Source: Bacteroidaceae bacterium (lineage in GTDB: Bacteria; Bacteroidota; Bacteroidia; Bacteroidales; Bacteroidaceae). From it: a DNA stretch of 53,397 nt. Numbering within the stretch: the first letter of the stretch is position 1; each line of letters starts with the position of its first letter. Under the pieces are notes generated by a model that saw nothing but the letters and a program-made list of their open reading frames with translations, ran no database searches and had not been told where the DNA came from. This document shows, piece after piece, positions 1 through 53,397 of this stretch. Both the position numbers and the translations under genes were made by a program. Where the stretch lies: positions 1-53,397 of the forward strand of contig JAFSKK010000016.1 in the NCBI GenBank assembly GCA_017448965.1, given 5' to 3'.

Positions 1-1439
1 GAGAAGTGGAGGTCGAAGGTGTTCTTGCCGATGTTGCGGATGGTGTTGAAGGTGTTCGACACGGTGAGTTGCGGGCGGTCGAAGTGCTGGCGGACGCGGT
101 TGTTGCCGTAATTCATGGGGGCAGTGCCTGTGCGTTCGGATGAGAGCTGTCCGTCCACGCGGTCGCTGTTCCAGTTGGTGTCGAACTTCAGCACATTGGC
201 CAGGAATCCGTTCTGTGCGTTCCAGTTGTAGCGGGCCTGTACGTTGAGGTTGTTCACCTTCGTCTCGCTGGTCATGGTCTCGGAGGTGAACAGGCGGCTG
301 TCGTCGCTCAGGAAGCGGTCGCCCACGCTGCTGCCCTCACGACGGATGCGGTCGTTGTGGTAGGCGATGTTCAAGCCCAGTTCGGTGTCCTTGTTGGGCT
401 TCTCCAGGTGGTTCATAGTCAAGATGTGGCTGTGGTTGTCGAAGGTGCGCTTCTGCGGCAGGCCGGAGCCACTGGGCATGACGGCACCCGTGGGGCAGAA
501 GGGATAGAGGCTGACGCTGTTGATGCTGGAGTAGTGCTGCGTGAGTTCCTTCGACACGTCATCGCCCGTGTTGTTACCTTTATATAATGTCATGTTCTGG
601 CGGCGCTTGGCGAAGTACATGCCCACGACCTCAGCAGTCCACAAGGGATTCTGGCCGATGGTAGTCTGACCGTCGTCCAACGGACGTCTACCGATGTGCC
701 AGCCGCCCGCCTGCTGGATGCCGCCGCCAAGCATGGTGTTGATGGCTACGGTTCCCTTGGCAGAGTCCTTCAGCTTCAGGTTGATGGCCACGTCGTCGGT
801 GAGTTCCTTGCCTTGCAGCATCTTCACGGGCTGGTGGTTCTCCAAGACCTGCACGGTGGCCACGTCCGAGGCGTTGATGTTGTTCGTGGCGAGTCCGTAG
901 CGGCCTTGCAGGAGGTCCATCTCCTCGACGTAGAACTTCTTGATGGCCTTGCCGTTGTACTTGATGCCGCCATTGTCGGCCACTTCGATGCCGGGCATAC
1001 GCTTCAGCACGTCGCCGATGACGCGGTCACCCTGCTGCTGGTAGGCTCCGACGAGGTAGTTGATGGTGTCGCCGTTCTGCCGAATCTTCTGCGCACGGAC
1101 AGTCACTTCCTTCAGTTCGAAAGTGTGTTCTTCGGCCAAGAAATCAACAGTTTGGGTGCGATTGGGCACCACTCGCGTGAGATTGCCAAAACTCATGCTG
1201 GCAGCGGTCACCATAAGAGAATCGGCATTGCCTACATATTTAATGCTGTAGAACCCTTTCTCGTCGGTGTCAGCAAAACCCTCCACGTTGTCTGTTCCTT
1301 TGAGAGAGAGCATGATGTAGGCTTCCTGTGGGTTTCCCTTACTGTCTTTCACATGACCACTGATGATGGTCTGCGCCTGTGCTGCCACTACGATTGGCAC
1401 TGCAATCAGCATGGTGAAAAGGCATCTGTTCTTGCTCAT
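1..1439 (-). CDS. TonB-dependent outer-membrane receptor, N-terminal part (runs off the window)
   Basis: The reading frame begins at the ATG at 1437-1439 and is open to the window edge, giving about 479 residues of a protein that is usually 750-950 long. Residues 1-22 form a signal peptide ending VVAAQAQ. Residues about 23-100 look like a carboxypeptidase-regulatory-like beta-sandwich (ISGHVKDSKGNPQEAY). Then comes a plug-like region with LKRMPGIEV and KFYVEEMDLLQGRYG, and the start of a beta-barrel. Such proteins sit in the outer membrane and either import ligands with TonB energy or serve as barrel proteins of the OMP_b-brl_3 type. There is no SusD partner in view, so the substrate cannot be inferred. 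It is divergent from the MATE gene across 143 bp. The family is confident; the ligand is unknown. Confidence 0.85.
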   Translation of the reverse strand, partial: MSKNRCLFTMLIAVPIVVAAQAQTIISGHVKDSKGNPQEAYIMLSLKGTDNVEGFADTDEKGFYSIKYVGNADSLMVTAASMSFGNLTRVVPNRTQTVDFLAEEHTFELKEVTVRAQKIRQNGDTINYLVGAYQQQGDRVIGDVLKRMPGIEVADNGGIKYNGKAIKKFYVEEMDLLQGRYGLATNNINASDVATVQVLENHQPVKMLQGKELTDDVAINLKLKDSAKGTVAINTMLGGGIQQAGGWHIGRRPLDDGQTTIGQNPLWTAEVVGMYFAKRRQNMTLYKGNNTGDDVSKELTQHYSSINSVSLYPFCPTGAVMPSGSGLPQKRTFDNHSHILTMNHLEKPNKDTELGLNIAYHNDRIRREGSSVGDRFLSDDSRLFTSETMTSETKVNNLNVQARYNWNAQNGFLANVLKFDTNWNSDRVDGQLSSERTGTAPMNYGNNRVRQHFDRPQLTVSNTFNTIRNIGKNTFDLHF

Positions 1440-1542
1440 GTGTCTTTTATTTTTACGCGTTTGAATAGGTCTTCTATCTATAATAGACACACAAGAAGGG
1501 AAATCAAATACCCCTGTGGACGATTTTTTTTGAAAAAAGTCG

Positions 1543-1550
1543 TAACTTTG
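1543..1550 (+). promoter_or_regulatory. -7 promoter box (TAACTTTG) for the MATE gene
   Basis: TAACTTTG matches the Bacteroidetes primary-sigma -7 consensus TAnnTTTG and lies 32 bp before the ATG at 1583. No good -33 TTTG is seen at the usual spacing; the T-rich stretch at 1524-1532 is too close. Confidence 0.6.
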
Positions 1551-1582
1551 CAGTCAAAAAGCAACAAACGCTAAAGAAAACC

Positions 1583-3001
1583 ATGCAACAAGATAACAGA
1601 ACCAAAGAACTGGGAACGAAGCCGATTGGCGAATTGCTGATAAAGTATGCCGTGCCAGCAGTAGTGGCGATGACAGCCTCGTCGCTTTACAACATGGTGG
1701 ACCGCATCTTCATCGGACACATCCCCGAAGTGGGAACACTCTCGCTGGGTGGCTTGGCAGTCACCTTCCCCATCATGAACCTGAGTGCCGCTTTCGGTGC
1801 GATGGTGGGTGTGGGCAGTTCGACAATGATATCCATCAAGTTGGGACAGAAAGACTACGGAACAGCCGAGCGGGTGTTGGGCAATCTGGTGTCGCTCAAC
1901 GTCATCATCGGTGTGGTTGTGGGGGTGCTCGGTCTCCTCTTCATCGACCCACTGCTGTTGTTTTTCGGAGCATCGGAAAACACGTTGCAATATGCCCACG
2001 ATTACATGTTCATCATTCTGTTGGGCAATGTGGTGACGCACCTCTATCTGGGATTGAACAGCGCCTTGCGAAGCACGGGGCATCCGCACGTGGCCATGTC
2101 GGCAACGATTGCCACAGTGGTCATCAATGCCATTCTCGACCCGCTCTTCATCTTCACTTTCGATTTGGGCATCAAGGGAGCAGCCTACGCGACTGTCCTT
2201 GCACAGATTGTGGCACTCATCTACATCGTATCCATTCTGTCTAACAAAAGAGATGTTATCCACTTACATTCAGGAATTTACGGACTCCAGAAACGCATTG
2301 TGAAGAACATCCTTTCGATTGGCATGTCTCCTTTCGCCATGCAGTTGTGTGCCTGTCTGGTGGTCATCCTCATCAATAAGGGGCTGACTAAGCATGGAGG
2401 TGACTTGGCCATTGCGGCATACGGCATCATCAATAGCGCCACATTCCTCGCCATCATGGTGGTGTTGGGCATCTGTCAGGGTATGCAACCCATTGCAGGC
2501 TTCAACTTCGGGGCGCAACTGCCAGAGCGTGTGGACGAGGTGCTCAGAAAGGCCATTTGGCTGGCCACCATCGTAATGATTGTCGATTTCGTGCTGTGCG
2601 TTTTCTTCCCTCAGTACATTGTGATGCTCTTCACCAACGACCCCGAGCTCTCGGCATTGGCAGCCCGAGGCATGCGCATCATCTGCTGTCTCTCGCCCAT
2701 CGTGGGCTTCCAGATTGTGACGGGCAACTTCTTCCAAAGCATTGGTATGGCGAAACGGAGCATCTTCATGTCCGTGAGCCGTCAGTTGGTGTTCCTCGTG
2801 CCGTTCCTCTTGATATTTCCCGAATTTTGGGGAACTGATGGCGTGTGGGCCAGCATCACCGCTGCCGATGGCGTGGCTGCCATCACCGCCGCCTTCCTGC
2901 TCTGGCACTTCTACCGTAACAAAGCTACGATGCATGCACCACGCACCCGAATGGCCAGCACGTTGAAACGTGTATTCTTCCATAACCGAGTGACACCATA
3001 G
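1583..3001 (+). CDS. MATE family efflux transporter
   Basis: This 472-residue protein has about 12 hydrophobic segments and the MATE layout of two related halves. The opening TKPIGELLIKYAVPAVVAM followed by SLYNMVDRIFIGH is typical of the NorM/DinF-like branch common in gut Bacteroidetes, and the second half contains PIAGFNFGAQ. Family members expel cationic drugs or metabolites in exchange for Na+ or H+ across the inner membrane. The ATG at 1583 lies just downstream of a good -7 box. truA follows 27 bp later on the same strand, so the two may be co-transcribed. The substrate cannot be read from sequence. Confidence 0.9.
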   Translation: MQQDNRTKELGTKPIGELLIKYAVPAVVAMTASSLYNMVDRIFIGHIPEVGTLSLGGLAVTFPIMNLSAAFGAMVGVGSSTMISIKLGQKDYGTAERVLGNLVSLNVIIGVVVGVLGLLFIDPLLLFFGASENTLQYAHDYMFIILLGNVVTHLYLGLNSALRSTGHPHVAMSATIATVVINAILDPLFIFTFDLGIKGAAYATVLAQIVALIYIVSILSNKRDVIHLHSGIYGLQKRIVKNILSIGMSPFAMQLCACLVVILINKGLTKHGGDLAIAAYGIINSATFLAIMVVLGICQGMQPIAGFNFGAQLPERVDEVLRKAIWLATIVMIVDFVLCVFFPQYIVMLFTNDPELSALAARGMRIICCLSPIVGFQIVTGNFFQSIGMAKRSIFMSVSRQLVFLVPFLLIFPEFWGTDGVWASITAADGVAAITAAFLLWHFYRNKATMHAPRTRMASTLKRVFFHNRVTP

Positions 3002-3028
3002 GATGGTTAAGGGTTAACGGTTAGCGCT

Positions 3029-3778
3029 ATGAGGTACTTTATATATTTATCCTACGATGGGGCACACTATCACGGTTGGCAGGTTCAACCCAACGGCATC
3101 AGTGTGCAGGAAGTGCTCAACAAGGCACTCTCCACCCTGTTGCGTGAACCCATCGAAGTGACAGGAGCAGGACGAACCGATGCAGGGGTGAATGCCTCTC
3201 TCATGGTGGCACACTTTGACACAGAAGCCCCTCTCAATTCGCCCAGCGCGTGGGCTGGTCGCTTGAATAAATTCCTTCCTCGCGACATCGCCATCCACAA
3301 AATCATTCCTGTCATACCCGATGCTCATGCACGTTTCTCAGCCACCTCACGCACGTATCATTATTATATTATCACAGAGAAGTCACCTTTCGAGCCGTAT
3401 GCCTACCGCTACCCTCTTCCGCTCGACTTCGACAAGATGAACGAGGCGGCACAGACGCTCTTCGACTACATCGACTTCACTTCTTTTTCCAAACTCCACA
3501 CAGACGTGAAGACGAACAACTGCCGCATCATGTATGCTAAATGGGAACAAGTCTCACCCATCAAATGGGAGTTCACCATCACTGCCGACCGCTTTCTCCG
3601 CAACATGGTGCGCGCCATCGTCGGCACTCTCCTCGATGTAGGTCGTGGTGTGCTCACCATCGAACAATTCCGTACAATCATCGAGAAGAAAGACCGCTGC
3701 TCAGCAGGCACTTCCGTGCCCGGTAATGCCCTTTTCCTCGCCGACATCACCTATCCTGACAATCTTTTCGACCTATAA
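3029..3778 (+). CDS. truA: tRNA pseudouridine(38-40) synthase TruA
   Basis: The 249-residue protein has the TruA family length. It opens with [20 protein letters not shown] and contains the catalytic-aspartate motif [11 protein letters not shown] (aspartate near residue 52), then [19 protein letters not shown] near residues 190-208, which is the conserved C-terminal TruA motif. It isomerises uridines 38-40 in the anticodon arm of many tRNAs. It lies between the MATE gene and an EamA permease, all on the plus strand with short gaps; the downstream gap (3779-3820) contains a copy of the AATCGTAAATTGT-type intergenic repeat. Confidence 0.96.
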
Positions 3779-3820
3779 GCCCAATCGTAAATTGTCAATC
3801 GTAAAATAGTAAATGGTCTT

Positions 3821-4741
3821 ATGTGGTTAATTCTTGCATTTCTTTCCGCCTGCCTCCTCGGCTTCTACGACGTCTTCAAAAAGAAGTCGCTCAAGGGTAA
3901 CGCGGTCATTCCTGTGCTGCTGCTCAACACCCTGTTCTCATCGCTGATATTCCTGCCCTTCATCATCCTGTCGGCACAGGGACACATTAGCGAGGACAGC
4001 CTTTTCTACACCCACCAATACGGTTGGGCAGAGCATAAATACATCCTGCTGAAATCGTGCATCGTGCTCGCCAGCTGGCTCTTCGCCTACTTCGGCTTGA
4101 AGCACCTGCCCATCACCATCGTAGGCCCCATCAATGCCACCCGTCCTGTGATGGTGCTCATTGGTGCCCTGACCTTCTTTTCTGAGAGATTGAACCTTTG
4201 GCAGTGGGTCGGTGTCATCATCGCCATGATAGGTCTCTACATGCTCTCGCGCTCCAGCAGAAAAGAGGGCATCGACTTCAAACACAACAAATGGATTGTC
4301 TTCGTGGTGCTCGCCAATGTGCTCGGCGCCATCTCAGGTCTTTATGACAAGTTCCTCATGGCATCGCCCGAAAATGGCGGTGTGGGACTCGACAAGCTCG
4401 CCGTGCAATCGTGGTACAACATCTACCAATTCTTCATGATGCTCACCATGCTCTTCCTCCTGTGGTGGCCCACCCACAAGAAGACCACCCCATTCCATTG
4501 GGACTGGTGCATCATCCTCATCAGCGTTTTCCTCTCCGCAGCCGACTTCGCTTACTTCTATGCCCTCGGACTCGACGGTGCCATGATTTCTATCGTCTCC
4601 ATGGTGCGTCGCGGCAGCGTCGTCGTCAGCTTCCTCTTCGGTGCGATGGTCTTCCACGAGAAAAACCTCAAGTCGAAAGTCATCGACCTTCTCCTCGTCC
4701 TCCTCTCCATGCTCTTCCTGTTTATTGGCAGTCACACATGA
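3821..4741 (+). CDS. EamA/DMT family transporter
   Basis: This 306-residue protein has about ten hydrophobic segments arranged as two EamA-type halves. Residues about 95-130 read LPITIVGPINATRPVMVLIGA, and the second half contains SAADFAYFYALGLDGAMIS and SMVRRGSVVVSFLFGA, typical of drug/metabolite-superfamily permeases of unknown substrate. Its last 20 bp overlap, tail to tail, the end of the transposase-like gene on the opposite strand. No terminator is visible between them. Confidence 0.88.
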   Translation: MWLILAFLSACLLGFYDVFKKKSLKGNAVIPVLLLNTLFSSLIFLPFIILSAQGHISEDSLFYTHQYGWAEHKYILLKSCIVLASWLFAYFGLKHLPITIVGPINATRPVMVLIGALTFFSERLNLWQWVGVIIAMIGLYMLSRSSRKEGIDFKHNKWIVFVVLANVLGAISGLYDKFLMASPENGGVGLDKLAVQSWYNIYQFFMMLTMLFLLWWPTHKKTTPFHWDWCIILISVFLSAADFAYFYALGLDGAMISIVSMVRRGSVVVSFLFGAMVFHEKNLKSKVIDLLLVLLSMLFLFIGSHT

Positions 4742-5909
4742 TTTTCGCTTCGCCCTCAAACGCACAAATCTCTGCAGCAAGGGTGTTGAGATTGTGGAAA
4801 CGACTGTAGTCGCTGTCAGACGGGATGCCGTGAACGTCTCCCATCCTATCGAGATTCCAAGGAGCCAAAATGAGCAAGGCACCATGAGTACAAGCCTCAA
4901 AGCGTGCCCTCTCAGGTTTCCAGAAAGGTCCGATTGGCTCTTGCTGAAGGTGGATGAGGGGAAATCCCCTCTCCAAACAAAGATTCTTCATTTGCAGTTC
5001 TCCTCCTGAAATCCCAGGAGTCACAAGAACTGTACATCCCTCCAGCACAGCGGCCTCCCAGCTGCTGCGCTCCTTGGCATAATCCTCCGTTTCTTCGTAA
5101 GGAAGTCTGCTGATGGGGTGCTTGCGATGACACTGCACTTGCAGCTTCCGAGCCCATCTGACGAGAAAGAGGTTCCCGAAAGCCCCATAGCTGCGTCCCC
5201 CTATCTGTACATGCAGGCAACGCTGCATCACGTTGGGCAACATCCTCCTCAACAAGGCACGCCTCGGATTATCTTGTACATAGGCAATCATCGCTCTACG
5301 GTGACGCTCGTCCAGACACACCGTGTCATCGTAGTTATCATCGAACAGAGGTCTGTGCTGCCGACCGACAAAAGCGTAGTACTCCTGTCGTTGCTTCTGC
5401 GATAAATGACGCACCAACGCGCCCTCAGTATCGTATCGAACCACCTTTTCCCGCAGCCAGGCGGGAGCCCCTTCTCCTCGGCATTGATTCGGCACCAGGC
5501 GATTCACAGATGCTGAAAGCCCGTTTTGAAGTTGCCAATGGCTGGTACATACAGCCTTAAAAGCCTGGATAATATCCCCCAAGCTCCACTCCATGGGTTC
5601 TTTCACTTCGATGACCCCATGAAAATGATCAGGCATACAAACACAGGCAAGCACAGTCACTTTGTTGCCATGCCTCAGCTGCATTTCAGGTATCTGCTCC
5701 CAGAATTGCTGAACAGCAGCACCCAGCGGCATCAACACCAGCCCCTGCTTTCGACCGATATCGGTTGAAAGCACCCCCTGTGCCTCACCCTCGAACTGAG
5801 ACAGCAGACGCTCCCTCCCGCTCACCACCAAAGTGATCAGATAGGTACCACGGCCATGATAGTCGTGACCGGGATTGCGAGGACGATAAGATGAGGATGG
5901 AACAACCAT
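4722..5909 (-). CDS. REP-associated tyrosine transposase-like protein with a C-terminal extension
   Basis: The N-terminal half is a Y1 (IS200/RAYT-type) HUH nuclease. It has GTYLITLVVSGRERL, the metal-binding HFH in MPDHFHGV (residues about 95-97 from the ATG at 5909) and the probable nucleophile Tyr about 210 in AYVQDNPRRA. Such enzymes nick single-stranded DNA at small hairpins. The C-terminal part (about 285-395) is not transposase: VLVTPGISGGELQMKNLC, FPLIHLQQEPIGPFWKP and ALLILAPW suggest a Rossmann-like fold, perhaps DprA/LOG-like (inference). The frame is open up to a TTG at 5930, but the ATG at 5909 is preferred. No terminal repeats of an insertion sequence are seen, so it looks like a resident single-copy gene. 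It overlaps the convergent permease gene by 20 bp. Confidence 0.8.
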   Translation of the reverse strand: MVVPSSSYRPRNPGHDYHGRGTYLITLVVSGRERLLSQFEGEAQGVLSTDIGRKQGLVLMPLGAAVQQFWEQIPEMQLRHGNKVTVLACVCMPDHFHGVIEVKEPMEWSLGDIIQAFKAVCTSHWQLQNGLSASVNRLVPNQCRGEGAPAWLREKVVRYDTEGALVRHLSQKQRQEYYAFVGRQHRPLFDDNYDDTVCLDERHRRAMIAYVQDNPRRALLRRMLPNVMQRCLHVQIGGRSYGAFGNLFLVRWARKLQVQCHRKHPISRLPYEETEDYAKERSSWEAAVLEGCTVLVTPGISGGELQMKNLCLERGFPLIHLQQEPIGPFWKPERARFEACTHGALLILAPWNLDRMGDVHGIPSDSDYSRFHNLNTLAAEICAFEGEAKIMCDCQ

Positions 5910-6053
5910 TTCCGTAGTGCTTATACACAAAAGACCTTCCTGATCTACAGGCGAGTCTATATCTTCAAGACCGCGAAGTTATGCATTTTTGTCGAACAGA
6001 ACAAAAAAACGCCCAATTATTTGCAAGCAAACGAATTATCGAGGATACGAAAT

Positions 6054-6097
6054 CACAGAACGGGGATGTGCCGAGTTGGGCACATCCCCGTTCTGTG
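6054..6097. repeat. Perfect 19-bp inverted repeat with a 6-nt loop
   Basis: Arms 6054-6072 and 6079-6097 are exactly complementary (CACAGAACGGGGATGTGCC) around the loop GAGTTG. Neither side has a long T run, so an ordinary intrinsic terminator is not well supported. It lies about 145 bp upstream of the transposase-like start and could be a REP-like substrate for it (inference). Confidence 0.75.
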
Positions 6098-6269
6098 TTT
6101 TAGCGCAATGATTAATTGACGATAATCTTTTTCTCTGTCCCGTCGGAATAGCGGAGGAAAGAATGGGGGAAAAGTCCATCGCAGAACAAACATAGTGGAG
6201 ATGATTCCACATCCACTTGTGCCTCTACTCCACATCCACTTACATGTTCCTTCCACAAGGGAAGTCGTT

Positions 6270-6366
6270 CATAACTTATGAATATTTGTTCATAACTTAT
6301 GAATAATTATCCGTAACTTATGAATAATTATCCGTAACTTATGAATAATTGTCCATAACTTATGAA
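6270..6366. repeat. 21-bp tandem array, five units, each with a palindromic core
   Basis: Units start at 6270, 6291, 6312, 6333 and 6354, exactly 21 bp apart. The core is CATAACTTATG (units 1, 2, 5), a palindrome around a central C, or CGTAACTTATG (units 3, 4). Spacers are AT-rich (AATAATTATC and similar). A 21-bp period puts every core on the same helix face. Confidence 0.85.
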
Positions 6367-6419
6367 CGAACTCTTGTTGTTTTCGCCTTATCGGCCACAA
6401 CAGACAAAAAGAGGTTCGG

Positions 6420-7730
6420 TCAGAACAGAATCTTCCAGGTGGAGCTGATGCTGTAGCGGTTTTTCATGTAGGGGGAGAAGGTGTGGTAGTAGTCGGCAAT
6501 GATACCCCATGCATAGTTGTCGGTGTCGAGGCATTCGTAGGAGATGCCGAGGCCGAACTCGAACTTGGTTTCGTCGGGAACGGTGTAGGACTTGATGCCG
6601 TCGGTGAGAGTGACGCCGTCCATGATACGTGTGCCAGCAAACACACGTGCGCCAACACGCTGACTTAGGGAGATAGGAGTGCTGAATTTCGCACCTGCAT
6701 CGAGGTGGTAGATGTCGAGGTTGTCGCCTGTGAAGAGATGGTCTTGGCCATATACTTTCATTTGGCAATCGACGGCACGTGCCATCAGTTCCAAAGAGAA
6801 ATAAGGGGAGGTGTGCCATGAGAGGTCAGCACCCACCGCAATGGATGCACCTGTCTTCAGCGTGGCATCGTCGAACTTCACCTTTCGGTTGCCAATTTCT
6901 GTGCCCGCCACAAATGAATAGCCTGACGGGAGGGTATTGAACTTCATCAGACGCAAGACGTCCTTCCGGCGCACTTCGGGCTTGTTGATGGCATCAGCTC
7001 CGAAAATCTTGTCGGTGAGGAAGTAAGCCAGATTGGTGCTCACCATGCCGATGCCTGCACCCATGTAGAGGTCGTTCATCCAATGTTTGTTGTGCTTGAT
7101 GCGAAGCAGTTGTGTGGCCGTAGCGGTGGTGTAACCTCCCACACTGATCCAGGGAGAGATGTAGCCGTACTCGCGACTCAACACGCTGGCCGACACAAAG
7201 GCAAAGGTGGCATGTCCTGAAGGGAAACCACGCTTATCGCTTCGGTCGGGGCGATATTCCTGCACCGTGTTCTTCAGCAATTCAGAGGTTCCAAACGAGA
7301 TGCCCAATGCCATCGCATTGGCCGTGAGCATACGTTCCGTCTTCGAACGGCTCTTCACACCAGCAGCTTTCATCACCCAGTTGGCGACCAACGGGGCACC
7401 TGCCACACCATAATCCACCCAGTTGCACTTGTCGCCCTTTGGCTCGAACTGAGCAGGATGATTGATAAAACTGTGGTCTGTCCATGTGAGCAACAGACCA
7501 CGTGCCAACGGCAATGCGCCATTGATGCCAAACGACATCTCTTTCTTCAGCCTTTTCTCTTCAAACTTACGGATGACTTCTTCCACCTGCTGCTGCCGAC
7601 GCATCTGTTCGTCTGCCTGCATGATGGAATCTATCTGCGCCAGATATGCCGAATCGAGTTGGACGTATTGAGCACGAACGGGCGACAAGAAACAAAAAAA
7701 GGAAAGGGCTATAAGAATGAGATAACGCAT
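6420..7730 (-). CDS. PAP2 family phosphatase with C-terminal outer-membrane-like region
   Basis: The three PAP2 motifs are present: KNTVQEYRP (KxxxxxxRP), PSGH in RGFPSGHATFAF, and KHNKHWMNDLYMG carrying the H-x3-D of motif three. The fold dephosphorylates lipid phosphates such as undecaprenyl pyrophosphate or lipid A. After about residue 270 the protein turns into alternating beta strands with aromatic ends, finishing STWKILF, as in a small barrel or periplasmic beta domain. The start is placed at the ATG at 7730 (MRYLILIALSFFCF, a signal peptide ending PVRAQ). The upstream in-frame ATG at 7754 lies inside the aldolase terminator hairpin and would spoil the signal peptide. Length is about 436 residues. 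Confidence 0.88.
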   Translation of the reverse strand: MRYLILIALSFFCFLSPVRAQYVQLDSAYLAQIDSIMQADEQMRRQQQVEEVIRKFEEKRLKKEMSFGINGALPLARGLLLTWTDHSFINHPAQFEPKGDKCNWVDYGVAGAPLVANWVMKAAGVKSRSKTERMLTANAMALGISFGTSELLKNTVQEYRPDRSDKRGFPSGHATFAFVSASVLSREYGYISPWISVGGYTTATATQLLRIKHNKHWMNDLYMGAGIGMVSTNLAYFLTDKIFGADAINKPEVRRKDVLRLMKFNTLPSGYSFVAGTEIGNRKVKFDDATLKTGASIAVGADLSWHTSPYFSLELMARAVDCQMKVYGQDHLFTGDNLDIYHLDAGAKFSTPISLSQRVGARVFAGTRIMDGVTLTDGIKSYTVPDETKFEFGLGISYECLDTDNYAWGIIADYYHTFSPYMKNRYSISSTWKILF

Positions 7731-7731
7731 A

Positions 7732-7780
7732 GAGAACAAAAAGGGCGCAACCATAGGCTCAAGAACCTATGGTTGCGCCT
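7732..7780 (-). terminator. Rho-independent terminator of the aldolase gene
   Basis: Arms 7743-7757 and 7766-7780 pair over 15 bp (one G-U) around an 8-nt loop. On the minus strand the hairpin is followed by TTTTTGTTC. It begins 26 bp after the fba stop and ends just before the PAP2 start. Confidence 0.88.
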
Positions 7781-7806
7781 CTTATCATGAATGAAAAATT
7801 TGCAAA

Positions 7807-8805
7807 TTACTGAGCGAGCTTACCATCAGAACCAAGAACGTTCACAATCTTGTGGATGTACATCTTCTTCATGTTGTCGCGAGCTGGCTTCAGGTACTGA
7901 CGTGGGTCGAAGTCGCCAGGATGCTCAGCCAAGTGCTTGCGCACAGCAGCAGTCATGGCCAGACGAGAGTCGGAGTCGATGTTGATCTTGCAGACAGCAG
8001 ACTTGGCAGCCTTGCGGAGCTGCTCCTCTGGAATACCGATGGCGGCTTCGAGCTTACCGCCGTACTTGTTGATGGTCTCAACCTCTTCCATAGGAACAGA
8101 AGAAGAACCGTGGAGCACGATTGGGAAGCCAGGAAGCTTCTTCTCGATCTCAGCGAGGATGTCGAATGCCAATGGTGGTGGAACGAGAACGCCGTTCACG
8201 AGTGTGCACTGCTCTGGAGTGAACTTGTGAGCACCGTGAGAAGTACCGATAGAGATAGCGAGAGAGTCGCAACCTGTGCGAGTAGCGAAGTCAATCACCT
8301 CTTCAGGCTTCGTGTAGTGAGACTCAGCGGCAGAAACCTCATCCTCAACACCAGCGAGGACACCCAGCTCAGCCTCAACAGTCACGTCGAACTGGTGAGC
8401 ATAGTCAACCACCTTCTTAGCGAGAGCCACGTTCTCCTCGTATGGGAGGTGAGAACCGTCGATCATCACAGAAGAGAAACCATTGTCGATACAGTCCTTG
8501 CAGAGTTCGAAGGTATCTCCGTGGTCGAGGTGAAGAACGATTTCAGGATGCTCGCAGCCGAGTTCCTTAGCATACTCCACAGCGCCCTTTGCGAGGTTGC
8601 GGAGGATAGTGCCGTTTGCATAGTTGCGTGCGCCCTTAGAAACCTGCATGATGACAGGAGACTTTGTTTCCACTGCAGCCATCACGATAGCCTGCATCTG
8701 CTCCATCGTGTTGAAGTTGAATGCTGGAATAGCATAACCACCAGCAACTGCTCTCTTAAACATCTCGCGAGTGTTCACGAGACCAAGCTCTTTGTAACTA
8801 ATCAT
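7807..8805 (-). CDS. fba: Class II fructose-bisphosphate aldolase
   Basis: The 332-residue protein converts fructose 1,6-bisphosphate to glyceraldehyde 3-phosphate and dihydroxyacetone phosphate with a catalytic zinc. The zinc and catalytic region HLDHGDTFELCKDCID (residues about 92-107) is clear, followed by SVMIDGSHLPYEENV, TVEAELGVLAGVEDE and the later zinc histidines in SIGTSHGAHKF and LHGSSSVP. It is a cytoplasmic glycolytic enzyme. It has its own promoter (-7 box at 8863-8870) and its own terminator, so it is probably monocistronic. Start at ATG 8805 gives the usual ISYKELGLVNTREMF opening. Confidence 0.96.
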   Translation of the reverse strand: MISYKELGLVNTREMFKRAVAGGYAIPAFNFNTMEQMQAIVMAAVETKSPVIMQVSKGARNYANGTILRNLAKGAVEYAKELGCEHPEIVLHLDHGDTFELCKDCIDNGFSSVMIDGSHLPYEENVALAKKVVDYAHQFDVTVEAELGVLAGVEDEVSAAESHYTKPEEVIDFATRTGCDSLAISIGTSHGAHKFTPEQCTLVNGVLVPPPLAFDILAEIEKKLPGFPIVLHGSSSVPMEEVETINKYGGKLEAAIGIPEEQLRKAAKSAVCKINIDSDSRLAMTAAVRKHLAEHPGDFDPRQYLKPARDNMKKMYIHKIVNVLGSDGKLAQ

Positions 8806-8862
8806 AACCTTTAGTTTTTATAGTTGTTAAATAAAGAATATGTTTTTCTCCGAAAACGAATG

Positions 8863-8870
8863 CAAAGATA
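8863..8870 (-). promoter_or_regulatory. -7 promoter box (TATCTTTG) for fba
   Basis: The minus strand reads TATCTTTG, matching TAnnTTTG, 57 bp upstream of the aldolase ATG. Confidence 0.55.
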
Positions 8871-8874
8871 AGAA

Positions 8875-8904
8875 AGAATTAGGAATTAGGAATTAGGAAT
8901 TATT
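8875..8904. repeat. 7-bp tandem repeat (AGGAATT)
   Basis: About four copies of AGGAATT in a row sit upstream of the fba promoter box. The sequence is low-complexity intergenic DNA. Confidence 0.7.
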
Positions 8905-8957
8905 TTCCCTTACAGCATGCTTTTTCACTGAAAAGAGAAAAAAATCCCCCAATTTGT

Positions 8958-8988
8958 TTTGTCCGTTTGATAAAAAGGCGTACCTTTG
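8958..8988 (+). promoter_or_regulatory. Promoter of the L31 gene: TTTG-N19-TACCTTTG
   Basis: TTTG at 8958-8961 and TACCTTTG at 8981-8988 are separated by 19 bp, a full match to the Bacteroidetes -33/-7 consensus. It is the clearest promoter in the window and leaves a leader of about 75 nt before the ATG at 9072. Confidence 0.8.
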
Positions 8989-9071
8989 CACCGCTTTTGA
9001 ACAAAGCACGTTAAAAATATTATTTGTTACACCAGCAGTGAAATATTGACTGTATAAAACAAAAAACTAAA

Positions 9072-9326
9072 ATGAAAAAAGGTATTCACCCAGACAATTA
9101 TCGCCCCGTGATCTTCAAGGATATGTCAAACGGCGATATGTTTCTCTCTCGCTCCACTGCCAAGAGCAACGAAACAGAAGTGTTCGAAGGTCAGGAGTAT
9201 CCAGTCATCAAGATTGAAATCTCTTCTACTTCTCACCCATTCTACACCGGTAAGGCTAAGCTTGTCGACACCGCAGGTCGCGTGGACAAGTTCATGAACC
9301 GCTGGGCTGTGATGAAGAAGAAGTAA
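9072..9326 (+). CDS. rpmE2: 50S ribosomal protein L31, type B
   Basis: The 84-residue protein begins [20 protein letters not shown] and ends [11 protein letters not shown]. It lacks all the zinc-binding cysteines of type A L31, so it is the zinc-independent type B form, which is the standard copy in Bacteroidetes. It sits at the central protuberance bridging the two ribosomal subunits. It is monocistronic, with a consensus promoter before and a terminator after. Confidence 0.96.
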
Positions 9327-9350
9327 TACAGAAAATAAGAGACAAGACCA

Positions 9351-9390
9351 AGGAGGCCTCACAATCATGTGGAGCCTCCTTTTCTTTTTG
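9351..9390 (+). terminator. Terminator after the L31 gene
   Basis: AAGGAGGC (9351-9358) pairs with GCCTCCTT (9375-9382), with further partial pairing inside, and is followed by TTCTTTTT. Confidence 0.8.
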
Positions 9391-9505
9391 TGCCACGATG
9401 TGTGATTTTGCATCACGATTGTCAGCCTTTCAAATAATAAACAAAAGTCCGCTTCGTTAATAAATATGATAAGAGCCACTTCACGGCCAATATCACAAAA
9501 CTTCT

Positions 9506-11047
9506 ATGACCAACAGCGAGCAGACGAAGAGCGGCAAGATAGCCCGCAACACACTATTTCTGTACGGACAAATGTTTGTGCAGATGATTGTGGCGTTGCT
9601 GACTGCACGTATGCTCTTCAATGCGTTGGGTGTGGTCGATTATGGCATCTATAATGTGATTGGCGGTGTGGTGGTGGTCTTCTCAGTTCTGAACAATGTG
9701 GAGGGCGCCACCATTCGTTTTCTGACCTACGACATCGGGAGAAACTGCAGCAGGGAGGAAGTGCACCTCATGTTCAGCACCGCCCAGACGGTTCACATGG
9801 TGATTGCTCTGATGGTCCTCCTGCTTGCAGAGACCGCCGGTCTTTACTATGTGTTCCATGAGTTGGTCATTCCACCAGAACGATTCCAATCCACCCTGGT
9901 GGTGTATCAGTTCTCGATTGTCACCGCCATGCTGTCCATCATCAGCATCCCCTATTCCGCCCTGCTCATTGCCCACGAGAAAATGGGTGCCTTCGCTTCT
10001 TTTGGCATTCTGCAAACGTTCGTCGGGGTGGGCATCGTGCTCATCGTCAAGTATACCAACACCGACAAACTGATTCTTTATGGTGCGCTGATGATGCTGA
10101 TGCAGGTGTCTGTCCGTATTGCTTATGGACTGTATTGCAGAAAGCACTTCGAAGAGGTGGCTGGCAAATGGTGCTTCGACAAGAAACTCTTCATCAGAAT
10201 GCTGAAGTTTGCAGGATGGACCTTCAACGGCACCGTGGCCTATATGGCCTACACAGAGGGAGTGAACCTGTTGCTGAATGCCTTCTTCGGTCCTGTAATG
10301 AATGCGGCAAGAGGCATTGCCAACACCATCAGAATGAAAGTGGAGAGTTTTGCCAGCAACTTCCAAGGAGCCGTCAATCCGCAAATCGTGAAGAGTTACG
10401 CCCAACAAGACCTGCCCTATCTGCACAAACTCATCATCACCTCTTCACGTTTCTCGCTGCTGATGATTTTTATGCTCTCACTCCCCGTTGTGTTGGAAAC
10501 GGACACCATTCTGCGCTTATGGCTTGGGAAAGTGCCTGAATATACGGTGGCCTTCACCCGCTTGGCCTTGTTTTCCGTCATGGTGGAAACCATAGGACGC
10601 ATCCTCATCATGGCCATCCAAGCCACAGGAAAGATTGCCAAGTTCCAGATGATTGAGGCCAACATCCTGTTACTGATTGTCCCCGTTTCGTATGTCTGCC
10701 TCAAGGCTGGTTGTTCTCCCGTAGCCGTCTATCTGACACAGTTGTTCGTTTTCATCATTGCTCATGCAGCACGAATCATGATTGTGTGCCCTGCCATCGG
10801 CATGAAAGGCTGGACGTACATAAAGGATGTCATCATCAGGTCTGTCATCTGCATGGGAGTGGCTGCCCTCCCCCCCACTCTGCTGTTCTATCTGACCCAA
10901 GACACCACACATGAATACTGGCGCTTGGCTGCCATCGTATGCATGTCACTCCTTTCGTCTGGTGTCTCCATCTTCTATATCGGATGCGATGCCAGCATGC
11001 GGGCTTTCATTGTCAACAAGATAAAAACCAAGATCAGTCATGGGTAG
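9506..11047 (+). CDS. Polysaccharide flippase (Wzx/MATE-like fold)
   Basis: The 513-residue membrane protein has 12-14 hydrophobic segments. It opens with KIARNTLFLYGQMFVQMIVALLTARMLF split by a charged loop, and the family signature GVVDYGIYNVIGGVV follows. This subgroup of oligosaccharide flippases is common in Prevotella and Bacteroides capsule or LPS loci and moves lipid-linked sugar repeat units across the inner membrane. It heads a run of five genes with overlaps or gaps of a few bases (9506-15141), so it should be co-transcribed with the glycosyltransferases. Its end overlaps the next start by 8 bp. Confidence 0.88.
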   Translation: MTNSEQTKSGKIARNTLFLYGQMFVQMIVALLTARMLFNALGVVDYGIYNVIGGVVVVFSVLNNVEGATIRFLTYDIGRNCSREEVHLMFSTAQTVHMVIALMVLLLAETAGLYYVFHELVIPPERFQSTLVVYQFSIVTAMLSIISIPYSALLIAHEKMGAFASFGILQTFVGVGIVLIVKYTNTDKLILYGALMMLMQVSVRIAYGLYCRKHFEEVAGKWCFDKKLFIRMLKFAGWTFNGTVAYMAYTEGVNLLLNAFFGPVMNAARGIANTIRMKVESFASNFQGAVNPQIVKSYAQQDLPYLHKLIITSSRFSLLMIFMLSLPVVLETDTILRLWLGKVPEYTVAFTRLALFSVMVETIGRILIMAIQATGKIAKFQMIEANILLLIVPVSYVCLKAGCSPVAVYLTQLFVFIIAHAARIMIVCPAIGMKGWTYIKDVIIRSVICMGVAALPPTLLFYLTQDTTHEYWRLAAIVCMSLLSSGVSIFYIGCDASMRAFIVNKIKTKISHG

Positions 11048-12038
11048 AGTGGTCCTTTCTGTTATTGTGCCAGTTCACAACGCTGAGCAGACATTAAGCA
11101 GATGCGTTGACAGCATCCTTGCCCAGACATTCACGAATTACGAACTGATTCTGGTGAATGACGGCAGCACAGATGCCTCTGCCAGCATTTGTTCTGACTA
11201 TGCTTCCCAACATTCCTTCATCAAGGTGATCAACCAAAAGCACAGCGGTGTCAGCGCAGCCCGCAACGCAGGCATCAGAGCGGCACAAGGAGAACGGCTC
11301 ACCTTTGTGGATGCTGACGATGAAGTCACACCCACCTTCTTGTCCACCATCATGGAAGAGGGAATGCAACACGACCTCTGTATGCAAAGTCTCATCATGG
11401 TGAACCAGCAAGGTGAACGCACCCTCAAACCATTGGAAAGAACGCTGCTGACCGAGAAAGACGAGATGGTTGCCACCATCTATACCATGCTGAGGAATGA
11501 CCTCCCCATCTCCACCTGCTGCAGTTTGTTCAGAAGAGACCTTCTGCAACAAACGGGCACCTGGTTCGATGAGAAAATCCACTATTGCGAAGACACGGAC
11601 TTTATTCTGCGCTATCTCCAGGCATGCCAGACAATGTGTACACTTCCCACCGCCAACTACATCTACTACACACCCACATCTGCAAAAGGATACTACAAGC
11701 AGAATGCACTCCGCACTTGTCTCTGCATGCTCCGAGATGTCTATCAACTCACCGACAACGAAGCACTCCGCAAACAATACAGAAGCATTTACCTCGATTG
11801 GGGAACCGAGCAACTTTTCCAATATCATGATGACCCGACAGACCTGCACGAACTGGCAGGACTCTATGGAAAAGTGTGCCAACCCTACCTACAAGAAAGC
11901 AAACGGCCATCCTTCCGTCATCGTCTCTTTAAACGTGTGTGTATAAGCCCACGTGCCAATGTCATTATCTTCACAGCCAAACAGGTCATGCGCACCTACC
12001 GCTTTTTGAAGCGCCTGTACAATAAAAAGGGGGATTGA
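11040..12038 (+). CDS. Glycosyltransferase family 2
   Basis: The 332-residue GT-A enzyme starts LSVIVPVHNAEQTLSRCVD. It has the nucleotide-binding NDGSTDAS, the SAARNAG segment and the metal-binding FVDADDE (about residues 92-98). It transfers a sugar from a nucleotide donor onto a growing cell-surface glycan. The C-terminus LQESKRPSFRHRLFKRVCIS is nearly the same as in the gene at 14116, so the two are paralogues. The start overlaps the flippase end by 8 bp. Confidence 0.93.
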   Translation: MGRVVLSVIVPVHNAEQTLSRCVDSILAQTFTNYELILVNDGSTDASASICSDYASQHSFIKVINQKHSGVSAARNAGIRAAQGERLTFVDADDEVTPTFLSTIMEEGMQHDLCMQSLIMVNQQGERTLKPLERTLLTEKDEMVATIYTMLRNDLPISTCCSLFRRDLLQQTGTWFDEKIHYCEDTDFILRYLQACQTMCTLPTANYIYYTPTSAKGYYKQNALRTCLCMLRDVYQLTDNEALRKQYRSIYLDWGTEQLFQYHDDPTDLHELAGLYGKVCQPYLQESKRPSFRHRLFKRVCISPRANVIIFTAKQVMRTYRFLKRLYNKKGD

Positions 12039-12053
12039 ACGTTATATATCTAT

Positions 12054-13112
12054 ATGATAAAACTGCTGACAAAGATATACAAGAGGGTTTCGGCAGAGAC
12101 GATTAGAACGCTGCTAGCCAACAAATACTACAACTGGTATGTGTTCAGTCAGCAGTTGTCGAATGCGCTCAAACGACAGATTGAACCCCACTACACCTTT
12201 GTCAACGAAGAACTTCCGAACACGAATCAGAAAACTGTGGTGGTTGTCCATAATGGTTGGACAGAAAGTGGAGGATTAGCCGACCGACTGCGTGGCATTG
12301 TGTCGGTGTATATGTTGTGCAAGGACAAAGGACTCGATTTCCGCATCCTCTTCACCCACCCTTTCCCTTTGGAGATGTTTCTGGTGCCCAACCAATACGA
12401 TTGGCGCATACCCAACAATCAGATGACATACACGCGTCCGGCAGCCACACCTGTTTGTCTGGAAGTCGGCAGCGAAAGTTACTGGCAAGCCCAGAAACAG
12501 AAAAGTTTTCTGGAGAAACAGATTGACTCCGCCAACAGCAGCCAGATTCATGTCTACACCAACGCCTTGTTTGCCTATTTTGACCACTATGGCCTCTCTT
12601 TTCTGGAACTGTTCAAACCTTCTGAAAGGCTACAACAGGCCATTGATAAGGAACTATCCATTCTCGGTGTGGATTTCATCAGCGTTTCAGCACGTTTCAT
12701 GGGTGTATTGGGAGACTTCACAGACACCATGAAGACAGGCGTGTTGCCTGCTGAGAAAAAGAAACGTTTGATAGATGCCTGCATCCAACAAATAGAGGCA
12801 CTCCACAACGAGCACCCGCAAATGAAAGTGCTGGTCAACTCCGACAGTTTCTTTTTTCTGGAGCAAGTGAAACAACTTCCCTACACCTATACCATTCCTG
12901 GCAACATCACCCATTTGGATGTGACAAACAAAGAGGTGACCCACGAAGACATCTACAAGACCTACGAAAAGACCTTCCTCGACTTCTTCATGATAGCCCA
13001 TGCACAGAGCATCTACCGTCTGGAAAGCCGCTGGATGCGCGCATCGGGATTCCCACATGCCGCATCGCTGATATTTGGACGTCCGTTTCACCCTATCAAC
13101 TTTAGTTTCTAA
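12054..13112 (+). CDS. Probable fucosyltransferase-like glycosyltransferase
   Basis: This 352-residue soluble protein has no GT2 motifs. Residues about 62-82 (VVVHNGWTESGGLADRLRGI) match the GG-x-x-DRLRGI element seen in NodZ/FUT8-type and related GT-B fucosyltransferases. The C-terminus has SIYRLESRWMRASGFPHAAS, which would be the acceptor or donor-loop region. Position inside a glycan operon, 15 bp after one GT2 and 2 bp before another, supports a role as a glycosyltransferase. The donor sugar is inferred only from the motif. It has no signal peptide or membrane segment, so it should act at the cytoplasmic face. Confidence 0.6.
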   Translation: MIKLLTKIYKRVSAETIRTLLANKYYNWYVFSQQLSNALKRQIEPHYTFVNEELPNTNQKTVVVVHNGWTESGGLADRLRGIVSVYMLCKDKGLDFRILFTHPFPLEMFLVPNQYDWRIPNNQMTYTRPAATPVCLEVGSESYWQAQKQKSFLEKQIDSANSSQIHVYTNALFAYFDHYGLSFLELFKPSERLQQAIDKELSILGVDFISVSARFMGVLGDFTDTMKTGVLPAEKKKRLIDACIQQIEALHNEHPQMKVLVNSDSFFFLEQVKQLPYTYTIPGNITHLDVTNKEVTHEDIYKTYEKTFLDFFMIAHAQSIYRLESRWMRASGFPHAASLIFGRPFHPINFSF

Positions 13113-13114
13113 CC

Positions 13115-14119
13115 ATGCCCGACATCAGTGTTCTCGTATCCGTCTTCAATGCAGCCGACACCCTGCCGAGATGCCTCGATTCATTGCTGCAGCAGACAAT
13201 CAGCAACTTGCAGATCATCTGCATCGACGATGCTTCCACCGACACCTCGTTGGACATACTTCGTGCGTATCAGCAGCAACACGCTTGCATTGAGATTGTG
13301 GAACTGGCAGAGAACCACGGACAAGGCTATGCTCGCAATCAGGGCATTCCACTCATCAAGGCACCCTACACCGCCTTTCTCGACAGCGACGACTATCTGG
13401 CACCTGATGCCCTGCAACAGGTGATGGAGACATTCCAGCAACACCCTGCCACCGACTGTGTGTTGTTCGATGTGCGCTACCTCTATCCAGATGGTCATGA
13501 ACATGGGTACCGGACCCCTCCTTTCGTATGTATGTCAGGGCATGATGCATTCGTCAAGGCACTCAAATGGGATATCCACGGATGGTATGTGGCACGTACT
13601 GAACTTTATCAGCGGTTTCCCTACGATGACACTTGCCACAGTTACAGCGACGACAACACCACGATGGCACATTTTCTGCATGCCCGCGAAGTGAGATGCT
13701 GCGAAGGGAAATACTATTTCGTGCAACGCGAAGATTCTGCCACCCATCAGGCCACCACCCGACGCTTTGACTGGCTGATTGCCAACGAAAGCCTGCACCG
13801 CCAATTGCTCTCATGGGGCGTCTCACACGACCTCGTTGACCTCTATGAAGAACAACGCTGGTACGTGCTCCTCAATTGCTTCTGGTTCTATTATCGCAAC
13901 CGCCAGGACTTCACGCCTGAACAGCGACGATACGCACTCAACATACTGCATCAGGCATGGAAAAGCATCGACACCAGAACCTGCCTGCCACCATCCATTC
14001 GCTTTAAGCCTGGCTATATGCCCCTTCGTCCTTTCTGGACACTTTTCAAGTGGCAAGAATGGGCTTTATACATCTTCCGACGCATCAACTATGACAAAAA
14101 TGGAAAGAAAAAGACATGA
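13115..14119 (+). CDS. Glycosyltransferase family 2
   Basis: The 334-residue protein starts ISVLVSVFNAADTLPRCLD, with DDASTDTS for nucleotide binding, GQGYARNQGI, and FLDSDDYL as the metal-binding motif near residue 90. It differs from the two paralogous GT2 enzymes on either side and has a longer aromatic C-terminus (NCFWFYYRNR). It lies 2 bp after the fucosyltransferase-like gene and overlaps the next gene by 4 bp (ATGA). Confidence 0.92.
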   Translation: MPDISVLVSVFNAADTLPRCLDSLLQQTISNLQIICIDDASTDTSLDILRAYQQQHACIEIVELAENHGQGYARNQGIPLIKAPYTAFLDSDDYLAPDALQQVMETFQQHPATDCVLFDVRYLYPDGHEHGYRTPPFVCMSGHDAFVKALKWDIHGWYVARTELYQRFPYDDTCHSYSDDNTTMAHFLHAREVRCCEGKYYFVQREDSATHQATTRRFDWLIANESLHRQLLSWGVSHDLVDLYEEQRWYVLLNCFWFYYRNRQDFTPEQRRYALNILHQAWKSIDTRTCLPPSIRFKPGYMPLRPFWTLFKWQEWALYIFRRINYDKNGKKKT

Positions 14120-15141
14120 ATAAGCCCGACAACATAATACCCACCATTTCAGTCATTGTGCCCATCTACAATGCAGAAAAAACATTGAACCGATGTCTGG
14201 ACAGTCTTATCAATCAGACTTTTCATGATTATGAACTGATTCTTGTCAATGACGGGAGCACCGACGCTTCTCTGGACATCTGCCACCAATACGCCTCCTT
14301 ATACCCGTTCATCAGCATCATTGACCAGAAGAATGGTGGTGTAAGTGCAGCTCGCAATGCCGGAATGGAAATGGCCAAGGGAACATTCATCACTTTCACC
14401 GATGCCGATGATGAAGTAACACCCCTCTATTTATCCACATTCATCAACCTCATCGACCACAACGACCTCTGCATACAAAGCATCATGCAGATAGACCCGA
14501 ACGGTCATCTCCAGACAACCACACTCACCAAACAAACCTGCACGACCCAGAATGAAATGGCAGAAGTCATCATCGAGGCTTACTATCAAGACATTCCCAT
14601 CTCAGCATGTAACAGCCTTTTCCGCCACGACATCCTCGAACGCCATCACTTGCGTTTCGACGAGAACATCCACGTGTGTGAAGATGCCGACTTTGTGCTG
14701 CGTTATCTTCCACATTGTCAGAGCGTTCTCGTCACCTCCCAAGCCAACTACAAATACTATTCCCCATCCCATCACAAAACATACAAAGAACCTAACGCAC
14801 TTCGCACCAGTCTAAAACTCATTGCCGATACCCAAGAACTGACCGATGACAAAACGTTACAAAAGGCATTACGCGGCTTGTATCTCGATTGGTGCATCGA
14901 AGAATTGCTTCACTATACCCCCAACGAAGAGGCACACACGTTGGCTGCACAATTTGGACGACTCTGCCAGCCCTACCTGTCTGAAAGCAAACGCCCATCC
15001 TTCCGACACCGTCTTTTCAAGCACCTCTGCATCAGCAACAACCCACCATCCATCCTCTCGACAGCCAAGGCAGTCATGGCCTTGTATCACTTTCTGCAGT
15101 TCCTCATGTTGAGGAATCGGAAGCCTTCCTCAAAAGCATAA
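14116..15141 (+). CDS. Glycosyltransferase family 2 (paralogue of the gene at 11040)
   Basis: The 341-residue GT-A enzyme has ISVIVPIYNAEKTLNRCLD, NDGSTDASLDIC, SAARNAGMEMAKG and FTDADDEVTPLYLS. Its whole length parallels the GT2 at 11040, including LSESKRPSFRHRLFKHLCIS near the end, so the pair arose by duplication. It starts inside the preceding stop (ATGA overlap) and is the last gene of the glycan operon. No strong terminator follows; the next gene has its own promoter. Confidence 0.93.
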   Translation: MNKPDNIIPTISVIVPIYNAEKTLNRCLDSLINQTFHDYELILVNDGSTDASLDICHQYASLYPFISIIDQKNGGVSAARNAGMEMAKGTFITFTDADDEVTPLYLSTFINLIDHNDLCIQSIMQIDPNGHLQTTTLTKQTCTTQNEMAEVIIEAYYQDIPISACNSLFRHDILERHHLRFDENIHVCEDADFVLRYLPHCQSVLVTSQANYKYYSPSHHKTYKEPNALRTSLKLIADTQELTDDKTLQKALRGLYLDWCIEELLHYTPNEEAHTLAAQFGRLCQPYLSESKRPSFRHRLFKHLCISNNPPSILSTAKAVMALYHFLQFLMLRNRKPSSKA

Positions 15142-15219
15142 TCTTGCTTTTTTGCAGAAATAATCGTACCCAACGAAAAATTATAACACAAACAGCACAC
15201 ATATTCTCATCAAATTAAG

Positions 15220-15227
15220 TAATTTTG
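15220..15227 (+). promoter_or_regulatory. -7 promoter box (TAATTTTG) for the dehydrogenase gene
   Basis: TAATTTTG lies 18 bp before the ATG at 15246, giving a very short leader. An in-frame TTG at 15225 falls inside this box and cannot be the start. Confidence 0.65.
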
Positions 15228-15245
15228 CAAACTAAATCACCTTTC

Positions 15246-16199
15246 ATGAAAATTGTTATACTCGACGCATACACCGTTGACCAAGGCGAACTGACTTGGG
15301 ACGGACTCAAAGAATTAGGAGAAGTGGAAGCATACGAACGCACGGCTCCAGATGAGGTCATCGCCCGATGCAAAGGGGCAGAAATTGTCCTCACCAACAA
15401 AGTGGTGCTCGATTCTTCGGTCTTGAACATGCTGCCACGCCTGCAATACATTGGCGTGTTGGCCACTGGTTACAACGTTGTTGACCTCGAATTTGCCAGC
15501 CGTCAAAACATCGTAGTCACCAACATTCCTGCCTACTCCACTGAAAGTGTCGCACAAATGGTGTTCTGTCACTTGCTCAACATCGTGAGCCACGTCGATT
15601 ACTATGCCATCGAGAACCGCAACGGAAGATGGACTTCATCGCCCGATTTCTGCTATCTCGACCATGACCTCTTCGAACTCAATGGCAAGAAGATGGGTAT
15701 CATCGGACTTGGCAACACAGGTATGGCCACTGCTCGCATCGCCGCAGGATTTGGGCTGCAAGTCCTTGCTTATACTTCCAAAGACGAGGATGACCTTCCC
15801 TACAACATCATGAAGGCAGACCTCGACACTATTTTCGAGCAATGCGACATCGTCTCGCTCCATTGCCCCTTGACTGAAGACACTCATCATCTCGTCAATG
15901 CCGAACGTCTGGAGATGATGAAGTCCTCAGCCATCCTCCTCAACACAGGAAGAGGTCCTCTCGTCGATGACAACGCTCTTGCTGAAGCCCTCAACAACGA
16001 CCAACTCGCGGCCTATGGTGCCGATGTGCTCACCACAGAACCTCCTACAGCCGACAATCCTCTCCTCTCCGCAAAAAACTGCTATCTCACTCCTCATATT
16101 GCCTGGGCAACACGAGAAGCGAGACAGCGATTGATCAATATCTGCACTGAAAACGTCAGAGCTTATTTAGACGGAGAACCTGTGAATCAGGTGAACTAA
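15246..16199 (+). CDS. D-2-hydroxyacid dehydrogenase (glycerate dehydrogenase/hydroxypyruvate reductase type)
   Basis: The 317-residue protein has the NAD-binding GLGNTGMATARIAAGFG (residues about 150-165) and the catalytic trio of the family: Arg in NTGRGPLVDD, Glu in LTTEPP and His in PHIAWAT. It reduces a 2-keto acid such as hydroxypyruvate with NAD(P)H in the cytoplasm. The segment NIPAYSTESVAQMVFCHLL is typical of the glycerate dehydrogenase branch. The ATG at 15246 is chosen because the promoter box overlaps the upstream alternative. It converges on the Crp/Fnr gene with 8 bp between stops. Confidence 0.92.
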   Translation: MKIVILDAYTVDQGELTWDGLKELGEVEAYERTAPDEVIARCKGAEIVLTNKVVLDSSVLNMLPRLQYIGVLATGYNVVDLEFASRQNIVVTNIPAYSTESVAQMVFCHLLNIVSHVDYYAIENRNGRWTSSPDFCYLDHDLFELNGKKMGIIGLGNTGMATARIAAGFGLQVLAYTSKDEDDLPYNIMKADLDTIFEQCDIVSLHCPLTEDTHHLVNAERLEMMKSSAILLNTGRGPLVDDNALAEALNNDQLAAYGADVLTTEPPTADNPLLSAKNCYLTPHIAWATREARQRLINICTENVRAYLDGEPVNQVN

Positions 16200-16207
16200 A
16201 TCACCCC

Positions 16208-16813
16208 TTATTTGATTCCTTCTTCAATCACCTGTGCTCTCACACGGCTCAGGGTTTCAGGCGTCATCTGGAGGAATGATGCCACATTGTGAAGAGGAGC
16301 ACGTCGAATAATTTCAGGATTTTCCCTCATGGTGCGGACATAGCGTTCCTTGGCGGTCTCGAAACGGAGAACGTCGGCCTTGCGCTGGGAGATAATGAGG
16401 GAACGCTGATAGAACTTGAAAATCAGTTTGCAAAGTTCGAAGGTACGGCTGGCAATAGCTTCCATCTCATCGTGAGGAATGCCATAAACGATGCCCGGTT
16501 CTATCATAGATGCCACAATTTTAGAGGGTTCGCGCAGAATGAAACTCTCAATGCAGATGACCATATCACCTTCATGGCTGATATGCTCCGTGACAGTGGT
16601 GTTATTCTTCTTGTAATACTGGAGCACCATGCCCTTCTCCACATAGAACATGTAATTGCACACTTCACCTTCGTTGACCAACTTGTGACCTCGTAGCACC
16701 TTGAAGGGCACAAGAATATCGGCGAAAGCATGCAATGCCTCCACGCTGAGTGATACATCATAGATACGGCAGATTTCTCTAGCCACTTCGCGTCGTCTGT
16801 CGTTTAGATTCAT
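16208..16813 (-). CDS. Crp/Fnr family regulator (divergent, Bacteroidetes type)
   Basis: The 201-residue protein has a cyclic-nucleotide-binding-like beta barrel (residues about 25-125: HKLVNEGEVCNYMFYVEKG, VTEHISHEGDMV) and a C-terminal helix-turn-helix (VASFLQMTPETLSRVRAQV). No Fnr-type cysteine cluster is present. The Arg/Ser pair that binds cAMP in Crp is not recognisable, so the effector is unknown. Bacteroidetes carry many such regulators. The stop lies 8 bp from the dehydrogenase stop. Confidence 0.88.
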   Translation of the reverse strand: MNLNDRRREVAREICRIYDVSLSVEALHAFADILVPFKVLRGHKLVNEGEVCNYMFYVEKGMVLQYYKKNNTTVTEHISHEGDMVICIESFILREPSKIVASMIEPGIVYGIPHDEMEAIASRTFELCKLIFKFYQRSLIISQRKADVLRFETAKERYVRTMRENPEIIRRAPLHNVASFLQMTPETLSRVRAQVIEEGIK

Positions 16814-16898
16814 AGTTTTATTGGATTGGTTAACGGTTTGCTATTTTGTTAATGATGAGTTGCTAATGATGAATTGTCAATTGTTAATGATGAATTAT

Positions 16899-17567
16899 CT
16901 ATAAGTATATCCGTTCGCCGAATATCAGGCTTCCGACCCTCACCATGGTGCTGCCATGTTCTTGGGCGATAAGATAGTCGCCGCTCATGCCCATGGAGAG
17001 TGTCTTGAATGATGGCTGATTGGCAAAATGGTGTTCTTTCACCGTTTGGAAGAGGTTTCGGACAGTCTCAAATTCTCCTGCTATCTGTGCTTCGTTGTCT
17101 GTGTTTGTGGCCATAGCCATCAGTCCCACGATGCGTACATGTCCCATCGATTTCCACTCATCTCCCTTCAGCCAGTCGAGCAGTTCGTCGGGCGTGAATC
17201 CGAATTTTGTTTCTTCTTGTGCCACGTGTATCTGCAGCAGCACATCCACCACCCTGCCACATTTCTGTCCCTGCTTGTCAATCTCCTTCAGCAACTTGGG
17301 AGAATCTGCCGAATGGATCAGGCTGATGAACGGAGCGATATACTTCACCTTGTTCGTCTGCAAGTGGCCAATGAAATGCCATTCCACATCGGAAGGCATC
17401 ACTGGCTGCTTGGCCATGAGTTCCTGCACATGGCTTTCGCCAAACACACGCTGACCTGCTGCGTAAGCCTCTTGCAGTGCCTCCACAGGATGGAACTTCG
17501 ACACCGCCACCAACTGCACATCAGGTCTCAGGGTGTCACGAACTTGCTGTAAGTTCTCTGCTATCAT
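16899..17567 (-). CDS. YggS/PROSC family PLP-binding protein
   Basis: The 222-residue single-domain PLP barrel has the lysine motif LVAVSKFHPVEALQEAY (Lys near residue 24), FGESHVQEL, EWHFIGHLQTNKVKY and the phosphate-binding end GMSGDYLIAQEHGSTMVRVG. The family controls free pyridoxal phosphate rather than catalysing a known reaction. The start ATG overlaps the stop of the DUF4494 gene (4 bp), so the two are translationally coupled. The 85-bp gap downstream (16814-16898) is AT-rich with repeated GTTAATGATGAATTG. Confidence 0.93.
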   Translation of the reverse strand: MIAENLQQVRDTLRPDVQLVAVSKFHPVEALQEAYAAGQRVFGESHVQELMAKQPVMPSDVEWHFIGHLQTNKVKYIAPFISLIHSADSPKLLKEIDKQGQKCGRVVDVLLQIHVAQEETKFGFTPDELLDWLKGDEWKSMGHVRIVGLMAMATNTDNEAQIAGEFETVRNLFQTVKEHHFANQPSFKTLSMGMSGDYLIAQEHGSTMVRVGSLIFGERIYL

Positions 17568-18022
17568 GCTTCTTTCTTTTCACGTGCCACGTAGCGGAAC
17601 ACATCCATGATTTTCGTTTCTTGCACCGTGGCGATACGGTAATCCATCAAAGAGCCTTTCATGCCCTTGTCGAAGTTTTCCACCGCCTCATGGAACGTGC
17701 CAGCCTGCACCAGCATATTGTTCGCAATTTCCTTCTCTGTCTGCGTTTTCTCGTCCAGGGTGATGAACAGGCAACGCACCTTATACCATTTGTCAGCCAC
17801 ATCGCTGTCGCTGGTGAAAATCTCGCCATACTTCACACGCTTGATGCCCGTCACATCCAAATTGCCACTGGTGTAGGGACGCACTTCCTCAATGATTCTT
17901 GACTCCGCTTCGGTGAAGTTGAGCGCATCAACTAAATATACAAAAGGCTGAGGCTTCGTGGTGCCATCATCCTGCATCACATCCATCGTCACCTTGCATT
18001 CAAACCAACTATTGATTTCCAT
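17564..18022 (-). CDS. DUF4494 domain protein
   Basis: This is a Bacteroidetes-specific family of unknown function, recognised by INSWFECKVTMD, PFVYLVDALNFTEAESRI and DVFRYVAREKK. From the ATG at 18022 it is 152 residues, the usual family size. The frame is open up to 18106, but the -7 box at 18083-18090 would then lie inside the coding region, so the shorter start is preferred. It is cytoplasmic, has no membrane segment, and is coupled to yggS by a 4-bp overlap. Confidence 0.85.
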   Translation of the reverse strand: MEINSWFECKVTMDVMQDDGTTKPQPFVYLVDALNFTEAESRIIEEVRPYTSGNLDVTGIKRVKYGEIFTSDSDVADKWYKVRCLFITLDEKTQTEKEIANNMLVQAGTFHEAVENFDKGMKGSLMDYRIATVQETKIMDVFRYVAREKKEA

Positions 18023-18082
18023 GTCTTTCTCGTTTATAGTATCTTTCAAATAGAACTTGACTCTCCTATCGGAAAATCGCGA

Positions 18083-18090
18083 CAAAGTTA
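18083..18090 (-). promoter_or_regulatory. -7 promoter box (TAACTTTG) for DUF4494-yggS
   Basis: The minus strand reads TAACTTTG, 60 bp upstream of the ATG at 18022. It lies back to back with a plus-strand box at 18124-18131. Confidence 0.65.
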
Positions 18091-18123
18091 GTGAATAATT
18101 TTTCAAGTATCAACTATTTTAAG

Positions 18124-18131
18124 TAATTTTG
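18124..18131 (+). promoter_or_regulatory. -7 promoter box (TAATTTTG) for the HD hydrolase gene
   Basis: TAATTTTG lies 21 bp before the ATG at 18153 and forms a divergent promoter pair with the box at 18083-18090. Confidence 0.6.
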
Positions 18132-18152
18132 CCGAAAAGTTCATAGAGATTT

Positions 18153-19127
18153 ATGTGGAACACCTACCATACCAACATTCCAGCCTTCATCAGCACCATC
18201 GCTGCAACACCTGCCATCGGGCGTCTGCAAGACGTGGGCATGCATTGCGGCTGCGAATACACCTCCTTCCCCATGTTCAGAGGATTGAAGAAATACTCGC
18301 GCCATGAACACAGCGTGGGGTGCGCCCTCATCGTGTGGCACTTCACCCACGACGTGCGCCAAACCATTGCCGCCTTGCTGCACGACATCGCCACACCCAC
18401 CTTCGCGCATGTGATAGACTTCCTGAACGGCGACCACATCAAACAGGAATCAACAGAAAAAGGAACCACTGAAATCATCTCTCACTCGACCGAAATCATG
18501 GCTGCCCTCAATGACTTCGGCCTCACTTTGGCAGACGTAGCCGACTACCACCAATATCCAATTGCCGACAACGATTCCCCACGCCTGTCAGCCGACCGTC
18601 TGGAATACACCCTCTCCAACATGATTCACTACCACATCGCCCCCATCGATGCTGTCAAAGGATGGTACGAGAACCTCGTGGTCGGACAGAACGAAGAGGG
18701 AGAACAAGAACTCATCTTCCAAGACAAAGATGCCGCAGAAGCCTTTTCATTGGCGGCATTGCGCACCTCCTACATCTACATTGCCGACGAAGACCGCTTT
18801 GCCATGCAGACACTGGCCGAACTGCTCAAAAAACACATCGACAGAGGCATCTTGAGCAGAGAAGACCTCTATCAGACAGAAAGCCAAGTCATCACCAAAC
18901 TGAACCAAGACACAGAAGCACAGCAAGACTGGCAGCACTATCAGCAACTGCACCACATCAGCCGAAACAGCACCCGTCCCGACGCCAAAATCATCCGTTC
19001 CAAGAAACGCCACATCAACCCCTACGTCCAAGGACAAGGACGAATCGCCCACCTCTCCCCCACCTTCGCCGAAGAACTCTCCCAATTCCTCGCCCACTCC
19101 CTCACCGAACCCTTATGGGGAGAGTGA
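18153..19127 (+). CDS. HD domain phosphohydrolase
   Basis: The 324-residue protein carries the HD metal-binding pattern: YSRHEHSVGCALIVWHF (first His near residue 52), LLHDIATPTFAH (the HD pair near residue 78) and a later Asp in LSADRLEYTLSNM. Such enzymes hydrolyse nucleotides or related phosphate esters in the cytoplasm; the substrate is not readable. The C-terminal third is charged and helical. It is divergent from DUF4494-yggS. It is followed by a 24-bp repeat array rather than a clear plus-strand terminator. Confidence 0.82.
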   Translation: MWNTYHTNIPAFISTIAATPAIGRLQDVGMHCGCEYTSFPMFRGLKKYSRHEHSVGCALIVWHFTHDVRQTIAALLHDIATPTFAHVIDFLNGDHIKQESTEKGTTEIISHSTEIMAALNDFGLTLADVADYHQYPIADNDSPRLSADRLEYTLSNMIHYHIAPIDAVKGWYENLVVGQNEEGEQELIFQDKDAAEAFSLAALRTSYIYIADEDRFAMQTLAELLKKHIDRGILSREDLYQTESQVITKLNQDTEAQQDWQHYQQLHHISRNSTRPDAKIIRSKKRHINPYVQGQGRIAHLSPTFAEELSQFLAHSLTEPLWGE

Positions 19128-19212
19128 ACCACATCCCCTCATTCCACACACGAACAACCACAAACACTCTTCGCCCAACACCACCCAACCCCCACTTCCA
19201 CTACCTCAAAAT

Positions 19213-19277
19213 CGGTCTGACTCACACCGCCACCCCCGGTCTGACTCACACCGATCCCATCGGTCTGACTCACACCG
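19213..19277. repeat. 24-bp tandem array, three units, each with a palindromic core
   Basis: CGGTCTGACTCACACCG occurs at 19213, 19237 and 19261, exactly 24 bp apart. The 17-bp core is a palindrome around a central C with one mismatch. The 7-bp spacers differ. It lies between the HD gene and the res terminator. Confidence 0.85.
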
Positions 19278-19295
19278 TTTTTGAAGCACTGGAAG

Positions 19296-19342
19296 AAGGG
19301 AAAAAGAAGAAGGGCCTGCACCAAACTGGCGCAAGCCCTTCT
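19296..19342 (-). terminator. Terminator of the type III restriction operon
   Basis: AGAAGGGC (19308-19315) pairs with GCCCTTCT (19335-19342). On the minus strand the hairpin is followed by a pyrimidine-rich TCTTCTTTTTCCC. It lies 31 bp after the res stop. Confidence 0.7.
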
Positions 19343-19373
19343 GCTTCATCCGGGAATTGCTATCATGGAATTT

Positions 19374-22373
19374 TTATTCTGATGCAATCAACCTATCTAT
19401 AATGTCATTCATCCTTTGTCTATTAATCTGTCGTTCAAACCTAACTGGAAGTGAGGGATTATCCTTTGTTATTTGTTCAAAGAATAACTTCGCACAATCT
19501 ATCTTGGCACTTTCCTTGGGGCGCAAATCTGTTTCTTGATTTACATCCTTTGTTTCGATGACTACATTCATGGAGATAGTGCCATCTTTCTTTTTCACAA
19601 TATACATAAAGTCTGGTGAATAGGTCTCATCAGTAATGGTTGGAATCCGTATACTACTGCTGGGTATCTTGCCGTACACCACTAATTCTGCCACATCAAT
19701 TTTGTCCAAGATATTAGTTCTCTCCAATGGCGAATCATACGCGATCGGTTCATACAGGTATTCCGCCGGTGTTTTGGAATCATCAGTTTTCTTGCCTATT
19801 CTACCCATAACAACTTCATCTCTCACACTGCCGTCTTCTTTTGTCAATGCCGTTGTTTTCGTTCGGTAATTCGCCTGTTTGTAAGCAATACAACCACCTA
19901 AATTCTTTATCTTCCAGTCACGGAATTTCGCTATAAATTGTGATAAAGTCAAATCATTGATAAGATTATTGTTAAATCCTTTGTGTTGCTTTGCATAATC
20001 ACAAATAGCTTTATGTATCATTTCGATAGGAATCGCTGTCCCCTTATTAGCTCGTTTCAAGAAATCGTGATAAGGTAAGTCTCTACCATAAACCATGTAG
20101 GTGACATTGGCCTCACTTACTACCGATGCACCCTCTTGGTCAAATTGAATCTCTGAACGTTCAGAAGAAACAGACATCCTTGAGAAGACACCCTCTTTTA
20201 ATATTAAAGGTAGTGCCTTTTCGATTTCTTTGTCGATATCCTTCTGATAGAACATCAGGTACTTTTTGTTAATTTCCTTCCACAACGATTCTATCTTCTG
20301 ATAATTACTTTTACGTATTTTGACCATCAATCGGTTATTGGTGGCATTCCTGTCAATAACACGGTTCAGGTTCAGTGTGTCAAGTTCAAACTCTGGATAT
20401 TGATTCTTGAATTCCATCACTTTGTCGTCAACAACAATAAAGTTGGAACCTTCCATTGTGACCAATTCCTTCTGCATCAGCGCCATTAACAATACCATAC
20501 GATTGCCCAAATGACGCTGATTGGCAACACGATCGAGTTCATCGCTATTCAAGATGATATGTTCTATCGTCTTCTTAGCGACATCTCCATTGATCTCACG
20601 CACCAATTTGTCAGCAAAATCCTTCTCCGTAAAATCCACAATATAGTTGAGCATAAAATCCTGACTGGTGGTTCTGTTCCCGTATTCATCCACAGGCAAA
20701 CGTAATCCTCGACCAACCTCCTGCAATTTACTGGTCTCACTACCACTTGAACGCAACTTTGCAATGGTAAAGACATTTGGATTATCCCATCCCTCTTTCA
20801 ATGTCCACTTCGAGAACAGGAAACGACGCACATTCCATTGCCCTTCTTCGTTCTTAAACGACAGGAGTTTCTTCTTGTTGCGCAATATATCATCCACTTC
20901 TTCCGCGATGGCTTCGTCACTATCACTATTGTCTTTGGCAAAGTAACCAGCACGACATCCAGCAATATCTTTCAAACTTGCTTTCAGAAAATCAGTATAT
21001 TCAGGAGAGTTCTCACCGTTCTTCAGTTCTTCTTTCAACTGATATTCCAACCATTTGTCAAAGATATCACGAAGCCAAGCATTTTTCCCCTCTTCATCGC
21101 CTCGAAAGGAAACGATATTGTCAATGAAGAACAATGCCAGCGTCTTAATTTTACTCTCACGATGGAAAAGAACACGTTCCGTCTCAAAATGACGTTGAAT
21201 AGCCATCCTTACCATATTTTCTTGATAAGAAGTGCTATAGATGTCGGCTGTAAACTCGTCTCCTACATGCTTCGTCTGCCCATTCGACAATTCCACATCA
21301 GAACTACTGATAGCATTGATGGTTACACCTGAGAGATGATCACTCATGATGCCCAACGACTCATTCTTGTGCAACTCAAAACGCTGAGTGTGATCTTTTT
21401 TTATAAAATGCATAGTCACACTTTCGCGCCCATTAATTGAGACAATCTTCACTTTCTCATTTTCTGATGTGGTAGGATTGAAATGCTCTTTGGCTACACC
21501 CTTTATCAGGTTTTGGTTAAAAGCATCACAAGCGGTCAGGTTATAGAGCAGATTCAAATAATCCTTGTGGGTCTCTTTCTTCTTGTTGATAGTTTCCGTT
21601 ATCTCAGGGAAAGTCGCACCAAAGCGAACAATACACTGTGGAGCCATTTCGCTCAGAATGCGCTTATAAGTTGTGTTACTGCGTTCAAAGCGGTGAGGCT
21701 CATCAATAATTACAATTGGGCGGGTAGCCTTAATGGCATTCAAAGGACGCACAAAGCCTTGTACAGCTATATCGTAGTCTTTCTTATCCAGCAACTTGCC
21801 TTTCTGAAGCAACTGCTGATTGACAACAATGACATAGATTCTATTCCTGTTCTGACAGGAGCCGTTCACAAAGTCACGCACAGATGACGGGAAATAATTA
21901 TGTCCCTTTTTCTTTTTCTTCAGAGCAGACACCTCACAGAGTTCTATCTCCGAACCATAGCCCAAAGTGTCGCGAAAATGACGTTGCACGTAGGGGTCAC
22001 CCATAAACTGAACAGCACCAGATTTCACAGGCAATGAGTGAACAACAACCACAAACTTATTGAAACCATATCGCTTGTGGAGTTCGTAGATAGAATGCGT
22101 ATAGACGTATGTCTTACCCGTTCCTGTCTCCATCTTGATATCCAGATTCAGCGTACCCTTTTCTGGCAATACCACCTTTCTGTTATATGGTTTCATCTCC
22201 TGTGTATAGAGAATGTTGCGAAGGTTATGCTCCGTCACCACATCCTTGTGGTCTATCAGCGGATTCTCGTAGGGTTTGACAGGAGCCTCTAAATGCGTCT
22301 GCTTAAAGACCTCTGCCAAACGCTCAACGGGTATCTGTTGATGTGGCAATCCTGCTTCGAGTATGATATCCAT
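19374..22373 (-). CDS. Type III restriction enzyme, Res subunit
   Basis: The 999-residue protein has the Res layout: a superfamily 2 helicase with Walker A in MKMETGTGKTYVYTHSIYEL (near residue 88), a DExH-type box IVIIDEPHRF (near 223), the motif VI-like QEVGRGLRLP (near 575), and a C-terminal PD-ExK nuclease with SPDFMYIVKK and VVIETKDV. With Mod it translocates or diffuses on DNA and cleaves unmodified DNA after head-to-head site encounter. It follows mod by 9 bp on the minus strand. Base composition is visibly more AT-rich than the flanking housekeeping genes, consistent with acquisition by transfer. The protein appears intact. Confidence 0.94.
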   Translation of the reverse strand: MDIILEAGLPHQQIPVERLAEVFKQTHLEAPVKPYENPLIDHKDVVTEHNLRNILYTQEMKPYNRKVVLPEKGTLNLDIKMETGTGKTYVYTHSIYELHKRYGFNKFVVVVHSLPVKSGAVQFMGDPYVQRHFRDTLGYGSEIELCEVSALKKKKKGHNYFPSSVRDFVNGSCQNRNRIYVIVVNQQLLQKGKLLDKKDYDIAVQGFVRPLNAIKATRPIVIIDEPHRFERSNTTYKRILSEMAPQCIVRFGATFPEITETINKKKETHKDYLNLLYNLTACDAFNQNLIKGVAKEHFNPTTSENEKVKIVSINGRESVTMHFIKKDHTQRFELHKNESLGIMSDHLSGVTINAISSSDVELSNGQTKHVGDEFTADIYSTSYQENMVRMAIQRHFETERVLFHRESKIKTLALFFIDNIVSFRGDEEGKNAWLRDIFDKWLEYQLKEELKNGENSPEYTDFLKASLKDIAGCRAGYFAKDNSDSDEAIAEEVDDILRNKKKLLSFKNEEGQWNVRRFLFSKWTLKEGWDNPNVFTIAKLRSSGSETSKLQEVGRGLRLPVDEYGNRTTSQDFMLNYIVDFTEKDFADKLVREINGDVAKKTIEHIILNSDELDRVANQRHLGNRMVLLMALMQKELVTMEGSNFIVVDDKVMEFKNQYPEFELDTLNLNRVIDRNATNNRLMVKIRKSNYQKIESLWKEINKKYLMFYQKDIDKEIEKALPLILKEGVFSRMSVSSERSEIQFDQEGASVVSEANVTYMVYGRDLPYHDFLKRANKGTAIPIEMIHKAICDYAKQHKGFNNNLINDLTLSQFIAKFRDWKIKNLGGCIAYKQANYRTKTTALTKEDGSVRDEVVMGRIGKKTDDSKTPAEYLYEPIAYDSPLERTNILDKIDVAELVVYGKIPSSSIRIPTITDETYSPDFMYIVKKKDGTISMNVVIETKDVNQETDLRPKESAKIDCAKLFFEQITKDNPSLPVRFERQINRQRMNDIIDRLIASE

Positions 22374-22382
22374 ATCGTTCGC

Positions 22383-24257
22383 TTAATATCTGATGTCAAT
22401 ATTAATCTTGATTTGTTTCTCACCTTCTTTCAGCAAAGGCAGGTTTTTCTTCAATGCATCTGTAGCACCAAAGTTGAAACTATAGCCAAACAGCACCACA
22501 TAATGAGGTCCCCAGTCCGTTTGTTCACCATATTTATCCACGAGTGCGGTAATGGCATCATCACTCATACCTTCATCAGTCAGATAGAGGTGGTCGCCAC
22601 ATTGGTAGGCCGTATAATCAGCCAATGCCACTTCCTCCATCTTGGCATTCATACCGTAGCCATCACGTACTTTCCAAGTCTCAAGCACCGTCTCACGCCC
22701 AAACATCTCCAGCAGATTGTTGGCAAAGCCAGACACTTCAGGATTGAATTCTATGATCTTGTCAAGTACATTTTCAGGAACATCCCTCAGCGTATAATGC
22801 TTAAAGCCTAAATCACCAGAGAATAAGGGATTCTCTGCTTTAATCTTTGCAGCAGCACGCTTGATGCGTTCCTGACCGATTTCATCGATGGTATTAAAAC
22901 CAAATTTTTCTGCTTCGCTTCCTTCTCGAACTTTTTCAGGCCATTGTACACAGACGAACTTCCTTTTACTTGCTTCTATTTGGCTATTCATCTGCATGAT
23001 GGCATCGGCTGTAGTTGCAGAACCCGAAAAGAAATCCAATACAACATCGTTATCGGAAGTTCCTATTGATATTATACGCTTAATAAGTTGAGTGGGTTTA
23101 GGAGTATCGAATACTTGTACACCATCAAATAACTCTTTTATTTCAGCAGCTGCCTGCCTAGTTGTACCATATTCATCACCTTCCCATAAATTCTCTGGCA
23201 TCCGGCCATCTTGGTCACATAGATATATTTTACGAATAATGTTAGTGCTGTCCGTATTGAAAATAATTTCACCTGTTCCTATTTTCTCTTGAACACTTTC
23301 TTTCGACCACCTCCACCCATTAGCAGGCGAATGAATAACATTGCCGTTAGGAGCAATAATATCGTAGCATAATGTTTTACGGAAATTGGGGCTTCGGACA
23401 TCTCCTGATCTCCAATCTCCTTTGGGATCATTATCTGGATTAGAATAATTCACATTGTCTCTTCCGCTACGTTCGAATCTGAAATCTGGCAAGGAATAAA
23501 TATCTCTTGCATAAACCAAATTGGTGTTGTACTGACGAGAAAAATGCCTTTCATCATTTTTACTTTGTTGGGTGTGCTTCCAAGCAACTTGTGCCACAAA
23601 GTTTTCCTCACCAAACACATAATCACATAGAAGCTTCAAATTTGCCTGTTCGTTATCATCAATAGAGATAAAGATAACTCCATCTTTCGACAATAATTCA
23701 CGAGCCAGCTGAAGTCTTGGCGACATAAACATCAACCAAGCAGAATGAGTACTACTGCCACGAGAAGTTAAGTCAAGAATACGTTTAGCCTCATCCTCAT
23801 CAATACTCAGTTTCTTCTCCAGTTCCTCTGGGGTAAACTTAAAACTATCATTGTACACAAACCCATCAGAGCCAGTATTGTAAGGAGGATCGATATAGAT
23901 GCACTTCACCTTGCCAGCATACGATTTCAACAAATGCTTCAGCGCATCGAGGTTATCGCCACTAATGTAGATGTTCTCACTATCTTTGTTCTCAGGCTTG
24001 GCATTGTGTTCCAAATCAGGTTCAATAACAGTGGTAGTATCTATCGACGCTATCAGATTGGCATAGTCTTTACCCAAGAAATTCAGCGAATACCCTTCAT
24101 TGCTGATATTCACCTCGTCTTTCATCATCTCCTTGAAGCGTTCAATATCAAACGCTCCCTCAGCCGTAAAACACCCAGCAAAGCACTCCCTCAAGGCCTC
24201 CAATTTTTTAGAGTTAGGCTTCACTTCCGCATTATTCTCAATTATTTGCTTTATCAT
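22383..24257 (-). CDS. Type III restriction-modification DNA methyltransferase, Mod subunit
   Basis: The 624-residue N6-adenine methyltransferase of the beta class has catalytic motif IV CIYIDPPYNTGSDGF (near residue 140) before the SAM-binding motif I DFFSGSATTADAIMQM (near residue 408). The target-recognition region lies between them. It methylates one strand of an asymmetric site; the site cannot be predicted here. It precedes res by 9 bp and follows a degraded DUF4062-type gene. No simple-repeat tract inside the frame suggests phase variation, but a repeat array lies just upstream (24296-24385). Confidence 0.94.
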   Translation of the reverse strand: MIKQIIENNAEVKPNSKKLEALRECFAGCFTAEGAFDIERFKEMMKDEVNISNEGYSLNFLGKDYANLIASIDTTTVIEPDLEHNAKPENKDSENIYISGDNLDALKHLLKSYAGKVKCIYIDPPYNTGSDGFVYNDSFKFTPEELEKKLSIDEDEAKRILDLTSRGSSTHSAWLMFMSPRLQLARELLSKDGVIFISIDDNEQANLKLLCDYVFGEENFVAQVAWKHTQQSKNDERHFSRQYNTNLVYARDIYSLPDFRFERSGRDNVNYSNPDNDPKGDWRSGDVRSPNFRKTLCYDIIAPNGNVIHSPANGWRWSKESVQEKIGTGEIIFNTDSTNIIRKIYLCDQDGRMPENLWEGDEYGTTRQAAAEIKELFDGVQVFDTPKPTQLIKRIISIGTSDNDVVLDFFSGSATTADAIMQMNSQIEASKRKFVCVQWPEKVREGSEAEKFGFNTIDEIGQERIKRAAAKIKAENPLFSGDLGFKHYTLRDVPENVLDKIIEFNPEVSGFANNLLEMFGRETVLETWKVRDGYGMNAKMEEVALADYTAYQCGDHLYLTDEGMSDDAITALVDKYGEQTDWGPHYVVLFGYSFNFGATDALKKNLPLLKEGEKQIKINIDIRY

Positions 24258-24286
24258 ATTGTCATATTGTTTTTTCCCTCGATGAG

Positions 24287-24386
24287 GTTACTCTATTACT
24301 TTTTCTACCGAACTCTATTACTTTTCCCCTCAAGCTCTGTTACTTTTCCACCGAACTTGGTTACTTTTTCATCGAACTTGGTTACA
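24287..24386. repeat. 21/22-bp direct repeat array upstream of mod
   Basis: TTAC anchors occur at 24296, 24318, 24340, 24361 and 24382. On the minus strand the units resemble GTAACCAAGTTCGATGAAAA. The 21-bp units encode a seven-residue repeat (KVTKFGG type) in the gene remnant, whereas the 22-bp units break that frame. Confidence 0.8.
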
Positions 24387-24610
24387 TTGCCTGTTTCTTC
24401 ATCAACATCATCTTTCTGTGGTCGCCAAAGAATAATCAGGAAGTCATCATCTTGTATAAACTCATGCGTACGCAATCCATAACTCTCGAAAAGGGATGAC
24501 TCAAAACAACGTGAGAACAGGGCATCTTGGCGGATATATTCTGCCAGACATTTCCGTTCTTCAGCGAACTCCGACCGCACACTGCTGATAAAGATATGTT
24601 TCTTTGTCAT
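24305..24610 (-). pseudogene. Remnant of a DUF4062/AlbA-type (RecG-like) protein with a large internal deletion
   Basis: The 101-residue frame begins KKHIFISSVRSEFAEERKCL, the typical start of Bacteroidetes DUF4062-AlbA_2 proteins that are usually near 500 residues. After only about 47 residues it jumps to LRTHEFIQDDDFLIILWRP, which normally belongs near the C-terminus. It then runs into heptad repeats (VTKFDEK, VTKFGGK, VTELEGK) and stops where the repeats lose frame. The middle of the gene has therefore been deleted. It lies directly ahead of mod-res and may share their promoter. It could still make a small protein, but no function can be assigned. Confidence 0.7.
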
Positions 24611-24646
24611 ATAGGTCTCTGTGGATAATGAGTCTTATTAGCCACA

Positions 24647-24654
24647 AAGTTATT
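24647..24654 (-). promoter_or_regulatory. -7 promoter box (TAACTTTG) ahead of the restriction operon
   Basis: The minus strand reads TAACTTTG, 36 bp upstream of the remnant ATG. It is the only good box seen before mod-res. Confidence 0.6.
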
Positions 24655-24837
24655 AAAAATCTTTGGAATAATCTTTGATTACGAGAAAAAATGTTGTGCG
24701 GCGGCTTATTTTAGGAAAACAGCGACTTCAAAACATTTAAAATCTGAGCATAGAACAAAGGTTCTTCCAATGTTGATATACTCCTGATAATCTTTAATCA
24801 GGGATGGTCATGGAGGATACATTTTCTGTCCAACGCA

Positions 24838-24877
24838 AAAAAAGAGCGTCGCCCAAAATTAGGGCGACGCTCTTTTT
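24838..24877. terminator. Bidirectional terminator after rnfA
   Basis: AAAGAGCGTCGCCC (24841-24854) pairs perfectly with GGGCGACGCTCTTT (24862-24875) around AAAATTA, with A runs before and T runs after. It lies 25 bp after the rnfA stop. The rest of 24655-24837 shows nothing recognisable. Confidence 0.9.
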
Positions 24878-24902
24878 ATCTTCATTCCTATGATTGGAGA
24901 TG

Positions 24903-25517
24903 TTATTGCAATCCGAAGAGTATCTTCAAACCACCATCAACACCACTGAAACCCATGAAGGCCATAGCGAGCAGGGATGCCGTGATGAGGGCGATAGGAA
25001 CGCCACGGAAAGGCTTGGGTACATCGACGAGATCAAGTTGTTCGCGGAGTCCTGCAAAGAGCACCATGGCAAGGAGGAAACCGATGCCTGTGGCCAATGC
25101 GAAGATGATGCCTTGAAGCAAATCATAGTCTTTCTGGATGACGAGGATAGCAACACCCAAGATACAGCAGTTGGTGGTGATGAGGGGAAGGAATACGCCC
25201 AGTGCCTGATAGAGAGCGGGCATGGTCTTCTTGAGGATAATCTCTATCATCTGCACCAACGCAGCAATGACGAGGATGAATGCAATGGTCTGGAGATATT
25301 CGAGACCAAAGACATTCAGCACGTAGGTCTGAATGAGATAGGTAACGATGGTTGCAACGACAAGAACAGCAGTCACAGCCATACCCATGCCCGATGCAGT
25401 GTCCACCTTCTTCGACACACCTAAGAACGGACAGATGCCGAGGAATTGTGCCAAGACAACGTTGTTGACGAAGATGGCAACGATGATAATCAGAACGAGA
25501 TTCAATACATAATCCAT
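24903..25517 (-). CDS. rnfA: Rnf complex membrane subunit RnfA
   Basis: The 204-residue protein has six hydrophobic segments. NNVVLAQFLGICPFLGVSKK and LITTNCCILGVAIL contain the cysteines that hold the membrane [2Fe-2S] site shared with RnfE. Rnf couples electron transfer between ferredoxin and NAD+ to Na+ or H+ movement across the inner membrane. It is the last gene of the operon and is followed by a strong terminator. Confidence 0.96.
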   Translation of the reverse strand: MDYVLNLVLIIIVAIFVNNVVLAQFLGICPFLGVSKKVDTASGMGMAVTAVLVVATIVTYLIQTYVLNVFGLEYLQTIAFILVIAALVQMIEIILKKTMPALYQALGVFLPLITTNCCILGVAILVIQKDYDLLQGIIFALATGIGFLLAMVLFAGLREQLDLVDVPKPFRGVPIALITASLLAMAFMGFSGVDGGLKILFGLQ

Positions 25518-25525
25518 AGTGGTGA

Positions 25526-25666
25526 TTTACTATTTGTCGATTTACTATTTACTATTTATTTTTCGATTTGAGCAATTTAATGATTTTCTGTCCGAATGGC
25601 TAATAGCTCAATCATTCAATGACCCAATCAATCGTAAATCGTAAATTGTAAAATCGTAAATTATTA
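25526..25666. repeat. Intergenic AATCGTAAATTGT-family repeats between rnfE and rnfA
   Basis: Near 25526-25566 GATTTACTATTTACTATTTA-type repeats occur, and near 25627-25662 their inverse AATCGTAAATCGTAAATTGT. Together they can fold as long imperfect hairpins. The same words recur at 3783-3812, 26262-26390 and 28073-28212. Confidence 0.6.
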
Positions 25667-26254
25667 CTATGCTTTCTTGGTGATTTTGTTAAACAATACA
25701 ATGAGGTAGCCCAAGGCGAGGAAGGCACCAGGTGCCAGCACAAACATGAGCATGCCATAATTCTCGCCCCACAGGGTGATGCCGAAGATGGCGCCTGTGC
25801 CGAGCAGTTCACGAACGGCACCGAGACAGGTGAGCGCGATGGTGAAACCAAGACCAATACCGATGCCATCGAAGATGGAGGCAATCGCCCCATTCTTGGC
25901 AGCAAACGATTCAGCACGTCCGAGGATGATACAGTTCACCACGATGAGGGGGATGAAGAGTCCGAGGCTCTTGTCAATCTCTGGTGCGTATGCCTTGATG
26001 ACCATCTGAAGCACGGTCACGAGACTGGCTATCACGACGATGTAGGCAGGAATGCGCACCATGTCGGGAATGAGCTTCTTGATAAGTGCAATGATGAAGT
26101 TGGAGAGGATGAGCACGCACATGGTGGCGAGACCCATCGACATACCGTTGATGGCGGAAGAAGTGGTACCGAGAGTTGGACACATACCCAAAAGAAGGAC
26201 AAATGTCGGATTCTCCTTGATGATACCATTCACCAATACTTTGAAATTATTCAT
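25667..26254 (-). CDS. rnfE: Rnf complex membrane subunit RnfE
   Basis: The 195-residue protein has six hydrophobic segments and is the sister of RnfA. PTFVLLLGMCPTLGTTSSA and IPLIVVNCIILGRAESFA carry the conserved cysteines. It is separated from rnfA and rnfG by about 140-bp repeat-filled gaps, unlike the compact rnf operons of other bacteria. Confidence 0.96.
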   Translation of the reverse strand: MNNFKVLVNGIIKENPTFVLLLGMCPTLGTTSSAINGMSMGLATMCVLILSNFIIALIKKLIPDMVRIPAYIVVIASLVTVLQMVIKAYAPEIDKSLGLFIPLIVVNCIILGRAESFAAKNGAIASIFDGIGIGLGFTIALTCLGAVRELLGTGAIFGITLWGENYGMLMFVLAPGAFLALGYLIVLFNKITKKA

Positions 26255-26261
26255 ATGCTTA

Positions 26262-26390
26262 ATTTACTATTTGACGATTTACTATTTACTATTTATTTAC
26301 GATTTTGCCGACTTTATGATTTCATTGGCTTGCATCCTTGCTTTTGTCGTGACAATCGTAAATCGTAAATTGTAAAATCGTAAATTCAAC
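26262..26390. repeat. Intergenic repeats between rnfG and rnfE
   Basis: The segment has GACGATTTACTATTTACTAT near 26273 and AATCGTAAATCGTAAATTGT near 26356, in inverted orientation, as in the rnfE-rnfA gap. Confidence 0.6.
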
Positions 26391-26392
26391 GT

Positions 26393-27061
26393 CTATTCAA
26401 TCACTTCGGGAGTCTCGAGGTCGGATGCAGTAGGCTCAGCACATGGGGTCTTGCCCTCCCCTTCCGACTTGTCGGCCTGCTTGGTGGCACCAGAGGTGGC
26501 ATCCTGACCGGCGATGACCTTATCGTAGGCATTCTGAATGGCACGGAGGAAAGCGCGGCTGGTGATGGTGGAGGCGGTGATGGCATCCACTTTACCACCG
26601 TCCTTGCTCACGGTGAAGTTATCCTTCCCCGGATTCATCCCGATGATGTTGCCCTTGCCGTCCTTTTGGAACCAGTCAGCAGCCTTGGCACCAAGACCCG
26701 GTGTCTCTGCATGTTCGAGCACGGTGTAACCGAGAATGTCACCCTCCTGATTGAATCCGACGAGCACTTTCAGCGGACCGCCAAAACCGTTCTCTGTGGT
26801 AACCACAGCATTGCCAAGACTGTTGCCGTCCTTATCGCTGACTGCATAGACGGTGAAAGCATCGGCTTCCCATGGGTCAGCCACTTGAATCTCATCACTA
26901 CCCATCACCGACTTGATGCCAGCTGCAAGGTTATCCGCATTGATTTTCTCTATTTGGGGAGCCGTGACAGCATTGACCGAAGCAAGCACTCCCGCAGCCA
27001 CGATGGCGATGATCGTAAGCACCGCCAACATGTTTGTTAATGAAGACTTTAACTTTTTCAT
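26393..27061 (-). CDS. rnfG: Rnf complex FMN-binding subunit RnfG
   Basis: The 222-residue protein has an N-terminal membrane anchor (MLAVLTIIAIVAAGVLASVNA) and an FMN-binding domain. The covalent-flavin site lies in KVDAITASTITSRAFLRA near residues 155-170. The usual [S/T]GA[T/S] core reads TAST here, so the threonine acceptor is kept but the glycine is not. The domain faces the periplasm and carries electrons within the complex. The C-terminal 40 residues are charged and low-complexity. It follows rnfD by 13 bp. Confidence 0.94.
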   Translation of the reverse strand: MKKLKSSLTNMLAVLTIIAIVAAGVLASVNAVTAPQIEKINADNLAAGIKSVMGSDEIQVADPWEADAFTVYAVSDKDGNSLGNAVVTTENGFGGPLKVLVGFNQEGDILGYTVLEHAETPGLGAKAADWFQKDGKGNIIGMNPGKDNFTVSKDGGKVDAITASTITSRAFLRAIQNAYDKVIAGQDATSGATKQADKSEGEGKTPCAEPTASDLETPEVIE

Positions 27062-27074
27062 ACGCTACCCTCCT

Positions 27075-28067
27075 TTACTTCTTTGCTGGCACTTCGCCAA
27101 AACGCTTGGGTTTGAACTTATTATTGATGAGCGGCACAAAGGCGTTCATGATGAGGATGGCAAATGACATACCTTCTGGATAGGCACCGTAAGCACGAAT
27201 TATCACCGTCAAAGCACCGATGGCTACACCATAAATCAACTGGCCGTTCTTGCTCATGGGCGAAGTAACATAGTCAGTTGCCATGAAGATGGCACCCAAC
27301 AGCAAACCACCACTCATCAGTTCTGCCAACGGATTGGCATAAACAGGATTGGCAAGATTGAGAAGACCCGAGAACACAGCCACTGTCACCAGAATGCTGA
27401 CAGGAATGTGCCAAGTGATGACTTTCTTGACCAAAAGGATGATGAAGCCCAGAATCAATGCAGCTGCACACACCTCACCAAGACAGCCACCTGTGTTGCC
27501 AAGAAGCATGTCTTGGAATGAAGGAAGATCCTTCAGCATCTCAGGATTGCCACTCTTGAAGGCAGCCTTCATGATAGACAGTGGAGTTGCGCCGGTCTCT
27601 GCATCCAGATAAGAGCCGAATCCCTGTCCTGGTGTTGGCCATGTGGTCATATCCACAGGGAAAGAGATGAGCAGGAATGCACGACCTGCCAAGGCTGGAT
27701 TGAAGAGGTTGCAACCAAGACCGCCAAAGGTCATCTTGACAATGCCGATAGCAAAAAGCGCACCGACAATGATGATCCAAGGCTGGATGTTGCTGGGCAT
27801 GTTGAACGCCAACAGAATACCCGTGAGGACAGCAGAACCATCACAAACGGTACACTTGGGGTTCTTCAGCATGAACTTGTTGATGGCCCACTCGAAGAAC
27901 ACACACGCAGCCACCGAAATGGCTGTGGTTATGATAGCACCCACACCGAAACTGATGAACGAGCACAAAAGAGCTGGCACCAGGGCGATGCACACCCAAA
28001 GCATGTTCTTCTGCACGGAGTCACCGCTATGCACGTGAGGTGAAAGTGATACTACTAATTTATTCAT
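27075..28067 (-). CDS. rnfD: Rnf complex membrane subunit RnfD
   Basis: The 330-residue protein has eight or more hydrophobic segments. The covalent FMN site is clear in ETGATPLSIMKAAF near residue 185, matching the S/TGATPL motif. FGGLGCNLFNPALAGRAFLL is the family signature. It forms part of the membrane electron path and the ion route of Rnf. It overlaps no neighbour; rnfG starts 13 bp downstream. Confidence 0.96.
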   Translation of the reverse strand: MNKLVVSLSPHVHSGDSVQKNMLWVCIALVPALLCSFISFGVGAIITTAISVAACVFFEWAINKFMLKNPKCTVCDGSAVLTGILLAFNMPSNIQPWIIIVGALFAIGIVKMTFGGLGCNLFNPALAGRAFLLISFPVDMTTWPTPGQGFGSYLDAETGATPLSIMKAAFKSGNPEMLKDLPSFQDMLLGNTGGCLGEVCAAALILGFIILLVKKVITWHIPVSILVTVAVFSGLLNLANPVYANPLAELMSGGLLLGAIFMATDYVTSPMSKNGQLIYGVAIGALTVIIRAYGAYPEGMSFAILIMNAFVPLINNKFKPKRFGEVPAKK

Positions 28068-28072
28068 AATGT

Positions 28073-28212
28073 TATTTACTATTTGACAATTTACGATTTA
28101 CTATTTGATTGTCCGACTGTATGATTTAACGATTTTCTACCAGCATGGCAAATAGCCCAATCACTAAAATGCCTAATCAATCGTAAATAGTAAATCGTGA
28201 AATCGTAAATGA
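28073..28212. repeat. Intergenic repeats between rnfC and rnfD
   Basis: TTTACTATTTGACAATTTACGATTTACTAT-like words near 28075 and AATCGTAAATAGTAAATCGT near 28180 repeat the pattern of the other rnf gaps. Confidence 0.6.
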
Positions 28213-28214
28213 TT

Positions 28215-29573
28215 CTATTGTTTTGCCGCCATCTGACGAGCGCGGATATTAGTCATTACGGTTGTTTTACCCATGCGGATGAGGTCGAGCAATGGACGTT
28301 TCGACGGACAAGTGAACTGGCATGAGCCACACTCGATGCAACTGGTGACATCCTCTGCCTCCACCTTGTCCCACAACTTCTTGTCCGAACAGGTAGCGAG
28401 GAGATAAGGTTCAAGTCCCATCGGACAGGCACCGACACACTTGCCACAACGGATGCAGGGTTCTGGTTCACCTCGACGGGCTTCTTTACCACTCATGATG
28501 AGGACACCAGAAGAGCCTTTGCAGATGGGCACCTCAATATTCACGAGGGCCTTACCCATCATCGGGCCACCACCAATCACCTTCACATCACCATCGGGAA
28601 GACCACCACAAGCCTCAATGAGTTGGCTCATTGGCGTACCCATACGAGTTAGGAAGTTGCTGGGTTGCTTGAGTTCCTTACCCGTCACAGTGACGATGCG
28701 TTCAAAGAGTGGTTTATTTTTCATAACTGCCTCATAAACAGCAAAAGCAGTACCTACATTCTGAATGATTGCTCCAACTGACACTGGCAGTGCTGGAGGT
28801 GCTGGCACCTGACGACGCACCACGGCATCGATGAGTTGTTTCTCACCACCTTGTGGATACTTGGTCTTCAGCGGAACTACCTCGATGTTGGGGTGTTCGG
28901 CTGCACATTTCTCCGTAAGGAGTTTGATGGCATCGGGCTTGTTCTCTTCGATGCCGATGAAGCCCTTGGACACCTTGGCTGCCTTCATAAGCAGTTCCAC
29001 ACCCACAAGGATTTGATCGGGCTTTTCGAGCATCAGACGATGGTCGGCAGTGAGGTATGGCTCACACTCCACGGCGTTGATAATGACCCACTCGGGCTTG
29101 AACTGTGGAGGAGGCATCAGTTTCACATGGGTTGGGAAACAAGCACCACCCATGCCGACGATACCCGCATTCTTCACTTTCTCTATAATGGCTTCAGGAG
29201 TCAGTTCAGGCTTGTCAGCCAAGGTCACGAGCTTGTCGCTGCGGTCAATGCTCTCTTCCCATTCATCGCCCTCCACTGTGATATACACAGCAGGCTTCTT
29301 GTAGCCACTGGCATCCACAATGGTATCGACTTTCAGCACCGTACCGCTGACAGACGAGAAGATGGATGTGGACAGGGCCTTCTCCATGGGCTTGCCAATC
29401 TGTGTACCCACCTTCACCTTGTCGCCCTTTTGCACACAAGGCAGAGCAGGCGCACCGATGTGCTGTCCCATTGGGAACACAGCCACCTTTGGCAACTCAG
29501 CCACCTTGATTGGTTCAGCAGCAGAAAGCTTGTTCTCTGCCGGATGAACACCACCTATTCTAAATGTTTTCAT
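28215..29573 (-). CDS. rnfC: Rnf complex NADH-binding subunit RnfC
   Basis: The 452-residue protein has the N-terminal RnfC barrel domain (TFRIGGVHPAENKLSA), the glycine-rich nucleotide and FMN region NAGIVGMGGACFPTHVK, and near residues 370-420 two [4Fe-4S] motifs, CIRCGKCVGACPMGL and CIECGSCQFTCPSKRP. It is the peripheral subunit that exchanges electrons with NAD(H) at the cytoplasmic face. It follows rnfB by 8 bp. Confidence 0.96.
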   Translation of the reverse strand: MKTFRIGGVHPAENKLSAAEPIKVAELPKVAVFPMGQHIGAPALPCVQKGDKVKVGTQIGKPMEKALSTSIFSSVSGTVLKVDTIVDASGYKKPAVYITVEGDEWEESIDRSDKLVTLADKPELTPEAIIEKVKNAGIVGMGGACFPTHVKLMPPPQFKPEWVIINAVECEPYLTADHRLMLEKPDQILVGVELLMKAAKVSKGFIGIEENKPDAIKLLTEKCAAEHPNIEVVPLKTKYPQGGEKQLIDAVVRRQVPAPPALPVSVGAIIQNVGTAFAVYEAVMKNKPLFERIVTVTGKELKQPSNFLTRMGTPMSQLIEACGGLPDGDVKVIGGGPMMGKALVNIEVPICKGSSGVLIMSGKEARRGEPEPCIRCGKCVGACPMGLEPYLLATCSDKKLWDKVEAEDVTSCIECGSCQFTCPSKRPLLDLIRMGKTTVMTNIRARQMAAKQ

Positions 29574-29581
29574 TGTTCTTT

Positions 29582-30715
29582 CTATTTAAGGCCAAGCAGA
29601 ATCAACTGGCTTGGTGGAAGTGGAGCGTCAGTGCGCTTATCTTCAAATTTAACTTCTTTGGCTGCAGGAGCAGGGTTGCTGATGTCCTTGGGACCTGCGA
29701 GGAGAATCTGCTGGCTCGGCATGAGCGGAGCATCATACTTGATGTCGATGGGTTTCCACTCTTTGGCTGGCTTAGCGGGAGCAGCAGGAGTTGCTGGAGC
29801 ACCTGAAGCAACAGCCTTAGCAGGTTTAGCTGCAGGTTTGGCAGCACCAGGAATCGGGTTGTGCGTGTCGCGACGTTCCACACCCTTGATGCTGACAGAG
29901 GCGATGGCACCACGAGGACATGCCTCGAAGCAAGCACCACAAAGCACACAAGCATCAGGATTGATGTACGCAATATTATTGCCCACATGCACGGCATCGC
30001 TGCCACAAGCGTTCTGACACTTCTTGCAAGCAATGCAGGAGCTGGCACAAATCTTCATGGCATCGGCACCCTTGTCCATGTTCATACAAGTGACCACGAA
30101 TGCATCCTTGTTGGCACCACTGACTGTGCGCACCTCCATGATGCCACGTGGACAAGCCTTCTGGCAAGCACCGCAAGCCGTACACTTTTCGGCATCCACT
30201 TCGGGCAAACCCGTTTCCGTGTTCATGTGGAGCGCATCGAACTGACAAGCCGCCACACAATCGCCACAACCGAGACAGCCATAAGAGCACTGCGTCTCGC
30301 CCATACAGGTGGAGTTCGCCACACGACAACTCATCACACCATCGTAAGTGCGCACATGCGGACGCTTTTCACACGTACCATTGCATCGCACGATGGCCAA
30401 CTTGGGAGCCGAAGCAGCCACTTCCATGCCCAAGATTCCCGCAATCCGTCCCATGCATTCGGCACCACCCACAGGACAATTCAGTCCTTCGAGCGAACCT
30501 GCATCAGCAGCCTTCACGCAAGCAGCAGCCATACCGCCACAGCCAGGGAAACCACATCCGCCACAGTTCGCACCAGGCAGCACCTCAAGCACTTGACCGA
30601 TTCGGGGATCTTCCTTCACTGCAAACCGCTTTGACACCACAAAGAGCAACAGTGCAAGCACGAAGCCCAAGACAGCCAAAGCAGCCACAGCAATCAGAAT
30701 TACTTGAAAATCCAT
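29582..30715 (-). CDS. rnfB: Rnf complex ferredoxin-like subunit RnfB, extended
   Basis: The protein has an N-terminal membrane helix (ILIAVAALAVLGFVLALLLF), then the Fe-S domain CGGCGFPGCGGMAAACV, then several [4Fe-4S] ferredoxin motifs: CLGCGDCVAACQF, CTACGACQKACPRG, CIACKKCQNACG and CVLCGACFEACPRG. It passes electrons to or from soluble ferredoxin. At 377 residues it is much longer than the proteobacterial form. The extra C-terminus is Ala/Pro/Lys-rich and ends with two copies of a DAPL-x-PSQ-x-ILL motif. Confidence 0.95.
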   Translation of the reverse strand: MDFQVILIAVAALAVLGFVLALLLFVVSKRFAVKEDPRIGQVLEVLPGANCGGCGFPGCGGMAAACVKAADAGSLEGLNCPVGGAECMGRIAGILGMEVAASAPKLAIVRCNGTCEKRPHVRTYDGVMSCRVANSTCMGETQCSYGCLGCGDCVAACQFDALHMNTETGLPEVDAEKCTACGACQKACPRGIMEVRTVSGANKDAFVVTCMNMDKGADAMKICASSCIACKKCQNACGSDAVHVGNNIAYINPDACVLCGACFEACPRGAIASVSIKGVERRDTHNPIPGAAKPAAKPAKAVASGAPATPAAPAKPAKEWKPIDIKYDAPLMPSQQILLAGPKDISNPAPAAKEVKFEDKRTDAPLPPSQLILLGLK

Positions 30716-30783
30716 AAAATGTGTTATTTAGTTAGTATTTTGAAACTTTCTAAAGTTAGCCAGACAAAAGCGAGACGCACCCC

Positions 30784-31209
30784 TCATTCTATCCAGAAAG
30801 CAAAATGCTTCGCCATCTTGTCTCTATTTAAGTATATGATGTAAAAGTACACCGCAAGGATCACCACAAGAATGCCTACCGACATCAACTCGCTCAACTT
30901 CAACCACACCAGTGCTGCAAACATCCACACCACTGTGAACAGCAGCGGGATACTAAATGCCATCCGCACAGCCTGCTTGCCCATGCTCAACGTTCCGCAC
31001 ACCTTCACGCTCTCCCCTATCCGATACTTCTGTGCCGCATTCTGTTCGTACACATCGATGAGTTTCTCTTTGCTCTCGCTCGATGAACACAAAGACCGTG
31101 CTTTGCACTCACTGCATGCTGCCACTTGAAGGATGTTCACTCTCACATGATCGCCCTCCACCGATTCAACAACACCCTGATGTTCTATTTTATCCCTTTT
31201 ATCCTTCAT
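30784..31209 (-). CDS. rseC: RseC/MucC family protein
   Basis: The 141-residue protein has an N-terminal cysteine cluster (ACSECKARSLCSSSESK) followed by two membrane helices (SIPLLFTVVWMFAALVWL and VGILVVILAVYFYIIYL). Family members are linked to SoxR reduction and sigma-E control in proteobacteria. In Bacteroidetes they usually stand first in the rnf operon, as here, which suggests a redox role with Rnf. There is no sigma-E system in view. Confidence 0.9.
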   Translation of the reverse strand: MKDKRDKIEHQGVVESVEGDHVRVNILQVAACSECKARSLCSSSESKEKLIDVYEQNAAQKYRIGESVKVCGTLSMGKQAVRMAFSIPLLFTVVWMFAALVWLKLSELMSVGILVVILAVYFYIIYLNRDKMAKHFAFWIE

Positions 31210-31290
31210 GATATATCCTACTATAAATTTGACATCGAAAAGTCAATTCACAGTAACAATTTGCAAAGTGTACTTTACAAATTAACAGGG

Positions 31291-31298
31291 CAAAAGTA
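31291..31298 (-). promoter_or_regulatory. -7 promoter box (TACTTTTG) for the rseC-rnf operon
   Basis: The minus strand reads TACTTTTG, 81 bp upstream of the rseC ATG. Confidence 0.55.
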
Positions 31299-31393
31299 GT
31301 GATTTTAATCCTATCGGGAAAGTAAAAACGGGAAAAAACACCCTAAAAATGAAAAAGTTTCTGTTTTCTCCTTCAAAATGCGAAAATAATGCG

Positions 31394-31401
31394 TAACTTT
31401 G
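31394..31401 (+). promoter_or_regulatory. -7 promoter box (TAACTTTG) for rpsP
   Basis: TAACTTTG lies 85 bp before the rpsP ATG. The leader contains the imperfect inverted words TTACGAGTTAGTGACAG and CACGTCGTCACGGGCT. Confidence 0.65.
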
Positions 31402-31486
31402 CACCGTCATTACGAGTTAGTGACAGAGTTCACGTCGTCACGGGCTGGCGACATAATCATTAACAATTAAACATTTTTATTGCAAA

Positions 31487-32026
31487 ATGGCAACAAAAAT
31501 TCGTTTGCAGCGTCACGGTCGCAAGAACTACGCTTTCTACAGCATCGTGATTGCAAATGCTCAGGCACCACGTGATGGTCGCTTCATCGAGAAGATTGGT
31601 ACTTACAACCCCAACACCAATCCTGCAACAATCGATTTGAACTTTGAACGCGCACTCTATTGGGTGCTTGTAGGTGCTCAACCTACTGACACTGTTCAGA
31701 ACATTCTTTCACAAGAAGGCGTTTACCTCAAGAAGCACCTCCTCGCAGGTGTGAACAAGGGCGCATTCGACGAGGCTACTGCAGAAGCCAAGTTTGAAGC
31801 ATGGAAGAAAGAGAAAGACACGAAGGCTGTGAAGGCTGCTGACAAGCTGGCTGCTGCCGCTGCTGCCGACAAGAAGGCTCGTTTCGAGGCTGAGAAGAAG
31901 GCCAACGAAGCACTCGCAGCAAAGATTGCCGAGAAGAAGGCTGCTGCCGTAGCTGCTCAGGCTGAGGCTGCTGCTGAAGAGGCTGCCGAAGAGGCACCTG
32001 CAGCTGAAGCACCTGCAGAAGCATAA
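31487..32026 (+). CDS. rpsP: 30S ribosomal protein S16 with long C-terminal extension
   Basis: The first 80 or so residues are standard S16 ([37 protein letters not shown]), needed for 30S assembly. The protein then continues to 179 residues, about twice the usual size. The extension is first Lys/Ala-rich and helical ([18 protein letters not shown]) and then acidic and Ala-rich ([16 protein letters not shown]). Extended S16 occurs in Bacteroidetes. The gene is monocistronic, between its own promoter and a strong terminator. Confidence 0.96.
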
Positions 32027-32056
32027 TCTTTCTCCGATGCGATATGCATCATCAAT

Positions 32057-32091
32057 AAAAAAGGTGAATCTGTTGAGATTCACCTTTTTTT
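32057..32091. terminator. Bidirectional terminator between rpsP and the lipid A deacylase gene
   Basis: GGTGAATCT (32063-32071) pairs with AGATTCACC (32076-32084) around GTTG, flanked by A6 and T7 runs that extend the stem. It serves converging genes from both sides. Confidence 0.92.
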
Positions 32092-32102
32092 ATTCGTCTA
32101 TT

Positions 32103-33425
32103 TTATTCTGCTTTTTTGTGTTTCTTCAGTTTCCAGTGTCCAGCATGGAGTCCCACTTTCACCTCCATATCGTATGCCTTGCCCAGATTGGCCTTCACAT
32201 TATAGCCGATGTAGAAAGGCTTAAAGAACTTGGGGTAATAACGGATGCCCACCGTTTCGATAATAATAGGCTCATAAAAATCCCCCACCCAGCCATGCTG
32301 ACGGAACAGATAGGTTCCCAGCGACATGGCCAGCGACAATTGCTTGTAGTAAACTTCATGGTGCGCTGAGATGCAGAGCGTATGCTTGCTGTGCCGATAG
32401 TCTTTCTCCACGCCACACAGTTTCTCAATCTGTCCAGAACGAGCCAGATAACCAGCAAACATATATTCCAATCCAATTCCTGAAGCATGCACCTGATTAT
32501 AGCGGAACATGGGTGTGAAGTTTGTGCTCCAGACCGTGTGAAGCCCCAATCCTCCTGCATGATAACCCGAATCGCCAGGTTTCATGTACTTACGGCGCAA
32601 CAACCATTCCTCATAGAGTGTGCGGAAACCCACCGTCCCATCTATATCCAGATACATATATGATTCGAAGGGCTCTCTCTTGAATGCCTGCAAGCGCTGC
32701 AAACGCTGATCCACCGTCAAACCCTCATCCGATTCTGGACGGTTCAAATCACACCTCGTCCGCAAGGTCAGACCATACGAGTTGGAACCTTTGTTCGGAC
32801 GAGCCGTTGCGCCATTGGAGGCATGTTTAAACTCAAAGCCCAAACTCATTTCCACTTCCCGCGTGATGCGATAACCTGCATGAAGTCCAAAGCCGAAAAA
32901 CACCGAAAGGTGCTGACCCAACATGTCGTTGTCAAGATTGGTGTCTCCATTATATGGCCGCGAACAATAGGCCAGTCCGTTCTCCAGCCCATAGCCAAAC
33001 GACCACTTCCTGTTGCGGTAGATGTCGCGACGGAAACCCACATAGGCAGCCCACACATAGCCCAATCTTGAGAGGTAAGGAGTGTCACTCGTGTGCAGCC
33101 TCGTATGGCTATAGTCTATCATCTGCAAGCCAGCCTCCAACACCGGGAAACCAAACACGCGGTCGTAAACGCTGATGGCCGTATCGAGCGGATTAGCCTG
33201 CGAATTGACATACAGTTCGTAATTCGCACCCCACTCTCTTTTCACCAGATTCTCACCACGCATCTTGATATTCTTCAAGCGGTTGATGCCAGCACCTCCA
33301 CCCACAGAGTAGATGAACTTGGGGACGGAGTCAACCACAACACTATCGGCATCTTCAGCACATATAACGCCTGAAGATGCCAACAGCAACAAACCTAAAA
33401 TGAAAAACCTAAGTATTTTGTTCAT
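32103..33425 (-). CDS. PagL-like lipid A deacylase / acyloxyacyl hydrolase family protein
   Basis: The 440-residue protein has a signal peptide (FFILGLLLLASSGVICA) and beta-strand-rich sequence suited to an outer-membrane barrel. The PagL active-site region is visible as FEFKHASNGATARPNKGSN near residues 205-223, with the His-x-Ser-Asn core. PagL removes an ester-linked acyl chain from lipid A. The protein is more than twice the size of Pseudomonas PagL, as is usual for Bacteroidetes homologues; the long N- and C-terminal parts are not recognised. It follows the mannose-1-phosphate guanylyltransferase gene by 12 bp. Confidence 0.8.
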   Translation of the reverse strand: MNKILRFFILGLLLLASSGVICAEDADSVVVDSVPKFIYSVGGGAGINRLKNIKMRGENLVKREWGANYELYVNSQANPLDTAISVYDRVFGFPVLEAGLQMIDYSHTRLHTSDTPYLSRLGYVWAAYVGFRRDIYRNRKWSFGYGLENGLAYCSRPYNGDTNLDNDMLGQHLSVFFGFGLHAGYRITREVEMSLGFEFKHASNGATARPNKGSNSYGLTLRTRCDLNRPESDEGLTVDQRLQRLQAFKREPFESYMYLDIDGTVGFRTLYEEWLLRRKYMKPGDSGYHAGGLGLHTVWSTNFTPMFRYNQVHASGIGLEYMFAGYLARSGQIEKLCGVEKDYRHSKHTLCISAHHEVYYKQLSLAMSLGTYLFRQHGWVGDFYEPIIIETVGIRYYPKFFKPFYIGYNVKANLGKAYDMEVKVGLHAGHWKLKKHKKAE

Positions 33426-33437
33426 GCCATTCTGACA

Positions 33438-34508
33438 CTATTCAGCAGAGAACTCTTTGATACGCTGTTCCTCTGCCAACTTGCAAATCAGCAACGTGTT
33501 GTCCTTCTCCGCCACGATATACCCATCCAATCCCTGGATGACTACACGCTTCTCCTCCGTCGTATGAACCACACAGTCGCGTGACTCATACAACTTCACA
33601 TTTTCGCCAATCACATTGTTGCCCTGATTGTCTTTCGGAGCCAGCGTATGCAGCGAACCCCATGTGCCCACATCACTCCAACCAAAGTCGGCTGGGAACA
33701 CAAATATTTCATCGGCACGCTCCATCACGGCATAGTCGATGGAAATGCTCTCACACTTCGGGAACTGCTGGTCAATCATCTCCTGCTCCTTCTCCGTGCC
33801 GTAGTAGGGCAACAAATCCTCGAAGATGCGTGAAATGTCTGGTTCGTAAATACGCAGAGAGTTCACGATGGTGCTGACATTCCAGATGAAGATGCCCGAA
33901 TTCCAGAAAAACTCCTTGCTCTTCAGATACTTCACAGCCGTCTGATAGTCAGGCTTCTCCTTGAAAGAGTCCACCCGATAGATCTCCTTGTTTCTGAGCG
34001 AAGGCACCTGAAGGTCAGCCTGAATGTAGCCATAGCCCGTCTCCGGACGCGTCGGGTTCATACCCAGCGTCACGATGGCATCGGTCTCGGCTGTAAAATT
34101 GAGTGCCGAAGTGATGACACGCTGGAACTCCACCACATCCGTCACCAGATGGTCGGCTGGAGTGATGACCAGGTTAGCCTTCGGATCCTTCGACTTGATG
34201 CGCCAACTCACGTATGCAATGCATGGTGCCGTGTTGCGACGGCATGGCTCCAGCAAGATATTCGATTTGGGAACATCGGGCAACTGTTCTGCCACGATGT
34301 CGGCATACTTCTGCGACGTGACCACCCACACATTCTCAGGAGGAATCAGCCCCTTGAAACGGTCAAAGGTCATCTGGATGAACGTGCGTCCCGTTCCAAA
34401 AACATCAATGAATTGTTTCGGACATTCCGTTGTGCTCATAGGCCAAAAACGGCTGCCTACACCTCCTGCCATAATAACGAGGTGGTTGGGGTTGATCTTC
34501 GTGCTCAT
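33438..34508 (-). CDS. Mannose-1-phosphate guanylyltransferase
   Basis: The 356-residue protein has the nucleotidyltransferase opening VIMAGGVGSRFWPMSTTECP with PKQF following, then ITPADHLV near residue 117, the GYGYIQ loop and FGWSDVGTWGSL near residue 275. It makes GDP-mannose from mannose 1-phosphate and GTP, feeding surface glycan synthesis and possibly GDP-fucose. It lacks the C-terminal isomerase domain of bifunctional ManC. A -7 box lies at 34600-34607. Confidence 0.94.
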   Translation of the reverse strand: MSTKINPNHLVIMAGGVGSRFWPMSTTECPKQFIDVFGTGRTFIQMTFDRFKGLIPPENVWVVTSQKYADIVAEQLPDVPKSNILLEPCRRNTAPCIAYVSWRIKSKDPKANLVITPADHLVTDVVEFQRVITSALNFTAETDAIVTLGMNPTRPETGYGYIQADLQVPSLRNKEIYRVDSFKEKPDYQTAVKYLKSKEFFWNSGIFIWNVSTIVNSLRIYEPDISRIFEDLLPYYGTEKEQEMIDQQFPKCESISIDYAVMERADEIFVFPADFGWSDVGTWGSLHTLAPKDNQGNNVIGENVKLYESRDCVVHTTEEKRVVIQGLDGYIVAEKDNTLLICKLAEEQRIKEFSAE

Positions 34509-34599
34509 AACTTCTACTTTTACATTTTACGTCCTTAACTTCTAAGCGCAGCGATAACTACTCTAACATCTTTTTTCACTACAACGCGCAAAGAAAGTG

Positions 34600-34607
34600 C
34601 AAAGGTA
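34600..34607 (-). promoter_or_regulatory. -7 promoter box (TACCTTTG) for the guanylyltransferase gene
   Basis: The minus strand reads TACCTTTG, 91 bp upstream of the ATG at 34508. The gap also holds CTTCTAAGCGCAGCGATAAC at 34540-34559, a word that recurs inverted near 45252. Confidence 0.6.
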
Positions 34608-34712
34608 AAAAATAAAAGTGGAAAGTGCCCAAAGAAAGCAGCATGTTTTTTCTGAGAGTACAAAAAAAGTGAAAAATCCCCCAAAAAAATTCCTCCTTTA
34701 GCAAAAAAAGCC

Positions 34713-34720
34713 TAATTTTG
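34713..34720 (+). promoter_or_regulatory. -7 promoter box (TAATTTTG) for the sugar kinase gene
   Basis: TAATTTTG lies 34 bp before the ATG at 34755. Confidence 0.6.
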
Positions 34721-34754
34721 TACCTCAAAATCATCCGAAAACCGAATTAGAAAC

Positions 34755-35591
34755 ATGATTCTCATAGCAGACAGCGGTTCCACCAAGACCGCATGGACAT
34801 TTGTCGAAGACCCTTCACGCGTCATCTCGACCCAAGGCATCAACCCCTTCCAACAAGACGAAGGAGCCATCTGTGCCATCCTGCAACACGAACTTCTCCC
34901 TGCACTCGGCGAAAAAGCGGCATCCATCCAGGAGATTCACTTCTATGGTGCTGGTTGCACCCCTGAGAAAGCCCCCATCGTGGCCACAGCCCTGCGAGCC
35001 ACCATCAGCACCACTGCCCGCATCAACGTCGAAAGCGACATGCTCGGTGCTGCACGTGGATTGTGTGGACGGCAGCCAGGCATCGTCTGCATCCTCGGCA
35101 CAGGCAGCAACTCCTGCTACTACGACGGACGCAACCTCCACCCTGGCATCCCTGCCCTCGGCTACATTTTGGGCGACGAAGGCAGCGGAGCCTATATCGG
35201 CAAGCGACTCGTAGGTGACATTCTCAAACGGCAACTATCCGATGACCTCGTCCGACTCTTCTTCGACGAGACCCACGAGACACAAGCTTCCATCATCCAG
35301 AAAGTGTACCGCGAACCCCTACCCAACCGTTTCCTCGCCTCCCTGAGTCCTTTCTGCGCACGACATCGTCAGCATCCAGCCATCCATGCCTTCCTCCTCG
35401 ACTGCTTCAGCCAGTTCTTCCTCCGCAACATCCTTCCCCTCCCCCATGGACAAGTCCACTTCGTAGGCAGCATTGCCCACTACTACCGCAACGAACTCAC
35501 CGAAGCCGCCGCCCTTCAAGGCTACACCGTAGGCACCATCCTCCAATCCCCCCTCGAAGGATTGGTGAAGTATCACCAAGAGGAAGACTGA
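34755..35591 (+). CDS. BadF/BadG-type ATPase, N-acetylglucosamine kinase-like
   Basis: The 278-residue ASKHA-fold protein has phosphate-1 motif LIADSGSTKTAWTFV, phosphate-2 region CILGTGSNSCYYDG near residue 115 and GYILGDEGSGAYIGKRL near residue 135, with the adenosine motif VHFVGSIAHYY near residue 235. Relatives phosphorylate N-acetylglucosamine or similar amino sugars. There is no N-acetylmuramate operon around it, so the substrate remains open. A decamer array starts 51 bp after its stop. Confidence 0.87.
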   Translation: MILIADSGSTKTAWTFVEDPSRVISTQGINPFQQDEGAICAILQHELLPALGEKAASIQEIHFYGAGCTPEKAPIVATALRATISTTARINVESDMLGAARGLCGRQPGIVCILGTGSNSCYYDGRNLHPGIPALGYILGDEGSGAYIGKRLVGDILKRQLSDDLVRLFFDETHETQASIIQKVYREPLPNRFLASLSPFCARHRQHPAIHAFLLDCFSQFFLRNILPLPHGQVHFVGSIAHYYRNELTEAAALQGYTVGTILQSPLEGLVKYHQEED

Positions 35592-35642
35592 CCCAGCCTT
35601 TCCTCCTCTCATCGTTTAGTTTCTTTTTAATCTCCTAGCCTC

Positions 35643-35772
35643 CTAGAAATCCCTAGGAGTTCTTAGGAGTTCCTAGGTTTGCCTAGGAGTGCCTAGAAAT
35701 GCCTAGAAATGCCTAGGAGTGCCTAGGTTTTCCTATAAACTCCTAAATTTTCCTACCCCTCCCTAAATAATT
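35643..35772. repeat. CCTAG decamer array, 13 units, exact 10-bp period
   Basis: CCTA-type cores start every 10 bp from 35643 to 35763. Nine of the 13 units carry CCTAG or CTTAG, and the best copies read CCTAGGAGTG or CCTAGAAATG. Units decay toward the four-helix-bundle gene (CCTATAAACT, CCTAAATTTT, CCTACCCCTC). The last unit supplies that gene's TAG stop codon at 35763-35765. A further CCTAG at 35635 is out of register. Confidence 0.92.
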
Positions 35773-36413
35773 CCCAGCCTCTTTTTCAAATCCTCATTCT
35801 CTGCTTTCAGCCTCCTGTTCTCTTCCTCTAAAGCCCTCAACCTCGCATCCACCTCCTGCCGATACCCTGTCCTTGCAGCATGCATCCGCTCCTTGATTCC
35901 TCCCTCTGTCACAAAGCGATGCTCCAGTTTCTCGATATAAGCACACATCAACTTGTCCGTCTGATGGCAGAGCGTAAGAGCCAGATTCGCCATCTCCTCA
36001 TCATTCATCTTTGCCACAAAAGGAGCATAGGCACTATAATCATTGTGCGAGTGGCAAAATTCACGAAGTTTCTTCTGACGCTCGCTGCCAGCATCCCACA
36101 CCGAAAGGTGGTTCGTGTTCAGATAGTCGTGGTAGTCAGCACGAAGTTCCTGCAAACTTCCTCGTGCTACATTCATCAGCTTGATTTCCATCTCCGAACT
36201 TGTCTGTCCATCCTCGCTTCCCTCCACAATATTCTGCTTCCCACTACGAGCCGCCTGTATCATCTGATCCACTGTTCTGTCACCATGAGGAGGAAGGAAA
36301 CGCCTACAAAACTCCACCGTCAACTGATAAATGGCATCGCTTTTCTGATAGAAGTACAAATCCTTCCACACCACCGCCTTCTTCAACACCTTCCCCTTCG
36401 TGTTATATTCCAT
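35763..36413 (-). CDS. Four-helix-bundle protein with suffix domain (S23/IVP-like family)
   Basis: The 216-residue protein has the four-helix-bundle opening WKDLYFYQKSDAIYQLTVEF, DQMIQAARSGKQNIVEGSED and RGSLQELRADYHDYL. The Bacteroidetes suffix region TEGGIKERMHAARTGYR follows near residue 170, and a coiled coil RLRALEEENRRLKAENEDLK ends it. Relatives include 23S rRNA intervening-sequence proteins and Avd of diversity-generating retroelements; function is generally unknown, with nucleic-acid binding suspected. No reverse transcriptase is nearby. Both ends of the gene abut 10-bp CCTAG arrays. Confidence 0.82.
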   Translation of the reverse strand: MEYNTKGKVLKKAVVWKDLYFYQKSDAIYQLTVEFCRRFLPPHGDRTVDQMIQAARSGKQNIVEGSEDGQTSSEMEIKLMNVARGSLQELRADYHDYLNTNHLSVWDAGSERQKKLREFCHSHNDYSAYAPFVAKMNDEEMANLALTLCHQTDKLMCAYIEKLEHRFVTEGGIKERMHAARTGYRQEVDARLRALEEENRRLKAENEDLKKRLGII

Positions 36414-36459
36414 ATCGTTCTTGTTTTTTTAGTTGTTCTTTTTTAGTTGTTTCTCTCAT

Positions 36460-36529
36460 CCTAGGAACGCCTAGGCTTTCCCAGGCAATCCTATATTCTC
36501 CTAGGTTTTCCCAGGATTTCCTATAACTA
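36460..36529. repeat. CCTAGG decamer array, 7 units, exact 10-bp period
   Basis: Cores start at 36460, 36470, 36480, 36490, 36500, 36510 and 36520: CCTAGG three times, CCCAGG twice, CCTATA twice. It lies 46 bp upstream of the four-helix-bundle ATG and mirrors the array past that gene's stop. Confidence 0.9.
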
Positions 36530-36609
36530 CACCTTTTCTACCCAGGCCTCAATCATACAATTTCCATCAGAGGTTGCCACTCCTTACCAAGAGTATGGCA
36601 ACTCAAAAG

Positions 36610-36617
36610 CAAAAGTA
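36610..36617 (-). promoter_or_regulatory. Possible -7 promoter box (TACTTTTG) for the four-helix-bundle gene
   Basis: The minus strand reads TACTTTTG, about 195 bp upstream of the ATG at 36413. If used, the 36460-36529 array would lie in the 5' leader of the transcript. Confidence 0.4.
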
Positions 36618-36682
36618 CACATTATTTTATTAACAGCAAAAAATGAGGACTTTTTTTCTTGCCTGTGGGTAGTGTAAGTCGA

Positions 36683-36758
36683 ACGCCGTTGCCTCTTTGA
36701 GCTTTACGGCGTGAAGCCCATGAGGGTAACGACGTAAAGCCCGTGGGTCTAACGACGT
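36683..36758. repeat. 23-bp array of ACGNCGT palindromes, four units
   Basis: ACGCCGT, ACGGCGT, ACGACGT and ACGACGT start at 36683, 36706, 36729 and 36752, exactly 23 bp apart. The spacers of units 2 and 3 are alike (GAAGCCCATGAGGGTA and AAAGCCCGTGGGTCTA). Confidence 0.85.
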
Positions 36759-36772
36759 TCGGCAAAAAGCAC

Positions 36773-36813
36773 AAAAAAAGGGTGAGGATGCGTCGTCACA
36801 TCCCCACCCTTTT
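36773..36813 (-). terminator. Terminator of the glycogen operon
   Basis: AAAAGGGTGAGGATG (36776-36790) pairs with CATCCCCACCCTTTT (36799-36813) with one mismatch. On the minus strand it is followed by T7. It lies 24 bp past the GH57 stop. Confidence 0.85.
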
Positions 36814-36836
36814 CGTATCAAGTAGTTCTTTCTGTC

Positions 36837-38282
36837 TTACTTTTTCTTGGGTGCCGCCTTCTTGGCTGGTTCCTTCTTCACCTCAGCTGCTTTGGGAGCC
36901 GCTTTGGGTGCGGGTGCCTCCTTCTTCGGTGCAGCCTTCTTGGCAGCAGGTTTCTTGGCAGCAGGTTTCTTGGCTGGCTTCTTCTCTTCCAACTCGGTTG
37001 GGTTGTACTTCTCCAGCTTCTTGCGGAGTCGTTCAATCTCCTTATCCTTGGCAGCGAGCTCGTCACCCTGGTTCTTGATCATGGTGATGAGACCGTCAAT
37101 CTCTTCGTTATCAGCACCGCCGTAGAGGTTGTTGACACGGGAGATGAAATCGCCGAGGATGTTCATGTAGTTGGTGAAGGCATCGTATGGGCTGTCGTAG
37201 ATGCCACGATACTGATAGCCAGGCTTGGTGGTCATGAAGCGGAAGTTATTGGATGCCTGGAGACTGTCCCAGTCCTTCTGGATGCGACGGTCGCCACACA
37301 CACGTACACGGTCGGCAATGCTGTAGAGTTTGTTGAATGCCTCACGCTGCATCACGTTGCCGAGCCAGCAAGAGGTGTCGCGCTCCTCGTCCACCCAAGA
37401 GATGTTGTAAGGAACTTCGATGGCCCCTACGCTCTTCTCTTCGCAGAGTTCAGATGGCAAAGCAAATCCGATACCACGCTCCTTGGCCAAGGCTGGAATG
37501 GCCTTGAGGAATTCGAGAATGTTGCTGGAGAGAGGTTGCAGGATGCCGAAAGTGACCAGTTCGCCAAAGATGTTGATGACATCCTCTCCCTCTGGTGTGT
37601 TGGCAATCCAGTCCACCCATTTGTCAGCAAAGAGTGGGAACTCCGACCAGTCCTGACGGGAGAAACGTTCGGTGATGTCCTCAGAAAGTTTGATGTCACG
37701 CAACAGCAACTTGAGGCGTGGGTCGCTCGCACAATTATATATATAATGTGGAGACTTCCAACCGAGCACTTGCTTGGCACCTTCGGTGAGGATGCCCTTA
37801 AAGCCCATCGCTGCCACTTGTGCACCAATGTCGTCGTTGTAGATGAGGGACGAATTGCGGAACACTTTTGGACGCTTGCCAAAGAGGTTCTTGATGGTGT
37901 CGCTCATGCGCTTCACTTCTTCCGCGAAACTCTCTTCGTTGGCCAACGATGCAAGACCGTGGCTATAAGGCTCGCAGAGGAATTCCACTTGACCCGTGGA
38001 GTTGATTTCGCGCAGGAGGTCGATGACCTGAGGTGCATGGAACTCGAGCTGCTCCAATCCACAACCAGAGAGCGAGAAGGCCACCTTGAACTCTGGATGA
38101 TCCTTACACATCTGGATGAGGGTCTGCAAGGCAGGCACGTAACTACGCTCAGCGATGTCGTTGATGGAACGCTCGTTCTCGTAGTCGTCATAGTAGTAGT
38201 GGTCGCGACCGATGTCGAAGAAACGGTAGCGCTTGAGATGAATTATCTGGTGAATCTCAAAATAAAGACAAATCCTTTTCAT
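36837..38282 (-). CDS. GH57 family alpha-amylase-type enzyme with Lys/Ala/Pro-rich tail
   Basis: The 481-residue protein opens with RICLYFEIHQIIHLKRYRFF, typical of the GH57 beta-barrel. It has FLCEPYSHGLASLANEESF, probably bearing the catalytic Glu near residue 133, and FRNSSLIYNDDIGAQVAAMG near 170. GH57 enzymes hydrolyse or transfer alpha-1,4 glucans. After a coiled coil (ELAAKDKEIERLRKKLEKY) the last 50 residues are almost only Lys, Ala, Pro and Glu, like a histone H1 tail. There is no signal peptide, so it acts in the cytoplasm on glycogen. It is the third gene of the operon, 30 bp after the GT4 gene. Confidence 0.88.
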   Translation of the reverse strand: MKRICLYFEIHQIIHLKRYRFFDIGRDHYYYDDYENERSINDIAERSYVPALQTLIQMCKDHPEFKVAFSLSGCGLEQLEFHAPQVIDLLREINSTGQVEFLCEPYSHGLASLANEESFAEEVKRMSDTIKNLFGKRPKVFRNSSLIYNDDIGAQVAAMGFKGILTEGAKQVLGWKSPHYIYNCASDPRLKLLLRDIKLSEDITERFSRQDWSEFPLFADKWVDWIANTPEGEDVINIFGELVTFGILQPLSSNILEFLKAIPALAKERGIGFALPSELCEEKSVGAIEVPYNISWVDEERDTSCWLGNVMQREAFNKLYSIADRVRVCGDRRIQKDWDSLQASNNFRFMTTKPGYQYRGIYDSPYDAFTNYMNILGDFISRVNNLYGGADNEEIDGLITMIKNQGDELAAKDKEIERLRKKLEKYNPTELEEKKPAKKPAAKKPAAKKAAPKKEAPAPKAAPKAAEVKKEPAKKAAPKKK

Positions 38283-38312
38283 GATTCCTATATGCTTTTA
38301 TTCTATTAATAT

Positions 38313-39590
38313 TTAATGTATAAAACCTCCGTTGTAGATGCACTCATCATAGAGTTTGCGGATGCGGTGTCCTACTTTCACCCAAGTGATTTCAGCCACT
38401 TCCTTCAAGCCCTCGTCGCGCAGGTAAGTGTGCAGACCCTCGTTGGTGCAGAGGGAGTAGATGGCATCGGCCATCGCGTTGATGTCCCAATAGTCCACCT
38501 TGATGACCTTATCGAGAATCTCGCCACAACCTGATTGCTTGGAGATGATGGAAGGGGTGCCGCACTGCATGGCCTCCAACGGAGCAATGCCGAAGGGCTC
38601 TGACACCGATGGCATGACAAACACGTCGCTGGCTTTGTAGCACTCATACACTTCCTTGCCGCGCAGGAAACCTGGGAAGTGGACACGGTCGGCAATGCCC
38701 TTGGCGGCCGCCAGATCGACCATCTCCCAGTATTTGTCTCCAGAACCTGCAAAACAGAAACGGATGTTCTTGGAGCGCTTGCACACGAGGTCGGCTGCCT
38801 CGATGAAATACTCTGGACCCTTCTGCATCGTGATACGTCCGAGGAAGGTAACCACCTTCTCCTTGCCGTGATCTACACGAGGAATGTCGAGATACTCCTG
38901 TGGCAGCGGATAAACTGCATTGTGCATGGCAAAGCACTTGCGCGGGTCTTGATGATACTCACGGATAACGGTCTGGCGTGTCAACTCCGACACACACATG
39001 ATGCAGTCGGCATGATCCATACCGTTCTTCTCAATAGAATAAACCGTCGGATTCACTTTTCCACGTGAACGGTCGAAGTCGGTGGCATGCACATGGATGC
39101 ACAATGGCTTGCCGCTCACCATCTTGGCATGCACACCTGCTGGATAGGTCAACCAGTCGTGGGCATGGATGATGTCGAACTGCTCCGAACGAGCCACCAC
39201 TCCTGCGATGATGGAGAAGTTGTTGATTTCGTCGTGCAAATTGCCAGGGTAGCCACCCGCAAATTCCATACAACCCATGTCGTTGACATTCATGTAGGAG
39301 AAGTCAGCGTAGATGTGGTCGCGGAAGTTGTAATACTGTTCAGGTGTCATGTAGTTGGGCATGCGGCTCTTCACATAGTCGTAGTCATGTCCACGATACA
39401 CGATAGGCACCTGATTCATGCCGATGATGCGGAGGAACTTCTCTTCGTCACCGCAAGGCTTCGGAAGACAGAAGGTGATTTCAGCGTCGGGCTGACCTTC
39501 AACCATTCCCTTGGTGATGCCATAGGAAGCAACTGCAAGTCCGCCATATATCTTAGGTGGGAATTCCCAACCAAACATTAAAACTTTCAT
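38313..39590 (-). CDS. Glycosyltransferase family 4, glycogen-synthase-like
   Basis: The 425-residue GT-B enzyme opens with MKVLMFGWEFPPKIYGGLAV. It has HAHDWLTYPAGVHAKMVSGK near residue 138, TFLGRITMQKGPEYFIEA near 240 and the donor-binding VMPSVSEPFGIAPLEAMQCG near 330. It extends alpha-1,4 glucan from a nucleotide-glucose donor, or a closely related reaction. It sits between debranching enzyme and GH57, which argues for glycogen synthesis. No separate glgA or glgB is seen in the window. Confidence 0.88.
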   Translation of the reverse strand: MKVLMFGWEFPPKIYGGLAVASYGITKGMVEGQPDAEITFCLPKPCGDEEKFLRIIGMNQVPIVYRGHDYDYVKSRMPNYMTPEQYYNFRDHIYADFSYMNVNDMGCMEFAGGYPGNLHDEINNFSIIAGVVARSEQFDIIHAHDWLTYPAGVHAKMVSGKPLCIHVHATDFDRSRGKVNPTVYSIEKNGMDHADCIMCVSELTRQTVIREYHQDPRKCFAMHNAVYPLPQEYLDIPRVDHGKEKVVTFLGRITMQKGPEYFIEAADLVCKRSKNIRFCFAGSGDKYWEMVDLAAAKGIADRVHFPGFLRGKEVYECYKASDVFVMPSVSEPFGIAPLEAMQCGTPSIISKQSGCGEILDKVIKVDYWDINAMADAIYSLCTNEGLHTYLRDEGLKEVAEITWVKVGHRIRKLYDECIYNGGFIH

Positions 39591-39608
39591 ATCCTCTTTC
39601 CTCCTTTT

Positions 39609-41552
39609 TTAGTAGTTATAGAATTTCGAGAGTACCTTATTCACACGCAGGACAGCAGCCACATTCATGGCGAAGCTCAAGGCGCCACGTCCACTAAATG
39701 GTGGGTTGCCGTCGAAGAGTTCTGGTAACGTGCCGATGCAGTGGTAGAACATCTCTTCTTCCAAACCGATGAAACAACGATCCACCCAAGAAAGTCCGCT
39801 GCGCTTGTACACCTTGAGGCAGGTCTCCAGATAGAAACCTGACAGCCAAGGCCACACGGTTCCTTGATGGTAGGCCGCATCGCGCTGCATCTGCCCGCCT
39901 GCATAGATGGGGTTGTAGCCACCCGACTTTGGCGACAGCGAACGGATGCCCTTCGGAGTGAGCAGTTCCTTGGTACAGATATCAAAGATTTTCTTACGCT
40001 CAGGGGTAGTCAGCGGACTGTATTCGAGCGACGAAGCAATGAGCATATTTGGACGAACAGACCAAGAGATGTAGTCCTCATCCACATAGTCCAGCAGATA
40101 GCCGTGCTCGTTGAGGAAGGTGTCCTTGAAAGAACGTCCTGCCATATCACCCAATTGTGTATATTGACCAGCCTCTGCCGTGCGTCCCTTTGCCATAAGC
40201 ATATCGGCATAGAACATCAGCGCATTATACCAGAGTGCGTTGATTTCCACCACATAGCCAGAACGTGGAACGACTGGACGTCCATTCAATTCCGAGTTCA
40301 TCCATGTGACAGCATGCTCACGTCCATCGGTGAAGAGAAGGCCGTTCTCATGCAAAAGGAGGTTCGGATGTTTGTCAGCCTTGATGAAGTCAATCATCTT
40401 GCCGACCAGTTTGCCATATTTCTCCATCGCTGCATCCATGCTGACTAGACGTGCATACTGCTGGATGCACCAGATGGCCCACAAGAGCACATCGGGCTTG
40501 TCCATCTCAAACATCTCCACGGTGGACTTCTTGTCTGCCAACAAGTCGAGGATGGCCTTTTCAGCAGTCTTCATGGCTTTCTCATAATATTCCACCTCGT
40601 CGATGGCGAGGGTCAAACCTGGCAGTGACACGAACATGTCGCGCGCACGGCACTTGAACCATGGATAGCCTGCCAAGATGTAGGTCTCACCATCCTTCTC
40701 ATAGTGGAACTGGTGGGCAGCATTGACCAGACAGGACTGGAAGTTCGTGCGTGGCACGTGCACTTCATACTCATGGTCAAAGATTTTCTTCAACTGGTTC
40801 GTCTTCAGTTCGCTCAATCCGGCAGCGAAGACAACGCTCTCGCCCTTCTTGATGTTGAACTCGAAGTAACCTGGCACATAGAGGTCTTCCTTGTAGTCGT
40901 AACCCAGTTCTTGTTCCTTCTGGTACTCGATGCCACGATACCAGTTCGGTTCGAAGACGAACTCGTTCTTCTTGTTCAACTGCATCATCAACTCAGGATA
41001 GCCCGCATACATGCAGGTCTTGATGCCGTTGTCAATCACGTCGTAGTGACGGCTTGCACGCGAATTTTCGTGCGTGCACTCTCCCACACTGCGGAAGGCC
41101 AAGAAGGGACGTAAACGAAGGGTTGTCACTGAATGGGCATCCAGAAGCGTGTAACGAATCAAGATACGGTTCTCAAAATGCTGAAAAACCTTCTCTTTCT
41201 TCAAGATGACACCACCCACACGATAGATGGTTGTCGGCAGTTTTTCCCATTCGCACGAGCGGATGTACTTGTGTCCGTTCGGGCTGTACACGTTGCCCGA
41301 ATACTTGTGCAGACCCAGATTGAACTGGGCGCCGTGCTGGATGACTGTCTCATCGAGTGATGAAAGTAGAACATGGTTCTCCCCATCCAGTTCGGTTACA
41401 GGAACCACCAACAAACCGTGATACTTGCGCGTATTGCAGTCCACGATGGAAGAGCAGGAATACGCACCCGACCTGTTTGTCCGCAAAATCTCCTTTGGCA
41501 GAGACTCTTGCAGATTAGTCATAAGAGCTTTATCAAAACGTAAATAACTCAT
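39609..41552 (-). CDS. Amylo-alpha-1,6-glucosidase (glycogen debranching enzyme)
   Basis: The 647-residue protein has an N-terminal GDE domain (LPKEILRTNRSGAYSCSSI, TRKYHGLLVVPV) and a C-terminal (alpha/alpha)6 barrel with YPWFKCRARDMFVSLPGLT near residue 298, DGREHAVTWMNSELNGRPVV near 400 and YHQGTVWPWLSGFYLE near 565, all typical of GH133. It removes alpha-1,6 branches from glycogen or limit dextrin in the cytoplasm. It is the first gene of a three-gene operon, 18 bp ahead of the GT4 gene, and divergent from a Crp-family regulator. Confidence 0.95.
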   Translation of the reverse strand: MSYLRFDKALMTNLQESLPKEILRTNRSGAYSCSSIVDCNTRKYHGLLVVPVTELDGENHVLLSSLDETVIQHGAQFNLGLHKYSGNVYSPNGHKYIRSCEWEKLPTTIYRVGGVILKKEKVFQHFENRILIRYTLLDAHSVTTLRLRPFLAFRSVGECTHENSRASRHYDVIDNGIKTCMYAGYPELMMQLNKKNEFVFEPNWYRGIEYQKEQELGYDYKEDLYVPGYFEFNIKKGESVVFAAGLSELKTNQLKKIFDHEYEVHVPRTNFQSCLVNAAHQFHYEKDGETYILAGYPWFKCRARDMFVSLPGLTLAIDEVEYYEKAMKTAEKAILDLLADKKSTVEMFEMDKPDVLLWAIWCIQQYARLVSMDAAMEKYGKLVGKMIDFIKADKHPNLLLHENGLLFTDGREHAVTWMNSELNGRPVVPRSGYVVEINALWYNALMFYADMLMAKGRTAEAGQYTQLGDMAGRSFKDTFLNEHGYLLDYVDEDYISWSVRPNMLIASSLEYSPLTTPERKKIFDICTKELLTPKGIRSLSPKSGGYNPIYAGGQMQRDAAYHQGTVWPWLSGFYLETCLKVYKRSGLSWVDRCFIGLEEEMFYHCIGTLPELFDGNPPFSGRGALSFAMNVAAVLRVNKVLSKFYNY

Positions 41553-41615
41553 AGTGGTATTTTAAGGTATTGTTGTTAATTGCTTGGTTTTTGGTTTCGT
41601 TTAGGTTTGATTTTT

Positions 41616-41623
41616 CAAAGTTA
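41616..41623 (-). promoter_or_regulatory. -7 promoter box (TAACTTTG) for the glycogen operon
   Basis: The minus strand reads TAACTTTG, 63 bp before the debranching-enzyme ATG. Confidence 0.65.
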
Positions 41624-41758
41624 GAGATTATTTTTCGCCCACACAACCTTTCTGCACTTTTTTTCAAATATTTTTTAATTCTTGATGAAAAAAACATCAA
41701 AAACATGCTAAAAAGCAGAAAATAAACGAAAAGGTTTGTTCAGTTGCTAACTTGTGTG

Positions 41759-41766
41759 TAACTTTG
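41759..41766 (+). promoter_or_regulatory. -7 promoter box (TAACTTTG) for the Crp-family gene
   Basis: TAACTTTG lies 21 bp before the ATG at 41788 and excludes an upstream in-frame TTG at 41752. Confidence 0.65.
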
Positions 41767-41787
41767 CATGAGGAATTTTTTAAGGTA

Positions 41788-42492
41788 ATGAGAAGAAAAG
41801 ATTTGGACATTTTGGCTGATGCTGTTGGCAGTTTAGAGGACATCATGGAGATGCTCTCCAGTGAAGAGCAGGAGGAACTGAAAGAAAATCTGTCCGTACA
41901 GCATTTCAAGAAAAACGAGATTCTTTATCAAGAGGGGGAAGTGCCACAGATGTTGCACTGCCTCATCAAGGGAAAGGTGAAGGTGTATAAAGGTGGCATC
42001 AGCGGCAGGACACAGATTGTGCGTGTCATCAAGCCCGTGGAGTATTTCGGTTACCGTGCCTACTTCGCCAACCAGAACTACGTGACCTCCGCTGCGGCTT
42101 TCGAGTCGAGCACCGTGTGTCTCATTCCCGTCGAACTGATTGAGAAATGGATCCGAGAGAACAGCGAGATTGCCCTTTTCTTCATCAGACTCCTGGCAGT
42201 GGAAGTGGGCAACTCCGACCAACGCACCGTCAATCTCACGCAGAAGCACATCCGTGGCCGATTGGCTGAAGCATTACTGTTCCTCCGCGACAACTACGGT
42301 CTTGAAGAAGATGGCGCCACACTGTCCATCTACCTGTCACGCGAGGATTTGGCCAACATGTCCAACATGACCACCTCCAATGCCATCCGCACCTTGTCAG
42401 CGTTCGCGCAAGAGAAAATCATCGCCATCGATGGTAAGAAAATCAAAATCATCGATGGAGAGAGCCTCGAGAAAATCAACAAGATAGGATAG
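41788..42492 (+). CDS. Crp/Fnr family transcriptional regulator
   Basis: The 234-residue protein has a cyclic-nucleotide-binding-like domain (EILYQEGEVPQMLHCLIKGK near residues 44-63, VEYFGYRAYFANQNYVTSAA) and a C-terminal helix-turn-helix (LSREDLANMSNMTTSNAIRT near 185-204). There is no Fnr cysteine cluster. It is divergent from the glycogen operon across 235 bp and could regulate it (inference). The ATG at 41788 is chosen because the promoter box covers the alternative start. Confidence 0.9.
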   Translation: MRRKDLDILADAVGSLEDIMEMLSSEEQEELKENLSVQHFKKNEILYQEGEVPQMLHCLIKGKVKVYKGGISGRTQIVRVIKPVEYFGYRAYFANQNYVTSAAAFESSTVCLIPVELIEKWIRENSEIALFFIRLLAVEVGNSDQRTVNLTQKHIRGRLAEALLFLRDNYGLEEDGATLSIYLSREDLANMSNMTTSNAIRTLSAFAQEKIIAIDGKKIKIIDGESLEKINKIG

Positions 42493-42518
42493 GCAATACA
42501 CACATAATCAGCAATATA

Positions 42519-42562
42519 AAAGCGGCCAGTTCAGAGACTTCCAAACTGACCGCTTTGTTTTT
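42519..42562 (+). terminator. Terminator between the Crp-family gene and the lipid kinase gene
   Basis: AAAGCGGCCAGTT (42519-42531) pairs with AACTGACCGCTTT (42544-42556) with one mismatch, followed by GTTTTTAG on the plus strand. It may also serve the converging lipid kinase gene. Confidence 0.85.
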
Positions 42563-42573
42563 AGATGTTATCA

Positions 42574-43515
42574 TCATTCTGACATGATGGGCACAATATA
42601 GTTCAGCACATCGGGTTTGATGCTGATGCGCATGGGAGCGGGATGCTTTGTCTGCAACACCAATCCATCGAGCGACACCAACGCCTTGTCCACATCGTTG
42701 ACATACATCTGTCTGGCACGATAAGGATGCACGTTCTTGTAGTTCAGGAAACGTCCCTTCCCTAACAGCCAGAAACCCTCGAACAGTTGCCACCACTCCG
42801 GGCGCGTGATGAGCGAGACATCCAGCAATCCGTTGTAAGGCACGGCATTGGGAGTCTGGCCATATCCGTGACAGTTGCCGACACACACCGACATATAGGT
42901 TCCCTCTATCTCTTCCGTCTCAATCTTCAACGACAAGTGAAACTGCTTGCGCTCAAAGATGCGGCTCAAGAAGGCAGGAATGACCGACAGGCGCTTCGAG
43001 CCGATAATCTGTGCGGCATCGTTCGTGGTCTTGATGAGTCGGGCACCCAAACCGATATTGATGCAGTTCAGGAAATAACGTTGTTGCGGAATGCCCTCAT
43101 CCTGATACGTGCAGCATCCCACATCAATCGAGCGCACATTCCGGGCAATGATGCCATCCACCACCTTCTTGTAATCATCCACCGACACTCCCCAAAAACG
43201 GGAGAAATCATTTCCGATGCCATTAGGGATGACCGTGAAGGCAAAATCCTCTGGCAACATCTCACGACACTCCATGATGGCATTGATGGCCCCATTGAGC
43301 GAACTGTCTCCACCCACCACCACGATGGTCTTGTACCCATTCTCACACATCATCCTGGTCAACCGCTCCACCGAACCAAAGGACTCCGACTGCACAAAGT
43401 CATATCGCATGCCCTTCTGTTCCATGTACTTGCGAATGAGTCCCCAACGCTTCTGCGAGTGGTCAAGACCCACATGTGGACTATAGATTACACCTATACG
43501 ATTTGCTTCTGCCAT
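42574..43515 (-). CDS. Diacylglycerol kinase family lipid kinase
   Basis: The 313-residue protein has the DAGK catalytic motif IVVVGGDSSLNGAINAIM near residues 60-77 (GGDGT in most members, GGDSS here) and IPNGIGNDFSRFWGV near 97. The two-domain fold resembles YegS and sphingosine kinase. It phosphorylates a lipid alcohol such as diacylglycerol or a sphingoid base; Bacteroidales make sphingolipids, so either is possible. Its start overlaps the end of the miaA gene by 22 bp. Confidence 0.88.
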   Translation of the reverse strand: MAEANRIGVIYSPHVGLDHSQKRWGLIRKYMEQKGMRYDFVQSESFGSVERLTRMMCENGYKTIVVVGGDSSLNGAINAIMECREMLPEDFAFTVIPNGIGNDFSRFWGVSVDDYKKVVDGIIARNVRSIDVGCCTYQDEGIPQQRYFLNCINIGLGARLIKTTNDAAQIIGSKRLSVIPAFLSRIFERKQFHLSLKIETEEIEGTYMSVCVGNCHGYGQTPNAVPYNGLLDVSLITRPEWWQLFEGFWLLGKGRFLNYKNVHPYRARQMYVNDVDKALVSLDGLVLQTKHPAPMRISIKPDVLNYIVPIMSE

Positions 43516-44243
43516 AATTCTTTCACTTTTTCAATACGTTCTTCCACGGGCATGTCAACGCTCAACCAATGAATCTTGATGCCACGCCGTTCCTCCATGC
43601 CACGAAACCAAGTCATCTGCCGCTTCGCAAACTGATGGATGGCAATCTCCAAGAGAGACACCATCTCCTCATACTTCAATTCTCCCAACAGATAGAGCGT
43701 GACATACTTGTACTCCAACCCATAGCGAATCAGTCGCTGGGTCGATACGCCCTTCTCGATCAGACCCTTCACCTCGTCCACCATGCCCTCGTCCAGACGT
43801 GCCCGCAAACGTCGGCTGATTTTCTCACGCCGCTGGTCACGGCTGATGTCCAGACCCACAATCAGGGAGTTGAAAGGCGGGAATTGTCGGCCGTCAAACT
43901 CATATCCTTTGATGACACTTTCGATGTACATGCCCGTTCCACCACACAGTATCGGGGTTTTCCCTCGCTGTTGGATATCTTCATAGGCATCAAGAAATCC
44001 ACGCTGCCACTCATACACATTGTAGCGCACACCGGCATCCACAATGTCTATCAGATGGTAAGGGATGTCTTTTCCCTTCACATGATAATCCGCCAAGTCT
44101 TTTCCCGTTCCGATATCCATGCCACGATACACCTGACGACTGTCTGCACTGATAATCTCACCGTCCATCTCCCACGCCAGTTGAGCGGCAAAACTCGTCT
44201 TGCCGCATGCCGTAGGTCCTAAGATGGTGAGCAGATGATTCAT
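43494..44243 (-). CDS. miaA: tRNA dimethylallyltransferase MiaA, short form
   Basis: The protein has the P-loop LLTILGPTACGKTSFAAQLA, the ISADSRQVYRGMDIGTGK motif, YHLIDIVDAG and the catalytic-core segment LCGGTGMYIESVIKGYE. It ends with RQMTWFRGM, the usual KRQxTWFR motif. At 249 residues it is about 60 shorter than standard MiaA because the inserted helical swinging domain in the middle is largely absent. It may be the second MiaA paralogue found in some Bacteroidetes. It adds dimethylallyl to A37 of tRNAs reading UNN codons. Confidence 0.9.
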   Translation of the reverse strand: MNHLLTILGPTACGKTSFAAQLAWEMDGEIISADSRQVYRGMDIGTGKDLADYHVKGKDIPYHLIDIVDAGVRYNVYEWQRGFLDAYEDIQQRGKTPILCGGTGMYIESVIKGYEFDGRQFPPFNSLIVGLDISRDQRREKISRRLRARLDEGMVDEVKGLIEKGVSTQRLIRYGLEYKYVTLYLLGELKYEEMVSLLEIAIHQFAKRQMTWFRGMEERRGIKIHWLSVDMPVEERIEKVKELWQKQIV

Positions 44244-44253
44244 GGCTACTGAT

Positions 44254-45231
44254 TTAGATGGAGAGTTCGTCCAACACCTTGATGAGTCTCTTGTTCAGCA
44301 CTTTCTCCGAATGAACGGCTTCCGTGAAGGGCACATACACCACTTGATCGTTTTGAATGCCGATCATCACATTGCGCTGTCCTGCAAGAATGGCGTCGAT
44401 GGCTCCTGCACCCAAACGACTGGCCAAGATACGGTCACGAGCCGATGGCGAACCGCCACGCTGCAGGTGTCCGAGGATGGACACACGCACATCATACTGA
44501 GGATATTCCTTCTTGACACGCTCAGCGTAGTACATGGCACCACACTTAGGACTCTCGCTCACGATGACGATGCTCGAGTTCTTGCTCTTTCTGATGCCTC
44601 GACCAATGAAGTGTTCCAACTGGTCGGCATCCGTATCGTCTTCCGGAATGATGGCAGCCTCTGCACCGCAAGCAATGGCACTGTTCTGTGCCAAGAAGCC
44701 AGCATCACGCCCCATCACTTCCACGAAGAAGATGCGCTCGTGTGAGTTGGCCGTGTCGCGAATCTTATCCACACACTCCATGATGGTGTTGAGCGTCGTG
44801 TCATAGCCGATGGTCAAATCTGTGCCATAGAGGTCGTTGTCAATCGTTCCAGGCAAGCCGATGCAAGGCACATCATATTCTTCCCCGAAAACACGGGCAC
44901 CCGTGAGGGAGCCATTACCACCGATCACCACCAACGCATCAATTCCTTCACGCTGCATGGTCTCATAGGCCTGCTTACGTCCTTCGGGCGTCATGAACGC
45001 CTTGCTGCGAGCACTCTTGAGAATCGTGCCACCACGGGAGATGATGTTACTCACACTTTCCGTCGTGAACTCTTTCACATCGCCATTCACCAATCCATCG
45101 AATCCACGATAGATACCCTTCACTGAGAAGCCATTGCAAATGGCCGAACGGGTCACGGCACGAATGGCCGCATTCATACCTGGCGAATCACCGCCCGATG
45201 TCAATATTCCTATACAATTGATTCTTGCCAT
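44254..45231 (-). CDS. pfkA: 6-phosphofructokinase
   Basis: The 325-residue protein has [19 protein letters not shown] at the N-terminus, [16 protein letters not shown] near residue 100, [20 protein letters not shown] with the catalytic aspartates near 128, EVMGRDAG near 170 and [15 protein letters not shown] near 245. It makes fructose 1,6-bisphosphate from fructose 6-phosphate. The usual GGDGS reads GGNGS here. It lies 10 bp upstream of miaA and probably shares its transcript. Confidence 0.95.
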
Positions 45232-45384
45232 ATGATTATATTATTAAAATTTCTGAAGTTATCGCTTCGCTCAGAAGTTAAAGACGAATGTTGTGCTATT
45301 GACATAGTATCGGCTCTAACTTCTTTAACTTCTCTAACTTCTTTAACTCCAAACAAGTGAGCTTGCGAAACTTTTATTATATTA

Positions 45385-46767
45385 TTAATGTGTAAGCCAA
45401 AATACGCCCATTCCTACAATCCACGCCACCAAGGCACGCCAGAGATAGTGACGGATATACCACTTGAAGCGGATGTTTTCCACCTCCAGCACCGCCTGGC
45501 CAGCCATCGAACCCACAAACAGAAGGGAACCTCCGCAAGCACAACAGAAGGAGAGCAACTGCCAGTAGATACCGTTCTGCACAAACTCCGACGTGGAACC
45601 TGCAAGGGTGTCAACCTGGAAGAGGTTCATGCCCGTCATCATCACCGGAACATTGTCCGCAATCGACGACAAGAAACCTACCGCCACACCATAGATATAG
45701 ACGTTGTCAATATTTGTCTCCAACCAGTTGCCCACAAAGTCGAGGGCACCACACTCTGCAAAGGCGGCAATGCCCAGCGACACACCGATGAAGTAGAGAA
45801 TCAGACGCATGCCTATGAACTCCGTGTTACGCAGATAATGACGCTGCACAAACACCACATTGCCATTTCTTTCCAGATTGAACAGTCCTTCCACAGCCCA
45901 AATGAATGCCAGCACCGACAAGGAACCCAGGAATGGAGGCAGCTTGGTGATGTAGTGGAAAGAGGGGATGAACCACAAGCCGGCAATACCCAGCACAAGC
46001 AGCGTGACTTTCTGCCATGCAGACAGATAGGAGTCATCACCATCAAATCGTGAGATGGCGGAGAAAATCTCCACACGGCCATGCAACTTCATGCCAATCA
46101 GCAAGTTGAAAACACAAAGGCTGGCAAATGCAGGCAGGAACAGTCCTGCTGCATAGGCCGAAGGGGTGATGACACCACGTGCCCACAACATGACCGAAGT
46201 GATATCACCGATAGCCGTGAAACAACCACCCAAAGAGGCTGAAATCAGGATGGTGCAAGCATAGATGACACGCTGATGATGGTTACGCACAATCTGCGAG
46301 ATGATACTCATCATCAGCACCACCGTGGTCAAGTTGTCCACATTGGCCGAAATGGCAAACGTGAGCAGCGAGATGACCCACAGGAAACGCCGGCTGCTGC
46401 GCATACGGAGCCAGTCGATGAGCGCATCAAACACACCGTTGTTGTGCATCACCTCCACAATCGTGTTGGTGGCAATCAGGAAGAGGATGACAGCACAGGC
46501 CTCACCGATGTACTTCATCACCACCTGCTCGGCCATGAAATACTTCAGCGTGTCAGCAGTTGACTCGCCCCCAGCCAGAAACGCCTGGTAGTCGGCAGCG
46601 TGCATCAGCGGCACAAAGTCGTTCGCGTTCAGCATGTAAATCACCCATGCCACCACACCACACACCATTGCCACCGTGGCGCGGTTGATGTGATGCATCT
46701 GTTCCGTGCTCATCATGACAAATCCGATCACGATAACGGCAACGATAATCAATGTCATTAACAACAT
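45385..46767 (-). CDS. nhaD: NhaD-type sodium:proton antiporter
   Basis: The 460-residue protein has about 12 hydrophobic segments. The ion-transporter signatures FAISANVDNLTTVVLMMSII near residue 135, GGCFTAIGDITSVMLWARG near 180 and GFLSSIADNVPVMMTGMNL near 365 match NhaD proteins. It exports Na+ in exchange for H+ and could work with the Na+ gradient set by Rnf. The 153-bp gap before pfkA has CTAACTTCTTTAACT repeats and no clear promoter or terminator. Confidence 0.92.
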   Translation of the reverse strand: MLLMTLIIVAVIVIGFVMMSTEQMHHINRATVAMVCGVVAWVIYMLNANDFVPLMHAADYQAFLAGGESTADTLKYFMAEQVVMKYIGEACAVILFLIATNTIVEVMHNNGVFDALIDWLRMRSSRRFLWVISLLTFAISANVDNLTTVVLMMSIISQIVRNHHQRVIYACTILISASLGGCFTAIGDITSVMLWARGVITPSAYAAGLFLPAFASLCVFNLLIGMKLHGRVEIFSAISRFDGDDSYLSAWQKVTLLVLGIAGLWFIPSFHYITKLPPFLGSLSVLAFIWAVEGLFNLERNGNVVFVQRHYLRNTEFIGMRLILYFIGVSLGIAAFAECGALDFVGNWLETNIDNVYIYGVAVGFLSSIADNVPVMMTGMNLFQVDTLAGSTSEFVQNGIYWQLLSFCCACGGSLLFVGSMAGQAVLEVENIRFKWYIRHYLWRALVAWIVGMGVFWLTH

Positions 46768-46804
46768 AGTCTCTTCCTTTTTAGAACCTTTTGCTCGGCG
46801 TAGT

Positions 46805-46897
46805 CAATTGAAAAAACGAAGAATTGAAAAATTGAATTTCTCCGACAAACCACATGGTCACTTCAATTGTTCAATTTTTCAATTCTTCAATTTTTGA
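46805..46897. repeat. Long AT-rich inverted repeat downstream of the tRNA gene
   Basis: GAAGAATTGAAAAATTGAA (46818-46836) pairs exactly with 46870-46888, and pairing extends imperfectly outward. The 33-nt loop is GC-richer. It could act as the 3' end of the minus-strand tRNA transcript. Confidence 0.7.
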
Positions 46898-46899
46898 TT

Positions 46900-46975
46900 T
46901 GGAGCGGTAGACGGGACTCGAACCCGCGACCCTCGGCTTGGGAAGCCAATGCTCTACCAACTGAGCCACTACCGC
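46900..46975 (-). tRNA. tRNA-Gly (anticodon CCC)
   Basis: The minus strand folds as a full cloverleaf: acceptor GCGGTAG/CTACCGC, D arm GCTCAGTTGGTAGAGC, anticodon stem TTGGC/GCCGA with loop TTCCCAA, and T arm GCGGGTTCGAGTCCCGT. Anticodon CCC reads GGG glycine codons. The 3' CCA is encoded after discriminator T (46900-46902). It stands alone, with a -7 box just upstream. Confidence 0.95.
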
Positions 46976-47001
46976 ACAAAGTTCATACCTTTTTCCGAGT
47001 G

Positions 47002-47009
47002 CAAAAGTA
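47002..47009 (-). promoter_or_regulatory. -7 promoter box (TACTTTTG) for tRNA-Gly
   Basis: The minus strand reads TACTTTTG, 26 bp upstream of the mature tRNA 5' end. Confidence 0.6.
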
Positions 47010-47103
47010 GAAAAAAACTCCCGAAATAACAACTATATCTTTAAGAAAAAACAAAAAAAGCATCATTTTCTTCCCAGAATGCGGCTGTTTACTTTTTATT
47101 CAC

Positions 47104-47111
47104 TACCTTTG
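47104..47111 (+). promoter_or_regulatory. -7 promoter box (TACCTTTG) for recF
   Basis: TACCTTTG ends only 4 bp before the recF ATG at 47116, so a transcript from it would be nearly leaderless. Confidence 0.5.
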
Positions 47112-47115
47112 TGAT

Positions 47116-48210
47116 ATGTTTCTGAAAAGACTGACCATACTGAACTATCGGAATGTGGCGGCAGCAGACTTGGAGCTGTCGCCAAAGGTGAATTGTCTGG
47201 TGGGGCACAACGGCGAGGGAAAGACGAACGTGCTGGATGCCATCTACTTCCTCTCGCTCACCAAGAGCATGGCCAACAGCGTGGACTCCATGAACGTGCG
47301 GCACGGCGAAGAGATGATGATGGTACAGGGAGTGTATGACCTGAACGGCACCGAAGAGGAAATCTCCATCGGCATGAAACTGCACCAGAAGAAGCATGTG
47401 AAGCGCAACGGAAAAGAGTACAAGCGGCTGACGGAACACATCGGGCTACTGCCACTCATCATCGCTTCACCTGCCGACGCTACCATCATCAGTGGAGGCA
47501 GCGACGAGAGACGGCGACTGATGGACATCGTCATCTCGCAGTATGATCCTGAATATATGCATGCCCTCACGGCCTACAACAAGGCCCTGCAACAGCGGAA
47601 CGCCATGCTCAAAGCCGAAGAAGAGCCCAACGTGGAAATCCTCTCCGTGTTTGAAGAGATGATGGCGGAAAAGGGAGAACTCATCTATCAGAAGCGTCAG
47701 GCTTTCATCACGGAATTCATCCCCGTGTTCCAACACTTCTACGAACTCATCTCTGGTGGCAACGAGGAAGTGTCACTCCACTACATCAGCCACTGCCAAC
47801 GGGGGACTTTGCTCGACATCATTCAACGTGACCGAGCCAAAGACCGCATCATGGGCTACTCGCTGCACGGCATCCATAAAGATGAACTGGACATGAAACT
47901 CGGCGGCTTCCCCATCAAACGTGAAGGTTCACAGGGACAGAACAAGACCTATATGCTGTCGCTGAAACTCGCGCAATTCGATTTCCTGAAACGCACGGGC
48001 AGCAAGACTACTCCCCTACTCCTGCTGGACGACATCTTCGACAAACTCGATGCCCAGCGTGTGGAGCAGATAGTGAACCTGGTGGCCAGCGATGCTTTCG
48101 GACAGATCTTCATCACCGACACCAACCGCGAACACCTGGACAAAATTCTGGAGCGTTCGCAGGGCAATTACAAGATTTTCCACGTGGAGGGAGGAAGGAT
48201 TGAGAATTGA
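47116..48210 (+). CDS. recF: DNA replication and repair protein RecF
   Basis: The 364-residue SMC-like ATPase has LKRLTILNYRNVAAADLELS, Walker A VGHNGEGKTNVLDAIYFLSL near residue 31 and the signature plus Walker B near the end (GSQGQNKTYMLSLKLAQ, TPLLLLDDIFDKLDAQR). It loads RecA at single-strand gaps with RecO and RecR. It is followed 12 bp later by a DciA-like gene, a pairing common in Bacteroidetes. Confidence 0.96.
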   Translation: MFLKRLTILNYRNVAAADLELSPKVNCLVGHNGEGKTNVLDAIYFLSLTKSMANSVDSMNVRHGEEMMMVQGVYDLNGTEEEISIGMKLHQKKHVKRNGKEYKRLTEHIGLLPLIIASPADATIISGGSDERRRLMDIVISQYDPEYMHALTAYNKALQQRNAMLKAEEEPNVEILSVFEEMMAEKGELIYQKRQAFITEFIPVFQHFYELISGGNEEVSLHYISHCQRGTLLDIIQRDRAKDRIMGYSLHGIHKDELDMKLGGFPIKREGSQGQNKTYMLSLKLAQFDFLKRTGSKTTPLLLLDDIFDKLDAQRVEQIVNLVASDAFGQIFITDTNREHLDKILERSQGNYKIFHVEGGRIEN

Positions 48211-48222
48211 AAGTTGAAAGTT

Positions 48223-48513
48223 ATGAGAAGAAGTAACACGGAACGCGTTGACACCGTCATCCACCAGTTCTTGCGCCTCAACGGCATCGAAACGCCCTAC
48301 AACCAATGGCGTATCATTCAGGCGTGGCCCATCGTGATGGGAAACACCATCCAGCGTTACACGGGCAACCTCTTCATCAAGAACCAGACCCTCCACGTAC
48401 AAATCACCTCACCCGCCGTGAAACAGAACCTGCTCATGGAGCACCGCTCGTTGGCGCGCAGACTCAACGAATATGTGGGCGCACAGGTGATTGAAGACGT
48501 CTACTTTTATTGA
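48223..48513 (+). CDS. DUF721/DciA-like protein
   Basis: The 96-residue protein starts at ATG 48223 (MRRSNTERVDTVIHQFL); an in-frame TTG at 48214 is less likely. It carries WRIIQAWPIVMGNTIQRYTG and LHVQITSPAVKQNLLMEHRS, the DUF721 core. DciA in many bacteria helps load the DnaB helicase, and lineages that lack DnaC use it. It is co-oriented with recF and probably co-transcribed. Confidence 0.87.
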   Translation: MRRSNTERVDTVIHQFLRLNGIETPYNQWRIIQAWPIVMGNTIQRYTGNLFIKNQTLHVQITSPAVKQNLLMEHRSLARRLNEYVGAQVIEDVYFY

Positions 48514-48518
48514 ATTGA

Positions 48519-48655
48519 AAATTTCTGTGATTTCTGTGTTTTCTGTGTGAGATAAAAGAGAGCCATGCGGGCTCTCGCAGAAAGAAAAATATTATTTCAC
48601 ACAGAAAACACAGAAAGCACAGAACCTTTAGCTCGACGGAGTCAAAGCACAGAAA
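48519..48655. repeat. Dispersed TTTCTGTG/CACAGAAA element with GAGAGCC hairpin
   Basis: Runs of TTTCTGTG, then GAGAGCCATGCGGGCTCTC (a hairpin), then CACAGAAA words in inverse order, so the whole element is an imperfect palindrome. It also carries the word TTTAGCTCGACGGAGTCAA. Related copies lie at 49796-49929, 50684-50716, 51141-51180 and 53056-53397. Confidence 0.8.
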
Positions 48656-48667
48656 TTAATTGTCGAT

Positions 48668-49768
48668 TCAATAAAATTTCGCGTACCATTCCGCAAAGGC
48701 TCTCAATCCCTCGCGCAATGAGGTGGAGGGCTTGAAGCCATAGTCACGTTCGAGCGCAGACGTGTCAGCGTAGGTGGTTGGCACATCGCCTGGCTGCATG
48801 GGCACGAGTTGCTTGTGGGCATCGAAATCATAATCTTCGGGCAACACCTTGGCACGGATAAGTTCCTGTTGCAGGATATCCACAAAGTTCAGCAGGTTTT
48901 CAGGATTGTTATTGCCGATATTATACACCGCGTATGGAGGCAAAGGCAATCCGTCTTCACCCTGTTTCTTCTCAGGTGCTCCCTGCATGATGCGCACCAC
49001 ACCCTCCACAATGTCATCCACATACGTGAAGTCGCGCATACAGTTTCCATAGTTGAAGATCTGGATGGTCTCACCCTTCACCAGTTTGTTGGTGAATCCG
49101 AAATAAGCCATGTCGGGACGTCCAGCAGGACCATACACCGTGAAGAAACGCAAACCCGTGGAGGGGATGTTGTACAACTTACTGTAGGCATGCGCCATCA
49201 ACTCGTTGCTCTTCTTCGTGGCAGCATACAGCGAAACGGGATTGTCCACCTTGTCGTCGGTTGAATACGGCACTTTCTTGTTCGAGCCATACACACTCGA
49301 CGAACTGGCATACACCAGATGCTCCACAGGATGGTGACGACATGCTTCCAGAATATTGTAAAAGCCAATCAGGTTCGACTGGATATAGGCATCAGGATTG
49401 GTGATGGAATAACGCACACCCGCCTGAGCCGCAAGATTCACCACCACCTGTGGCTGATACTGCTCAAAGAGGGCATCAATGGTCGCCTTGTCGGCAATGT
49501 CGCCCTTGACAAAGTGATAATCACAGCCCCTCTCCGTCTCCCCCTGTTGAGGGGAAGTATCTGAAGTCCTCCCTAAACAGGGAGAATTTAGGAGGGTCTT
49601 CAACCGGTACTCCTTCAGACTCACGTCATAGTAGTCATTCATATTGTCGATGCCCACAATCGTGGCACCTTTCACATCCTTGAATAATCTCTTCACGAGG
49701 TTCGAACCGATGAATCCCGCCGAACCCGTCACAAGAATCGTCTTCTTGTTCAAATCAATCTTCTGCAT
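48668..49768 (-). CDS. UDP-glucuronate 4-epimerase-type NAD-dependent epimerase
   Basis: The extended SDR has the NAD loop TILVTGSAGFIGSNLVKRLF, NMNDYYDVSLKEYRL (typical of the UDP-GlcA/UDP-GalA 4-epimerase branch), the catalytic SSSSVYG and YAATKKSNE, and RFFTVYGPAGRPDMAYFGF. It interconverts UDP-glucuronate and UDP-galacturonate. At 366 residues it is about 20 too long: residues about 60-82 (SPCLGRTSDTSPQQGETERG) interrupt the normal join to YHFVKGD and are encoded by an inserted palindromic repeat. It lies downstream of a nucleotidyltransferase and a sugar kinase on the same strand. Confidence 0.9.
   Translation of the reverse strand: MQKIDLNKKTILVTGSAGFIGSNLVKRLFKDVKGATIVGIDNMNDYYDVSLKEYRLKTLLNSPCLGRTSDTSPQQGETERGCDYHFVKGDIADKATIDALFEQYQPQVVVNLAAQAGVRYSITNPDAYIQSNLIGFYNILEACRHHPVEHLVYASSSSVYGSNKKVPYSTDDKVDNPVSLYAATKKSNELMAHAYSKLYNIPSTGLRFFTVYGPAGRPDMAYFGFTNKLVKGETIQIFNYGNCMRDFTYVDDIVEGVVRIMQGAPEKKQGEDGLPLPPYAVYNIGNNNPENLLNFVDILQQELIRAKVLPEDYDFDAHKQLVPMQPGDVPTTYADTSALERDYGFKPSTSLREGLRAFAEWYAKFY
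49527..49600. repeat. Palindromic repeat element inserted in frame inside the epimerase gene
   Basis: The segment holds CTCCCCCTGTTGAGGGG and CTCCCTAAACAGGGAG hairpins and, on the minus strand, AAGACCCTCC...TCCCTGTTTAGGGAGGA. The same words occur outside genes at 52935-52973, so this is a copy of a dispersed element that adds about 22-25 codons without breaking the frame. Confidence 0.75.
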
Positions 49769-49795
49769 ATACTTTCAATTTCAATTATTATCTCT

Positions 49796-49929
49796 TTCTT
49801 TCTGTGTTTTCTGTGATTTGACTTCGTCGAGCTAAAGGTTCTGTGTGAAATAATATTCTTTTTCTGCGAGAGCCTGCATGGCTCTCTTTCATCTCACACA
49901 GAAAACACAGAAATTCACAGAAATTTTCA
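49796..49929. repeat. Dispersed TTTCTGTG/CACAGAAA element
   Basis: The element has TCTGTGTTTTCTGTGATTTG, the word GACTTCGTCGAGCTAAAGG, the GCGAGAGCCTGCATGGCTCTC hairpin and CACAGAAAACACAGAAA. It fills the gap between the nucleotidyltransferase and epimerase genes, in the opposite orientation for the GCTCGACG word to the copy at 48519. Confidence 0.8.
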
Positions 49930-49930
49930 A

Positions 49931-50662
49931 TTAACCAAACTTCCTCACCGCCTCCTGATACGTATCCAAACTGCCGATATCGAACCTTCCGGCCGACATC
50001 TGCCAGGCATGCATCGTCGTATGTTCCACCATGTAATGCGCCAGATTGCCAGGAGCATCCTTGCCACATCCGTCCTCCACCGAATGGCGCACCAGGTCGA
50101 GGTCGCTCTTCTGATAGATATAGAAAGGAGGAACAGCCCAATGAGACTTCGGCACCTGCGGTTTCTCCTCCATGCCCAGCACCTTCATGTCGGCATCCAG
50201 TTCCACCACACCCGTGCGCTGCAACTTCTCCACCTCCTTCTGTTCATGACACATGATGCACGAGGTTCCCTTCTCCTTGGCGAAATCCACAAACTCCTGG
50301 AACGAGAAGAACAGCAAGTTATCCGCTGCCACCACCAGCAAGTCATCGTCAATGCTCAGTTTCTCCATCGCAAACAGCAAATCACACACAGCACCCAGAC
50401 GCGTCTCGTTCGTCTCCGTCCCATCATCCACAATGGTAATCGGCTTCGTGTAATGCTGCTCCGCCTTCCACTCCTCAAAAATCGGAGCAAACTTATGATT
50501 CGTGATGATGATGTGCTCATCAATCTCCGCAATCCCATCAATGTCATCCAACATCCTGCCCAAGATAGTGTTCTCCCCTATCTTCAGCAATGGCTTCGGA
50601 AAGTTCTTTGTCAGTTCTCCTAACCTCGTAGCATATCCTGCTGCAATAACTACCGTTTTCAT
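49931..50662 (-). CDS. Sugar-1-phosphate nucleotidyltransferase
   Basis: From the ATG at 50662 the protein is 243 residues, opening KTVVIAAGYATRLGELTKNF with PKPLLKIGENTILGRMLDDI following. These are the nucleotide-binding and sugar-phosphate motifs of RmlA/GlmU/MurU-type enzymes. VVAADNLLFF near residue 110 holds the metal Asp, and FDIGSLDTYQEAV closes the fold. It joins a sugar 1-phosphate to UTP or dTTP. The start upstream at 50722 would read through the repeat element and is rejected. Between a GHMP sugar kinase and a UDP-uronate epimerase, UDP-sugar formation is the natural inference. Confidence 0.85.
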   Translation of the reverse strand: MKTVVIAAGYATRLGELTKNFPKPLLKIGENTILGRMLDDIDGIAEIDEHIIITNHKFAPIFEEWKAEQHYTKPITIVDDGTETNETRLGAVCDLLFAMEKLSIDDDLLVVAADNLLFFSFQEFVDFAKEKGTSCIMCHEQKEVEKLQRTGVVELDADMKVLGMEEKPQVPKSHWAVPPFYIYQKSDLDLVRHSVEDGCGKDAPGNLAHYMVEHTTMHAWQMSAGRFDIGSLDTYQEAVRKFG

Positions 50663-50683
50663 TTCACCCTGAAAAGTTTTGTA

Positions 50684-50716
50684 TTTCACACAGAAATCAC
50701 AGAAAACACAGAAATA
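50684..50716. repeat. Short copy of the CACAGAAA element
   Basis: TTTCACACAGAAATCACAGA followed by AAACACAGAAA; only one half of the palindromic element is present. Confidence 0.65.
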
Positions 50717-50755
50717 GTCCACCTGCAGTTTCTCTGCTGGAATTCCATGTACTTC

Positions 50756-51127
50756 TTAATTAATTACTCTTTTGATGTTTGACAATATATTATCACAATT
50801 AAAGTTCACAAGTAAACCCACCTGCTTATCCATCAGCCTCAAATACGTCAACAACTGTTTATAATGCACTTTCTGCAACTCCTCCACCGATTTCAGTTCC
50901 ACGATAATCTGCTTCTCGACCAACATATCCAAACGCAATGGAGTCTTCAGTATATTGCCATTATACACAATCGGTACTTCCAGCTGTCGTTCAACTCTCA
51001 ATCCCCTCTTTTGCAACTCAAAGTTCAGAGCCTCCTCATAGACTGATTCCAACAACCCTGGCCCCATAGCCTTGTACACATCGTAAACAGCCCCTCTGAT
51101 CTCATATGTTAATTCATTATCATTCAT
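50756..51127 (-). CDS. GxxExxY family protein
   Basis: The 123-residue protein has the defining GPGLLESVYEEAL near residue 22, IRGAVYDVYKAM before it, and a PD-(D/E)xK-like core LRLDMLVEKQIIVELKSVE (Asp and Glu-x-Lys near residues 70-85). The family is widespread in Bacteroidetes and of unknown function; the nuclease-like core suggests DNA or RNA processing. It sits alone between repeat elements within the sugar-nucleotide cluster and may have arrived independently. Confidence 0.88.
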   Translation of the reverse strand: MNDNELTYEIRGAVYDVYKAMGPGLLESVYEEALNFELQKRGLRVERQLEVPIVYNGNILKTPLRLDMLVEKQIIVELKSVEELQKVHYKQLLTYLRLMDKQVGLLVNFNCDNILSNIKRVIN

Positions 51128-51140
51128 GATGCATCTTACC

Positions 51141-51180
51141 TTTTTCTGTGTTTTCTGTGATTTCTGTGTGAAATATTATT
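51141..51180. repeat. Short copy of the TTTCTGTG element
   Basis: TTTTTCTGTGTTTTCTGTGA followed by TTTCTGTGTGAAAT, the other half of the palindromic element seen at 50684-50716. The two half copies bracket the GxxExxY gene in inverted orientation. Confidence 0.65.
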
Positions 51181-51192
51181 CTCTGTGTGAGC

Positions 51193-52332
51193 TCACACAA
51201 ACCGTGCACCGTCATCCGGCTTCACAAAATAACACTTAAAGGTCTTTTCATACTCTGGGAACTGCTCGAGGTAGCGGCTCGTCAGTTCCTTCTCTATCTG
51301 CTCCTTATAGGCAGGATCCACGATCGCGATGCAAGCACCCTTGAAGCCGGCACCACTGAATCGTCCACCCCAGATGCCAGGCAAGCTGCGCATGATCTCA
51401 TAGATGGCAATGAGTTCGGGGCTGCCGCACTCATAATTGTGGATGCTCGACTCGCACGAGTCAAAACTCAGCTTGCCAAACAACTTCAGGTTACCCGTCT
51501 CCCAGGCCGTCACACCCTGACGCACACGACGATACTCCGAGTAGAAATGCTCCGCTCTACGTGCAAATCGGGCTGGCATCGCAATCTTCGTCTTCTCGAA
51601 AGTCGCCTTCGGAATATCCCGCAGGAACGTCTTGTCAAACGTCTTCAGCGGCTGATCCGTATAGGCCAACATATTCCACGCAGCCGTCTTGCACTCATAC
51701 ACACGAAGGTTGTAATCGCTGTTCACCAACGAGCGCGTCAAGCCCGAGAAGAAGATGCCCAGTTCAAACTCTGGCATCTCAGGATTCTTCTTGATGATGC
51801 GATACTCATTACTGTCACAATCCAAGAACAACAATCCGTCCTTCTTGCCCAACGCGATACAAGCCTGATCCAGCAAGCCATTGTTCAGCCCGATATACTC
51901 CCGCTCTGCCTCCGAAGCAATCTTCACCACTTCAAAGGGCTGCAACGTGATGTCGTTCGCTTTGGCAAAGGCCATCACATAGGCAATCAGCACCGCCGCA
52001 CTCGACGACAATCCTCCCACAGGAAGGCTGCCCTGAATCACTCCCTCGATGCCCCTCTTCAACTCGAACCGCTTCTTCAGCGCATACTTCGCGCCACGGG
52101 CATAGTCACCCCAGTGATGCTCCTTCACCTGCGAGGGAGCCGTCACATCGAAATGCACCTCACCCTCAAACGAACGCGACACCAGATGAACAAGTCCATC
52201 CGCTCTCGCATTGAACCAGAGATCCACACCTTTGTCGATAGCAAAACCCGTCACCAGTCCATGCTGGTGATCCACATGCGCCCCCAGCGGACACACCCTG
52301 TAAGGCGAAAAAATATGATACTGATACTCCAT
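51193..52332 (-). CDS. GHMP sugar kinase, galacturonokinase-like
   Basis: From the ATG at 52332 the protein is 379 residues. The first motif reads SPYRVCPLGAHVDHQHG rather than the galactokinase GEHTDYN form, and resembles plant galacturonokinase. The ATP loop is GSLPVGGLSSSAAVLIAY near residue 100, and the third GHMP motif is GGRFSGAGFKGACIAIV near 330. It should phosphorylate a sugar at C1. The upstream start at 52413 is rejected because a -7 box lies at 52359-52366. Public annotation would likely say galactokinase family; a uronate substrate is inferred from the motif and from the epimerase and nucleotidyltransferase downstream. Confidence 0.82.
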   Translation of the reverse strand: MEYQYHIFSPYRVCPLGAHVDHQHGLVTGFAIDKGVDLWFNARADGLVHLVSRSFEGEVHFDVTAPSQVKEHHWGDYARGAKYALKKRFELKRGIEGVIQGSLPVGGLSSSAAVLIAYVMAFAKANDITLQPFEVVKIASEAEREYIGLNNGLLDQACIALGKKDGLLFLDCDSNEYRIIKKNPEMPEFELGIFFSGLTRSLVNSDYNLRVYECKTAAWNMLAYTDQPLKTFDKTFLRDIPKATFEKTKIAMPARFARRAEHFYSEYRRVRQGVTAWETGNLKLFGKLSFDSCESSIHNYECGSPELIAIYEIMRSLPGIWGGRFSGAGFKGACIAIVDPAYKEQIEKELTSRYLEQFPEYEKTFKCYFVKPDDGARFV

Positions 52333-52358
52333 TCTGTCCTCGATATCTGATTTTGCCA

Positions 52359-52366
52359 CAAAGGTA
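52359..52366 (-). promoter_or_regulatory. -7 promoter box (TACCTTTG) for the sugar-kinase cluster
   Basis: The minus strand reads TACCTTTG, 26 bp before the ATG at 52332. Confidence 0.65.
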
Positions 52367-52481
52367 ACACTTTTTCCCCTCATCCTCCAAAGATTTCCAC
52401 CTTTTTTGAACACTCATCCTCCTTTCATCTCAACACAGAGGGATGAAAGCGGCCTCCACTTTCATCCCTCCTCCTCAATTG

Positions 52482-52913
52482 TCAATCGCCATCGTCGTCG
52501 CCACCATCGGGCTCCTCAGGCTTCAGCGACACAGACTCGTTCTCATCCAGCGAGAGCTTCGAGAGCATGTCCTTGAAGGCACCACCAGGGTAGAACTGAA
52601 TCTTCTTCACCTTCACGGTGTCCAAGGTCGTCTCCTCCAGCGTGTGGGCGGTCTTCGAGTTGAACGTGGGCTTGAACGAGCCGAACGTGCCCAGGCTCAC
52701 ACCGTGGCCGATCTCCATGTAGTGCACCAGTGCCGTCAGCAGCGCGTCAATCACCGCCTTCGTCTGTGCCCTGTTCACGCCCACAATCTGCACCATCCCG
52801 CACAGCTGTTCATAACTCACCTGCGGATACGTCAACTGACGCAACTTGTACACCTCAGGCTTCCCCTCGCGATACGTCAAACGCGTCTTCGCCTTTCGAA
52901 CCATAATTCCCAT
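52482..52913 (-). CDS. HU-like DNA-binding protein with acidic tail
   Basis: The 143-residue protein has the HU/HU-HIG fold: a helical part (YPQVSYEQLCGMVQIVGVNR, AVIDALLTALVHYMEIGHGV) and the strand-turn SLGTFGSFKPTFNSK, which matches the HU core. Gut Bacteroidetes encode many such proteins. The C-terminal tail is acidic (EEPDGGDDDGD). GGAG lies 11 nt before the ATG at 52913, supporting that start over the ATG three codons later. It could bend DNA or bind a nucleoid partner; the exact role is unknown. Confidence 0.85.
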   Translation of the reverse strand: MGIMVRKAKTRLTYREGKPEVYKLRQLTYPQVSYEQLCGMVQIVGVNRAQTKAVIDALLTALVHYMEIGHGVSLGTFGSFKPTFNSKTAHTLEETTLDTVKVKKIQFYPGGAFKDMLSKLSLDENESVSLKPEEPDGGDDDGD

Positions 52914-52934
52914 AATTCGTTTCTCCTTTCTTTT

Positions 52935-52980
52935 TAAGACCCTCCCCAGCCCTCCCTGTTTAGGGAGGAAGACCGTTCGG
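52935..52980. repeat. Intergenic copy of the AAGACCCTCC / CTCCCTGTTTAGGGAG element
   Basis: AAGACCCTCCCCAGCC followed by CTCCCTGTTTAGGGAGGAAG. It shares its start and hairpin with the copy inside the epimerase gene (49527-49600). Confidence 0.75.
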
Positions 52981-53055
52981 GTCGTTAGTTAAACATTCGT
53001 TTTTGAATCACATATCTATCATTTGGCCATCTGATATTCCTAATCTCTCTCTTCT

Positions 53056-53397
53056 TTCTGTGATTTCCGTGTTTTCTGTGTGAAATAAATCTCTTTCTGC
53101 GAGAGCCCGCATGGCTCTCTTTCATCTCACACAGAAAACACAGAAATTCACAGAAATTTTCAATTTTCATTTTTTTTCTCTCTCTTTTTTCTGTGTTTTC
53201 TGTGATTTCTGTGTGAAATAAATCTCTTTCTGCGAGAGCCCGCATGGCTCTCTTTCATCTCACACAGAAAGCACAGAAATTCACAGAAATTTTCAATTTT
53301 CATTTTTTTCTCTCTCTTTTTTCTGTGTTTTCTGTGATTTCTGTGTGAAATAAATCTCTTTCTGCGAGAGCCCGCATGGCTCTCTTTCATCTCACAC
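53056..53397. repeat. Tandem 133-bp repeat, two and a half copies, running off the window
   Basis: GTGTGAAATAAATCTCTTTC starts at 53078, 53211 and 53343, giving periods of 133 and 132 bp. Each copy contains TTTCTGTG words, the GCGAGAGCCCGCATGGCTCTC hairpin, CACAGAAA words and a TTTTCTCTCTC tract. The third copy is cut by the window end. Open frames here only reflect the repeat. Confidence 0.88.

Follow-up and report, generated by a model that had tools for sequence, protein, structure and literature searches.

A four-helix-bundle gene and the short-period repeat arrays that bracket it are present or absent as a unit, with a repeat core specific to the gene lineage

The DNA analysed here (the window) is a 53,397-nucleotide stretch of a Bacteroidaceae contig. 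It carries a gene for a four-helix-bundle protein between two arrays of short tandem repeats, and the resulting unit is bordered on both sides by ORFs encoding proteins. The unit comprises the following features:

35634..35771, no strand: downstream array of 13 decamers, core CCTAGG with a spacer of 4
35763..36413, minus strand: gene for a four-helix-bundle suffix-domain protein of 216 aa (TIGR04258 / TIGR02436)
36460..36529, no strand: upstream array of 7 decamers in exact register
36530..36690, minus strand: leader region of the unit, based on comparison with L131, L132, L134, L135, L137 and L138, its outer borders inferred rather than mapped base by base

On the plus strand, the 13 units 3′ of the gene start at 35642, 35652 and so on to 35762, exactly 10 bp apart, with one CCTAG out of register ahead of them at 35634; the seven units 5′ of the gene start at 36460 to 36520. 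An earlier note on this DNA had described both arrays in this register, and their number and spacing can be read directly in the sequence. Its CCTA core holds for 12 of the 13 downstream units and five of the seven upstream ones, the exceptions being CTTA (at 35662) and CCCA (two units). One array does supply the stop codon, as the note had said: TAG on the minus strand (35763–35765) is part of the unit at 35762. The exact register is far above chance, since CCTAGN5CCTAG occurs 10 times in the window, with 0.01 matches expected and one in the best of 100 shuffles. CTAG is scarce in the window as a whole, with 16 sites against a shuffle mean of 99.7, and 12 of the 16 are inside the two arrays, the density that had been called striking. 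TRF also detects both arrays, and in a scan for short-period arrays over 453 kb of the window's genome (G000; 3.0 Mb, 86% complete) the downstream array scored 52 at period 10. Elsewhere in G000, CCTAGN5CCTAG occurs at three places only, on contigs C24, C54 and C67, and its reversed pattern was found nowhere in that genome. Neighbouring repeat units are frequently identical, so local duplication clearly happens.

The window protein scores 75.7 bits against TIGR04258 over residues 138–186 (cut-off 40), 34.2 bits against TIGR02436 (cut-off 24), and 33.6 against PF05635 23S_rRNA_IVP, slightly below the gathering score of 33.8. These two four-helix families are the only NCBIfam entries whose cut-offs it reaches, and no Pfam family reaches its own. 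The AlphaFold2 model is a four-helix bundle with a mean pLDDT of 90.6, and its nearest folds are 2gsc and 2rld, then Avd, in agreement with the proposed kinship to rRNA-intervening-sequence proteins and Avd. Family and fold comparison recognised no catalytic domain in the protein, whether transposase, nuclease or other. A PADLOC defence search matched neither the window protein nor its Nostoc homologue, and gave a single weak DrmA match (E 0.0045) for a third protein. Searched with the window protein, phages yielded no match and plasmids one record.

Arrays of this kind lie beside most homologues. TIGR04258 was detected in 44 of 150 relatives. In the flanks of 52 scorable TIGR04258 genes (of 70 loci, six had no full-length gene, and among the 64 left the motif positions of 12 were not located), repeat periods peaked at 9 and 10 and at the doubles 18 and 20. 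A minor downstream peak at 21 (6/52) is probably coiled-coil coding, other periods gave stray matches only, and shuffled flanks reached the threshold at no period. Among 80 named loci, mostly from Bacteroidota MAGs and four of them dropped, an array was present in 65 of the 76 scorable, on both sides of the gene in 27 and on one side in the rest, compared with 10 of 351 random windows of the same loci. Taking the genome-search and related-locus sets together, which overlap and whose counts are not independent, 120 of 144 TIGR04258 loci have a short-period array by the gene, mostly of 9 or 10 bp, and 24 have none at a threshold of 14.

The core differs from gene to gene (CCTAGG/10, CTATAG/9, CTAG types/8–10, ATGGG/9, TCCGGA/9, CTTAAG/9, GAGGAC/10 and others, with the period in bp), and within arrays the cores are conserved and the spacers variable. 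In 36 of 48 TIGR04258 units the two arrays are in direct orientation. The repeat core is specific to the gene lineage and tracks protein phylogeny. In a FastTree phylogeny built from 116 rows (108 of them distinct; 24 rows without an array were left out, as were L035, L153, L200 and L074), the core label changes 18 times, against a mean of 68.7 and a minimum of 59 for shuffled labels. CCTAGG/10 corresponds to one clade of 23 rows, one of which, L156, is labelled CTAG/9. Linkage without recognition could also produce such concordance.

Some TIGR04258 proteins have features of their own. A subfamily (L088, L089, L090, L092) carries, by eye, a C-terminal zinc-ribbon-like CPKCG...C motif. In five others (L044, L045, L056, L060, L079) the C-terminal tail is apparently translated from the flanking array, giving short repeats of low complexity (e.g. 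NGRNGNYG), and at L042 (G137:C14) a 9-bp TCTGAC-like repeat lies in mid-coding sequence, as if an array had entered.

TIGR02436 genes without the suffix, meant as a negative control, turned out to be flanked by arrays as well, mostly of period 7 and frequently with complementary sides, for example TAAGTTTT and AAAACTTA at L377 and GTTTAGA and CTCTAAA at L386. An array scoring at least 12 was present at all 28 scored genes and in 21 of 144 matched control pairs (8 of 36 loci went unscored in this main set, as did 9 of 30 in an earlier set of named loci). The 28 units divide into 16 inverted, 3 direct and 9 neither. An out-of-sample plasmid search with one TIGR02436 protein gave 24 records, 22 of them cyanobacterial, one from Gemmatirosa and one from Azospirillum; they are partly near-identical (L469/L475; L477/L478), gene ends were set by hand in a few (L472, L480, L483), and some contain a broken gene. 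Every one of the 24 has an array exceeding 60 shuffles, 20 score at least 12 on both sides, and arrays occur in 4 of 48 control windows. Sixteen of these units are inverted, two are direct and six were assigned to neither class; the unit of Nostoc edaphicum, for instance, is laid out as (AGTAGGG)n gene (TACTCCC)n. Relatives with this arrangement belong to several bacterial phyla. Plasmid units also lie inside cas6–cas4 and cmr2–cmr3. A survey of 2013 had reported genes of this kind at cas loci, one position being that between cmr3 and cmr2, and its accessible part leaves repeats unmentioned (PMC3936711).

The Anabaena sp. 90 plasmid pANA02 (L484, positions 43491 and 44265–44633) has a four-helix unit between cas6 and cas4, and also a DGR avd gene. 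The heptamer of that unit recurs on the plasmid at a separate gene-less place (permuted maximum 1), as an array between cas4 and cas1d. Twelve arrays, nine of them of period 7, were found in a 50-kb stretch of Nostoc edaphicum; the unit of the four-helix gene of that stretch lies at 4 places, which is no significant excess over a permuted maximum of 4. The one DGR avd gene examined has flank scores of 7 and 13, and the 13 is enough for that flank to pass the threshold of 12.

A self-contained unit of gene and arrays had been suggested from the window alone, and a comparison with empty sites bears this out: the gene is linked to its arrays, and units are present or absent as wholes. (The names GH57, NAGK, ilvC, SusC/D, ychF, lgt, parA, glycosyltransferase and hsdM/S/R are presumptive, assigned by reading the translations rather than by a family search.) At six homologous sites (G026, G006, G003, G016, G025 and G002), the four-helix gene and the arrays are absent together, and the leader region (36530..36690) is gone with them. 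There, the GH57-like gene is followed directly by a convergent kinase-like (NAGK) gene. The window unit stands at this junction in G000 and G036, and the unit that G019 carries immediately 3′ of this GH57-like gene differs in its core, which is of the ATGGG type. In the hsdR set, where 8 of 30 loci were not oriented, a four-helix gene lies between hsdS and hsdR in 6 of the 22 oriented loci, all six with arrays. Of the gene-free oriented sites, 15 of 16 are without an array of period 8–10, and at the sixteenth (G041, L270) there is an inverted 10-bp pair, short and of different sequence. The sister genomes G000 and G036 were compared with seven gene units and two gene-less arrays as queries. 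All six resolved TIGR02436 units are present in one genome and absent in the other; for G000:C40b (TIGR04258) only one flank was found, and a search of G000 for an orthologue of the gene-less array at G036 C51 found none. Not all units move fast, because three that were not among the queries are common to both genomes (the window's, C2/C28 and C13/C62). When a recurrent neighbour was sought in the 80 loci, type I R-M genes alone emerged, in 16.

Arrays also occur away from any such gene. In 43 stretches around gene-less arrays, no gene of the family was found within about 1.2 kb. Forty-two of these arrays were relocated. The genes on either side are co-directional at 29 of them, convergent at 6 and divergent at 3; another 2 have a single neighbour, and the last 2 fall inside a predicted ORF. 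A stop codon lies within 50 nt of 31 of the 42. Array sites common to several species are found at ychF–lgt, parA and SusC–SusD, and reading of the sequences at the C24 site revealed arrays of different cores across species and none in others. The gene-less CCTAGG array at G000 C67 splits an ATGA in which the stop of one glycosyltransferase-like gene overlaps the start of another. Ten of the 14 relatives compared have the two genes joined directly at this site, with a single TCAT, and in G000 TCAT stands on both sides, making the array a clean insertion. The other four relatives have unrelated sequence there, and in G041 this is a 36-bp insert that also lies between two TCAT. The 4-bp end repeat is a candidate target duplication seen at one array, on an ATGA overlap where selection to keep both overlapping genes would by itself call for it.

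Scanning the 453 kb of G000 at periods 6–13 gave 34 arrays, 23 of them intergenic and all 23 of period 7–10, and several unrelated repeat types are present in this one genome. The GGAGTTAAA type, to which the four-helix gene at G000:C7 belongs, was found at 13 places, against a permuted-unit mean of 0.07 and maximum of 2. These places make up about 8 elements, and assembly may inflate the count, as three of the elements are situated at contig ends. Also above all permuted controls were TTCAATTC (4), AAGTGAA (4) and TAAAGTT (7), the four-helix gene of the last type being known only in G036. CCTAGG, at three places of which two are the window unit, was not above its controls in this census, and ATGGG, ATTTACT, TTAAATG and TCCGGA showed no excess either. 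The GGAGTTAAA, TTCAATTC and TAAAGTT types are dispersed in G000 partly as inverted pairs around a short core, and for five GGAGTTAAA elements the folding energy is −52 to −69 kcal/mol (RNA parameters); of the window's CCTAGG type, the dispersed copies seen were all single arrays. Derivation of gene-less elements from the gene-bearing unit was significant in one repeat type, marginal in another and not significant in a third. A simple deletion origin of the GGAGTTAAA hairpins was not significant, and CCGCATGG, which had looked like an inner motif common to the types, was not retained as such, having 30 matches in the 453 kb, several in apparent coding DNA.

The window itself contains further arrays. 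A gene-less TTCAATTC hairpin of 8-bp repeats, with inverted arrays around a short core, lies at 46806–46910 next to a stretch that looks tRNA-like by eye; the same unit stands beside the four-helix gene at G000:C40, where TTCAATTC/GAATTGAA arrays of 8 bp occur at several gene boundaries in a cluster that includes a four-helix gene (L398, G000:C40:65800–69200). A GGAGTTAAA/TTTAACTCC-like 9-bp array, of the G000:C7 type, lies at 45307–45348. ATTTACT arrays of 7 bp occupy 25510–25554, 26262–26295 and 28074–28210, the last as an inverted pair, and this unit is also found near a four-helix gene at G000:C72. Hairpin-like elements at 48517–48610 and 53044–53397 consist of CACAGAAA-type repeats around GAGAGCCCGCATGGCTCTC, with tandem copies at the contig end.

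We then asked how far gene type and array type match across genomes. Gene types were assigned from the genes' own arrays, so any association with linked arrays is partly circular and only unlinked arrays are informative. The genomes compared are related MAGs, 55–99% complete and many of them incomplete, and the p values are accordingly rough. Among genus genomes, 5 of the 7 that carry a CCTAGG-type gene also have unlinked CCTAGG arrays, as do 5 of the 38 in which no such gene was detected (p 0.0035); setting aside a G011 array 4 kb from the gene brings the first figure to 4 of 7 (p 0.022). For unlinked CTATAG arrays the difference (3/6 vs 7/39, p 0.11) is not significant. Counting linked arrays too, with the circularity this brings, gives 6/7 vs 5/38 for CCTAGG and 6/6 vs 7/39 for CTATAG. 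Of 45 genomes, 27 have ATGGG arrays. The correspondence between dispersed arrays and genes is moderate. Taken strictly, the co-occurrence that the earlier note proposed to check is contradicted by the CCTAGG arrays of those 5 of 38 genomes without a detected matching gene (7 of 39 for CTATAG), and the 24 arrayless loci among the 144 are the converse case.

On balance, we lean towards a mobile repeat system of the REPIN/RAYT kind, built on a four-helix-bundle protein and not on a transposase. The window unit would belong to a large class of mobile elements, each a four-helix gene bracketed by two short-repeat arrays with a period of 7–10 bp and a lineage-specific core. Gene-less derivatives, either single arrays or hairpin-forming inverted pairs around a short core, would lie scattered in intergenic DNA. 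The protein would recognise its own repeat, and the form recognised would most likely be a folded or paired strand of DNA or RNA. This recognition would promote the copying of elements with and without the gene into further intergenic locations, frequently close to a stop codon, similar to the role that RAYT proteins are believed to play for REPINs. The conserved core with variable spacers, the distribution of cores by protein clade and the dispersed arrays argue for recognition, and we infer that the protein binds the repeat and acts in trans. As no catalytic domain was recognised, the cutting and joining (or reverse-transcription) chemistry would presumably be borrowed from another protein. 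A regulatory role, or one at the RNA level like that of intervening sequences, is possible and need not exclude mobility.

The four-helix protein might alternatively be an RNA- or DNA-binding regulator, its own arrays autoregulatory and the dispersed ones its targets, acting through translation coupling, mRNA stability or termination, with arrays spread by their usefulness. The prevalence of gene-less arrays between co-directional genes and close to stop codons fits such a regulon, as do the sites common to species at ychF–lgt, parA and SusC–SusD. The accessible parts of the literature also contain a proposal of a post-transcriptional role for TAACTGA heptamers (MacGregor 2015, PMC4679880) and a suspicion that STRRs stabilise transcripts (PMC2670836). 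However, the gene and its arrays appear and disappear jointly at many unrelated loci, where type I R-M is the sole common neighbour, a single intergenic site can hold different cores or none across species, and several unrelated repeat types share a genome. We regard a regulon as rather unlikely.

It is improbable, in our judgement, that the units act mainly as intervening sequences in RNA, where complementary arrays would pair in the transcript, the protein would bind the stem, and the stem-loop would be processed out or tolerated as in 23S rRNA, mobility being a rare by-product. TIGR02436 is a family of such intervening-sequence proteins, and the fold is that of Avd, which sits in an RNA–protein complex (8ub8). 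The inverted complementary arms (16 of 28 TIGR02436 and 16 of 24 plasmid units) and the location of units within the operons hsdS–hsdR, cas6–cas4 and cmr2–cmr3 would also be expected of it. In TIGR04258 units, however, the arms mostly repeat a palindrome in direct orientation (the 36 of 48) and their spacers are unrelated, so only about 6 of every 9–10 bases could pair, and for gene-less single arrays a stem is impossible.

Nor do we favour the absence of any functional link, with slippage-prone intergenic arrays serving as landing places and the gene inserting nearby or recruiting slippage. The often identical adjacent units, and the local duplication they reveal, accord with this, but the empty sites are arrayless (all six GH57-like sites and 15 of 16 gene-free hsd sites), cores are conserved as spacers vary and follow protein clade, and arrays accompany the gene in 24 of 24 plasmid records; we hold it to be very improbable. 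Least credible is the earlier note's idea of a bending or polymerising protein with its sites on one helix face, which suits the exact 10-bp register of the window but fails because related genes have periods of 7, 8, 9 or 10 bp, and 7 or 8 bp keeps no helix face.

Viewed as a mobile repeat system, the units resemble REPIN–RAYT, as described in the accessible part of Bertels and Rainey (2011, PMC3116915), in having a gene beside its own repeat type, several types per genome, a match between gene and repeat, and, for some repeat types, dispersed intergenic inverted pairs that fold into hairpins. As with a RAYT gene, the window gene is flanked by its own repeats. They differ in that the RAYT is a Y1 tyrosine transposase, whereas the protein here is a four-helix bundle without a recognised catalytic domain, no Y1 (HUH) transposase being among the families whose cut-offs the window protein reaches. 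Here, moreover, the repeats form tandem arrays of 7–10 bp units, and the gene itself is present or absent at many sites. Inverted arms, comparable to the terminal inverted repeats of classical transposons and MITEs, are found in many TIGR02436 units but not in most TIGR04258 units. The ends of 23S rRNA intervening sequences are complementary. They share with our units a protein family (PF05635, TIGR02436, 'S23'), to which the window protein belongs by its TIGR02436 score and four-helix fold, and an ORF inside complementary ends. In contrast, the units described here lie between protein genes, their ends are short-period arrays, and gene-less derivatives are dispersed; the window unit is not located in a 23S rRNA gene, its empty sites being intergenic regions between the same two ORFs. 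The BrickBuilt MITE of Porphyromonas gingivalis is likewise intergenic in a member of the Bacteroidota, contains tandem repeats and may have duplicated 4 bp of its target, but according to the accessible part of its description (PMC4596501) its repeat is 23 nt long, it has separate terminal inverted repeats, and it is thought to use a surrogate transposase.

Dispersed intergenic direct repeats, mostly of 7 bp and of unexplained function, have been described as cyanobacterial STRRs (PMC2670836), which are hairpin-capable, as TAACTGA arrays (PMC4679880) and as GGGAATC heptamers in Xanthomonas and Nostoc (PMC4692102); the accessible parts of these three papers mention no tie to a four-helix-bundle gene. 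In the same portions, the 2009 paper gave the function of STRRs as still not known (PMC2670836), and the 2015 paper found no transfer mechanism evident for heptamer arrays (PMC4679880). Our literature search, covering open full text and few subscription journals, found no paper that ties such arrays to the four-helix gene family, and a class of mobile DNA made of a four-helix protein and 7–10 bp repeats is undescribed in the literature searched. The four-helix family may be the missing partner of these unexplained heptamers (STRRs, TAACTGA arrays). More tentatively, and with the odds in our view against it, we can picture a phylum-spanning class of mobile DNA in which a small four-helix protein lacking a transposase domain propagates itself and gene-less arrays or hairpins of its 7–10 bp repeat, lineage and core coevolving as a recognition code that can be read, with STRRs, TAACTGA arrays and similar repeats as its footprints and 23S rRNA intervening sequences as units that landed in rRNA genes. 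Tandem repeats of 7–10 bp are scattered between the genes of many bacteria without a known protein partner, and if the four-helix family is that partner, the gene–repeat pair becomes testable at the bench. If true, this would give a function to the common annotation 'S23 / four helix bundle protein', suggest an origin for the intervening sequences of 23S rRNA, and provide a natural set of protein–repeat pairs whose specificity could be read from sequence.
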